Source: Sialis fuliginosa (lineage: Eukaryota; Arthropoda; Insecta; Megaloptera; Sialidae). Taken from it: 64,000 nt of DNA. The position numbers and the translations under genes are program-made. Shown in pieces: positions 1-64,000 of the stretch; the stretch's first letter is position 1; each line of letters begins with the position of its first letter. The notes under the pieces are model-generated. The model was not told the DNA's origin. It did no database searches and saw only the letters and a list, made by a program, of their open reading frames with translations. Location: contig OY540822.1 of NCBI GenBank assembly GCA_961205875.1, forward strand, positions 11,844,501 to 11,908,500, in the 5' to 3' direction.

Positions 1-1248
1 AAAATGAAAAACCGCTTCGCGATGTATGGAAGTTGCTTTACTTTTTTTTTACTTATCAATACAAATCGGTAGACTCGGTTTGTAAAATGTAAAAAAAAAA
101 CAATTTATATGTCGTTTTACATTTACTTCATTTCACCCTACAGTACCCTTGCATAATGTTTTATTTTTTATTATACTAGCGCTGTTACCCGGGAATATTA
201 ATTCAATTAAACATAAAATAATCATGCCCATAAAACACGATTCACCGCGAACTGTTTTATTTCCCGACTTCATGAAATTTACACAAATTATACACCTAAC
301 CTTTACCTATCCATTAGTGAAAACCGGAATAAAATCCGTTCAGTAGTTATTGAGGAAATCGTGTAAAATTACATTTTCAAACTCCCAGGAAACACCAGTT
401 CTTGTCTTAGAATTTGTATGAAAATCTAAAATAAATTAATTAACAGGTTAGTAACAATCATAATAATTAATTTCATTATCTTACCCTTAGACAAGGAAAA
501 ATAAAAGACAAATAACACATAACCTAGCGTTGTTACCATATCGCTCCATAAAAAATAGCTCCACGGGTCAGTAGCGTATCATTCAGATTTTAAAATAAAT
601 ATCAATTGTTTTGAATTATAAAATTAATTAATAACTTTTTATATTGTCTTTAAAAGTATTTCAGTGATAATTATTATGATATAATTAACAGAGAAATGTC
701 TATTTGGAACTATCATCTCAATTATAATTTAAAGCATATTTGCGCATTATAAATTTTCAACTGACGCCTCTGGGATAAAATACGATTTTTGATATACATT
801 TCATATAGTTATGTATCTATAGTCTTTCTTAATCTAAGATTTTACATTTCTTGGAAGTGAAATGTTTCTTCATATGTCAATTTTCAATCAATATATTTCA
901 AAATATTAAATTGTACGCATGTGTCAAAAATAATCTATTTGTTCGATAAAATATTTAATATTGCTTAATTTTAAATACAATTTTGTTGATTATATTAATT
1001 TAATTTTAAATAAAAATTTTCTTGGTCGATAATATTGACCACAATATTTTTTTCCTTAAAATTCATTTTTTTGACTAGGAGTGTAACTCCCACTCCACTC
1101 CTACCAGCACCAATGATCACAAAATTTTGCGGTGAACATGATTATATTTCATTTGAAGTTTAATCTAGTTAAAATTTGTCTGGGTCTGATATTCTTGTTT
1201 ATAGATTTATTTATTTAGTTTGTTCATAAACGCGTAATAAAACACACG
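1..1248. other. Left flank, no gene seen; contains a dispersed repeat
   Basis: AT-rich DNA with no convincing coding exon. The part from about 480 to 760 recurs in inverted orientation at about 44570-44800: both hold the words CCTAGCGTTGTTACCATATCG and ACAGAGAAATGTCTATTTGG. The last ~100 bases before 1249 would be the promoter and 5' UTR of the following gene, but I see no clear core-promoter motif. Confidence 0.5.
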
Positions 1249-3517
1249 ATGGCAAGTAAAAATAGTTCAAATCCTTTGGCAAAATTATCTTATAAAGCTT
1301 TACAAAATGAAGCTATGTCATTAATGCTGCCAGCTAATTTAAAGGTAAATATACAAACATAATAATATAATCTACCTACATATTTTGTATTAATTAATTA
1401 TAAATATTAATCATAAACATAACCACATTTTTTATTTTTTTATCGGTACTTACTTTTTCTTACAATCAGTGTAACATGATTTTACACAAATTATCCGCTG
1501 AAAGCTTTTAATAACCCCCCAAAAAGAAATCAATGAACTTTAATTTTTAATATATGTGAGGTGTGTTATCCCCTTCAAGTCAACATAGCGACGCCATTGC
1601 TTATAATTTAATTATTATAATTTAATCCACTGATTTCCTAGGGAGGTGCGAAAAAATTAACAAAATGTAATTTTCATAACATAAATATTAATAAAAAATA
1701 TATACATATAAATTAACTTTTATAACATAATATTAAATTTTTAATGTTTAGTGCATTAGCTGCAATGAAATCTAAATATCGAGTCCATATAGTAGTAGAA
1801 TAAAAACCGTGTTGGGTACACACATGGCAGGGTTCTGTAGTCATTCTCACTAACATTATCTTTATTTATATTACGTATTAAGAGCTATTTCATGTTGACG
1901 AAAATGTGTGAAAAGTGTCCGATTTATAAAAAAAAGTTATTTTTGCTACTGGGTTTGTTATAATTTTCATTTAAATTACTGATTAGTTTAGAAAATAGAG
2001 GGAGGGGGTGCTCTGATAGTGACTGAAAGCATATATCTCGTGACTCAAGGGTTAAAATCAAAAGGTACTGTTGTATTTTAAGATACCTATCAAAATACGC
2101 CCCTCTCAATGAGGAATACACTTTTCTGTTTATGGAAGGGGGGTCCAAAAAAATTGTTTTTTCAATTTACGCCCGTATATCAAATTTCATCTTAATAGGT
2201 ATATAAATGAGATAATGGAAGGATTGTAACATATAGACAGACAGACAGACGGGCAGACTGAACCCATAAGCGTTCCTAGTTGACTACGAAACCCAAAAAC
2301 CTATAATTATTATATTTATGTTTGATTTTTTAAACAAAAATAACGTATATATTATTTATGAATTTCTTAGTAGAAAGCAGTAATCAAATTGAAAAATTCC
2401 GGAATAAAATTGTGAATTCCGGAATAAAATTGTGAATTCCGGTCGGAATTCCGGTACATCCCTAAAAATAATACGTTTGAATTGAAATTATGTGACGCAC
2501 GAAGCACTGCGCTATAGGACATTATATTAATTGCAAATAAAAATTATTTAAAACATTTTGAATATTTATACTCTTGCGGAATATATATTTTTTCCCATTT
2601 TTTGTATTAATACATTTTATAACTTTTATGTCTGTAATGATTTATGAACTAAAGGGAGGAGTGGGGGATCAACGCTTAGATTAGATTTTTTTAAAGGGGG
2701 GCCGTCACTGACTTATAGCGTTATTGAGCGTCATTTCCTGTTGCATATTAATTTTTTATTAAATTTTTGTCACCAGTATAAACCTCTGCTGGCGATAATA
2801 ATCGCAAGGAAGAACGGCCAAGAAAACATCGTCGAACAAATTTTAGCCAATGTTCAGCAAGAAAGACAACAGAGAAGGATGAACACGGAGACCGGACCTC
2901 CAACTTCCAAAAGGTCCCGCAGGATATTCGACGAGCTATGCACCTTGTTCAACGAACCGAGTTTCACAAGTTGCATAGAGCCATTAGCTGAGACACTGTG
3001 CGATATCCAATGGAATGATATTGTCCCTAGCTCCGACACAGAGGGTGACGCGGCTCTACTTTCCGACGCTTCCTCCCTATCCGATGTTTACGCTGACAAT
3101 TCGCTAAATAAGGAAAGAATGCAAATTGATTTGACAAATTATTGCGGAAAACCGTTACCGGAATTGGGAAATAATATCCATCCGGGATCTGCAGATATTG
3201 CAAATAAAGGAAAGCCTGTTTCTATCTACCAGAACACCGTTGAATTAGATTCAACTAACGTGGAGTCCAATAGATTCACCGAATTCTGCGATGTACAATA
3301 TGCACCTCTACCTTCAATTATGACTGCTCATAATAATCATTTGTCTGTGTTATATACGTTCCCGTCAAATAAACCGATGTTAGAACCATTTTACACCCTT
3401 AGTAAAACTGGCAATTCCCAATCTAACATTAAGGCATCTACAGTTGTCAGTTGGTGCTATGGAACAATCACTACTCCGAAAGTTATTCCGAGTATATTTT
3501 CTAATTATAATCATTAA
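1249..3517 (+). CDS. Uncharacterised two-exon gene, copy 1 of a tandem pair
   Basis: Exons 1249-1344 and 2777-3517 join in phase 0 (donor AAG|GTAAAT, acceptor TTTTTGTCACCAG) to give about 278 residues. Exon 1 encodes 32 residues starting MASKNSSNPLAKLSYKALQN. Exon 2 opens with a likely helical stretch (YKPLLAIIIARKNG) and a Q/E/R-rich segment, then a basic run SKRSRR at about residues 80-85 that could be a nuclear localisation signal. An acidic/Ser-rich region with an I-x-W-x-D motif (IQWND) follows. No membrane segment or enzyme motif is visible. I do not recognise the family; a nuclear regulatory or adaptor protein is only a guess from composition. An AATAAA at 3625-3630 fits the 3' end. 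The exon-2 region is duplicated at 5.45-6.65 kb. A transposon-like repeat (about 1803-2305) sits in the intron. The exon join is inferred; translation could instead begin at the internal Met at 2879, which is the start shared with the copy. Confidence 0.6.
1803..2306 (+). mobile_element. Non-autonomous repeat, family also at 30.28-30.95 kb
   Basis: Shares a series of words with 30279-30952: GGTTCTGTAGTCATTCTCACTA, ATAATTTTCATT, GTTTAGAAAATAGAGGG, GTGACTCAAGGGTTAAAATCA and a 3' end that turns into GTTCC...AACCC. A (GACA)n tract at about 2234-2250 lies near its 3' end. A third 3' fragment is at about 47880-47968. It lies wholly in the intron of the 1249-3517 gene. The superfamily is not determined; it could be a SINE- or Helitron-like unit. 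Confidence 0.6.
2395..2453. repeat. Short tandem repeat with GAATTCCGG core
   Basis: The unit AATTCCGGAATAAAATTGTG appears twice in direct order, followed by a further AATTCCGG and GGAATTCCGG, in the intron of the 1249-3517 gene. Confidence 0.75.
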
Positions 3518-3670
3518 TAATACATATTTAATATGATATGTAAACATTAAATATTTGAATTATAATTATTTTTGATACGTACATAATATATGTTTGTAAA
3601 ATTCAGAGTATAATTTTGTTTTAAAATAAATGTTCTATTAAACAATTTGGTGTATGAATTAATTACAAAA
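2590..3670 (+). repeat. Left unit of a ~1.1-kb tandem segmental duplication
   Basis: Homologous to about 5450-6650. Shared landmarks in order: TTTTTCCCATTTTTTGTA and AATACATTTTATA, then GACTTATAGCGTTATTGAGCGTCATTTCC, the exon-2 acceptor, GAGAAGGATG at the internal Met, the 3' part around ATGGAACAATCACTACT, and the 3' UTR end TTAAACAATTTGGTGTATGAATTAATT. Intron sequence is included, so this is DNA-level duplication and not retroposition. Confidence 0.85.
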
Positions 3671-5449
3671 ATTTAATTTATTTTTTATACACTGGAAACT
3701 CGCTTAACGAGCAGTGCCGGATTAACCAGGAGTAGCAAATGTTACAGGCCCCGCGGCTTTTTGGAAAAATATCTCTTATTAGATTTATTGGAACATGTAT
3801 ATATCAAGTGATTTTTTTAAACGTAATTACTGAACCGGAAACGAATGTTTACTTTTATCAATTTTTGAATTTTCGAATTATTTTTAAAACGGTGCGAATA
3901 AGACAAAAATATTTTAGATAAAAATTCTCGAGTGTATTATAATCTATAATTGATGTCTGATTCATTTTTTTCCATCATTTATGATTTAAGTAGTCAGAAA
4001 ATTTTTTTAACTTAATTAATTAGTTTACTCCCAGTATTACGTATAAGAAAGTCTCTGTTATATGTATAAAAAAAGTACCATGACACTCATGGCAGATATT
4101 TCTTTGCTGTTATGAACCATTTGAAATATAATGTTAAATTATTTTTTGTATTAACTGATTTTTAATTCAGTAGGGTCTTTTTACGCGGATTTTTTTACGT
4201 ATTTTCATGCAAATTCAGGTATATCCGGTTTCGGCGAGTGGTATATCAAATGAAAGCTGATAATTCAAGGAATTGAAATATGTAAACGTTTTGTTATTAT
4301 TAAAATCTTCGTTGAACAAATTTTCAAAAAAATCGTAAAAATATATATCCGAAAGTAATAGCAAGAAAAATTTGAAAAATTGGGAATATGTATAATAATG
4401 CCAAGATCACTAGAAAATAATCTGCACTCATCACATTTTCTTTTTTTTTTTTAATTCAATTGTAGTTAAATTTAAAATCAATTGTAGTTAAATTTATAAT
4501 TAATTGAAGTAAATTTTTAAATCCAATTGTCTGTCGTAAAGTTTATATTTGTCTTGTATCATTGCTAGTGTTCACAGGTGCACATTGTATAGTCTTTTTC
4601 ATTATAATTTGAAGTGTAAATTTACATAGAACAAGTACATATTTTATTTACTACAATTTATTACGTTTATTTTAAGTTTTATTTCAATTTCTTTTAGTTT
4701 TTCGAACTAATTTTCTTTGTGTATTTTTTAGGCATTATTATTTTCTCGTGAATTTTCATAAACATTTTTAAAGTGATTTTCGGCTAATTTTAATTGATTG
4801 ATTTAGTTTTAAAAAATTATGGAACATATCCCTAATTTTAAAATGTAAGCAATGTTTTTCTTTGTGCGATTTTTTATTTGCGGTTTTCTCTGGAACGTAT
4901 GTACTGCGTAAAAAGAGACTCTATTGTACATTGTCAAGCAAAGCAATGCAAGTACTGCTGCTATTCAGTGCCGGATTAAGCCAGCGCGGGGCTGCTAGCA
5001 AATGTTATAAAGAGGCCCTTGGAGGGGGGTGCGGGGGTGACACCCGGGGTGGAAATTGATAGTGTTGAAACAAATTAATCCTTACAAATTATAAAATGCA
5101 ACATCTCTGTCTGTCTGTCCGTCCGTTAGTACACTTCTGACTCGAAAACCACTTAACCGATTTACGTGTCTTTTTTTTAATTCCTAGATAGGTTTTTATA
5201 TATATTTTGTTACGTTAGATGACATAAGAAATAGCAGTGACGATAATAGTAAATCAAGTCGGAAAAAATTTTCCACCAGCAAAACGCTGCCTAAACCGTT
5301 AAATATTGAACAATATAATGTAGTAAAGAATTGTGTAGAATAAAAATATCTAAAATAAACTCAGCGATACCATATATGTATCTAAGCGAGCGGAGCCGCG
5401 GGCACAGCTAATTTAATAATTTAAACATTGTTATTATTCTGTCAATTAC
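3518..5449. other. Spacer between the two gene copies, repeat-rich
   Basis: No gene seen. It holds the copy-1 poly(A) signal (3625-3630) and two same-orientation hAT-like ends beginning CAGTGCCGGATTAA (3712 and 4966). A one-ended Tigger-like fragment is at 4168. A piece with a CTGTCTGTCTGTCC tract lies at 5103-5411; it ends in GCGAGCGGAGCCGCGGGCACAGCTAA, a type of 3' end common on dispersed insect repeats. Confidence 0.6.
4168..4330 (+). mobile_element. Fragment of Tigger/pogo-like MITE
   Basis: Begins CAGTAGGGTCTTTTTACGCGGATT. It continues with GTTTCGGCGAGTGG, ATGAAAGCTGATAATTCAAGGA and AAATCTTCGTTGAACAA, which match the reverse complement of the right half of the element at 47345-47773. 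The second terminus is not found, so it is truncated. Confidence 0.75.
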
Positions 5450-6650
5450 ATTTTTCCCATTTTTTTGTAGTAATACATTTTATATCCTTTAAAAATGTGT
5501 ATGAATTATTTTATGAAATAAAACAAGAGGTGCTTAGAATATATTGTTTTTAAAGGAAATGGAAACCACTGAATATAATACTCTGTGGCACCGTTGTTGA
5601 CGTATAGCGTCGTTGAGCGTCATTTCCGGTAGCACATTAAATTTTTATAAAATTATTGTCACCAGTGCGAACGTTAATAATCGAAAAGAAGAACAGCGAA
5701 AAAAACGTCATCAAAAATTTGTATTAATTTCAACAAGAAATACAAAAAGAGAAGGATGGACACGAATAATAGTCCTCCACCTTGCAAAAATGACGATATG
5801 AGCGAACCTAATCCGTCAACGAATTCCGAAAATTCCAAAGAGCCTTCGCCTAAAAAAGAGGACAAAATCGAATGGTACGACGCAATTAAACTTTCCGACG
5901 TTAGATCGTTATCTAACATGTACACTGATATATCGGTTGCAAATTGTGCCGAAACTCCGCCACGAGACTTAGGAAATATTATGTATACAACGACTGCCGA
6001 TATGAAAAGCAAAGTAGAAACCACTTATGTGCACAAGAACGCCATTGTTGTTACTTCAACTGACATAGAGCCTAAGATACTCGACGAATTAAGCAGTGTC
6101 AAATATTCCTCTGGGCCTGAAACCATGACTACTGAAACCCAGACTACTACTATATAGTATTTCTTCGTTAAAAACGTTCCAACACTAAGACCTGGAGCCA
6201 AGTCATGGAACAGTCACTACTGCCAAAGTTAGTCCTACTTACTAGTTATATTTTCTAAATATTAATATGTATATAATGTAAACATTAACCTCGGGTTGCA
6301 TAAAACAAAATTGACCACAATTAGTTAATCCGTTGTTTTCAAACCATGATTAATGTTTAATCTCAATTTGTAAATGAAAAAATAAAATCATTAAATATGA
6401 TAATTTTTTACCTTATAAAATATATCATAAATTAGAATTGAAGTAATAATGGTTTTAAAACAACTGATTAACTAATTGTGATTAATTTTGCTTTGTGTAA
6501 CCCAAGGTAAGTATTTAAAATAATAGAATTAGAATTATTTTTGATACGTAAATAGAAATGTATATGTGTTTGTAATATTCAGAGGGTAATAAAATGTTTC
6601 ATTAAACAATTTGGTGTATAAATTAATTTCAATGACAAAATATCTATTTA
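5450..6650 (+). repeat. Right unit of the tandem segmental duplication
   Basis: Counterpart of about 2590-3670 with an offset of about 2.9 kb. It retains intron, acceptor, last-exon and 3' UTR homology. No counterpart of exon 1 (1249-1344) was found at the expected offset. Confidence 0.85.
5756..6157 (+). pseudogene. Diverged, truncated copy 2 of the 1249-3517 gene
   Basis: An open frame of 133 residues starts at the same GAGAAGGATG context as the internal Met of copy 1. It keeps the I-x-W-x-D motif (IEWYD) and the segment STDIEPKI..., matching STNVESNR... of copy 1. Copy 1's basic SKRSRR is not preserved; an acidic/Lys segment replaces it. Upstream of the Met the homologous exon sequence has a net 2-base loss and in-frame stops, and exon 1 is missing. 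Downstream, the frame stops about 50 residues early, although DNA homologous to copy 1's C-terminal codons continues (around 6200-6260). A poly(A) signal survives (AATAAA at 6588-6593). It is either a decaying pseudogene or a shortened, internally initiated paralogue; transcript data would decide. Confidence 0.55.
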
Positions 6651-7948
6651 TTAATAATTTATTTTATTTTTTATACAATATGAATGTATTGTAAACTATA
6701 ATTATGATTTTCATATGTACAAATTTTCAATAGCGTAGTTTAAATAAAATCTTAAAAAATACATCAAGTCACGCTTGTATTCGTAAATTTCATTTTCACT
6801 TTGTTTTGTAAATAATCGTATAGTAAAAGATAAATTTGGATAAATGATGTTTACTCTTAAATACAAACGTGACATTTAAAAAACTATGTTAAGCCTGTTT
6901 AGACGATTATCATTTTACTACGAAATGTTAATACTAAAATAAATGGATAAATAAAACTGTCGATGAAGTAATAATTAAAATAAGTTGAGATCTTTTTAAA
7001 TATATTTTCGAATACAAAAAATATAACAACCCCTTTAATGTTGATATTATGTTAATTTTTTCAAAGAAAAAATTTATTTTCTTCTTTTATCTTTCCGAAC
7101 AAAATTTACACAAGTTTCAATAAAATACTTGATATTTCAAAAACAAAATATTCAGACTTTCGATAATTTACTTACAAATTTTCATTTATTCGTTGTAAAA
7201 AATATTGCAAAACGATTAAACATTTATATATAAAAATGTTCTTTGTTTAAATTTAAATACATACAAATTAATTGCAAATAAATAATTTAAAAGCAAAATA
7301 ACCTAAATTATATTAAAGCATTCAATTGAAATTTCATAATCAAACTAATGTACGTTAACACCCTGATAACACGTTAATATTCTGTCATATGCAACAAAGT
7401 ACCTAAAGATGTCTACAAGAAATTAAGAATCACCTGTTAAAAATGAAATATTTACCTGCCAAATATAAAAAACAGTTTTATTTACATTAATTAATTAATT
7501 TTCTTTTTAACGGTAACAATGAGCATTTCGAAGACAATTTAAAATATAATACTGTGTAATATTGCACAAATCGTGGTAAAATCAATTGGTAATAACAGCT
7601 TCCAGGTGCAGAAAATACTGTAACTTACACCCAGAAGCGTAGATATATAATAAATTAAAAGTTTTACAATCTAACAAATCGAAAACTGTGTTTCAGGGTG
7701 AGATATTAAAAATAAATATACTAAAAACTACACTCCTCACATTCTATTACCTGATTTTATTTTATCATATGAATTTCATCGAGTATTAATTTTAAAAAAT
7801 CTAGAAATTACACATCGATGTCGGTTCATCAAAAATACAGTAAAACTTATTTTATTGTGAAATAAATAAATATTTTGTATAATTTTGAGCGTATTTTTCA
7901 TTTAAAAAAAAAAAACAAACAAAAAAAGTTCTACTGTCTTTATAACTT

Positions 7949-8206
7949 AAGCCTTGTTTACACGAACTTAGTGCTAATCATTAGTACTAATGACTCGCAC
8001 CAATTTTGGGACTAATATAATAGAATAGAAGCAGATCCTATTTACTAATGCCTTGTTTACACAAGCTTAGTATTAAGCAGTTACACTAAGGTGTTCAAGG
8101 CATTTTTACTAACGCTTAGTGCTAATACTTCGGGTTTATATGTCCCGAAATTGGTGCGAGTGGTTAGTACTAATGATTAGCACTAAACTTGTATAAACAA
8201 GGCTTT
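7949..8206. mobile_element. TTAA-flanked MITE with ~60-bp terminal inverted repeats
   Basis: The left end reads (TTAA)GCCTTGTTTACACGAAC and then TTAGTGCTAATCATTAGTAC. The right end is its near-perfect complement, GTACTAATGATTAGCACTAA...AACAAGGC(TTTAA). TTAA borders both sides, as with piggyBac-type insertions. The GCCTTGTTTACAC word also occurs internally at 8042, suggesting internal duplication. There is no coding capacity. Confidence 0.8.
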
Positions 8207-8783
8207 AAAGGGGAAAGCCACTTTGATGGAAAAAATCAATGTATTTTTTTAAAGTATAGATATTCAAAAATATGGAAAAAAAACAGTTAAGTTAAAATTC
8301 CAAAAATTAGCCGGTTATGACTTTTTTCGACCTTGTCTCGGTGATTTCCAAATTCCCAAACATTCATCATTTTTGACCCGCAGTGGCTTTCTCCCTTAAA
8401 TGACGTTTATATTATAAATTTTTGTAAAACAAATTGTACTTCACCATGTTTAAATAAATAATTTTAAATCATTTAAAGTCCATTTATAAATTTTCCTAAT
8501 TTCTTTATATATATAATAATACAAATTATTAAAATATACTGTTATTTTTTTACCCACTTTAACATTAATAATAATTAAAGCTGTTCTGTTACAACAAAAA
8601 TACCTCAAAATAAACCAAAAATAACCATTACTATAAACAAAAATTATAATACAAGTAACATAAACAAGGAATACTTTGCTATACAATTTAATTAATGTAA
8701 AAATAGAGAAATCGTTTAACCTGCTGAAGTTTTTTTATTTTTTTTCCAAAACAAAAATAATTTATTTCAACTTCAAAACGATA

Positions 8784-9272
8784 ACACAGGCCGACAAAAA
8801 AATACTTTTGTTCTGTTGTCTCTACTTCAATAAGTGATTTTGGCAATATTTAAGAATTTATTACCAAGTAGGTAATTCTTTTCTAAAGTTTTCATTCACG
8901 GTGAGAAATAATACTATCTTTCCTCTTTAACACGAATTTTTACTTTTTATTGTAGGATTTTTTTTCATCGAGATATACTAGTTTGAAGATATTGTTATAT
9001 TTAATGTAGTCAAGTCCATTCTTTATCTCGCCAAAAAAAATCGTACAGTAAAAACTAAAAATTCATTTTAAAAAGGAAAGATAGTACTATTTCTTACTGT
9101 GAACGAAAACTTTAGAAAAAAATTACCTACTAGGTAATAAATTCTTAAACATTGTCAAAATCTTCATGTTGACATGTTTCAGATTAGGTTATCTCAAAAA
9201 TCTAACGTGATTGCCAAAAACCACCAAAATCACCTATTCAAGTAGAAACAACAAAATGATATCAGCCTGTGT
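8784..9272. mobile_element. Fold-back element, ~490 bp
   Basis: The arms pair across most of their length: ACACAGGCCGACAAAAA at the left with TATCAGCCTGTGT at the right, then AGTAGGTAATT...TCTAAAGTTTTC and AATACTATCTTTCC with their complements at 9070-9140. A related fragment ending GTCAGCCTGTGTTA lies in the last IQSEC intron (about 25555-25679). Confidence 0.8.
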
Positions 9273-9523
9273 AATTAAACTAATTTACATTCAAGTATTT
9301 CTGGTTTAAGGTAGAATAAAAACTATCTGAAATGGTTAAAGTAAAATGATATTAAAGATAATTAATTCATAAAAATAATACTTTTCTATCAAAAGTATTG
9401 CAGAATTTAATACAACTAATATAATTACTACTTTCAACCATTTCAATAAAAAAAAACAAAAAACTATTTTACAAAATTACACAAGCAATTAATGTTAAAG
9501 CAGTTAGAATATATTATATACAA

Positions 9524-9931
9524 TAGGGTGTCCGTACAAAGGAAATATTAACTTCAATCTGTTCTTTGTGATCAAAAAATAAGGTAGCCACAAACTCAGC
9601 GCTGACAATTAATATTTAGGCTATGCTCAATGCACTTTAAATTTAACGTGTATTTTAAACAGTAATTTTCACGTTTTTCTGAAAATACTATTTTTCTCTC
9701 AATTTTTCAGTTTTTCCCTATACATTATGACTTTTTCTGGTAGATGGCAAATTTTTAAATAAGACTATAGTTTTTTTATAGTTAATTTATAAATTCCATC
9801 TCTGCAGAAAATTTAACAATTAACATTAAGCATAGCCTAAATATTAATTATCAACACTGAATTTGCAACTACATTATTTTTTGGTCACAAAGAACAGATT
9901 GATTAATATTTCATTTTGTACAGACATCTTA
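9524..9931. mobile_element. MITE with ~105-bp inverted repeats
   Basis: The left arm has GTCCGTACAAAGGAAATATTAA, CAATCTGTTCTTTGTGA and TTAATATTTAGGCTATGCT. The right arm has AGCATAGCCTAAATATTAA, TCACAAAGAACAGATTG and TTTTGTACAGACAT, all in inverted order. No open frame. Confidence 0.8.
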
Positions 9932-10549
9932 ATATACAATTTATGTGACACATGAATCGATTCATAACACATACCAGGTAGATGAAAAAAAAGTCTCCTG
10001 TTTGGTGACATAGTACTCTGTAACTTTAAATTGCAAACTTCAGAATTATCTTAAAATGTTTGTGATACAGTTTATTTTACATATTTCTCAAAAATGGTTT
10101 GAAATTTTACCATATAAAAATAGACTATCAAAACATTTTATGACCATCCTGAAGTTTATTTTTATTAATAATTTCAGATGTTTTTTTTTAATCCATCTGG
10201 TCGTAAGTATATAAATTGTATAGGTAATAAATTTTTGTGCTAGTCAAATAAAACCAGCTTTTGCCTAGCACATTTTAGTTAAAAAGTCCACGTCAACTTA
10301 TTTAAAAAAAAAAAAACAACCTATATTATAATTTTTCTGTTAATTTAAAAAATTCTGCTAAAAATGACATTTGTTTTGCATTCGTGCTAAAAGCATATTG
10401 AGTAATATATCTAAATATAATGTACTTGTGCCATTTATTTATTTGAAAATGTACAAACCGAAACAGCAAATTAGCGTATTTACTAAGAAGTAAATCAAAA
10501 CATTCTAAATTAAACATTATGAGAATATGATTAAAATAAAGAACAAATG

Positions 10550-11212
<663 letters not shown>

Positions 11213-12106
11213 AATAATATACGTAAATAATATTGACAAAGTATTTTATTGTGCGTAAAGTTAATTCAATCTAAATTATTGTGTTTAAAATGTTCTTTTG
11301 TTTAGAATTCATACCAGTTTATAAAGAAATGTTATGAAAATGACGGTAACAATAGTAAACTGAGTCCACCATGTTTGATTTTGTACAGTATACCAACCTA
11401 AATTCTAAAAATACAATTCTATGCACCATGACATAAACATACATAACAATAATTAAATTAATTTAAAACAAAGGAATGGAAAATTGTATTATTTATAAAT
11501 AAATATTACGTATCATTGAAATTGATTGAAATATTCTCTAATATTCATATCAACAACGTATATTTATTTCGAAATAAATATATATCAAACTGCAGCAATT
11601 AAATATTAATTGTTGATCAATTTGAACCCAAGGCCTTCGGAGAAGATTGCAGTATAAATATAGATTGATTTGATTTAAATTTAAATAAAACTAAAGAAGA
11701 AATCGATTAAAATTAAATAACTAGAGAAAACAATTAATTAATATACAAATAAATAAATAACAAAGATTATTTATATTTAATTTTTACCTTTGTACCTATT
11801 TCAAAATATTATTACAAAATGATATTCATGCACAAATTTATTTATTTAGCAATTATTTTATTGTTTGGCTTCAATTAAATATGCTAAGTTTTTTTTCCAT
11901 TTATCGCTGCGTCATCAGAAACTATTTAAAAAAGATATCTATTATAATTCCTAAATAAAATTTTCCAAAACCTGGCACAAATATAAACATACGTATCTTA
12001 TTTTCAAATCAACCTTGACTGATAAATAAATTGACAATTTTGTTTATAAATCGAACATACATAATACATATGTATACAGTATATATTATGTATCTTATCC
12101 ACTATC

Positions 12107-12295
12107 CAGGGTCGGACTTACTTATGTATGGTAGACATACCTTAAAAATTGTTTGAACTGAACCCCTCTATATTTTGTACAATATATTTATATATTTGAG
12201 TACTTATTTTTGTATCTACCCTATGAATTTTGATAATACATTTTTAGGAACATACTCAAAAAGGAGGTAATATTAATCATATAATGCCAGCCCTG
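12107..12295. mobile_element. Small hAT-like MITE
   Basis: Termini are CAGGGTCGGAC at the left and GCCAGCCCTG at the right, whose complement is CAGGGCTGGC. Short imperfect inverted ends of this kind are typical of hAT MITEs. No clean 8-bp target duplication is visible, so the superfamily call is tentative. Confidence 0.5.
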
Positions 12296-12522
12296 GACAA
12301 TGATTATTTACATACCCAGGTCCTATTTTTTTAAGTTTACTTTATATACAAAGCATGTTATTTTATAAAAATTATTTCATTTTAAGGAGTGCCAAATACC
12401 TAGGTTTGCAGTGGTTAAAACGACCCATATCTATAATTTATGTTCTATTATTTAAAAAGAAAACAATTTTTTAAGAAATAATTTAAAATCATACATATTT
12501 CAAATGATTCATAACAAGGAAA

Positions 12523-12922
12523 CATCTGCCATGAGTTTCATGAGACTTTCTTACACGTATTACAGAGATTGAACAGTGTAGGTACGTGTGTCATAGACCA
12601 TGGGACTTTGTGATTCTAATAAATTATGCAAAAAAAATCGTTCTGGCTGAATCATAATAGATTGAAAAAAATGAATGAGATATAAAATTTTTATGTAAAA
12701 TATTTTTTTATTTGCACCATTTCAAAAATAATGAGAAAATACAATAATTGACAAGAGTAAACATCCGCTTCCGGTTTAGTGAACGTTTGAAAAGAAAATA
12801 CATTAGATAAAAGTTGTAGAGAATATTAATATCTACATTTTATGTCCTATATTTTTTGTATAAAATTAGAAATGCCTACATTATTCACTGTATAAGAAAG
12901 TTCTGTGGCACTCGTGACAGAT
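12523..12922. mobile_element. Element with ~40-bp inverted ends (ATCTGYCAYGAG family)
   Basis: Left end ATCTGCCATGAGTTTCATGA with ACTTTCTTACACGTA; right end TATAAGAAAGTTCTGTGGCA with CTCGTGACAGAT in inverted order. Related single ends occur at about 4040-4105 and 43885-43915. Confidence 0.6.
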
Positions 12923-14828
12923 ATTTTACTTACAATATCGTACCATTATTAATTATGTATAATACATTCAAGATAAAAACCCAATGACGTCATAGCACAA
13001 GAAATAAGAGATGTATTTACAAACTGAACATTGTTTATTATAAACATGGTAACGTAAACTTGAATAAATAAACATACACGTATTGTTATGGTTTAAATAA
13101 TAAAATAAAAAATCAATGTCACGATATATTTCATACTTTTATGAATTCTTTTGATAAAGAAACGAATTTGTTTCATTTTTTTGTGTTAGGTAATAAGTTT
13201 ATAATCAATGTTTGATTTATTAATCATAAGTTAAAGGTAAATAAGCAATTAATCATAGTTTATACATACAAAATGTATGAGTGTTTGTTTTGACTTAAAT
13301 CATAAACATTGTTAGTATGTACGTGTTCCAAAACACGTGTCATGATAATATTATATTATGGAGAAGGGTAATAAATAAAATATAAAAACGTTGTACAAAA
13401 GAAAACTATTTATTTAAAAATCATTTACAAATTATATCTTTAACAAATACGTAAATTAAATTATTTTAACAGATTTAATATGAGCAAATTTTTTATTATT
13501 TATAATAAATATATAATAACCAGTATTTCTGAAAAATTTTATATTCTTTTACAGGGAAAAATAACGGTAATAATGAAAATGTTGGAATATGGAACATTTT
13601 TTTTTGTTTTGAGATATACTGGCTAAAATATAAATATAAAACAAATATATATACTTGTTTACACTTTACACATAACATATTTGAAAGAAAAATAATCAAA
13701 TAATACAGTTCAAACTATAATAAATCTATTATAATTTTTTTTTATATTCCCATTATTTTTTATCAAAATATAATGAAAAATATTGTTTTCTCATCTGGTT
13801 TTGTAAAAATAATGATGTAAAATGTTGTAACTGTTTATTTATAAAATTGTAAACAAGATTATGTATTTTAAAATTAACGTTTTGCAATGAAGAAACACAT
13901 ATTACATAGCTGATTTTTTTTAAAGATTAAATTCAATTTTATACTATATAGATCTACATGTATTTTTTTATTTTATTTTTTTATCGATAAAATAAATTAT
14001 AATAATTACACATATTTTTTATGGTACATTTTTTTTATCAATGACTTCAATTTATTAAATTATTTATAATCTAAATAAAAATTCGATATTTTTTTTTTGT
14101 AAATTGTATACTCTATTTTATCAAAATGCAATTTACTGATCATTGTATGAGTCACAATAATAAATATATTATATTATACATATTTTCCAGATAATAATTG
14201 CAAAATTAATCAGTTCAAATATTAATATTTACAATATATTGATTGTATTAAAGACCTACAGCATTACATTGCAAAATAGAGTATATTTACATATTATTTC
14301 CATCGTATGCGGATGTTAATTGATTTGTTGAAAAATAAACTCATTAAATGTAAAATAGTGTTTTTGAATTTTTTTTTTTACAAAATAATTCAGTATTTAC
14401 ATTCTGGTAAGACTAAAATTTCAGTTTTTTAGTTGGGTAGGTACCTACCTAAATCTAAAAAAAATGAGAAAATAAAAAATACAACAGTTAATAATAATCA
14501 ATAAAAATCATTATACTCAGAATAGGCTGTTAATTTAATTAATTTGAATAATATACATAAGAGTAAAATGAAACAACAGAAATCATATTTTCATTCATAT
14601 AATACTATACAAATGCATACAATTAAAAATAAACAATTAATATATAATTTATAGAATATTGACAGCCCTGTACATTTAAATAAATTATAAAAACTATCGT
14701 ACAATATTTTAAACAGGTATCAAGCTAATTGTTTGCGAACTGTTCAGAAATCGTCAAACAGTTGTGCGCTAAAGAAGTTTATCGGAAACACAACCATTCT
14801 CATCACATTAATACATTATCACTAATCA

Positions 14829-14836
14829 AACCTTAT
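14829..14836 (-). terminator. Candidate poly(A) signal of the FRAT-like gene
   Basis: TTTATT on the plus strand reads AATAAA on the minus strand. It is a clear hexamer downstream of the 15385 stop and implies a 3' UTR of roughly 550 bases. Other weaker A-rich sites exist, so this is a guess. Confidence 0.3.
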
Positions 14837-15139
14837 TTATTATATAGATACAGAATAAGCGTAGTTTTGTGTGTGTGTGCAAAATTCATCAAATCCTATT
14901 TACTCCCATTATCTTTGGATTACATGTTAAAATAAATATGACTGTTTTTAAAATAACACACACTACTATAAACAAACAAAACATCAAGTTCAGATTAATT
15001 AATCGTTTAAGCGTAAACAATAGAAAATTTAAGAAAATACTCTAATCGCTAAACCTAATCATACGAGAACAATTTCAACCGGGGGACACATATTTACAAT
15101 ATAAATACTTAACATAGATATTGCATTAAATCGTTATTA

Positions 15140-16330
15140 CCTATAGATTAGAGATGTCGCAGGTTGCAGGTTGCAGGTATACAAGTTCATTGTAAATAAA
15201 CACCGTGTCGGCGAGGTCATAGACTCCTAGGAAAGGATGATGCAATCCGCGGGAATGGACACGATTGCACCATCGACGAACGCATGTTTGTTTTGGTACG
15301 CCGCGCCGCCATCTTTGATTACCGACATTGTCTACGGCTAGGGCCACGGAAGAGGAACAACAAAATAATCACACATTTACACATTCATGTTTCTACGTGA
15401 CATATTTTCAGTACAGGACTCCTAGAATCCTCTTCCGAGTCGTAGAAGTATGTTTGTTTAGGTGTCAGATTGATTTGCAGACGTCTCACAGCTTCCTTGA
15501 TCAGACTGCCGTCTCGGAGCAACTCCTGTAGCATTTCATACGGGTCGTCAGACGTTTTGCTAGAGTCGCCTCCACGTAACTTCTTCGAGCACGATAAGCA
15601 CCCGTCTCGCGATGTCCTCACGCAGTTATCACAGCCTGTAGGTTCACTCCAACTTCTACACGGAACTATATATGGCGATGGTCTGGACGACTTTCCGTGC
15701 CCGTTGCGATTATTATAAGACGGACGGGCTTTTAAAGACGCGGCACTAAGTCGCAAATTCTCCTTTATTTCACTCACTAACTGTTCCATATCTTCAGACA
15801 AAAAATCTGCCCCAGTTTTTACTTGATTTGACGAAAGTACAAATTCTTCTTTAGATGGCATCTTACAGTTGCCAATACACTTGTCCCGCACCTATCACGG
15901 ATATCAAGTTATTTGCTTTAATGTTTAACAAAACAAAGCGATTATGTGTAGAAAAACACGCGTACACCAAATTTCACTTTATTGAATGGAGATACAACTA
16001 TTATGATTGTGAAACTTATGTTTGTGCACTAGTAATGTACAGTCAGCCCAGCCAATAAAATGATGTCAGCGCGTTGTAAGATAGCTACCTACATAAACAA
16101 ATATTACAGTCAGTCTGTCACGCTAGTGACACACTCTGCACCGTATACACGCGCCGTCCAGACGTACTGTAACAAGTATGGCGGAATGTGTAGCACAGAT
16201 CATAATCAAAATATTTACGTTCTTATTGAAAAACTGGGACTGTACACAAACTGTATTATGACTGTACCGTTTACCATTACGTCCGTGCTGGCGGTGCTAA
16301 CGTGTAGCATTCCCACTCCACTATTTTACT
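15140..16330. promoter_or_regulatory. GC/CpG-richer island around the FRAT-like gene
   Basis: Composition here is clearly less AT-rich than the flanks and has many CpG steps (for example CCGCGCCGCCATC at 15301 and ACGCGCCGTCCAGACG at about 16150). A perfect YY1/Pho-type word, AAGATGGCGGC, reads on the minus strand at about 15304-15314, and a second ATGGCGG reads on the plus strand at about 16177. The part upstream of 15861 is the likely promoter/5' UTR. The part at 15140-15384 would be 3' UTR or a separate transcription start. Confidence 0.4.
15385..15861 (-). CDS. FRAT/GBP-type GSK-3-binding protein
   Basis: Single-exon frame of 158 residues from MPSKEEFVLS, chosen over the upstream Met at 15891 because vertebrate FRAT proteins also start MP with an acidic run. 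Residues about 14-42 (GADFLSEDMEQLVSEIKENL...) resemble the conserved FRAT N-terminal block. Residues about 105-130 carry DDPYEMLQELL and GSLIKEAVRRLQ, closely matching the FRAT GSK-3-binding helix-loop-helix. By family knowledge such proteins bind GSK-3, block its interaction with Axin and favour beta-catenin signalling. A C-x2-C-x7-C-x2-C cluster (Cys77, 80, 88, 91) lies between the two blocks and could bind a metal ion; I know of no such motif in vertebrate FRAT. The protein is shorter than vertebrate FRAT (about 230-280 residues). Several plus-strand open frames over it are antisense shadows. A small 3' exon cannot be excluded. Confidence 0.85.
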   Translation of the reverse strand: MPSKEEFVLSSNQVKTGADFLSEDMEQLVSEIKENLRLSAASLKARPSYNNRNGHGKSSRPSPYIVPCRSWSEPTGCDNCVRTSRDGCLSCSKKLRGGDSSKTSDDPYEMLQELLRDGSLIKEAVRRLQINLTPKQTYFYDSEEDSRSPVLKICHVET

Positions 16331-16854
16331 AATTTATGGCAAATTTACCACATTGTTTAATAATGAATTATCACTTATAAATAGAAATAACAATCATATC
16401 TACATATCGTTTTATGTAATATAAAAAATACTTTATTTCGTTTACCTATAAATAAATAAAATTCTTTGTTATTGATTTAATTTATTTATATAAAATTACA
16501 TAAATATTTTTTTACACTACTTATTACAAAAGTTAATTAACTAAGTATATAATTTAATTTGTTTTGTTAATAATAAACTCGACATTAGATACATTTAATT
16601 ATATAAATATAAAAAAATATACGTATGTTTATATATGTTTTTCCTACTTTAAATAAATACACTGATATGTGCGAAAGCTGTTAATAAAATTAAATGATTT
16701 TTTTCATGTTATCGGTAAGCAGTCGAGTTACATAACAAGTAAAGGGTTAACTACTAAATCACAGTAACTCCTCATTCAATATAGATTCATACAGAGATTA
16801 CTATTATGGATAATTATATAATTTCATGCAATATTTGAATGAGGAATCAATGTA
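16331..16854. other. Spacer between FRAT-like and SLC12A8-like genes
   Basis: AT-rich, no exon seen. Minus-strand AATAAA words near 16425-16430 and 16478-16485 are the first good poly(A) candidates for the SLC12A8-like gene, implying that its 3' UTR runs through the transposon at 16855-17219. Confidence 0.4.
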
Positions 16855-17219
16855 CAGTAATCCCTCCATTTACACAGTTAATTGGTTCTGTGAAAACAGT
16901 ACATAAATTGAACAATAGAAAGTTGTATAAAAAATGACATAATTTTTTTAAATAAAATTTAACAGGTTTCTAACAAAAAAAAACGGTTTTTGATTAACTG
17001 TCATAAAAATATAGCTATATTATATTATATTATATTAGTTAATATTTATCCAAAATCAATCAATTTTAAATCACAAGAATTGATGGTATAAAAAACATAT
17101 CCAGAGTCTGCTATTTTGATTGAACCACGATCAGGATTTATGTTTTCAATAAATTCAAGAACTTTATGAAACTTTTTCAACCACGTAAATGTGAATCCAC
17201 GTAAATGGAGGGATTACTA
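16855..17219. mobile_element. Tigger/pogo-like MITE with TA target duplication
   Basis: The left end is TA|CAGTAATCCCTCCATTTAC and the right end is GTAAATGGAGGGATTACTA|TA. This gives inverted termini of about 20 bp and a TA duplication in a 365-bp element without coding capacity. It lies 15 bases past the SLC12A8-like stop codon, inside the presumed 3' UTR. Confidence 0.85.
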
Positions 17220-17234
17220 TATATGTTAAAATAT

Positions 17235-19745
17235 TTACACATCATCAGTATCAACTGTATGACCTATAACAGTCGCTGACTGGTGATATCTTCTTCTTGA
17301 AGCAAAATCTTCATTTTCTTCATTGATTTGGGTTGACTGTACGTCGACATGAGGATGCGTGGGTGTTATTAATATTTGTTCATATTCCTGAACTCGCTTT
17401 CTATTTAAAATAATTATTCATTTAAAATAAAACACTACAATTATTTCCTACATGGACATACCCGCACAATCGTAAAATACCGGTTTTAATCCATCTTGTG
17501 AATCGGAATTCAGCTGCGAGCCCTGGTTTTACCGCAGGATTTGCCGTTCCAACGTACAGCCATAAGAGAAACACTGCAACTATATTGGTTAAAGCGTATC
17601 CCCAGTTCACGAGGAACATGATAATCAATTTAATTATAGCCTGAAATATAAACAGTTAATATAGAGTAGACCACAATTAGATAGCCTGTTTTTTACCCCA
17701 AGTAAAGATATCCAACGATTACAAATAGAAGAATACCAATTCTTTGGTTTGGAATGTATATGCTTTTTCGGAGAAACAATCTGAACATCGGAACGTGAAT
17801 TCTACAAAGAAAATTACATTTAATTGTAATAAATTAGTTGTGTTGATTTCTGAACGTACTCCGATATTTTTATGCCTGACTCGTTCTGGAAACAAAGAAT
17901 CCAAATCGCTTCCAACAGAATTGGAAGAATTCATCGTGTCATCATCAAATCTGTCTCTAGACTGTCCGTTTGCAGATGCCGTAAATCTTTCTTCTCTCTG
18001 AGACTGAATGTCAAAAGTCTGTGCTAATGCAAAATATGAGTAATCAACGCATGCATACGTCAACAAGAACGGCATTGTCACAATTGGAGCGAGTGTGTTG
18101 ATACCTCCAATCATGATAAACGTTAGAGTCACTACTGCAACCACTGCCATGGAGTAAATAGGAACTTTATTGGGGCCACGCTGGAATAAATTGAATAAAC
18201 AAATGTATAGACTGTTAAATTCAAATTTTTTGTATAATGTTTACCCCTTTTCCTAAGATACCTATTCCAGGGAATACATTTTCATTTGCAATGGATTGCA
18301 GGACTCTTGGTGTTCCATACATAGCTCCAAGACAACTCGACATAGATGATACATAAAGCCCAGCTAGTAACAACACACTAACTGCGGAAACTTTAGCCGA
18401 AATCATAAAATCAATAAGCAAAGTCTCACGCTTACACGTTGCACCCAAGGTCAGAATAAATACCAAATATAAAAATGTTCTAGAAAATAAAGTTCAATTA
18501 CTTGAAATAAATGCACAGTACTTATTTTAAAACATACCCGACACCAATCGCTGAAAGTGTTCCGTTTGGAATGTCTGTAGAAGGTGCCCGTAAGTCTCCA
18601 CTCATGTTTATACCCGACAGTATTCCGGTGACAGTTGGGAAAAAAACACCGAATACAGTGAACCAACGATAACCTTCGGTATAGTTAGACCAAAGATTCA
18701 AAGCTAAATTATCACTCAACCATCCTTCAAACCCACTTGCTGTAATAAAATTATTACATATTATACTTATTCTAATGCACCAATTATGGATATAATTTTT
18801 TACCCATATCGGTGTGGACAAAACTTCCTACCATAAAATCAAGACCCGCTAATAATAGAATAATTAATAAAATAAACTGCAACTTAACAACCCACTTTAC
18901 ACCAGCTACATTAATAATACTGAGAAGAAGTACAGCACCGCATCCAAACAACCTCTCTGCCAATGGATGACCTGGCATGCCAATAAGTCCGGCCATAGAT
19001 TCACCAAACCCTAGTACATTCAAAGCGCACCCTACTGCCTGAAAAATATAAATAAAACGGTAACAAATTAATGCTAGATATTAGTTTAAGGTCTTACTTG
19101 TCCAAAACAGTACAGAAGACCAATTGAACCTCCAAATCTTGAACCTAATGTGTGCGCCAACAGAAAATAAACTCCACCGCTTTCGATTCTACACCTTTCG
19201 CAAATGCCGACAGCAGAAAGTACAGATACAAGAGCAACAAGTACTGAAAAGTAATCGAACATGCATACACTGGATTTATCAGATTTAAAATGAGTATAGG
19301 TACCTGTAGCTATCACAATTAAAATTGCACTTAAAACACCCGCCTGGCCCACAATCCATCCAGATCGTAAGAAAACAATTACACCAAATATATTAATTAG
19401 ACAAGATGTAAAAACACCATCCCAGGTACCAAACAATATGGGTTGTGATATGAAAAAGTTTGTCCTCCACCATGGCATGTCTCCCTTTAAAATAACGAGT
19501 AATTGTTACTATTATTTTGATTTGTTTATTAGAAATATTTATACCTGTTCCTCGGCAAACAATTCGTTTGCTCCAGATGCATGATGTCCTCCAGCAGCAT
19601 AGTCATATTCATTACCTAAATCTACAAAACCTCCTGTAGATGCTTGGCCTCTGATAGCACCTTCGCTACCTAGACCAAATCGAGACCAATCAACATCTTT
19701 ATTAGGATTTTTATTACGATTCGTGTGTCGTTCAGATAGATCCAT
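17235..19745 (-). CDS. Slc12a8: SLC12A8-type cation-chloride cotransporter
   Basis: Ten exons on the minus strand: 19545-19745, 19304-19484, 19098-19243, 18804-19038, 18538-18739, 18245-18479, 17860-18180, 17697-17801, 17462-17640 and 17235-17400. All junctions are in phase and give 656 residues (human about 714). A cytosolic N-terminus is followed by PWWRTNFFISQPILFGTWDG and the first membrane segments (INIFGVIVFLRSGWIVGQAG). Next come ESGGVYFLLAHTLG, GSIGLLYCFGQ, SGDLRAPSTDIPNGTLSAIG, LYVSSMSSCLGAMYGTPRVL and LAPIVTMPFLLTYACVDYSY. A Ser/Asp-rich cytosolic loop precedes ICNRWISLLG and two late membrane helices. The C-tail has EENEDFASRRRYHQ, matching the family's QENADFATRDRYHH. Expected role: amino-acid-permease-fold transporter of the SLC12 family; substrate not deducible here. 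It is head to head with the IQSEC gene. The least certain junction is exon 7/8, where I used GGA|GTACGT and TTTGTAG|AATTC. Confidence 0.93.
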
Positions 19746-20003
19746 ATTGTTATGATTTAATGCAAAGAAAATGCTCTACATATCTATTTACAAATACTAT
19801 GATAAATAACTTAAAACTCTTGACTCTTGACCGCCTCTCGGATGAAAGCCTTTGTCAGACGGCATTACACCTTTCACACTTTTTTCCTGATAAGTTATTA
19901 AATCATAATCAACGTCATTAATTTATCTTTTAAAAATTATCTACTTTCTTAATTAGACGTGTAGAGATATGCCAAATATACCTAGGGAAATGGATATTTG
20001 GAA
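19746..20003. promoter_or_regulatory. Likely shared (bidirectional) promoter region
   Basis: This lies between the SLC12A8-like start codon and the first candidate plus-strand exon. The gap to the IQSEC start (20807) is about 1.06 kb. Head-to-head spacing suggests a shared control region. No specific motif is convincing. Confidence 0.4.
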
Positions 20004-20088
20004 ATGAGTAATAAACATCATACAGAGACATCTGACAGTAAAAAACCAAACGATAATACAAACACAAAGGCTAATTTAAAATATATAG
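20004..20088 (+). other. Candidate alternative first coding exon for IQSEC
   Basis: ATG at 20004 opens 28 codons (MSNKHHTETSDSKKPNDN...) that run into a perfect donor, ATAG|GTAAGT, in phase 1. A phase-compatible acceptor CATTACAAG| at 20800 would read into the IQSEC start, giving ...[10 protein letters not shown]. That acceptor has a poor pyrimidine tract. Another acceptor at about 20487 (AACATACAG|GG) gives a stop after five codons, so a short unrelated peptide is also possible. Confidence 0.3.
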
Positions 20089-20806
20089 GTAAGTAAAATA
20101 TGACAAGAATAATCGATGAAATCAAACTTGATTATACTTTTTTGTATTTATTATATTATTATTTAACAATATCTATTCTTTTGAAAATCTTCTTTATTAA
20201 TAAATGTTTGAAAATTATATTCAATAATTACATAAATATTGTTTTTAAATGTATATTTTCGTTTATTCTGTGAATATATTATTCAATAATATAATAAATT
20301 ATGTTAAAACTATTGTAGTTATAATAAAATAAAATAACAATAACAGAATATTCTTTGTGATATTTATTGTATTTTTTCTGCTTATAGATTTTTATTCAAT
20401 GTTGAACATATGTCTATAAATATATACAAATTATTCACGAATTTTTTATCTACTCTCCGTGTGATATATTTAAAAAAAAACATACAGGGAAGTCGGTAAA
20501 TTAGATCAACTTTTTAACATATGAATATGTGGGGTGCCCATAAGTGCTGTGTGCATTTGTGTGAGTCAAACAATCAACATTTCAAAATGGCTATTCCGTG
20601 ATACCTACAGATTGTCATTCGGATACATTTTGTTCTTGTACCATATTAAAAGTGAGTTCAAGATGTTAAATTAATGTTGGAATCTTAACGAAAAGTTATT
20701 AAACGAATCTCGTTGTTTATTTTTAAAATGCAAAGTGGTTCTGTGATGTACAACAGCAATATTATGATTACTAAAGTGGAAAAATAGGATATCATTACAA
20801 GGAAAC

Positions 20807-23800
20807 ATGACTTCTCCAATAATAACCAGTTCCTCTGGGAACGGAGTCGTGGGTGCACCTGATATGTTACACAAATATGTAACTCTGGCTCAAAAGGATG
20901 AATTAATTAAAGAGCAATATGAACAAATATGTAGATTGAAAAGAGAGTTGGAGGGACTTGCCAATGAAAGAGACCTCCTGCTTTGCGAAGTCAGCAATCT
21001 TAGATTTGAATTGGAAATGGTTGAACTCAAGAGAATCCAAGATGATACGTATGTTTTAAAGTTTATACATTTTATCCTGTTATAGAATATATTCATGTAA
21101 TTTCCTGCCCTAAAAAAAACCAGATGTTATTCTTATAAACTCTCACTAAATTCAATTTTAATCGATTTGGCTATAAATATTATCAATAATTATTGATATA
21201 TCATTGTAGTTATCCACAAAAAATGGACAGCACTCAATACGTAGTACCGATGAGTAGTAATATGTATTCAGGTCAATCATACATCCAAGCTCGGTCTTAC
21301 ATGCAAACTCAAATGTTAACTTCGATGACCCAAAGTTATGACTCTAATAACGTCTCTCCACATTCTCAAATACAGTCTCCATTAGTGTACAAAAAGGGTT
21401 CGGTTCGCAACAGTGGTGATATGTTGAAACGCATCAGAGTCCAAAATGCGTAAGTTTTTTATTTTATTTGAGTAATATTAATTTCTATAAGTGTATTGAC
21501 AGATATTTATAAGTACATGTTGTGGGAAAATTATATATTTTTATCATTATGTGTGTGTGTTTTTATTGAAGGCCATAAGTTCAATATCTATTGTATTGTG
21601 TGCACGTGTATAAGATTTTTTATTATTTTCTGAATTGAGGTCAAAGGTGATAACAGAAATTAATCGAAAGATCATATGTCATAGAGATATTATGTTTTTG
21701 TACAATTTTAGATATGAGCTATCACAAGATTTGCTTGATAAACAAATTGAAATGTTGGAACGAAAATATGGTGGTCTGAAAGCACGAAAGGCAGCTTTAA
21801 TGATTCAAAGAGCATTTAGAAGATACACTCTGCTTAAAAAGTTTGCAGCAATTACTGCAATGGCCAAAGCTGAGAAACGCTTAAGTCGAAGACTTCAGAA
21901 TGTTGTCATGGAAGGAAACGAACACAATTCTGTTTTAAATTTAGAAGACAGTGAAGATTCAAGAACATGTGTTGGAGATAGTCAATGTCGGAAAGAGTAC
22001 AACAGGTGTGTTTGAAACTTTTAATCTGTTTTTCTTTGTGACTAGAAAAATATTTTATTTTAGCTACAGTTCTCGAGAATGTACTCCAAATTCAAATGCA
22101 ATACGGCCAGTGCGCTCTCTGTCACTGCGGGAACGCCGTAACATGGATGTGACCCCTTTACCGAGAAGCCAATCAGGAACTAACAACAGCTGCTGGTCAG
22201 GTCACGCTCCGACCAACTTCTATGTCCAGCGGCAAGAGAACACACCGCAACAAGGAAACAAACCTCAAGACAACTTGAATCAGCAGATGGTGTCACCGTG
22301 CGAGGCCTGTTCACCCGAATCTATGCAGACAAACATCGTGTGGAACACAATGTCCGATGTGACAAACTATCGGATACAGAGATTTAATCACATCATGAAG
22401 AAAGTCCCTCCTGAAGTTCCCAAGAGGACATCGAGCATTACGTCCAAGTCAGAGCCACGTCCGTACCGGGCCAACGGTCTCAGCAAAACAGCAGAGAACG
22501 GAAGCTTGTCGAGTGTCCAGAGCTCAGGCAGTGATAGCAGTATTTCAGCTGATAGGGCTACATGTGATGGCTCCGATCGGTAAATCTTTCTCTGATAACT
22601 ATTTCGGAACAAAACTATTTTATAAAACATTCATCTTTAGGTTTATTTGAGATAGGCATACGAAACTTAATTCTAAATACCATTACCTTTATTATGACCT
22701 TTAGACATTTACCTTTACCTGTCAAGGTCAACTAGGGGTCATCATAGAATTTTTAAATGGCAACTTATTGTGACATCACAGCTGTAATCAGATTTTGAAT
22801 TCAGAGTATCTTTTGAATGTTATAATCAAAAGATCAAATTGAATTCAGATTTTAATATAAGATACAGGTTTCCATTTAAAATTTCAATGTTGACTTTTCT
22901 TTTACCTTGACAAGCAAAGAGTTAAAATGCCTAATGGCTTTAAAAAGGTACATTTTTAAGAATCATATATACCCTAAAAATCTCATATACTTTATTTCTT
23001 TTTCCAGTGGTTCTGGTGGTTCTCCGATAAGAAAACGCAAAGGTCTTGTACGTAATTTATCTCCGGAAGCAGTTTCCGAGAGCAGTCTGATGGGAATATC
23101 CCATACATCGGCTTCTGTGTACACACTAGAACACACGGAAGAGACGACAGTCAGCTACAAGGTTTCGGAAACTGTCCGCAAACGTCAGTATCGTGTTGGA
23201 CTTAATCTTTTCAATAAGAAGCCAGAACGGGGTGTCGCCTATTTGATACGAAGGGGTTTCTTGGAGAATTCTCCACAAGGGGTCGCGCGGTTCTTAATAT
23301 CAAGGAAAGGGCTTAGCAAACAAATGATTGGAGAGTATTTAGGCAATCTGCAGAATCCTTTCAATATGGCTGTTTTAGAGTAAGTGAAAATTTAATAAAT
23401 GCTTTCAAGTACTCACTGTAAAATTCCATTCATTTTTATTCTCTTAACACCACTCTAGTACTCAGAAAAACTAGCATAACTAGAAAAACATTTATTGACA
23501 CAACTTTCAAGTATAAAATATTTTTTTTTATTATATATTATATTAAATTATTAAATATTTTCTTGTAAATAATTGTAATAGCTAAAGAGTAGCAGAGGGG
23601 AAATTTTTTTAATTAAAATAGGTTAATAGGTTAAAAAAACGCAAAACAAAAAGAGTACCACGTCAGCGGTACTTTTTTGTATATTACCTTTAATTTGCAA
23701 TTCCTGGTCTATACATTGATTCTTCCATATACGTAGTGATGTCCTCTGACTCTTTTTGAGATGCTCTTTTAAGTTTTCTTGCTTGTTTATTATATTAGCT

Positions 23801-26065
23801 ATTGATACTGTCCAGTCACTAACTATGTTTATTCTCTTCATTTTTCATTATTATAACTCAGGTAATATTTGGAATATTGGCAAGGTTAAAGTCTTAAAAT
23901 ATTCTTAAAAGTATAATTAATAAATCTAAGCAAACAAATATTTTGATTTTTTGAAAATCTTGGGGTGATGTAACCCTATTAGCCATTTTAATAGTTATCT
24001 TTTTTTGTGTATTTTGATTTGACTCATTTGTTTATTTTTTAAGATGTTTTGCACACGAATTGGATTTGTCTGGCATGCAAGTGGATGTAGCACTACGCAA
24101 ATTTCAAGCCTATTTTCGAATGCCTGGCGAAGCTCAGAAAATCGAACGACTGATGGAAGTATTTTCGCAACGATATTGTCAGTGTAATATTGATATAATT
24201 GCTCGTCTTAGATCTCCAGACACAGTATGTTTAAATAAACAATACCTAATTGTGTTTATTTTATGTTCTATACTGTACTTTTATTTTTATTTTAGATATT
24301 TGTATTAGCTTTTGCCATAATAATGTTGAACACCGATTTGCATACCCCGAATTTAAAACCCGAAAGAAGAATGAGATTAGAAGACTTTATAAAGAATCTA
24401 CGTGGAATAGACGACTGTGGTGACATAGACAGAGATATGCTCGTTGGAATTTACGATCGAGTCAAAGCTAATGAGTTTAAACCTAGTTCGGATCACGTTA
24501 CTCAAGTAGTTAAGGTTCAGGCTTCTATTGTTGGCAAGAAACCGAACATGGCTTTACCGCATCGTAGACTGGTCTGCTATTGTCGTCTGTACGAGATTCC
24601 TGATATTTATAAGAAGGAACGACCAGGAGTACACCAAAGAGAAGTGTTTTTATTTAATGATTTGCTTGTAGTCACTAAGATTTTGAGTAAGAAGAAATCA
24701 TCAGTTACCTACACATTCCGACAGAGTTTTTCTCTGTGTGGAATGATTGTTACATTATTTGATGTTCCACGTAAGTGCACAAAATAATAAAAGTTATTTA
24801 ATGTTTTTTTTACAATTAACTTCTTTATAGATTATCCATTTGGTATTCGGTTAACCCAGCGTGTGGATGGCAAAGTATTGATAACATTCAATGCCCGTAA
24901 TGAGCATGACAGATGCAAGTTTGCCGAAGACCTTCGAGAGGCGGTGAGCGAGATGGACGAAATGGAAAGTCTGCGTATCGAAGCCGAACTGGAGAGACAG
25001 AAGTCTAGTCGTAACAGATCTGGCACGGAGAACAGGGACAGTGGAGTCGCCGATGTGGAAGTGTGCCCTTGCCCCTGCACCCAAGGCACAGTACTAGTCA
25101 GACCCTCGGACGGAACGGGGCCCATAGGGAACGCGGCCCAGCAAGATATGAACCAACTCAAGCGTTCTGCACTCAGCAACTCTTTGCTAGATATTCATGA
25201 TCAGTGTAAGTAGAATTTTATTAAAATACTTATCTTCTTAGAATCTATACAATTCTTATATCGGATAGATAAAAAAAATATAAAAATTCCTGTTTGATCC
25301 ATACAAACTTTGGAATAATATACAGGTTGGAACATTTGAAGTGTTACAGATTTTTATCTCAGATTATTGCATATTTGAAAAAAAATGTTTTGTTGTGAGG
25401 GAGAAATCAAATAATAATATTTATTTATTTGATTACGAAGGGAGTCATCATCAGAAAAAATATTTAACTTTAGAAAAAAACTTTCTAATAGCAGCACATA
25501 TATTTTAATATAAACGTATAATAAATCTCAAAAAAAATTGTCATTTTTGGCACTTTAAGTTAGGTTATTTCAAAAACATGATGTGAAGAAGCAATTTGGG
25601 CAACAGATTCAGTTTCAGCATGTCAAAAAGCTCCAAGTAGAAACAACAGAACAAAAGTGTTTTTTTGTCAGCCTGTGTTATAGGTTTTACATCCAGAAAG
25701 TACTTTAGTTTGTTGCAATATAAACAAGAGAGTAAATATTTGTAATTTGGTCCGTGAGTTTCATCCATCATACAAGACTGAATATAGAAAACAAACAGAA
25801 TGAAGTCTTTAGAGAGTGTTTGTCTGTATTAGTTACAGGAGACAAGCCACAGAGGCGAGGCAGTGTCGGTTCTCTAGACAGCGGAATGTCCATTTCTTTT
25901 CAGTCAAACTCCGCTAATAATGGAACTCGTGGGGATCCATCAAAATCCAAACCAATGAACCACCAGCAGTCGTTTTTAGGAGGTCTGTTCAATAAAAGGG
26001 AACGTAAGCATTCACGTTCCGAGGACCCATCTAACAGCCCCTTTGTCCGGTCGACGGAGGTATAA
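20807..26065 (+). CDS. siz: IQSEC/schizo ARF guanine-nucleotide exchange factor
   Basis: Nine exons: 20807-21048, 21210-21449, 21712-22005, 22064-22579, 23008-23379, 24044-24224, 24296-24770, 24831-25205 and 25833-26065. All are in phase and give 975 residues. Domains in order: a coiled coil at about 28-80; an IQ motif ([16 protein letters not shown]) at about 190-205 for calmodulin; a Ser-rich linker; a Sec7 domain at about 490-680 with the glutamic finger in [10 protein letters not shown] (Glu near 584) and LNTDLHTPN; then a PH domain at about 690-815. The tail has [18 protein letters not shown] and ends STEV, a class I PDZ ligand, as in other IQSEC/BRAG proteins. Known role: GDP/GTP exchange on ARF GTPases, in myoblast fusion and synaptic traffic. 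An in-frame TGA at 20765 supports the start. Exon 9 uses TATTAG|TTACAG; the AG four bases later would create a stop. Confidence 0.95.
25555..25679. mobile_element. Fragment of the 8784-9272 fold-back family
   Basis: Matches the right arm of the 8784-9272 element: TTAGGTTATTTCAAAAA, CAAGTAGAAACAACA and GTCAGCCTGTGT. Situated in the last IQSEC intron. Confidence 0.6.
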
Positions 26066-26819
26066 ATATAATGTGTATATTCTCCAAGTAGTTTGTTCAT
26101 AATTGTCTAATATAGTTGACATATTTCAAGGCAGAGATGGGTTTTGTGTCTACAGGATGATGGAAATATTAATTGCCATATCGCTTTCAAATGATGTCCA
26201 ACAGATTTTGCCTAAAAAATTGCAATTATTGTTGGATAAGTTGATGTTTGGCTATTATTATTTCTGTTGTTCTGTATATTGTGTAATATAGGCACAGAAT
26301 GATAACAAAAACTGTGTTTCTTTTTTAAATGGTACATTTGCGATGCTTTGTAAATGTATGTTCAGACAATACCTACATGAGTGTAAAGTTTAATTTATTC
26401 TAGTTAAATTTAAGTATCTCAAATGTACAGAACAAGAAGAACACGTTAGTCATTTGACTGGTTACCATTTTGTTATCGTTTTGAGCAATTCATTCTTTTA
26501 GGGATTTTGGCGCAAAGAAATGTGATAAAAAAATCTAGTATTGATATTTTTTATCTGTAGATCATGTGATAGATTTATATTCGTAATGTAAATATTAATT
26601 TAAAAAAAATATACTTCTATCCTATTTATACAAGATATTAGGCACTTTGCATAGTGTATCTTTGAGGCTTTACCTAGAGATATTCTCTTCAATAACTTGT
26701 GCACAGAAGATAAAACTTTTTTTAAAATTATTTGTGTATACATTTTAAATTATTTGATTATCTAACGATAAAATTAGGAATTGATGATTGTAAACATTGT
26801 TGGAATGATTTTTATGTAA

Positions 26820-26825
26820 AATAAA
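26820..26825 (+). terminator. Candidate poly(A) signal of the IQSEC gene
   Basis: A canonical AATAAA about 755 bases past the stop codon. Later AATAAA words exist (for example near 27110), so alternative 3' ends are likely. Confidence 0.4.
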
Positions 26826-29800
26826 CTATAGACTTTGAATCCCTTTATTATAAATGAAACAAAATCTGTTTCTGCCTTTATTTATCATGAATATACATGG
26901 ATAATTTATTTTTCGTTGTTATGTTGGACTATATTTATTATTAATTTGTAACTAATTTCTGGTCTAATATCAGTGGGTTTGTTAAAAATCAGGTGTCATA
27001 GAAAGTTTTGTAAATAACTAATTGACCCCAATATGTCTACTTTCTACACTTAACACTGTTTGAACCTTAATTGTATGTGAATTTTCATACGATAAGTATT
27101 TAAATAAATTATTAATAATAAAATATTTAATTGAGGTCAATTGTATTGTGAACAAAATGTGACCAATCCCAGTTATTTATCTATATTATTATTTATTGAT
27201 ATTATTATATTGACAAAATCATACTCAGCGTCGAAAAGCAAGCACATTGTGTTAAGAAATATACAAAAAGTACTATTATTTATCATGTTTTATTATGGAA
27301 ACACTGTTTTTATTTATATTTAATTTTAAATACAATTACACATAGTAGGAAAGAAATTTTTAATTTCAAAAATGACAATAGTTTATACATTAACTAGTTA
27401 AAGCATTATTTTACTTAACAAAAAAAATCACATAGGTAATGGTATATTTTAAATATTGATAATTCTTTACTGATGCAGCTAAAATAGGAACTTAACTTTC
27501 ATAAACTGAAGAGCAATTTTCCAAAATGAGCCGAAGAGAAAAATTTTAAAACATGGTGTATTTTGGAAAAATAATTTACTATAAAAATCGTGATACAATA
27601 TTAGCTCATTTAGTCATTTTACATTTCTAGAATAATTATATTCACTTTCACATCACTTATTTATAGTTTTTAGTATGTGTGTGTGAACAAGTAAAGACTG
27701 TACCAACATTTCGGAAGACGTGTCACTTATTTACTCAATCGGTACTTAAATAAACTACCTTTAATTATTTTATTACGTATATAAAACTGGTCAAAATGAT
27801 ATATATCGTATTAATCATTGCATTTATCTATAAATTCTTTTATTTTTTAATTTGTAAGATTTAAATAGTATTTAATTTATTTTTAAGTGGTTTAAAAAAT
27901 GTCACTGATTACTAAAATTACTAGTCAAATATTCTTTTTTCAGTGTTTTTAAAGTAATCTTTAACGTACTATATAGCGGGTTGATGAATAAAAATTTTCT
28001 GTTTGGCGACAAAGTATTTTGGAACTATAAATCACACAGTTATAATGTTTATATTTCAAATAATTTCAATCGACCGTTTACTTATAAATAAATTTGCTAA
28101 CCCTCTAATGCATTAATTTTTTTGAGACCTAATAGTTTCTGTGTACATTAATTTCACTATTTTTAACAAAATTCTCTTTGCTACAATAAATGCTTACATC
28201 TCGTGTAACGAAAATAATTCTCCTCAAAGCAGTATTGTGCAATTAGAGGTAAAATTTTTTGTATGGCTGAAAAAACCATCCGCCCTAAGGCAGGTAAGTG
28301 AATTAGAGGGCTAAGTCGATGTTAATTTATTGTTTAGTACTTATTACTTTCAAAAAATAATGTGAAGGTGGTAGAATGTAATATAATTTACTTGAATGGT
28401 TTGAAATTTTAATGTGTAAGATAAAATGTCGCTAGGCAGGAGCAGTTTCTTTTAATCCATTCGGTATTTTAAAGAGTTAAACAATATTTCAATATTATGT
28501 ACTTTAAAGGTTAATTTTATATGAAAATGTGTTAATTATATAATTATGTAGTATGGCAACAAAATACAAACAAGAAGAATTCTACACAGTACCTGGATTA
28601 AATATTTAAAAGAATATTTTTCTACATAATTTAAAAAATATATATAATTAACATTTGAAAAGTAAAATTTATTATTTGTTGCGGAGGAAAGAAAAGTGTC
28701 TTGTCGTTCACCAAATACGTAAATGTATATAATTAACCATTTTAGTGCACACACATACGTCTCTTATATCCTGTAACATATTTATATAGTTTTTGTACCT
28801 AACTCGTACCAGGTTTTAGTATATGCATAAATAAATTGTAATATCAAAGATTTGAGGCTTCTATGCTGATCTCTAGATGTATCTCAAGTCCAGATACAGA
28901 TAAACTGATTTCTTATATACCAGTATTTAAACATTTCAAAAAAGGAGAGAAAGAAATAAAAAAGTAATTAATTATAATGGCCTGTGATTTTTTTCTCATT
29001 TTTTGATACATTTTATGCATTTATTTTTTGTCAAGAGTTTGCGTTAATCAGTGTATTTAACAAATTGTTCAAATATTAATTTTAATTTCTTGTTGTAAAA
29101 AATTGTTGATCATTTCTATTTCAACTAATTAAATAATAATCAACTATGCTAACTAAAGCTCAAAGAAGTAAAAGAATGTTTACAATATAATGAACGTACT
29201 TAACGATTTTTTGCAATAAGATGTTAAATAAGTTAAGGTATTGATAATTTATATTATAACTAATATTGATTTGTTAAATTCATTACCGTTAAATGATAGT
29301 ATAGCTAAAGTACCTTTTTGGGTAATTTGAAGAGCGCTATTTGTGGTATATATATATTTATATTTTTGTGTGTATGTGTTTTTGAAACTGTCAAGTCACT
29401 TGCATTACAGTTTAAACGTCTCATGATATTAACTATATAATATATAGGTCAAAGCTCATATGTATACTCTATAGTAACTAACATTAAATTTCAGTATTAA
29501 TTTTCCCAATATTATAATTTTTTAGTTACTACAAAAAATGTAGATTTATATACTTTATTAACCCAAATTGTAAACCAACTTTATGACAAAAAATTATTGG
29601 AGAAATTATAATAAAGCTAATAGATATTTAAATATTTTTATTTAAATTAAAACCCAATGTTTTACAGAAATAAACTTTTTTGTTAATTATTATAAGGTTA
29701 TTTTGTCAAATTGCTTTCAAGTATTGCTACGGATGGCAGCACTGTAGTCTTCTAAACCATTCTAAGCGAGTTTGTACGTCAAAGTTTCAAATTTTATTTT

Positions 29801-30278
29801 ATTATTTATTTAGAATTCAAGTGATTAATTTATTACATTTTAAATCGGTTTATGTTTAATTTATATATCTTGCGCCAATGAATATAATGAAGTGAACAGT
29901 GATGTTAAACTTTAAATTTTAAAATCGTGTTTCTCAGTAGTTTCATTTGTTGCGTTTAAATATCAGCGATAAATTTTTATAATAAATGTTTTTATGGAAA
30001 AATTGAAGGGCATATTATTAGTTTGATCAGTTCCTGAGAATATTGGTTCGTTGGAAGTCGATGTTCAGTGTTTTTAACACTAATGCCAGGTAAATTTAAA
30101 TTTATTTCTTCAATTGCATAATATGATTTTTTCAGCGTTGTGTAATGATACCCAGTGGTACGGGTTATTTTAGTGTGTAGTTATAACTTGTTTCTGCAGT
30201 TCGAAAAATGAAAACTACGCAGTTGTAAAAAATAATTTGTGTATAGTTGAAAAATTGTAAGTATAAAAGAAAAATATA

Positions 30279-30952
30279 AATAAAACGGCCAAGTGCGTGT
30301 TAGGCACGCACATGATAAGGTTCCGTAGTCATTCTCACTACGATTTATAAAAAGATTCATTTCAAAATTTTTCATAAACTATTTTTGCTACAGCGTTCGT
30401 TATAATTTTCATTGAAAGTGCTAATTAAAAGCTGTTCAGAAATTTTTTCAGATTTTTTGAATCGATAGTTTAAAAATTAGGGGGGGTGGGACGCTCTGAT
30501 AACGACATTCAAAAGCAAGTATATTGTGACTGAAGGGTTAAAATCAAAAGGTCATAACATTTTTTGTTGCATTTTAGGAGACCTATCTCAATGGGATAAG
30601 TGGAAAAAAAGTGAGTTCACCTTTTAGTCTATTTTACAATGTTCGTTATAATTTTCATTGAAAGTACCAATTAAAAGTTATATTCTCAATTTTTTTCAGA
30701 TTTTTTGAATCGATAGTTTAGAAAATAGAGGGGGGACATTGGTAACGACTTTGAACGCAATTATATCGTGACTAAAGGGTTAAAATCACAAGGTCCTAAG
30801 ACAGGGAAGAGAAGAGGGTCCAAAATAATTTTTCTTTTTCAAAAATATCATTATTTCTGTTTTTGGGTTATCATTCTACGTACGTATACCAAATTTCATC
30901 TTAATCTATAAGGGTTCTTATTTTTCTGCGGAACCCTTAAAAGTGTAAGTGT
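30279..30952 (+). mobile_element. Repeat beginning AACGGCCAAGTGCGTG, same family as 1803-2306
   Basis: Starts AACGGCCAAGTGCGTGTTAG and then GGTTCCGTAGTCATTCTCACTA. It has two internal direct repeats of ATAATTTTCATTGAAAGT...TTTTTTGAATCGATAGTTTA (about 30400-30470 and 30650-30720) and ends GGGTTC...TTTCTGCGGAACCCTTAAAAG. Internal duplication makes it longer than the 1803-2306 copy. Confidence 0.65.
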
Positions 30953-32065
30953 AGAGCCAAAAAAAGCTCACAATAATTTGTAAGAAAAGTGCAGAGCAAA
31001 AAAAGAAGATATTTACAGTGGGAAAACCTTAGTTCAAAAGAGTACCGCGAGTCAAAAAAGTTTGGGAACTACTGGTTTATGGTATACAATTAAGGATTGA
31101 AAAAAAAACAGGTAAATGTATATACACTTAATATTTATTTATTTATAAATATGTAAATAATACATTATTAAATAAACACGCATTTATGTATTCTTAAAGA
31201 TTAATCTTTGTTTCAAAGACTTCTTAAAACTTTTATTTTGATTGTGTTAGGTCATTATCTATGTTTTCAAGAAGTCTATGAAATTCTTATTTTTTCACAT
31301 ATTATAATTCATATCTAATAAAAAGTAAATCTCACTTTTGAACTAATTATTAATCAAATAAGTATATATTTAAACAAATTCGTATTGAAAGTATTTTTTA
31401 GGGGCACAAGCGTAGATGAAATTTATAAGGATACTTATATCATTTTTTAAATCACTTCTAAGGAAGTGAGTAGCTTATATAAAATCATATTTATCAAAAT
31501 CTTGTACCCCCATTAAATAAATTATATTAATTCCTCATTTATACATTACAATGTAGAAATATGGTGCGTTTTTTCTGATTATAATAGTAAATCTAATTTT
31601 TAAAATATGTGTTTTTATGTTTTAACCATAATTTTATGCACTTATCACTTATATTTAATTACATCCAAAGTCTAGATGGTCATTTTCCATCTGAATTATC
31701 ACATTATTTATCCTTTTTCGACAAAATATGATTCGATACAATTATTAATCTTAGAATATAAATTTGTTGTTGCTATATAATTTATTAATGTCTCGTTGAT
31801 CCAAAATACAAATATTAAAAATAGTATTTTAATTTGCTTAAAATCCATCTTTATATATTTTTGTAAACAAGAAATTTATTTATACTTTAGAATTGTTTGT
31901 AACAAAAGTTGGTATAATCGCCTTTTTATCACAATTTCTTATCGTTAAATTAAAATTGCGAATAATTAAATATTTTCTTTCTACAGAAGAACAGATCTTA
32001 ATATTTGTTTATTTTCTTCACAATAAAATTAATTCAATAAATCAATATAGAAATAATACTTACTA

Positions 32066-32544
32066 AGGTACTGGCACCAGTCTTGGATCTTTTATAAGCA
32101 AGGTATATTGTTTTTTAGATTTATGGGCTTCTTTATTAAATCAATTTAATTACCGTCGCAAATAAATTTTGTTTTTAAATTATAGCTTTTTATTTTGTTT
32201 ATGTTTTAACTCCAGTATTGGATAAAGTAAAACCAGATAATGGGTACCTAGTGATGGACACTTTCTAAAGTTTACAAAATGATAATTATTACGAATGTAG
32301 AATCGTAAAAGTAGATGCTATGATAATATACTAATTGATAAATAGATTACACTAATAATTAGTTTAAATGTCCATCATTTTGACACCCATTGGCCGATTG
32401 TCATCAAATTAAGCTGTTTTACAGTTGAGTGTCTATAGATTATGATTCAATAATGACAGTAATAAACTATCAACAAATATTTCTAATTGAGTACATTAAA
32501 TTAAACAAGAATCCAACACTGGGGTATGAGTGGCGCCAGTACCT
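32066..32544. mobile_element. MITE 'AGGTACTGGCACC' family, copy A
   Basis: TA|AGGTACTGGCACCAGTCTTGG at the left and TGGCGCCAGTACCT|TA at the right: inverted termini and a TA target duplication, as in Tc1/mariner-type MITEs. 479 bp, no coding capacity. Confidence 0.85.
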
Positions 32545-33445
32545 TACTAAGAAATTTGATGCATGTTAATATACAAATATACATTTGGTATACATTTCCA
32601 TGAAAAGCTGTTCTAAGAATACGTTATAATATTTTATTTCTTACATACAGAAACGTGATAAAATATTCTCTGAAGTTTATTTATAAAATAACATTTCTAA
32701 AGAAATTAATAAAATTTGTATAGAATAACTTATTTATCTTATTTTATGATATGTCGTTTTGATATGTTTTGTTCATTCGTAAAAAAATACAATGTTTATT
32801 TATTTATCTTACGTGATAACATATTATTACTTTGACTGATTTAATGTTAAGATAAGAGCCCATATTGCAACCGATGATCTAAAATCTAGACTAGTATAGC
32901 TAATCCCCAATTCTGAAGGTTGATATAGCTTGACTGATTTTAGTCAATCTTATTGCTTGGGAATCTTCATTGCTATTAAATCTTATTTTTCATATAGGTA
33001 TATTTTGTGCATTAATGGTATTTAAATACTTATATTATACATATATTTATATATATATTTAACTATATTTCTATAAAAAGCCTAAATTTCAAAAGTTTAA
33101 TTATAAATATAATGTATCTATATATCTTGGATAAAATTTATCAATTATTATATGTTAAAGGGCAAAAATATAGCTAATTTTAGTACCATAACTTTGAAAT
33201 CTATGTATATGTACTTATATATTTAAAAAAAGACTACATTAAGTATTTATCTAATTTATCTAACTATATTTGTTCTATATTTTATTTATATATATAATTT
33301 TTCATATTATTCTCTTACAATACAATATTTTATTATTTTGTTTATCACTCATAATATTACATTTTCACTTGCAACCATTTCTTACAATATATATTTTATT
33401 AATTATTTTTGGAATCCCAGTAATTTGATGAATATGATTTAATTG

Positions 33446-33649
33446 CAGTGGTGTAAAGGGATAGTTTAGGCCCAAAATATTTGTTAATTTTTAGCTCTAC
33501 TTGATCATTAAAATATTTAATTTCATTTTGGTGTCACATACCAATAAATAAAATTTATTTTTGTACAATATGTTTTCTACAAAGCTATAAATTTGATATA
33601 TTTGGGTCCATCCAAGCCCCTCTTATAATATTTTCTTGCTACACCACTG
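33446..33649. mobile_element. Small MITE with CAGTGGTGTA ends
   Basis: Left CAGTGGTGTAAAGG, right CTTGCTACACCACTG: about 11 bp of inverted termini, 204 bp in all. The ends resemble the hAT-like element at 46672-46893. No clear target duplication. Confidence 0.6.
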
Positions 33650-34154
33650 TTTGTGAGGTACTGAAACTCTATTTAATTTAAAGTAGTTATGAATAATTAA
33701 TATAAATATGACATATTTTTTTTTTCATTTAAAACATCATTTGTTACATTTATAAGGACTGCATTTTAAATTGCAAACAATATAATATCAATTATCAGCC
33801 ATATATGCCAGATATTATATTTAATAAAAACAGGTACTTAAAAATCTTATTTAACAACGGTACAAGTAAGTATTTTTGGAACATTTATTGACGATATTTA
33901 TTTGGAACTTAGTTTTGCCACTTAGTTTTTATTTTAAAATAATGTTTGTAAATTATAGGCACTTTGCAGGTAGGCTTTTAATAAAATATAATTAATTATA
34001 TTAGTAACATTATTTTTATTTCAAAATCATAACAAAAACAATATGTATTATTTTTGTGATGAAATTAAATACCGTCAATAAATTATATATAATAGAATAT
34101 AAAACATCGTGGGAGTATTATAATTTTATTTTTATATTTATATTTTAATATTCG

Positions 34155-35000
34155 AATCGTATAATTGAACTGTTTAAAAATTAAAAACAAATACATAAAT
34201 TCATCAAATAATCTATATTTGAATTTTGAAGATATCACTAAATAATACAGAATGAGTAAAAAATATATAATATTGTTCGTATTTTCTAAAATATCCAGTA
34301 TTTAAAAAAATGTTTCAGTAAATGTTTTTAGAGAAATTATTTTCTATGTTATGCTAATCTTAAAAAAATGATGCTATGAGTTACGTTACTATGGCATCTA
34401 GCTTTATTTTTTTAAATGATAATATATCTTTTTTATTGATTCTATAAATATATCTTAATTTTTTGCATACAAATCTGTAAAATTTTAATGAGATTGCAAA
34501 CGAAAATTTTTAAGAAAATTAAACTTTTATAATTTCAGATCACGTTAACTATAACTTAACCAAGTAAGTTTTAGAAAAATAATACAGAGGTGTTTGGACA
34601 ACAATGTACATCATTATTTGTTAAATAAATTTTTTTGGTCGTTAGATTTTTTTGATGATTTACAAAGTTGTCATTTTTCAAAGTTTACTTGGTTAAATTG
34701 CAGTCAATGTGATCTGAGATTTTAAAAATTAATTTTTCGTATGCTTTTTCATTAAAATTTTACACGATTGTATGCAAAAAATTAAGATCTATTCATAGAA
34801 TCTATAAAAGAGATTTGTTGACATTTAAAAAAAAGTAGAGTTGGATGCCATAGCACCGAATTTTTGCGAAGATTTTTTTTAAATAATGAATATTTTAGAA
34901 TATATGAGCAATATTCTATACTCACACTGTATATAAAAATAATATACCAAATTCTACATCGTGTATGTATTTGTAAATATTAAAAACAGTTCATATATTC
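34155..35000. repeat. Large imperfect inverted repeat (fold-back), ~0.85 kb
   Basis: The left arm is about 34155-34585 and the right arm about 34670-35000. Paired landmarks are GAACTGTTT.., CAAATACAT.., TTCTAAAATAT.., CTATGGCATC.., ATCTTAATTTTTTGCATACAA, AGATCACGTTAACT.. (with its partner AGTCAATGTGATCT) and ACCAAGTAA. Only a short spacer separates the arms. A small perfect 8-bp hairpin (GAAATCGG/CCGATTTC) lies at the right edge, about 35001-35027. Confidence 0.85.
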
Positions 35001-35427
35001 AGAAATCGGGCTGGCCCACCGATTTCTTTTATTTTAATTATTATATTATAAATATCAATTGACGTAGGTACATTAAAATAAATATTTTACATAGTATGCG
35101 TATATTTAGTGAAATTTTATTTGGACGTGATATGTATTTTAGTTAACTCTGTACATTCAATTTTAAACCAGATAAAAATGAACGCTATCTAATAAATCAA
35201 TTGTTTAAAATATATACATTAATATATTTTATTTTATGATTAATATTATTATATATTGATGAGTTTTTATGAATATACCATTATTATTTATATTAAAACA
35301 AAGGGGGGGGGGGTATATTTAATAGGGGTGAGGGAAGAGGGTAGAAGACATGAATTCAATACGTTGAGGATAGAGTAAAAAAGTTGACATTCTAGAAGAG
35401 TTTGAAGCAATAATATACGAAAGTATA

Positions 35428-35793
35428 TTAAGTGGATTAAAATAAAAAACATCACCTATTTGGCGACGTAGTACTTTGAAACTATAACTCATACAAATTT
35501 CAGATTTGTCTTAAAATGTTCGTTATTATAGTCCAGCCTTACGTATTAAAATTTGAAATCATTTTCTTTTTCTTATTCTTTATTAACCTGTCTATTATTG
35601 CATAGTTTACATTTATAAAATATACTTCTGTTTCGGTTTTGTGAACTTAAAAATCTAAAAAAATATGTAATATTAACATTGACAGAGTAATTAGAGACTT
35701 TAATACGTAAAATTACACTATTTGTATAATTTACAATTATTTAGTTCTATGTCGCCAAACTAGGTGAAAATTTTTATTTGTCCACTCGATATA
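35428..35793. mobile_element. MITE with ~45-bp inverted repeats (TTTGGCGAC family)
   Basis: The left arm has AGTGGATTAAAATAAAAAAC, ATCACCTATTTGGCGACGTA. The right arm has ATGTCGCCAAACTAGGTG, AAAATTTTTATTTGTCCACT. It lies 116 bases past the prohormone-4 stop codon. Related single ends occur at about 9986, 27970 and 63780. Confidence 0.8.
35773..35778 (-). terminator. Candidate poly(A) signal of prohormone-4, inside a MITE arm
   Basis: TTTATT on the plus strand is AATAAA on the minus strand, about 131 bases after the stop. It is the first canonical hexamer downstream and is part of the terminal inverted repeat of the 35428-35793 element. Confidence 0.45.
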
Positions 35794-35908
35794 TGTACAT
35801 TAATGTACATATTATTAAAATGATGATGGGGGCGTTGAGGAGTAGATACATAATGGGACATATAAGGCTAAAGGTGAGCAAAATGGACGGTGATAGACTT
35901 AAAACCGT

Positions 35909-38900
35909 TCAGTCGAGGAAGCCAGTATTGACAAGTTTCTCTAAGAAGAACTTGACGTCTCCAAGCTCGGAGTCTTTGATGCCAAGTGACTTAAGCATAC
36001 CCAAGTCACCGTTCTCGACTGCCATGAAAACGGAGCGCAAGTGCTCCAAGTCGGATCTCATCAGATGGAGTGCGGCGCCAAAGTCTTCGATTGTCTGGGA
36101 TTCTAGGTTAAGTAATAATCATTGTTACCATCATCGAAATAAAAGTATTTAGATATATGATTTTTCTTCTTATTTTATTGATATTACAAATTTTAATTTG
36201 ATGCATTTTGTTAAAAGTATGTTTATTATATAGAAAAAGACGTGAAAAATTTTCATCTCAAACCGTTCTCGAAAGAAGGCCTCTTTTGAATTAATTTTAT
36301 TTGATGTATAATACTTCAAAATTTGGCAAAATATGTTTTGCTAAAAAATAAAAAAAAATATCGGTCCGAGACTACCCCGCCGGAGCATTTTAGAAATCTG
36401 GCAACTAAATTCGTGTAGTATTATAAATTCTTTTGATCAACTTATAATTTTCGTAGACTCATGGGGGGGGGGGGGGATTGATTACCTTGACCCCCTCCCC
36501 TATCTACGCCACTACCGTGGAAAATACGTATGGTAAGTTGGTAAGCCTACCTCAATAGAATTATAGCCTTGCTAAAGCAAGCTTCCATCCAGGGAAGGGG
36601 GTATTATTAGTTTAAGTGATGATATAACAAACATTTTTATAGGAACGGCATTTTCGATAGCGTTGATAAAAACGATGTTCGTTGGTATACATTTATGCGA
36701 TAAGTGTATGTCAATATACAGGCTGTTTAAAATTTCAAATTAATCACTTTTGACAAAACTTATTTCAAGTAAGTTAAATAAAATGAAATAATATATCTTG
36801 AAAACAAAAAAGGCATTGTCATGCAAAATATTAGACAAAATTGTTCTTTGCGGCGGAGATTGAATCCCTGTTTTAATTTATATTTACCCCCAGCTTCGCC
36901 ACAGGAGATTGTCCTAAATAAGAATAGTTTATTCGGAAAATTAGTTTTACCTAAATTTTGATTTTGTGGCTTAATTTTTTCCTTACATATGACTTCTTAT
37001 ATTACAATATGATTAATATTGCTCAGTAAAATAATGTTTAGTATGGTAATTCGATAACTTAAAGTAAGTTATATACAAGCGACAAATAATTAAATGAAAC
37101 GAATTTGAAACAATTTATTATCGTCACTTTAAGTTACTTTGCAGCAACCCTGTATAAATGAATATAAAAATATCGGTAAACATTTTTTAATAATACTATT
37201 TTGATACGTCCGCCGATAGGCGATTAGTATATAACAAATTCAGAGCACGACTCGTCGGCGATAGGTGATTGAAAATTGATTTTACAATATTTACCTGATA
37301 AAGCTATGGCAACCTTTTCTGAGCCGCCTAGAGGTGCAAGGGCGTCCCTGGCTTTACTACCGAATAGTTTTTCTAAATAGTTTGGTCCATGACTTGCTAA
37401 TAACGATTGCAGAAAGCTGGCTGTCTCTTCTACAGGTGGTCTTTTAGCTGAAAATTATAACATGTTGTATGCAATGCATATCATTATATCGATGGTTTTA
37501 AATCATAACATGATAACTGACATTTTGTCCATTTTCTGATAAATACGTATTCCGATTTAATTTTGCGTGTTCTTTCATATAGGTATAATGAGGTACTGGC
37601 ACCAGCCTTGGACAATACCGCAGTATTGGACACTTGTTTAAAATCATAATTTATAGACACAAAACTCTAAAACAGCTCAATTTGATGACAATTGGTCAAT
37701 GGGTGTCAAAATGGTGGAGACTTAAACCAATTATTAGTGTAATTTATTTATTAATTATTATATATCTGCTTTACATTATTTCAAATTTTTCGATTCTTTG
37801 TTTTATAACTTTTGTTTCGTAGTACTTATCATTTTGTAATCATCAGTAAGTGTCAATCACTTGGTGCCTATTATTGAGATTATTTTGTATATTTCTGGAG
37901 AAAAAACATAAATGAAATAAGAGACTATAATTAAAAAAAACTGTGCCAATGGGTGTCAAAATGGTGGACATTTAAACTAATTATTAGAGTTATCTATTTA
38001 TTAATTGTTATATTATATTATCAGAGCATCTGCTTTATATTGATTCAAATTTTAAAATTCTGTATTTTAATTTAATTAATTTAAAATTGGTACATATCAA
38101 ATTTTAAAATGGTTTCCTGATAAATCATATTTTTCAGTTGTCATGCTATGACTTGAAATCATTTGAATAATTGTGAAATGAGTTAATTAATCATGTTATA
38201 AACTTGGATTGGTATATTATTCGTAATGTAGTCTATCGATCTGTATTAATTGTAACATTATTGTAAAAGTACTGAAATTTCAAACTATATCGATTAATTC
38301 ATATTTTATTAGTCACATAATAGACCTTTTAGTACAGTACAAAAAAACACTGTTTTTTTCGAGTTTACAATATTGGCAGCGGAACATTTTTAAATCACGA
38401 GGGGAACACAATTTGATAACCAAAATATGGATTGTTTTTTAATGTTAAATGAACAATTTGCTATTTGGCAGTTTACAACAGGGGGATATTATGCCTCCCC
38501 CTGTTTTGCCGCCACTGCTTCTAATCATTTAGATCTTAATTCACAGATTATTGTGTTTGGAATGAATTTAAATTTTGGTTATACACCACACGGAAAAAAA
38601 TTGAGTCGATTTTTTACTAAAAATTACAGTCATTCAAATGATTTATTCAACTAATTATTCTTATGTTGACATATACAAATTATTTTATTTCAATTGTAAT
38701 TACATTTTTCTATTTTTTATTAAAAGACAATACAATAAATACTACGATTGTGTAGAATTAATTATATTAAAAGTATTTTTTTTATTGGTATAATAATAAT
38801 AAACTACACCAATAATATAGATTTCAATCCAGCCCGCCAAAAATTACTATTGATATTGTGATTTTAGTAACATTTATAAAAATAAATGCAATTTAAGTTT

Positions 38901-41900
38901 CGTCAGTAACCAAACAAATGGTAAGTTACAATAGATTTCAAATTTATATTAAAATATACATATATGTATTTGGTTTCAGATCGATCCCACACCACCAGTG
39001 AAGAGAGAGAGTGTGGTGTGTGTGTGAGAGACAGAGATATGTCCATACTGTCCGTTGCCGAATAAAGATAGATAGACAGACTTATCTCAACAAATGTTTT
39101 TTTATATAGGTACAATACGTTTAATATGGAAGAAATACAAAATTGACTTTGGTAATTAAATTGATTTAATAAAGAGGTATATACTTGTTTTATTAGAAAT
39201 ATGAGTTAATGAAAAACATCAATCCCAAAAAGGGGCCAAGACTGGTGCTAGTACCTTAGAAACTTATATTAATTCAAAGTAGTTAAACAATTTTAATAAA
39301 TAATTCAACATTTTTATTTCGTTTATTAAAATTTAAAAGGTGAATAGATTATATGTAATAGAAACTGAATCAAAGAAAAAATTGCAAATGAATTAAGGAA
39401 ATGTTAATTAAATGGTAATGTAATGAATATAATATTTTGATTGAGCGAACTCTGTACATGTATAATTTCTATAAAATTTATGCGAGGACAATTTAAGTTA
39501 GCTCGGAGATATATATGAAGGAATTCCAAGAGAAATTACAGGTAGGAATATGTATATGGAGATTATAACATTACAAATTAATTAAAGTTTGAGTGAAATA
39601 ATATATTTTCTACCTCAAGGCAAATATTACATTGTTCAATTGAGTGAAAAATAAAATTATGTGTAACGTTTATGTCTACATCGTTTTCCTTACGCTAAAC
39701 GGTTGTACTTGTGGGATTTTTGAATATAAATAACTCATTGCAGAGTTACATATTTTTTTTAATTATACGACTTGGAGTATCACGTGAATTTGAATCTACA
39801 TTTTCACGAGATAATTTTCATTTGAATAAACTATAGGGGAGATACGTAATGAAACAATGTTTGTTCTATCGAAACTATCCGACCGAATGAATTCAAATTT
39901 TGTTGTTAGTATTACTAAACTTCATTAACTACACCATTAAGATGGCAATTATCTAGTGCCCTGTAACCTGTAAGAACTAAAAAAATAAATATTTTTGTAA
40001 AAGATTATTTCAATTATTGTATTTTTGACGTTTAATAGTCGAACATTAATGGTTAGTTACTTTTTTAGTTTGTCAAATAATTTTAACAGATTTAAAATAG
40101 CAACGTTGATTGTAAAAAATAAATAATGTGGTCTGGCTAAAATGTCTTAAATGCGATAAATAGACTCAAATTAAATAACTACAGAACTTATTTTTCAATA
40201 AAAGTAACAATTAGACAGAAAACAAATACTAGATTAAAAATGTTTATAGATCATAAAATATCTACATACATATAATTAAAATTTTAATAATATTTGTAGT
40301 TATAATAAAAATGCGTCAATCTCAAATGTCCGTTTTATTGCCAATCTCCCCTATTACATACGTATGCACAATTTACAATATATATTTCAATTTAGTCAAA
40401 TACCCTATTACAATAATCAACTTCACGTAATGTTAAGTTAGGTTAGGTTAGGATGTATCATATATTCTATTCTCAAATAGGGTCAAAAATAAAAAATGCG
40501 TCAATCTCAAATGTCCGTTTTATTGCCAATCTCCCCTATTACATACGTATGCACAATTTACAATATATATTTCAATTTAGTCAAATACCCTATTACAATA
40601 ATCAACTTCACGTAGTGTTAAGTTAGGTTAGGTTAGGATGTATCATATATTCTATTCTCAAATAGGGTCAAAAGGGAGGGGGGGGGGTCGTCTTTTCCCA
40701 GGGGTGCAGAGTTGACAAATATATTTATGCTAGGTTGGTTCGACAATACAGTATGCTCAAAAACAATAAAATCGCGAAAAATACGAAAAACAGAATTTAT
40801 TCGTAAAAGTAAGATCATTTTTTAGAAAAGTATACGTCATTAGAGAACTGAAAGTGGCACTAAAATATAATATATGCACGATTTTGAAAAATCGGCTACA
40901 TTAAGTAAATTTCACGCAGATTGACAAAGTTCCCAACTCATTTTAAATATTCATTTGTAATCAATAAAAGATTTTAAAACTTTTCTAACAAACTCTTTAC
41001 TACAAATAGCTACTACAAGATTTATAGTATTTTGTTGACTTACAGTAGGTAGGTATCTACCCGTCGTATACTATTTAATGTAGTGCCCGCATCTATTATT
41101 TATACTGAACCATAGACTGAACCGTCTCGTTATGTCGCTTCGTACTAATTATTAATTGTATTCAAACTTTGTTATTTTCTACATATTAACCAATTATAAA
41201 CATAAGACCGGGTTTAACGCCTCCATATGTTATATTTCGCACATATATAAATTATGAAACAATTTTATTAGATTTTTAATTCGACCTTTTATTAAAATTG
41301 ACCCAAAAATAAGAACACTGGGTTAAATGTTAAATTGAACAAAACCAAGGTACTATTAAATACGTATCTTTGTATTAAATCAATTTAATTACCGGATTTT
41401 TTAAAATTACTTAGTACTCCACTAATGAATAAAGTAAAACCAGTAATGGGTCTCCAGTGTTAGATTGTTACAAAATGATAAGTACTACGACACAAAAGTA
41501 GTAAAATAAAGGATCGTAAAATTTGAAACAATGTAAAGCAGATGCTATGATAATATAATAATTAATTAATAGATTACACTATTAGTTTAAATGTCTCCCA
41601 TTTTACACCCATAATTAAACAAGTGTCCAACACTGGGGTATTTTCCAAGACTCGTTCCAGTATCTTATGTATACATAAACTGTTCAGAGTTCTATAGGAT
41701 GATAAAACGATGTTTGTACATTTTTTTATTAGAATCAGTATTTTTTTGAGCTTAATTAATTTTTATTATAAGAATTTTCTTTGAATTTAGTTAAAACAGT
41801 TATTTTATAGTAAAATAATCGTAGAAATGTAACATATATGTTACATTTTTTAGTTAAATTTTAACTGGCTATACGAGAAATACTTTATTATGTTTTACTC

Positions 41901-44900
41901 GTTTTTACAAAGAAAAATTGTGACGTGAAAATGTATTTAATTATCTACACTTATATATATAACTCTGTCTCTGTTTGTTATCTTTTCTTGATGAAATTTG
42001 GCAAAGAGATAGCTCAGATCCTGAGGAAGGGCTTAGGATACTTTGTATCCCGAAAAATTTATTAGATAAAAAAAATACAAATTAGTTGCTTATAAATGTT
42101 TAATATAAGTTTCTGAAATTTTCCTTCTTTTTAATTTATTTTATAAATATAACTATTCCAGAACAGAGTATACTTTTCTTATATGGCACTTTATAAACAT
42201 GGATTTTAATTAATTACATTCCGAAGCTGCACTGTATATTTATACATTCGAAGTAAAAACTTAATTAAAGTTTCGATATCTTAAAGAAAATATAAAGTTA
42301 ATACATAGTGTTCAGAAATGATGACTGAATTGTAAAAAACAGTCTTGCTACGTGCTAAGATCACATAATATCGGCAATGAGCAAAAAGAAACGTTACCGA
42401 ACCCTGTATTGCATTCCTGAGAAGTAGAATCCTTTTGTGAAAGGATATAAGCCCTAATGTATACGTATATCTCTTGAACCCTATTTTACTGTTATATTGG
42501 AAGGTAATGGCCAGTGTCCTTTATTTTATTTTAGATTCCATGAATGAATGTAAAAAAATAAGGAACATTTGTATAAATTTAATTCTTCCAAATTTTAAAG
42601 ATTTTTTTATTTTGAATAATATATGTACATTTATTGAAACTGAACCAAAAAAAATCACGAAAAGATCTAATTTTTTTTTAAAGTTTGCGTCATTTTTTTT
42701 GATTATTTGAAAATAAAATTTTAACTATTTTGATCCCTCTTTATCATAGAAAACGCTACTCGGTATTCGAAAGCTACAATTAGAGCCTGAAAAATTTTAA
42801 TCCATGCAATTTCTGATCCACTTCACGCGGAACGTCCCATATATGAATTTTTTTATTATAAGACATTTCTCTGCGAATTATTATTCTGGACACTTTTATT
42901 TTTTGACTAATCGTCTTATCTCCCACTAGATTGCTTATTCCATCTTTCAGCCGCACATATTTTATAAAAGAAAAAGAAAAGGGTAGATTCGTTTTTGTCA
43001 GGGATGTGTCTACGCGTGTAGAAAACACATAGACTATAACAAAACGTTCAAATTATGACTACTTTATTTTTAAAATATCATGTTTACTTTCTTATAATTC
43101 ATTTAAATAAATTATTAATTTTTTTTTTATTAATTCTCATGAACACAAGTACATCTTTATTAAATCAATTTAATTATCAAAGTCTGCAAATATAGTTTAT
43201 TTTTTAAATTATAGCCTTTTATTTTGTTTATGTTTTCTCTAGTAATGGACACTTGCTAATGATTATAAAATGGTGAGTACTGATACACAAAAGTTATTAA
43301 AAAAAGAATCATAAAATTTGAAACAATGTAAAGTAGTTTCTATGATAATATAATAATTAATAAATAGAATACACTATCAATTAGTTTACATGTCCAGCAT
43401 TTTGACATCCATTGGCCGATTGTCATCAAATTAAGCTGTTTTATTGTTAAGTTTCTATAGATTATGATTCTGTAATGGAAGTAATAAAAAATTTACAAGT
43501 ATTTTTAATTTAGTACATTAAATTAAACAAGAGTCCAATACTGGGGTATTATCCAAGACTGGTGTTAGTACTTTACTTATTGTAATTATTTTCATCAACA
43601 TGTCTGTGTGTCTGGCGGTTTGTCTGTAGACGACAAAATATAGAAAAATTAAATTTTATATTCGGTTGGGAAGAAAATTTCCTATTTTTGAAAATAGTGT
43701 AAATTGGAAAAGTTGTTAATATTATCTTTATAATTTTGTTTGTTATTACGCATTAAAAAATAAGGAAATAATCTATTAAATTTAAAATGGTTCATACAAG
43801 AAACAATGTTTTTTTTTACATAAAAAATAAATAACGTTATGTTTTTAAATATAATTTTTTATCCACATTATCTCTACAATCATGATATGACGTATAAGAA
43901 GGTTCCATGGCAATCTTATTATATTTGTATTTTTAAATGGAGATATTACTTTATGATCAGTTTGTATAGATAAGTAATTATTGATTTCTGAATATAAGTA
44001 ATTTTAGCCAACGTTTTGTTATGAAAATGACAAGTAGATTTTTTTAAATTCAAAATATAAAGTAAAGTAGATTGAAGGTAAATAAGGTGTTTTTTATTTA
44101 TTTTTATTTTATCTTTTAAACGTAAAAAGGTCGATAACTGATACTGAAAAGCAAATAAATACGATTGACTTTTTTATCTGCGTAAAGGATTGAGAATCTG
44201 AATCTGTGATGATTTTACGCCATTTTGAACTGGCAAAGCGATTTTGTTTTAAAAAGATATACAAACATTACTTTACAATTTAAACGAAATCCTATATTTT
44301 CAGACTTTCAGTCTGGAGCTTATAACAAAGAAAAAATCTACAGATTTGTATTTATTTAGCGAATGAAATCAAATAAAATTTCAGTACGAGTATACAGGCT
44401 GGGACATTTAAAGTGACAGATTTTTATCTCAGAACCTTAGATTAGGAAAGACTATGGATACATAACAACCAATGCTAGTCCGTATATGAAGGTGTTACCA
44501 AAATTTGTCGGTGCGCGGCCATCTTTTTTTAATTGTCAAAATCGCATATTATCCTAGAGACGTTGAAAATTTATAATATGCAAATATACTTTAAATTACA
44601 ATTGAATTTAGTATGTATGAGAGATGATAGTTCCAAATAGACATTTCTCTGTTAATCAATTATCACTGAAATACTTTTAAAGACAATATAAAACATTTAT
44701 TATTAATTAATTTTATAATTCAATGACTCGTGGAGCGATTTTTCGTGGTGCGATATGGTAACAACGCTAGGTAATGTGTTGTTTGTCCTTTATCTTTCCT
44801 TTTCTAAGCTCAAAACCATCGCATACAGGTAGTTCTCGACTTACGCGAATTTATACTTATGCGATTTGAAATAAAGTGTTTTTTTTTTTTTAATAGGAAT

Positions 44901-45616
44901 TTTATCGTATTCTACGTGAAAAAAAACACGAATCTATCTTTGAAAACGTTTTTTTGAACAACCTAAACTTTACAAGATATAAGGTTTTATCATTTTTTTA
45001 AATTATACTATACTTATATCCGGTATTATAAAGGAGCTCGCAAAATTTGCTAGCTTACAAGCACTCTCAAATGGGGTATTAATTCTGTACTAGTATCTAT
45101 GGAATTTAGAGCAGTGATACTTCAACTAATTGTAACACAGTTGGCATCTCTGACCGTACAAAATAATTTTCATAATATCACCACTGTTTTAATACCGCCG
45201 GTGTTTACCATCAACGTGTGCACAAAACTTGTCATATAAGTTTGATATCTCATTTGAGAGTGCTTGCAAGCTAACAAATTTGCGAGCTCCTTTATAATAC
45301 CGGACATTACATAAAATATATTTTAAAAACTTTTCGTCAGGATAAAGGGGGTCACCTTATATTTACAGACAATTACAAGGGGGAGAGGATGTTAAAAATT
45401 TACTAACCTAACGATCCCTTAATATTAAAAAAAAATCAGACAATTTTTTTAATTTTAAAATATTTAATTTAAAATTTAACTTACCTGCGGTACATAATCG
45501 AGAGTCTTCGTCATAGCTATCAGGACAGTCGGGTGCTCCGTCGCAAAGATATTGAATGGATATGCAGTTTCCGTCGCCGGGACATTTAAATGGCTGATAG
45601 GGGTGGCAAGCGTCAT
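35909..45616 (-). CDS. Prohormone-4-like (IDLSRF-type) precursor, C-terminal part
   Basis: Three in-phase exons on the minus strand: 45485-45616, 37295-37447 and 35909-36102. They encode the last 159 residues. The first is an LDL-receptor class A domain with all six cysteines (ACHPYQPFKCPGDGNC..., ...LCDGAPDCPDSYDEDSRLC). The second has KRPPVEETASFLQSLLASHG, with a dibasic KR at the junction. The third has ESQTIEDFGAALHLMRSDLE and ends LEKLVNTGFLD. This matches, from memory, the conserved C-terminal half of honey-bee prohormone-4, a secreted brain neuropeptide precursor. The signal peptide and IDLSRF-type peptide should be in an upstream exon that I could not find within 45617-64000, so the gene is probably cut by the window edge. 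The 8-kb intron 37448-45484 is filled with MITEs. Last-exon plus-strand frames are shadows. Confidence 0.9.
36103..37294 (-). other. Intron of the prohormone-4-like gene
   Basis: No exon seen. It includes a G13 homopolymer at about 36464-36476. Near the exon (about 37207-37271) two diverged direct repeats CGCCGATAGGCGATT / GTCGGCGATAGGTGATT are separated by about 45 bases. Confidence 0.6.
37591..39256. mobile_element. 'AGGTACTGGCACC' MITE, copy B, interrupted
   Basis: Left terminus AGGTACTGGCACCAGCCTTGG at 37591; right terminus GACTGGTGCTAGTACCT at 39256. The segment GTGTCAAAATGGTGGA..CTTAAAC occurs twice (about 37705 and 37957), so the left part is partly duplicated. About 1 kb of unrelated sequence (about 38080-39130) separates the halves. 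Two adjacent partial copies are also possible. Confidence 0.6.
40306..40673. repeat. 185-bp tandem duplication carrying (TTAGG)3
   Basis: Units 40306-40488 and 40491-40673 are essentially identical, from ATGCGTCAATCTCAAATGTC to CTCAAATAGGGTCAAAA. I noticed one substitution (CACGTAATG / CACGTAGTG). Each carries three perfect TTAGG units (40438-40452 and 40623-40637). Confidence 0.9.
41348..41665. mobile_element. 'AGGTACTGGCACC' MITE, copy C, left end deleted
   Basis: Only AGGTACT remains of the left terminus before internal family sequence (TTTGTATTAAATCAATTTAATTACC). The right terminus CCAAGACTCGTTCCAGTATCT|TA is retained. Confidence 0.7.
43147..43573. mobile_element. 'AGGTACTGGCACC' MITE, copy D, left end missing
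   Basis: Starts in family-internal sequence (CAAGTACATCTTTATTAAATCAATT) and ends with CCAAGACTGGTGTTAGTACTT|TA. Confidence 0.7.
44570..44800 (-). repeat. Dispersed repeat, inverted relative to 480-760
   Basis: Reverse complement of the 480-760 segment: GATGATAGTTCCAAATAGACATTTCTCTGTTAA, CACTGAAATACTTTTAAAGACAATATAAAA and CGATATGGTAACAACGCTAGG. Probably transposon-derived; termini not defined. Confidence 0.75.
45019..45304. mobile_element. MITE with ~55-bp inverted repeats (CCGGTATTATAAAGGAGC)
   Basis: Left TCCGGTATTATAAAGGAGCT, CGCAAAATTTGCTAGCTTAC, AAGCACTCTCAAATG. Right arm is the near-perfect complement ending GAGCTCCTTTATAATACCGGA. It is 180 bases from the LDLa exon. Confidence 0.85.
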
Positions 45617-46671
45617 CTGTAGGGAATACTATCAATAAAAATTATTGGAAAGGGTAATAAAGAGAAAATTAAAGAAGAAATAGCATAAATTATACATTTA
45701 ATTAATCTAAAATATGGCAAATATCTCGAGTAACATAGAGATTAGAGATACTCTAGTAAAAGTTATTACAACCTTGTTATTTTTAGCCAAAATTTATTTA
45801 TGTATTATTTTTTACAAATTGAAATTAATATGAAATATATTTAATAATATTGTTTGATAAATTTGGCTACTACAAATTGCAGAAATCGATTTGGGTTGTC
45901 ATAACTCTTACTATGAGTAACTCTACGGTAATGCAGCTGGGCATTATTAAAATGAATCAATACTTATATTGTATAAATCTATGAAGATTTTTTGAATCTA
46001 TACGTTGTTTTATAGGCATATACAACGTTCTATATATCTGTTTGTTTGTTCAGTTTTACACAAAAACTACTGAACCGATTTTGATGGGACTTTCACTGTT
46101 AGAAAGTCTAAAATCTCATAATATAATTAATTTTTTCTAATAAAATTTTATAGAAATGAAAATCAACTCAACCAAAACATTATATTGAATAATTAGGACA
46201 GAAAGGTATTAAACAAAGGTTATATGTATATTTGTACAAAATAAAATGGATTTGGCTCAGAAGCCGCGCAGAATTCATAGTTAAAGATTAAAAATAGAAC
46301 TTAATCTCTAGACTACGAACAGTTTTTAAATAACTTCGTCAGGACGTATGCACAGTATTAAGATTTATGTAAAATATGTAGTTGTAATACGTGAAACAAA
46401 GGCAATATGGGGTACATTTCAATGTAAAAAGCTTGAAACTTATGTTTTTCCTTGTTGCTACACTATGAGGATTAGAATTTATAAGAAAGCATATAAAAGA
46501 TAATTTCAATTGTTTCTTATTTTATATCTAATTTTGTTGAATGCTCTTTAAATTTTTGTAGGTTAATTATTACTGTACTGAATAAAATATAAATAATTTC
46601 AATTTTTGTAAATGATTAAATTTCAAATATTATTAATAAAAATCCGGTTTAAGTATAAAGCAATGTCGCGC

Positions 46672-46893
46672 CAGTGGCGTACCGTAAGTTTCTGCAAATA
46701 GAAAATATGCCGCCCCCTCTTGCAATAAATATAAAATTAAATACTTTTTTGCCACTGGAAATTTACAATTTTACGCCTTTCTAGTAATTTTTTTTTGTTA
46801 CTACCTCAAATTTGCCGTCCCCAATCCACAATTTTGCCGCCCTTAACAAACTGCTGCCTAGGGCAAATGCCCCCCTCCCTCGGTACACTACTG
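46672..46893. mobile_element. hAT-type MITE with 8-bp target duplication
   Basis: Termini CAGTGGCGTACCG and CGGTACACTACTG are inverted. Flanks TGTCGCGC (left) and TGTCGTGC (right) agree at 7 of 8 positions, an 8-bp duplication diagnostic of hAT elements. 222 bp, non-coding. Confidence 0.85.
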
Positions 46894-47344
46894 TGTCGTG
46901 CCCTAGTTTTGTTGAACTATTATAATTGATACAATGACTAAAGAATCGTTAACAATTGTAAACAAATACTGATTGTACAGCGTAGAAAACAAATTAAATA
47001 TTTGCTGTAGCGTTGCTAGAATAGAAAACAATTTAGTTAGATTTCCATTTGTGTCTTTAATGAGATAATTTTAAATAAACAATTTAAATACCGCTTAGGT
47101 CGGAAGCGTGTTAATTAAAAATGAACTGTTCGCAAACAGTTTACCGTGCAAATAGTTCTGTATGGTAAAACATACATGAATTTCACACCTGGGCCGCAGT
47201 GTGTGGTAAGGTTAAACCGCTAACACCTCACAGTTAGCCAAAGGAAAATTAACTTCGTGTAAAGTCTCACTTGCCATTTACTACATGTGAAAATTTTACT
47301 TTAAAATAATTTATTTTACTTTTTATATTTTTGGTAGGGAAACA

Positions 47345-47773
47345 CAGTAAGGTCTCTTTTTACGCGGTAGATACGTTCCACAGAAAATCGCGTATAAAAA
47401 ATCCCTGTAAAATTAAAGATATGTTACATAATTTTCTAAAACTGCATTAAACGAAATCATTCAATTCAAATAGGCCGAAATTCGTGTAAAATGTTTCTAA
47501 AAATTCACGAAAATAACACAAAAGAAAGTAGTTCCGATTGATTATTATTTATTTAATTTTTTTGAAAAGTAACAATTTTTATATTTACATAAGAATTATT
47601 GTCACTATCTGAAAATACAACTGAGCACCGTTTGTGAAATCTTGTTAAACGAAGATTTTAATAATAATAAAATGTTTACATATTTAAACTCCTTGAATTG
47701 TTAGCTTTCATTAGATACCCCACTCACCGAAACCGAGAACCTAATCAAATCCGCGTAAAACGAGACCCTACTG
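47345..47773. mobile_element. Tigger/pogo-like MITE
   Basis: Left CAGTAAGGTCTCTTTTTACGCGG; right CCGCGTAAAACGAGACCCTACTG: 23-bp inverted termini with two mismatches. 429 bp. TA follows the right end; the left flank is CA, so the TA duplication is not intact. The 4168 fragment is the same family. Confidence 0.85.
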
Positions 47774-49020
47774 TATATAGATTTGAATATTTTTATAATC
47801 GTTAAATTGCATTTAATTTTTTGAATATATTATTTAGTTTATGGCAAGGGGTTCAATTTTTTTTAAAATATTATTTTTGTTTTTTCATTTGAATAGGTAT
47901 ATATAGACAGATGGACGGATTGACAGAGTGAAACTATAAGGGTTCCTCGTTTTCTACAGAACCCTAAAAAGATTTATATTTTCGTTTTACTTTTTTCTGA
48001 ATTAATTGAGCAAGGTCTGCGTTTCATATACTCAAATATTGTTTGATTTCTCAAGCAAAAGAATCCGAAGCGATGCTGTAAAGATAACGACGTTGCCCCA
48101 CAATAAATAAAAATAAATAAAAAACTCTGTGGACAACGTCTTATATTATTTTCACTCCGCAGACCAGATGTTATATGTACATCTCATTAGTGAGAGTAAT
48201 CTTGCGTATAGTTAATTTGACTTGCACTTGTGAACACTAGCAAAACTAGCAATGACATTGGATAACACAAACTTAACAATTTAATTTAAACCTTAACCAA
48301 AGTTAAACCGGAAATGCAATTAGTACCGAAGTTACAAACCAGATTAAACAGATAATACAATTAGTTTAAATATTATTAAATAAGTCTCAGCACAATGTAT
48401 TTTATTTAAAAAAAATACGTAAGTGAGATGAGTGTTGCTAATTTTGTGATCTCGGGGTCTATGGGTCAATATTAGATAATCGGCCCAAATGGGTTCCTCA
48501 CGATTTTTAGTAAAATAAACTTCAATATATTTAATAATACTAGGTAGCCACTAACTTACATTTTCATTAAATAAAAGATTACATTTTTTCCCCTTAAAAG
48601 TGTTAAATGTCATTTTCTGTCCAGCTTTTATCTCGAACACGATTTTTCGATGGTATTACAATACTTCCATTTCTTTCAGAATATGGAATTGCATTAATAT
48701 TATGTATATACCACTGAGAGAAATGACTAAAATAATAAATATTTTTCAAGATACTGACTCGATTCAATTCGTTCACTGAAAAGATTGCTTCAAAAAGAAA
48801 GAGTAATACATGAATTACATATCTAATAACCTACATACACATAAAGAGAATTCATAAAAAAATGCAATCATGAAATTGTAATGTTTTATTTTTGTTTCTT
48901 TCTATCAAAGTGAAGCATCTATCCAATTCAGTGTATCAGTAAAGTCCTATTCCGTCTTGTATCTCTTTAAAGTAACTAATAAAAAAATTTATTCCGATCG
49001 TCATATATGTTGAAACTAAT

Positions 49021-49428
49021 CAGTTGTCCTTTTCAAATAGATGCTGTTATTGAAAAAACAAAAATAGCATTGAAAAGAAGAAAGTCTAATGGATATAAAT
49101 AAAATTTAATAAAATGTTAGTGCATCAATTTATTTTATTGATGAAAAATATGCTAAAATTATCGATAATTCTGTTAAAAATAATAGAAAAAACTGTTTAA
49201 ATAAATAAATATAGAGTTATAATCTCGTCAGTTTTCCGTATTTAATACGAAATCGCCTATAAGAAATGCCATACACTTTTCCTCTCGAAAAGAAGCACTT
49301 TTCGAGAGTAAAAGTCAAGATTATTCATTTTGGCGCACACGTAATTGCTTCTACAATTGCAGACTCTCCTCTTTTCAATGCAATTTTTTTTTTTTTTTCA
49401 ATAACTGTATCTATTTGAAAATGACACA
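49021..49428. mobile_element. Fold-back element with internal 11-bp hairpin
   Basis: Left arm 49021-49087 (TTTTCAAATAGATGCTGTTATTGAAA, GCATTGAAAAGAAGAAAGTCT) pairs with right arm 49361-49428. In the spacer, 49282-49292 (CTCTCGAAAAG) and 49298-49308 (CTTTTCGAGAG) form a perfect stem with a 5-base loop. Confidence 0.75.
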
Positions 49429-49976
49429 CTTTCCTGTGGAACATCCTGTATATACAATTTTTGTATAGACTGTGGTTATACCAAATCGATAAATCGCGTA
49501 AAATATGGTTATTCGATAAATTATTTATTTATTGTGGTAGGCAAAGTTTAGATGAACAATTTATTTATATTGTTATACCGGGTATTTTATTTAAAGACTT
49601 TCCTGTGGAATATTCCCGAAAAACGAAATTTCTGTTTGTCTTGCTGCATATCATAAAAAAAATGAAATTTTAGAAAACATTTTTCAGACAAAAGTTGTTT
49701 TCTTTTTTCTCGTTAATTACGAATCTGCAACAAAAAATATGGGTTTTGAAAAAGAAAAGTTAAACCTGAAACCCCATCAAGGTGCCCTTCTAAGGTTACC
49801 CTATAATATCAAAATTTAGCGCCCTCAAAACCTTGAAACTTTTATCTGAAAAACTTTTTCTGAAAATTCGTTATTTTGAAAATAATCCACTGGAAAGTCT
49901 TGAAATTAATTATACTCATTTTTACAAATAAACAATATATTTTTACATATTTTGTACTAGTAAATAAGGCACTGGC

Positions 49977-50420
49977 ACCAGTCTTGGATCATACCCCAGT
50001 GTTGGATTCTTGTTTAATTAAATGTATTAAATTATAAATATTTGTTGATATTTAATGACTGCCATTACTGAATCATAATCTATAGAAACTTTACTGTAAA
50101 ATAGCTTAATATGATGACAATCGGACAATTGATGTCAAAATGATGGACATTTAAACTAATTATTAGTGTAATTCATTTTAGTAATTACTCGTATATGCTT
50201 ATATTGTTTCAAATTTTACGATTCATTATTTTATTACTTTTGTGTAGTAGTATTTATCATTTTTTAATTACCATTACTGCTTTTACTTTATCCAATACTG
50301 TAGCATAACAAAATAAAAAACGATAATTTCAACTATATTTGATAACTTTAGTAATTAAATTGATTTAATAAAGAAGTACTCGTTTTATTAGTAATAAATA
50401 AAAATATCTGGTGCCAGTTC
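49977..50420. mobile_element. 'AGGTACTGGCACC' MITE, copy E
   Basis: TA|AGGCACTGGCACCAGTCTTGG at the left, preceding CATACCCCAGTGTTGGATTC. The right end TCTGGTGCCAGTTCTA is eroded. Confidence 0.75.
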
Positions 50421-51572
50421 TATTTTAATAAAACTTATAGAGAAATATTATATATTATTGTGGTTGTACATTGTATACCAAAAGGACAAAATACAAATAC
50501 TGTGCTTTAAAACAGTTTGTAATTAAAAATGAATAGGTTTTATTGCTTTTTGTGTTTTATATTTTTTCTGTAAAACATCCGTTAAAATAGTAGAATCAAA
50601 TTATTTTTATTTTTATACATTTTATTTTAAAACATCAATTGTATTTTATTAAAACGTATCTGATGATTTTATTAAAAAATATTATAATTTTTTAATGCGT
50701 AAATATACAAAAATTAGGTTGTAATTAAAAGAATTTTTTTTTTAATGTAAAGCCGCTAGTAATTAAAATAATAAAAAAACATGCAAGTGCAATGAATGTG
50801 AAGGTATATATTAAAGTTAAAACGAAGGTTTTAATCAATTTTAAACGGTTTCTTTTCGGTTGGGTTTTTTAATTTGATCTTAAAGTTAGCGATACTTACC
50901 CTTCTTATTTCTTTTCTAACTCCACCTGCTTTCCATTTTGAAAATTGTAGGTGGGAATAACCCTCGATGCATGCCAAAAGTTCAATTATTGATCAAAAGA
51001 ACGAGAACCTTTTAAAGTCAAACTTAAACGATAATTTTTTTTTGTTATGAGGAACAAAGTTTAATCTCTTTGATAAAATTGCTTATCCATATTTTTAATT
51101 ATAAATAAATAAAAGTATGTATTTTTAAAAGCGATGTTTATAAATAATAAATTACTCCTTTTTAAATAGACCACACAAAATTTGGATGCTCTGTAACCTA
51201 ATAAAAAATTAAAATGTTAATTTTGCAGTTAACCTTTTTGACTTTGATGTTTTCGCTTTTCTTTGACACGTCACTCAGCAGGAATAATATAATATTTTCT
51301 TAAACAGAGTGAAATCTTTATTTCAGGTGATTTTCTTCTATACGAAACTATATGAAATAACCTAACATAAATATGAAACTTTAGTAATTTACCATTTTCT
51401 TTACTGTACAAAGTAAATATTGAAAAAGATAATTAAATAACTTATATCATTCACATTAACTCATTTAACTCAATATTGTATCTCTTGGTTTCTAGGTGTA
51501 ATTAAATTAGTCAAATATCAATTTGTTAAAATTCGTGTTTTGTTTTTCTAAATTGATATTTGATTGGATATA

Positions 51573-51652
51573 TTAAATGTCATTTTGACGTTTTAAATGT
51601 CATTTTGGCGTTTTAAATGTCACTTTGACGTTTAAAATGTCATTTTGACAAA
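51573..51652. repeat. Four 20-bp tandem units TTAAATGTCATTTTGACGTT
   Basis: Four head-to-tail units from 51573, 51593, 51613 and 51633, with one or two changes each; the last is more diverged. Two further units occur at about 51989-52012 after a direct repeat of the preceding AATTGATATT...GGATATA segment. Confidence 0.85.
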
Positions 51653-51729
51653 TAAGTTGAATAGTTAATATGTCAGCTTGGCGCGATCGAGCAGACTCCA
51701 GTTTTTTTTTTAAATATAACTTCTATCCT

Positions 51730-54700
51730 AGTCCCATTTCAAAATCGTGTGTAAGGGAGAGGGGTGACATCCCAAAATATTTATTTTTTCATGATATCTC
51801 AAGAACGACACGTTACGTGAAAATTTTATAGAATATTTTTTGTAGAGCATTAAATTTCCTATAATATGGATCTACAACGTTTGTTGTAAAATATTCCCTT
51901 ACAAAGATTTATCTCAATTTATTTTAAAAATTCATGTTTTGTTTTTCTTAATTGATATTGCTTGGATATATAGTATTAAATGTCATTTTGACGTTTTAAA
52001 TGTCATTTTGACATTTGCATAAATTTAGATTTAGATTGAAATTTCCAAAAAATTAAAAATTATGAAAAAATAATCAGGTGCGTTTTAAGAAAAATTTCGA
52101 ACTAATATTTTTTAGTAAAATTGTATAAAAATTAAATGGTTAACCAATTCCAGGCAATTTATATAAATACTATCGGTTTTTATTTAAATTATTGAATAAT
52201 TAACTACCTTTGGTGAATTTAACACGAGGAAGCACTGTGCATTTACTTGGCAGATGTTTTTTATTTAGTATAGTTTTGAAATATATACTATATATTAATA
52301 ATGTACGATTATTTTACGAAAATAGCAAAATAGTTTAATTAGGTCAAATTTTGCTATCGTTCTATGTATGATAATTAATTTGGCCATTAAATAAAAATAT
52401 ATATAACATCGATAAACGATTATTATTTTTTGAATATAAAAGAAATTAATTTTCAGTTTTTCATTTCTGTAAAATTAACTAAAATCGTTAGAATTATCCA
52501 ATAATTTGATTTTGTTGACAAAACTACCTTCCGCAATTTCGTATTCTATGGCAACCTGGCCCGGTCGATTAAAGTATTCCAATTTGGAGCAAAATGACAC
52601 AAATATAATTATTGTGAATTTGATTTTTTATCAGAATATACAAGGTGTTTAAATACTAGGGTATATATATGTATATTCGGTTATATAAGACAAAAGTTAC
52701 CTTTAAGAGGGGATAGTTTAGTAATGTATTTACATCCCACAAAATTTCCATAGCCTAGTCTCGAAAAAAGTCGAAACTAACGTCGACTTTTGCATGTAGT
52801 AAAACAGTTTTCAAACTTTAAACTCATTTTTATCGAAACCACGTTTTTAAAAACTGTGGAAAACGTACCTTGACCATTTTCCATCCAATCGACTCGAAAT
52901 TTTAACTGTAACGTCTTTACAACGAAGTACTCATAATTTTTACGATTGGTTAACAATTACGGTTTTTATAAACAATTCCAGGTCGTTTTTTTCCGTCAAA
53001 AGAGCGATTTTTTGTTCAAAGTGGTGCGAAATTTGCAAAAATCGATATTTTAAAAATAATTGTTTGTATTTCGATGGGAAAACTCATGTAAATAACGAGA
53101 CATTTTTTTATTTTGTTTTGGATGCTGATCTATGGAAGTTCTGTTTTCCGCAGTGGAGTACATAATAAAAAAGATACACTGCGGCAACGCTAAAGTCATC
53201 ATTTTGTTTTATATTTCATTAAAAAATGTTTTGTATGTTTTAAGACATGTACAATAAACCCTCCAGATTTCATTTGATTGCTTTTTTATTATTCTAAAAA
53301 AAAATTATTAAAAAAAGTGACGATTAGATGCCACCTCTTAAAAAGGTAACCTTTGTCTCATTAACCGATTTTTTAACTTATGGTTTCCGAGATCCCCATA
53401 CTGTACTCTGGTATTTAGACAACTTGTATAAATCACATATAGATTTAAATAATATAGTATTTATTTAAAATATAGTTAATTGTATTAAAATTGTTTTCGC
53501 TTAAAGATGTTCGGGTAAAGTTTTTACTTAAAAAACAGACATTTCTTCAATATGTTACACATATAATAAATATTTGATAAAACTGTTATTATTATTTTTG
53601 GTTGAATTAACCCCGTGTTTACACACATTAAAAAAAATATTATCATAAAATGTACAATAAGCACTTTTTTACAATGCGTAAAATAAAAATAAAAATTCAA
53701 ATATAAATGTTGACAGATATGAATAAAAAAACAGTAATATTTAAGTACCACACATGCCATCTTTTATGATGGATATTTATCATTATTTCGTATGAGGAAG
53801 TATAAACAAAATACATAATTAATTGTTATTTGAACGTGACCTTTTCAACTTCTGTATATAAAAAGTTATTGAATATTAAATTGACAACAGAAGTAAAGAA
53901 AGAATTGAACTTCGTGGACTGAATACCTATGCATAATAACCTTTATAAAAATTGCCGTATTTTGTATAAATGATGTCGTTTAAATACCTTTAGGACTTAT
54001 TTTTTAACCCAGTATTTCCCACACGAATAATATATAAAAATTTACTATATTGAAATACTTGTTTTTATTATTATCATTTTATATTATTGAATATTTTTAA
54101 ATTTCAAGTAAATCCCATAAAATGTTTTTCCCATACAAACTTTTACACTCTCTTTTACTCCCGTAATGTTTGAATTTCGAAAAATTATTTCTTATTCGGT
54201 GTTTACGTCATAAAAGGAAGATACACCTGAAATTTTAGGTTTTTTGTATATAGATTACTGAAATATAATATCGAAATTTAAATTTGGTGGTGGAGGCACG
54301 AAATCTTGTAAATAAAAAATGCTATTGACTTCGTTGGGGTGCCAATTGAAGCGTCTTGACGTGAATATGATTTGAAAGAAAAGGTTTTTCGAAATTCAAC
54401 CCCTAAGAGGGTGAAAAGGAGTGTAAAATTTGTGTGGGTAAAAATATTTTTTTGAAACTTAGTATACATTTTCTACAATATAAATAATGAAACATGTATT
54501 TCAGTTTTTTTTTCTTTATACGTGCCATAGAAGAGGTGAAAACCACCCTCAAAATTTGAATTTTAAATGCTAATAAATACGTCTACTAATTCATGTTGAA
54601 TCTCATTGAAATTTTTCATATACATATAAAAACATCTGTCAAGTAAATGCACAGTGTTTCCTCGTGCTAAATTCACCAAAGGTAGTTAATTATTGAATAA

Positions 54701-55039
54701 TTTAAATAAAAACCGATAGTGTTTAGATAAATTGCCTGGAATTGGTTAACCATTTAATTTTTTGACAATTTCAATCTAAATCTAAAGTTATGCAAACATC
54801 AAAATGACATTTAATATGTCCAAGAAAATAATATCAATTTAGAAAAACAAAACACGATTTTTAAAAATAAATTGAGATATATCTTTGTAAGGGAATATTT
54901 TACAACAAACGTTTGAGACCCATATTATAGGAAATTTAATGCTCTACAAAAAATACTCTATACAATTTTCACGTAACATGTGTCGTTCTTGAGATATCTT
55001 GAAATTACACACGATTTTGATGATTTTTAAATGGGACCG
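51730..55039. repeat. 3.3-kb structure bounded by large inverted arms
   Basis: Left arm 51730-52260 and right arm 54631-55039 are inverted copies. Paired words include GTCCCATTT, AAAATCGTGTGTAA, GATATCTCAAGAACGACAC, TAGAGCATTAAATTTCCTAT, GGTTAACCAATTCCAGGCAATTTA and GGTAGTTAA/TTAACTACC. The left arm is about 120 bp longer because of internal duplication. The 2.4-kb interior holds another inverted-repeat element (52636-53432) and otherwise no coding frame of note. Confidence 0.85.
52636..53432. mobile_element. ~0.8-kb element with ~110-bp inverted arms
   Basis: Left TACAAGGTGTTTAAATACTAGG and GACAAAAGTTACCTTTAAGA; right CCAAAGG-type complement GGTAACCTTTGTC and CTGGTATTTAGACAACTTGTA. Lies inside the 51730-55039 structure. 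No transposase frame. Confidence 0.7.
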
Positions 55040-55852
55040 TCCTCAAGCCAGATCCAACCACCCGACTAAGTTTCTATAATATCAGTTCAGTGGTTCATGA
55101 GTTATGCGTGTGACAAGGATTCAGACGGATGGACAGACAGACAGATATGGAACGAAAATTATTTGTCTTGACGTGAAACGAAAAGATCAATTTAAAATTT
55201 TTAAATCGTAGAACATTTTTTTTGTCTCAATCTAAAACGATCACAAAGCTTTGCGTATCTTCGATATTGCGAGGAAGCAAAATTATTTAAAAATATATTA
55301 TACAACATAGAAGTCATGTATGGTTCTCCATACCGTTAATTAACAATCTAAAATTTAACTTTAAATCTATTAATTATCAGCAGGATTGGAGGTATGTAAC
55401 CCCTTAATTAAATAATATTGATTATTAAGCAAAATATTGTTTTTAGTATATCAGCGTTTCCATTTAAAACCCCATACTAAAACTAGTTCACAACGTATCA
55501 GAATTTCCCAGGCTTACGGTAACTAATCAAATATTTGAGTGAAAATAGATTAAAGCGTTTTCGCAACTCATTATAGCTAATCAACTCTGACCAGAGAATT
55601 ACACATAGTGCATCCTGAATAATTATCATTTACCAAACCTATTATGCACGAAACACGTTTAACCTATAACGTGTTTCATTTATACAGAGATGCACGTGTA
55701 TATTAATCTGCTATTAAATTAAATTCTCGGAAGCTAAAATTAACTACGCCACGTTCATAAAAATCGTTTTCAGGTCGTCTGAATATTAAACGCAACTGAA
55801 AAATATAATTATAGATTAAATAAGTATTTTCAAAAATATGCCAAAGAAAATA

Positions 55853-56640
55853 AGGTACTGGCACCAGTCTTGGATATGACCTCAGTAATGGCTATTTTTT
55901 AATTAAATATGTGTTGTTATTTGATTACTACCATTTCTGAATATTAATCTATATACATTTAACTGTCTTACAGCGTGATTTCATGTCAAAATGGTGGATA
56001 TTTAAACTGATTATTAGTATAATTTATTTATTAATTATCTATTAATTATCTTGAAAAATAGGCACTCTACGGAAAAAATGTTAATCAAAATTTAAACATT
56101 CCGCGGGGGAAATACATTAGTTAAAAAAAAATTGTCCCACACCCCCCTCTTTGTAGGTGGGGTGGGAGTAACTTTGGCTAAAAGTACGTACGATTTGACT
56201 GAAATATTCTGTTCGATTCATCATAGATGGCGCTGTAATGATTAAATTTTGATTATTAACATTTTTTCCGTAGAATGACTATTTTTCGAGGTATTTGATA
56301 GTTTCTAGTTAAAAAATACACCTGTATTATCATAGCAACTTCTTTACATTGTTTTAAATTTGACGATTCTTTCTTTTATATCTTTTGTATCGTAGTACTT
56401 ATCATTTTGTAATCATTAGCAAGTGTGCTCATTACTGGTTTTACCTTTGCCATTACTAGAGAAAAAACATGAACAAAATAAAAGTCTATAATTTAAAAAA
56501 ACAAACTATATTTGTTGACTTTGGTAGTTAAATTGATTAAATAAATAGTTACTTGTTTTATTAGTAACAAAAAACAAGCCCATTAATCCAAAAAAACCGA
56601 AAATTTGCTTTTATAGAGGCCATAACTGGTGCCTTTACCT
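55853..56640. mobile_element. 'AGGTACTGGCACC' MITE, copy F, with a nested insertion
   Basis: TA|AGGTACTGGCACCAGTCTTGG and CATAACTGGTGCCTTTACCT|TA enclose 788 bp. It exceeds the family length because a second element (56053-56287) sits inside. Confidence 0.85.
56053..56287. mobile_element. Fold-back element nested in copy F
   Basis: Inverted ends GAAAAATAGGCACTCTACGG, AAAAAATGTTAATCAAAATT and their complement at 56235-56287 (AATTTTGATTATTAACATTT, TTTCCGTAGAATGACTATTTTTC). 235 bp. Confidence 0.8.
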
Positions 56641-57475
56641 TATATATTAATATTATGTACCTATCTGCTATTAAATTAAATTCTCGGAAGCTAAAATTAA
56701 CTTAACTACGCCCCGTTCATAAAAATCGCTTTCAGGTCGTCTGAATATTAAACTGAAAAGTATAATTATGTATTAAACGAGTATTTTCAAAAATATGCCA
56801 AAGGAAATACTTGCAATTTGGTGATTGTTAAACGCGATTATATTTTTAAATAAGTTAATATATTTTGCAAACATGAAACATGAATTAAATTTAATTCAAA
56901 ATGGATAATACATTTATAACAAGATGTTCAAATGTCTACAAGCTTATCGTAGCTAATAAAATATTACCTAACATTTCTGAAAGGGTTAATTTTAAGGGTG
57001 GTTAGACATCAGATAAGAAAGGTCCTCCAATGAGAAAATGAATAGATAGGAACAATTCTACCATTCGAATTACACGTTTACAACATTATTCTAAAGACCG
57101 TATATTATATGTATATATATGTATGTATATCAATTAAGGGTACAGACAAACATATAGAAGAATGATATATACAGGATGAATAAATATAATGAAAATATAT
57201 TATACAGTCTATACTAGCGTTTTCCAAACTTACAACATATGCGTACTTCATTTTAGACATTGATTTTACCGGCATACCCAGCTTTCGACAATAGTAATTG
57301 GGGTGAGAAAGAAGATATGAAACATTCGTAAAAAAATATTTCCAAAGTAAATTATAAAAATGTTGTACCATTTTCACAATGTAATAAATACATTTTTATG
57401 TTTTTATAATGAAATAATTTATATTCTATCTTGAAGATAGAAACTCTAATATACCAACCCACACAAAGCTATTTG

Positions 57476-57937
57476 CTTTAAGAGCAAGTGTTTTTGGGGA
57501 TTGATGGGCTTCTTTTTTATAATTTTCATGAACTCGTGTTGCTAATAAAACAAGTACCTCTTTATTAAATCAATTTATGTAGTTACCAAGTTTGCAAATA
57601 TAGTTTGTTTTAAAAATTATAACCTTTTATTTTGATTATGGGGTTTGTCCAGTAATGGGCACCCAGTGATGGACACTTAATAATGATTACAAAATGATAA
57701 GTAATACGACACAAAAGTTATAAAATAAAGAATCGTAAAATGCAGATGCTATGATAATATAATAATTAATAAATAGATTACACTAATAATAAGTTTAAAT
57801 GTCCACCATTTTGACACCCATTGGCCAATTGTCATCAAATTATGTTTTTTATAGTTAAGTGTCTATAGATTATGATTCAGTAATGGCAGTATTCAAGCAT
57901 CAACAAATATTTCTAATTTAGTACATTTAATTAAGTT
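57476..57937. mobile_element. 'AGGTACTGGCACC' MITE, copy G, both termini lost
   Basis: Family-internal words only: GATTGATGGGCTTCTTTTTT, AACAAGTACCTCTTTATTAAATCAATTT, CACCCAGTGATGGACACTT and CACCCATTGGCCAATTGTCATCAAATTA. Confidence 0.7.
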
Positions 57938-58371
57938 TTTTTGCCATGAGCTATTATCTACAATGTTCTAAAATTTATTCTGATTCAAATTGCATTTATT
58001 TTAAAAATGATATTTGGGTGGGTTGATGCAGTTTTCAAATAAGGTCGTTGTGCTGAATTAAGTTAACTATTTTTATTGCTTAAAAAACAATACAAAATTG
58101 AAAAGAAACATTCATAACATTTTTCGCGTACCACGTGTTGGGAAACGCTGAATGTGAGTCTAAATTATTAAATTCATGAGAAAATGTTTTCTGTAACAAT
58201 TTCTTGGAAAAATATTTATCTTTATTGAGATATTGTTTTTGTATAATATACACATATTTATATATTTCTTATATATATTTATTCGTATTCATACTTGAGA
58301 TATATGAAACGTCTTTGAAGTAGCAACCTGTATTTTTAATATACCATTAGTAAGTACGTATTACATAATTT

Positions 58372-58406
58372 AAAAAAAACACTTGTCATCGACAAGTGTT
58401 TTTTTT
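58372..58406. repeat. Perfect 16-bp hairpin with 3-base loop
   Basis: AAAAAAAACACTTGTC, ATC, GACAAGTGTTTTTTTT. The stem is perfect and no flanking gene explains it. Confidence 0.85.
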
Positions 58407-58909
58407 TTCATTTATACGAATAATTATAATATTTTTTAGTTTATTTTATTTTATAATATTCGTTTCAGATAGGTAATTAGTAAAAAAAAACGTCAAAATC
58501 GTTGCTAATTTGTCGGATTTATACTCGAACATACATAAAAAAAATATATTGTCAAATTAAGAACCCTTTTTTGAAGTCGGTTAACAATCTAAATAAATAT
58601 AATATATGTTCAATATGGCGAATCCGAGATAGCGACGAAATTGGTCGCTGGTTAATGAAAAAACTGCACTATTTAAAAAATATCGATGACGCCATATCTT
58701 GAATAAATTAACTATAGAATCAATGTTTCTTACTTTTTATTCCACGTATATATACAGTATAATTTCGAATTCTCGACTTCAAATGTAACCCCTCTATTCG
58801 TATCACTAATAGGTCTTTTACACGAAACAAAATGAAATTTAGATATCTTATCTTATCTCGTGGAGTTATTATTTTTACGTAACAAATCTCAATTTTATAC
58901 ATTTAAATA

Positions 58910-59278
58910 AGTTACTGGCACTAGTTTTGGATCATATCCCAGACTGTAAAATAGCTTAATTTGATGACAATCGGCCAATGGGTGTAATCTATTTACTAAT
59001 TATTATATTATCATAGCATCGGCTTTACATTGTTTCTAATTTTACGATTCTTTGTTTTTTAACCTTTGTGTCGTATTACTTTTTGTAATCATCAGAAAGT
59101 GTCCGTCACTGGGTGCCTTACTGGGTTTACTTTATCCATTACTGGGGAAAACATAAACAAAATAAAAGGCTATAATTTAATAAAGAGGTACTTGATTTGT
59201 TAGTAACAAAAAGAAGCCCATCAATCAAAAAAACAGTATACCTTGTTCTTAAAGCGGCCAAGTCTGGTGCCAGTACCT
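58910..59278. mobile_element. 'AGGTACTGGCACC' MITE, copy H
   Basis: TA|AGTTACTGGCACTAGTTTTGG and CCAAGTCTGGTGCCAGTACCT|TA. 369 bp, internally deleted relative to copy I. Confidence 0.85.
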
Positions 59279-60373
59279 TAATTATAATAATTAAATGCAT
59301 ATATCCCAAGAAATTTAATCAACCCTATCGCATGTTGCATAGGTTTTAGTTAAAATAGCATTAAACAAATCTATTTACATAGATGCATTAACAAAAGTTA
59401 AAAATTTTAAAAAGTTGTTTTTCGCGTAATCCTAATGGACGTATGTTTAATTCGAAAATAAGTCCTATTACAGTGCAGTCTATGTCATGTAGTGCGCATT
59501 AGTCCAGTAATTCATTTTGCATATGTAAGATAAGCGTCAAAGTAGATTTAAATGTAAAATTGTCTAGTCTGGTACTTCCAGATAAGTGACAATTCCAATT
59601 ATACTGACATGTGAACTGAATTGAAACGTCCAGAACAATTATACACAGGAATAATTAGTTAAAGAATTTTCAAATACATAGGTACTGTATTACTAAATGC
59701 ATGTAAAATACGATAAAACTGATTCATTTAATTGGGATTAAATGTATTTGAAAGATAATTGATACAAATACAAATTTTGTAACGTACATATAATGAAGCC
59801 CCCACACAACGAACGTTTGAAGCCTACGTATACGTATGTAGAAGTCACTAATAAAATTATAAGAGAAAGCAAATATATAAATATATTACGAACTCATTGC
59901 GCTTATGTTTGTACGCGTAAACAGGTCGGGTTATGTATGTACTTTGAACATATGTTTAACAAAGATGGAATGGGGGCACCATATTTTCTTTCTCTTTCTA
60001 CCGATAGTTCGCGTTTTCGACTGCCTCACTTACTCTATGTTCCCACAGCGATCCAGCACATAATTTTCTTATGCAAAAGGTGTGGCCAGGTCTCAGGTTT
60101 TCAGGGTTTGTATACTCTTTCTCCGGGCTCCGGAGAAAAAAATTTCATCAAAAATAGCAGGGGGCGCAAAATTGATATAAGGATAAAAAAAATAAAAAAG
60201 GGTTTACAAAACTAAAATCTGGTTACCCTAATTACGGGGGTTCTCGACACCCAAGCCGTTCGTTATCGGGAGGTCCAAGTATATTTGCATTTTCAGATTG
60301 CAACTTATTGATATAATATTGAATATTAAAATTTATAAACTGCAAAGGAATAAGACAATCCTTATTTCATATA

Positions 60374-60938
60374 AGTTACTGGCACCAGTTATGGCCGCTA
60401 TAAGAGTAAGGCTTACTGTTTTTGTGATAAACGGGCTTCTTTTTTGTAATTATCATGAACTTATGTTACTGATAAAACAAGTAACTCTTTATTTAATCAA
60501 TTTAATTACCAAAGGCCGCAAATATAGTTTTTTTTTTTTAAATTACAGCCTTTTATTTTATTTATGTTTTTCTTCAGTAATGAATAAAATAAAACCAGTA
60601 ATGAATACTTGCTAATGATTACAAAATAAAAAGTACTACGACACAAAAGATATAAAAGAAAGAATCGTCAAATTTGAAACAATGTAAAGCAGTTGCTATG
60701 ATAATATAATAATTGATAAATAAAATATACTAATAATTAGTTTAAATGTCCGCCATTTTGACACCTATTGGCCGATTGTCATCAAATCAGGCTGTAAGAC
60801 AGTTAAATGTTTATATATGTACATAGATTAATATTCAGAAATGGTAGTAATCAAATATCAACAAATATTTCTAATTCAGTACATTTAATTAAAAAATTGC
60901 CATTACTGGGGTCATATCCAAGACTGATGCCAGTATCT
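60374..60938. mobile_element. 'AGGTACTGGCACC' MITE, copy I (near full length)
   Basis: TA|AGTTACTGGCACCAGTTATGG and CCAAGACTGATGCCAGTATCT|TA enclose 565 bp. Best reference copy for the family in this window. Internal TGGCCGATTGTCATCAAAT and AAACAATGTAAAGCAG words are shared with the other copies. Confidence 0.9.
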
Positions 60939-62143
60939 TATAATATTGAATATTAAAATTTATAAACTGCAATGGAGACAATGCTTGTTTCATATATATC
61001 GTAAACAATATTATCTTATACGAATATACTTTTAATCCAACTATATTATTGTTTCTCTTTAAAGCAATATTGTCAGATGGAAACAATGAATTCTCTGTTT
61101 ATATTATTCATTTCGAAGAACACATTTTCTCTTGCTTTAAATTAAAATAAAGAAAATAGGTTTTCGCTCAACTGTAATGTTCATTTTGTGTTATTTTTTT
61201 TTAATTGTGAATTCTCATTCTGTTTGTGTAAACAATTCTTAACGACTGTAGTTGCAGCATATTCAATGCATTTGAAATAAACGTACATTTCAGGTTAATA
61301 TAACAATTATGCAATATAACTGATTTGTATAAATTTTAATAATTATTTGTTGTGAATAATATACAATGTGTTTAGTTGTATTTACATTCAATTAATATTT
61401 TATTGTATTTGTTGAACATGAACTCAATTATAAAATCATTGCAATAACAATGCATCTAATTTTAGACATTGTTCCAGTGTTTATACTTAAGGCCCGGATT
61501 TTATGCGAATGCATATTTTCATATGCATTTGCATATTTCAGCAAATTTAAGACTTTTTGCATATTTTGATATGTGGCTGTTGTTTTTGCATATTTCTAAC
61601 AAGTAAATGTTCATTTAAGCATGCAAGCTTTAAGGCCTCTGCGGTGATCTTGATATGAATCTTAGTTTCTGTGTATATTAGTCGTTCGTGTACTGAAGAT
61701 GTTCAACGAAACGTTGATCGACAGAACAACCAAACTTACACGGCTTATATCCAGATTAAAAAATCAAACAGTACTAGGAATTAAATCGAGACATACTGGT
61801 AATAAAAAATATAAAATAATTACAATGATTATACAGTAATTGACAGGGAACAGCTTTTATCGATTTCGTTTAAAAATGTGAAATTTGATTGCTGCATCAC
61901 GAACTAGATTTTTTAATTCGCTACCATTATAACTATAACACATTTGCAGTAATATTTTTTCCAATGTGCTCATATATTTAATTTAAAAAAATGTTAATAT
62001 TACGTCTATAGTATTTCTGTATAAAGTTTAACAACTTATTACACATTTGTATTAGTGTCACAAGTAACAAAATTCAGTAATTTCAGTTATGTATGTCATA
62101 TCAGATGGAACAAACTTGAACAGTTGATATTTTAAGCAAAAAA

Positions 62144-62474
62144 GTTCTTATGAGCATGTATCCGGAAATTTTTAGTGAAGGAGCTACAGACCACCAAAGA
62201 TTTTATTTAAAATTAGTTTTTATTTAATATCAGGAAACCCATTGTGATACAGTATACAGTAATGAAATTTGATTATCGATTTAGTATTAATACATGTTGT
62301 AGATTTTCAGTATCAACCAATGATTATTTAGACCAGGGATGTTTGGGCTACAAAATTGTACTAATTTATCAAATTTCATTATTGGGTTTTTAAAATATTA
62401 ACTAATTTTAGGCAAAATCTTTGGGGGTCGATACCTCCCTCACGAAAAATTTCTGGACACATGTTCATATGAAC
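62144..62474. mobile_element. Element with ~85-bp inverted repeats
   Basis: Left GTTCTTATGAGCATGTATCCGGAAATTTTT and CCAAAGATTTT; right arm complement AAAATCTTTGG, AAAAATTTCTGGACACATGT, TCATATGAAC. No open frame of interest. Confidence 0.75.
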
Positions 62475-63067
62475 TTTTTTTTCTATTTTACTGAGTATTT
62501 TAGCGATTCTTGTAAGATATAGTTTAAAATATTGTTCATTCAAACAAAAAATACATCTTTTATCTTTGGTATTGATCAAAGAATTTGGAAATAAAAACAT
62601 ATTTAACCTGAAATGTAGTAAATAATTCTCTATGTTTATATTAATTCTTTTTTTATGCAAGTATTGTAAATATTTATTTAATTTAAAATACATACTATTT
62701 GTTGAATATACATTGAAGTAAAACAAGTTAATGTAAACAAAAACATTTCAATTTCGTTCCGTCATTTGTATTTTTTCGCTTTGTTAAACAAAAAGTTTAA
62801 TTGAGTTAATTGTTAAGTAAATACAATTATAGTGAAAGTCCAAATATTGTAACTAAATAAAAACCAAATGAATATCGTATACATATATAAATGTTTCGAT
62901 TCACACAATTATAAAAATTGAATTGACGTTCAAAATTAAATAACTTATAATTAAAATTATACAGAATGTTTGACTTTCTGACTTTTCATTGTCCAGCTTA
63001 TATCTACTAAAATATTGAAGTTACAAAAAAAGTTTAATTAGAAATTTGTCAAACAAAAGTTGATCTA

Positions 63068-63519
63068 CAAAATGGCGTCAGCATCTATTTCCATAGCCTA
63101 CCTGTTTCCCGAAAAAATACCTAACTTAACCTGTATTTTCAGATTCCAAATCAATTCCTCTTTACAGTGATGTATTACAAGTACCATTTTGTTGTTAAAA
63201 TATAGCCGGCTATGATATAAATAATAATTAGTTGATTGCAAACATTGCTTGAAGTAGTCATTACGTTCTAACATTTGAAAAAATAACAATTATAAATGCT
63301 CTAGAAAAATTCATTGTTAGTATACATTTTTTATTTGAATTCAATGAATACATAATATGTATTATATTACAAGTGCCAGAAAAAAAGGTACTTGTAATAC
63401 ATCATTGATTTTGAATCTAATTCCGTAAAAAATACAGGGTGTTGCTTTTAAGAAAACAAAGTTAGGTATTTTTTTTAGGAAACAGGTAGGCTATGGAAAA
63501 AATTGCTTGCGCCATTTTG
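63068..63519. mobile_element. Fold-back element, ~450 bp
   Basis: Left arm CAAAATGGCGTCAGC, TCCATAGCCTACCTGTTTCC, AAAAAATACCTAAC pairs with the right arm ending GGAAACAGGTAGGCTATGGA...GCGCCATTTTG. Inner parts (GATGTATTACAAGTACC / GGTACTTGTAATACATC) also pair. Confidence 0.8.
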
Positions 63520-64000
63520 TAAGTGAAAAACTTCAAATTCGTCTTAAAACACTTGTTTTACATTTCAGTATAGTCACCAGTTATAGTTGCCAGCTGATTT
63601 TTTTTGAAACGAAAGCATTTTGTTTTTTTTCGTTCATTTAGAAAATTTTCGAATATATAAATATATATTGTCGAATATATAAGTGAAATGAACTTATTTT
63701 TATAATTTGGGGGGGGGAGATATAGTTATTTACTCTCCCCCTCCCTGTTAAATCCGCTTCTGTAAAAGAAAACGTTTTTATTTATCCACCCGGTATATTG
63801 GGCATAGAAAATCGATTGATGTGAAAATTAGTCTGCAATGTTTCGCACCAATAAGGATTTCATTATCCTTTTTTATAGAAGGATAACGTATAAAATCAGG
63901 TACCATAGGTTTTTCATTTTATCTGTACATGAAAAATTAATCTACGTTATTAACTCGCTTTCGACAAAATGCAGATTTTTTAAAAATATTTTTCAGCGAA

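Follow-up and report, generated by a model that had tools for sequence, protein, structure and literature searches.

A probable FRAT/GBP-type GSK-3-binding protein gene in the megalopteran Sialis fuliginosa, with relatives in other insects and in crustaceans

In vertebrates, FRAT is recruited by Dishevelled (PMC4228291, PMC3529405); its site on GSK-3 overlaps with that of Axin, and the two proteins compete for the kinase (PMC3529405). Vertebrate Frat also possesses a Crm1-dependent leucine-rich export signal and moves GSK-3 out of the nucleus (PMC4394695), and a role of Frat in the nuclear export of GSK-3 is likewise described in PMC551520. Searches of the open-licence literature, a small fraction of all that is published, returned no publication on FRAT in arthropods.

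The window analyzed here is a stretch of 64,000 nucleotides of contig OY540822.1 of Sialis fuliginosa (assembly GCA_961205875.1, positions 11,844,501 to 11,908,500). A first-pass annotation, made from the letters alone, had placed a FRAT/GBP-type frame of 158 residues at 15385..15861. These limits proved exact; the strand, which had not been given, is the minus strand (Table 1). The frame runs from an ATG at 15861 to a TGA with zero internal stops, and the nearest upstream in-frame stop lies at 15892-15894, with no further in-frame ATG before the start codon. The absence of an intron was read off the coding frame and leaves introns in the untranslated regions possible. The G+C content of the frame was 45%, compared to 28% across the window, and the longest ATG frame found among 50 shuffled windows (single bases shuffled) was 135 codons.

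Table 1. Features of the window around and within the FRAT/GBP-type frame; positions are those of the window, and residues are numbered along the 158-residue protein.
Feature	Position	Strand	Details
FRAT/GBP-type GSK-3-binding protein frame	15385..15861	minus	158 codons, intron-free, stop codon within range
N-terminal block EDMEQLVSEIKENLRLSA, residues 23-40	15742..15795	minus	L...I...L.L pattern in 62/62 rows
R..PY block RPSPYIVPCRS, residues 60-70	15652..15684	minus	R..PY in 62/62 rows
GSK-3-binding block DDPYEMLQELLRDGSLIKEAVRRLQI, residues 105-130	15472..15549	minus	match to FRAT1/FRATtide chains; pattern in 61/62 rows
C-terminal block LTPKQTYFYDSEEDSRSP, residues 132-149	15415..15468	minus	Y[DE]..[DE] in 60/62 rows
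Candidate poly(A) signal AATAAA	14836..14841	minus	first AATAAA 3' of the stop; consensus match only
SLC12A8-like transporter exons	17422-19775	minus	AA_permease matches
IQSEC/schizo-type gene exons	20768-26065	plus	two frames within 24018-24787 match Sec7 and IQ_SEC7_PH; outer limits by eye

The assignment to the FRAT/GBP family, proposed in the first-pass annotation, was borne out at several levels. The profile search that it had suggested gave a match to Pfam GSK-3_bind (PF05350) at 38.9 bits (E = 8.5e-10; cut-off 25), ending at residue 130, so the case of no profile hit did not occur. When the 158-residue protein was compared with the PDB using phmmer, the best match was the human FRAT1 chain 5oy4 (E 2.3e-6), followed by the FRATtide chains 1gng (1.1e-4), 3zrk (1.7e-4) and 4afj (4.4e-4); the rest of the eight matches were unrelated (E 0.33 or worse). 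A 29-row profile placed the same four FRAT1 chains on top (7.9e-9 to 1.7e-6); the next match, a phycobilisome-linker chain (E 0.0014) in which no single stretch passed, was unrelated. All 62 aligned rows, including the window protein, matched PF05350 at E <= 0.001. A resemblance of this kind might also arise in another GSK-3 interactor, for example GSKIP or a protein with an Axin-like domain for interaction with GSK-3, that is FRAT-like in the docking helix only, as GSKIP, Axin and FRAT compete for GSK-3 (PMC3529405, PMC8775565) and could have similar docking helices. Such an origin appears very improbable given that the Pfam scan at E <= 10 contained neither a GSKIP nor an Axin domain, its sole entry besides GSK-3_bind being a sub-threshold Stress-antifung match, and that the four FRAT1 chains led a PDB search with no Axin or GSKIP chain among its 8 matches at E <= 10.

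The coding exon is single, which would also suit a pseudogene or a frame open by chance. Set against this are the intact frame, which shares 43-65% identity with every one of the 61 relatives aligned to it, and the result of a leave-one-out search, in which a profile built from the 61 relatives without the window protein scored that protein at 211.6 bits (E 4.1e-64), whereas the highest score in 20 windows shuffled by single bases was 7.0 bits. With the same profile, the runner-up among the 964 window frames of at least 30 residues reached 3.1 bits. The genome also offers no other PF05350 match as a source for a copy: in a six-frame search of all 392 Mb (20 contigs), which could miss intron-split copies, this locus was the sole match, and it was stop-free. 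Decay or chance is accordingly the least credible of the explanations considered. The protein almost certainly belongs to the FRAT/GBP family, and the intact frame is most likely a functional gene, its coding sequence confined to a single exon, and an arthropod orthologue of FRAT/GBP.

Conservation was assessed on an alignment of the window protein with 61 rows picked for spread from the 152 relatives listed (91 were omitted); the rows were gathered by similarity, so the conservation counts, including the 21 invariant columns, are biased upward. The two FRAT blocks that had been recognized by eye were recovered in the right order, as EQLVSEIKENLRLSA at residues 26-40 and DDPYEMLQELL...GSLIKEAVRRLQ at residues 105-129. 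The former, extended to residue 23 in Table 1, contains a leucine-rich pattern (L28-I32-L36-L38) in which L28 and L36 are invariant and I32 and L38 almost invariant across the 62 rows, with a spacing that we take to be that of a CRM1 export signal. Compared alone with FRAT1, this block aligned in the right order, but at 2.7 and 4.2 bits, which is not significant. The acidic start following the initial MP (MPSKEE), which had been counted as part of the FRAT signature, occurs in arthropod relatives as well; none of the comparisons matched it to vertebrate FRAT. The only row departing from the pattern of the GSK-3-binding block was P0118, which has EAVKRI. Two further blocks were conserved in arthropods, R..PY and Y[DE]..[DE], their patterns having been defined after inspection of an earlier alignment; the latter lies beyond the end of the Pfam match, and was missing from two rows (P0116 and P0120).

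The AlphaFold2 model based on the 62-row alignment contained helices at residues 17-41, 107-117 and 119-129, with a mean pLDDT of 84-85 for residues 21-40 and of 89-90 for residues 111-130, and low values elsewhere. As a whole, the model was poor (mean pLDDT 61.8, pTM 0.28), and a fold comparison of the whole-protein model gave no match. A poor whole-chain model would be expected if the protein is largely disordered apart from a short segment for docking, and lends no support to the assignment.

Among the neighboring genes (Table 1), the SLC12A8-like transporter supported the earlier statement that the DNA comes from an insect genome. The model, joined by eye, was about 71% identical to the SLC12A8 of Chrysoperla carnea, the first of 120 rows listed, and in a tree of 32 rows the two formed a pair with a support of 99/97, Chrysoperla being the sole row known from Neuropterida. 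At the next fork, with lower support (90/93), this pair joined a set holding all the named beetles. On this evidence, the DNA most likely stems from Neuropterida.

Several smaller frames were also observed in the window. Two plus-strand frames, 2879-3517 (212 codons) and 5756-6157 (133 codons), were 30% identical to each other over 89 residues (E 2e-10), without any Pfam family match at E <= 0.1, and are perhaps a fast-evolving tandem gene pair. On the minus strand, an ERF4/Golgin A7 match at 10639-11016 was barely over its cut-off (30.7 compared to 29.3 bits), a frame at 45408-45641 contained an LDL-receptor class A repeat, and a frame at 37224-37454 had no Pfam match; the last two are presumably exons of an insect IDLSRF-like peptide precursor.

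The view of the first-pass annotation that the family belongs mainly to vertebrates, which would make an invertebrate copy new, found no support. A search of 5.8 billion proteins, in which candidate relatives were restricted by length, yielded 136 relatives at E <= 1e-3, and its listing covered 120 of them. An organism name was given for 37 of the 120, all of them arthropods from nine insect and two crustacean orders as assigned from genus names (Orthoptera, Phasmatodea, Thysanoptera, lice, Hemiptera, Odonata, Ephemeroptera, Coleoptera, Hymenoptera, Decapoda and Isopoda), and at least 12 of these 37 already carried a GSK-3-binding name. Similarly, a search with the 29-row profile, under the same kind of length restriction, gave 427 matches at E <= 0.01, and the named rows among the 120 listed were arthropods, including the honeybee. 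In the tree of FRAT-type rows, the window row formed a rather long branch with no settled position among the orders. The insect gene is thus nothing unusual within a family that is commonly regarded as vertebrate, and intact relatives from other insects are already known to the databases.

Of the 136 matches, 120 were listed, and the 37 of these with an organism name included no vertebrate, fly, moth or lacewing; neither absence from flies and moths nor presence in other phyla can be deduced from them. Flies are represented in the same protein database, as it contains many Drosophila rows for the neighboring SLC12A8 gene. FRAT/GBP is not known from the fruit fly, the principal model of Wnt signalling among invertebrates. 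A broader proposal, on which we are almost evenly divided with a slight leaning towards doubt, is that FRAT/GBP may be an old regulator that predates the split of vertebrates and arthropods, would be strongly constrained in most insects and crustaceans and could have been overlooked because the fruit fly lacks the gene, with the arthropod R..PY and C-terminal acidic Y-[DE]-x-x-[DE] blocks hinting at some partner or regulatory step beyond those described for vertebrate FRAT.

Concerning function, the docking block and the leucine-rich block, both conserved in arthropods, would fit the two acts described for vertebrate FRAT, docking and export. Residues 105-129 would form a pair of short helices that docks on the surface of GSK-3 (Shaggy) also used by Axin; docking would keep GSK-3 off Axin, such that beta-catenin/Armadillo would escape phosphorylation, with the active site of GSK-3 remaining open for other substrates. 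The N-terminal LVxEIKENLRL block would act as a leucine-rich export signal that carries bound GSK-3 from the nucleus. All of these steps, from binding and competition with Axin to export, as well as any part played in Wnt or other GSK-3 signalling, are here extrapolated from vertebrate FRAT, and we put the probability of the full mechanism, GSK-3 docking in competition with Axin together with export from the nucleus, at roughly 0.65.

The protein may instead be a family member that binds GSK-3 but whose main task in arthropods lies outside canonical Wnt signalling, in exporting or scaffolding GSK-3 towards other substrates, perhaps by way of the R..PY and C-terminal blocks. In the mouse, canonical Wnt signalling reportedly does not require Frat, which counts in favor of such a role, as does the extent of arthropod conservation well past the GSK-3-binding block (R..PY in every row; the C-terminal block beyond the Pfam match in all but two). 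Activity of Frat in the nuclear export of GSK-3 points the same way (PMC4394695, PMC551520). However, the residues matching FRAT1 fall in the FRATtide segment, and Frat competes with Axin for GSK-3 (PMC3529405); with FRATtide-type docking and competition with Axin, an effect on Axin-bound GSK-3 would be hard to avoid, provided that binding has been kept. We therefore consider a mainly non-Wnt role unlikely, though well above the explanations by another interactor or by decay, and favor docking in competition with Axin combined with export.

The gene speaks against FRAT/GBP as a vertebrate invention. Insects with a FRAT gene (beetles, bees, crickets and probably lacewings) would allow Wnt signalling, nuclear export of GSK-3 and other roles to be tested against one another. 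The gain is modest, since relatives are already in databases under a GSK-3-binding name; the remaining interest lies in the reach of the family, its possible loss in model flies, and the two additional blocks conserved among arthropods.

The closest counterparts of the window protein are entries such as the GSK-3-binding protein FRAT2-like of Schistocerca americana (P0009) and the GSK-3-binding protein-like entries of Apis mellifera caucasica (P0143) and Procambarus clarkii (P0061), which resemble it in length, in the blocks and their order, and in Pfam family; no substantial difference from these insect and crustacean entries was seen. GSKIP likewise binds GSK-3 and is present in invertebrates (PMC8775565), but its domain differs and is absent from the Pfam scan of the window protein. 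Compared to vertebrate FRAT1, the window protein is shorter (158 amino acids, against 279 for the FRAT1 chain), and the alignments to FRAT1 end at residue 129, so that its conserved C-terminal block finds no FRAT1 counterpart. The N-terminal leucine-rich match to FRAT1 is in the right order, but weak and not significant. What the window protein and vertebrate FRAT1/FRAT2/GBP (PF05350; 1gng, 5oy4, 3zrk, 4afj) have in common is the GSK-3-binding block, in which 16 of the 25 residues of the docking segment are identical to FRAT1.
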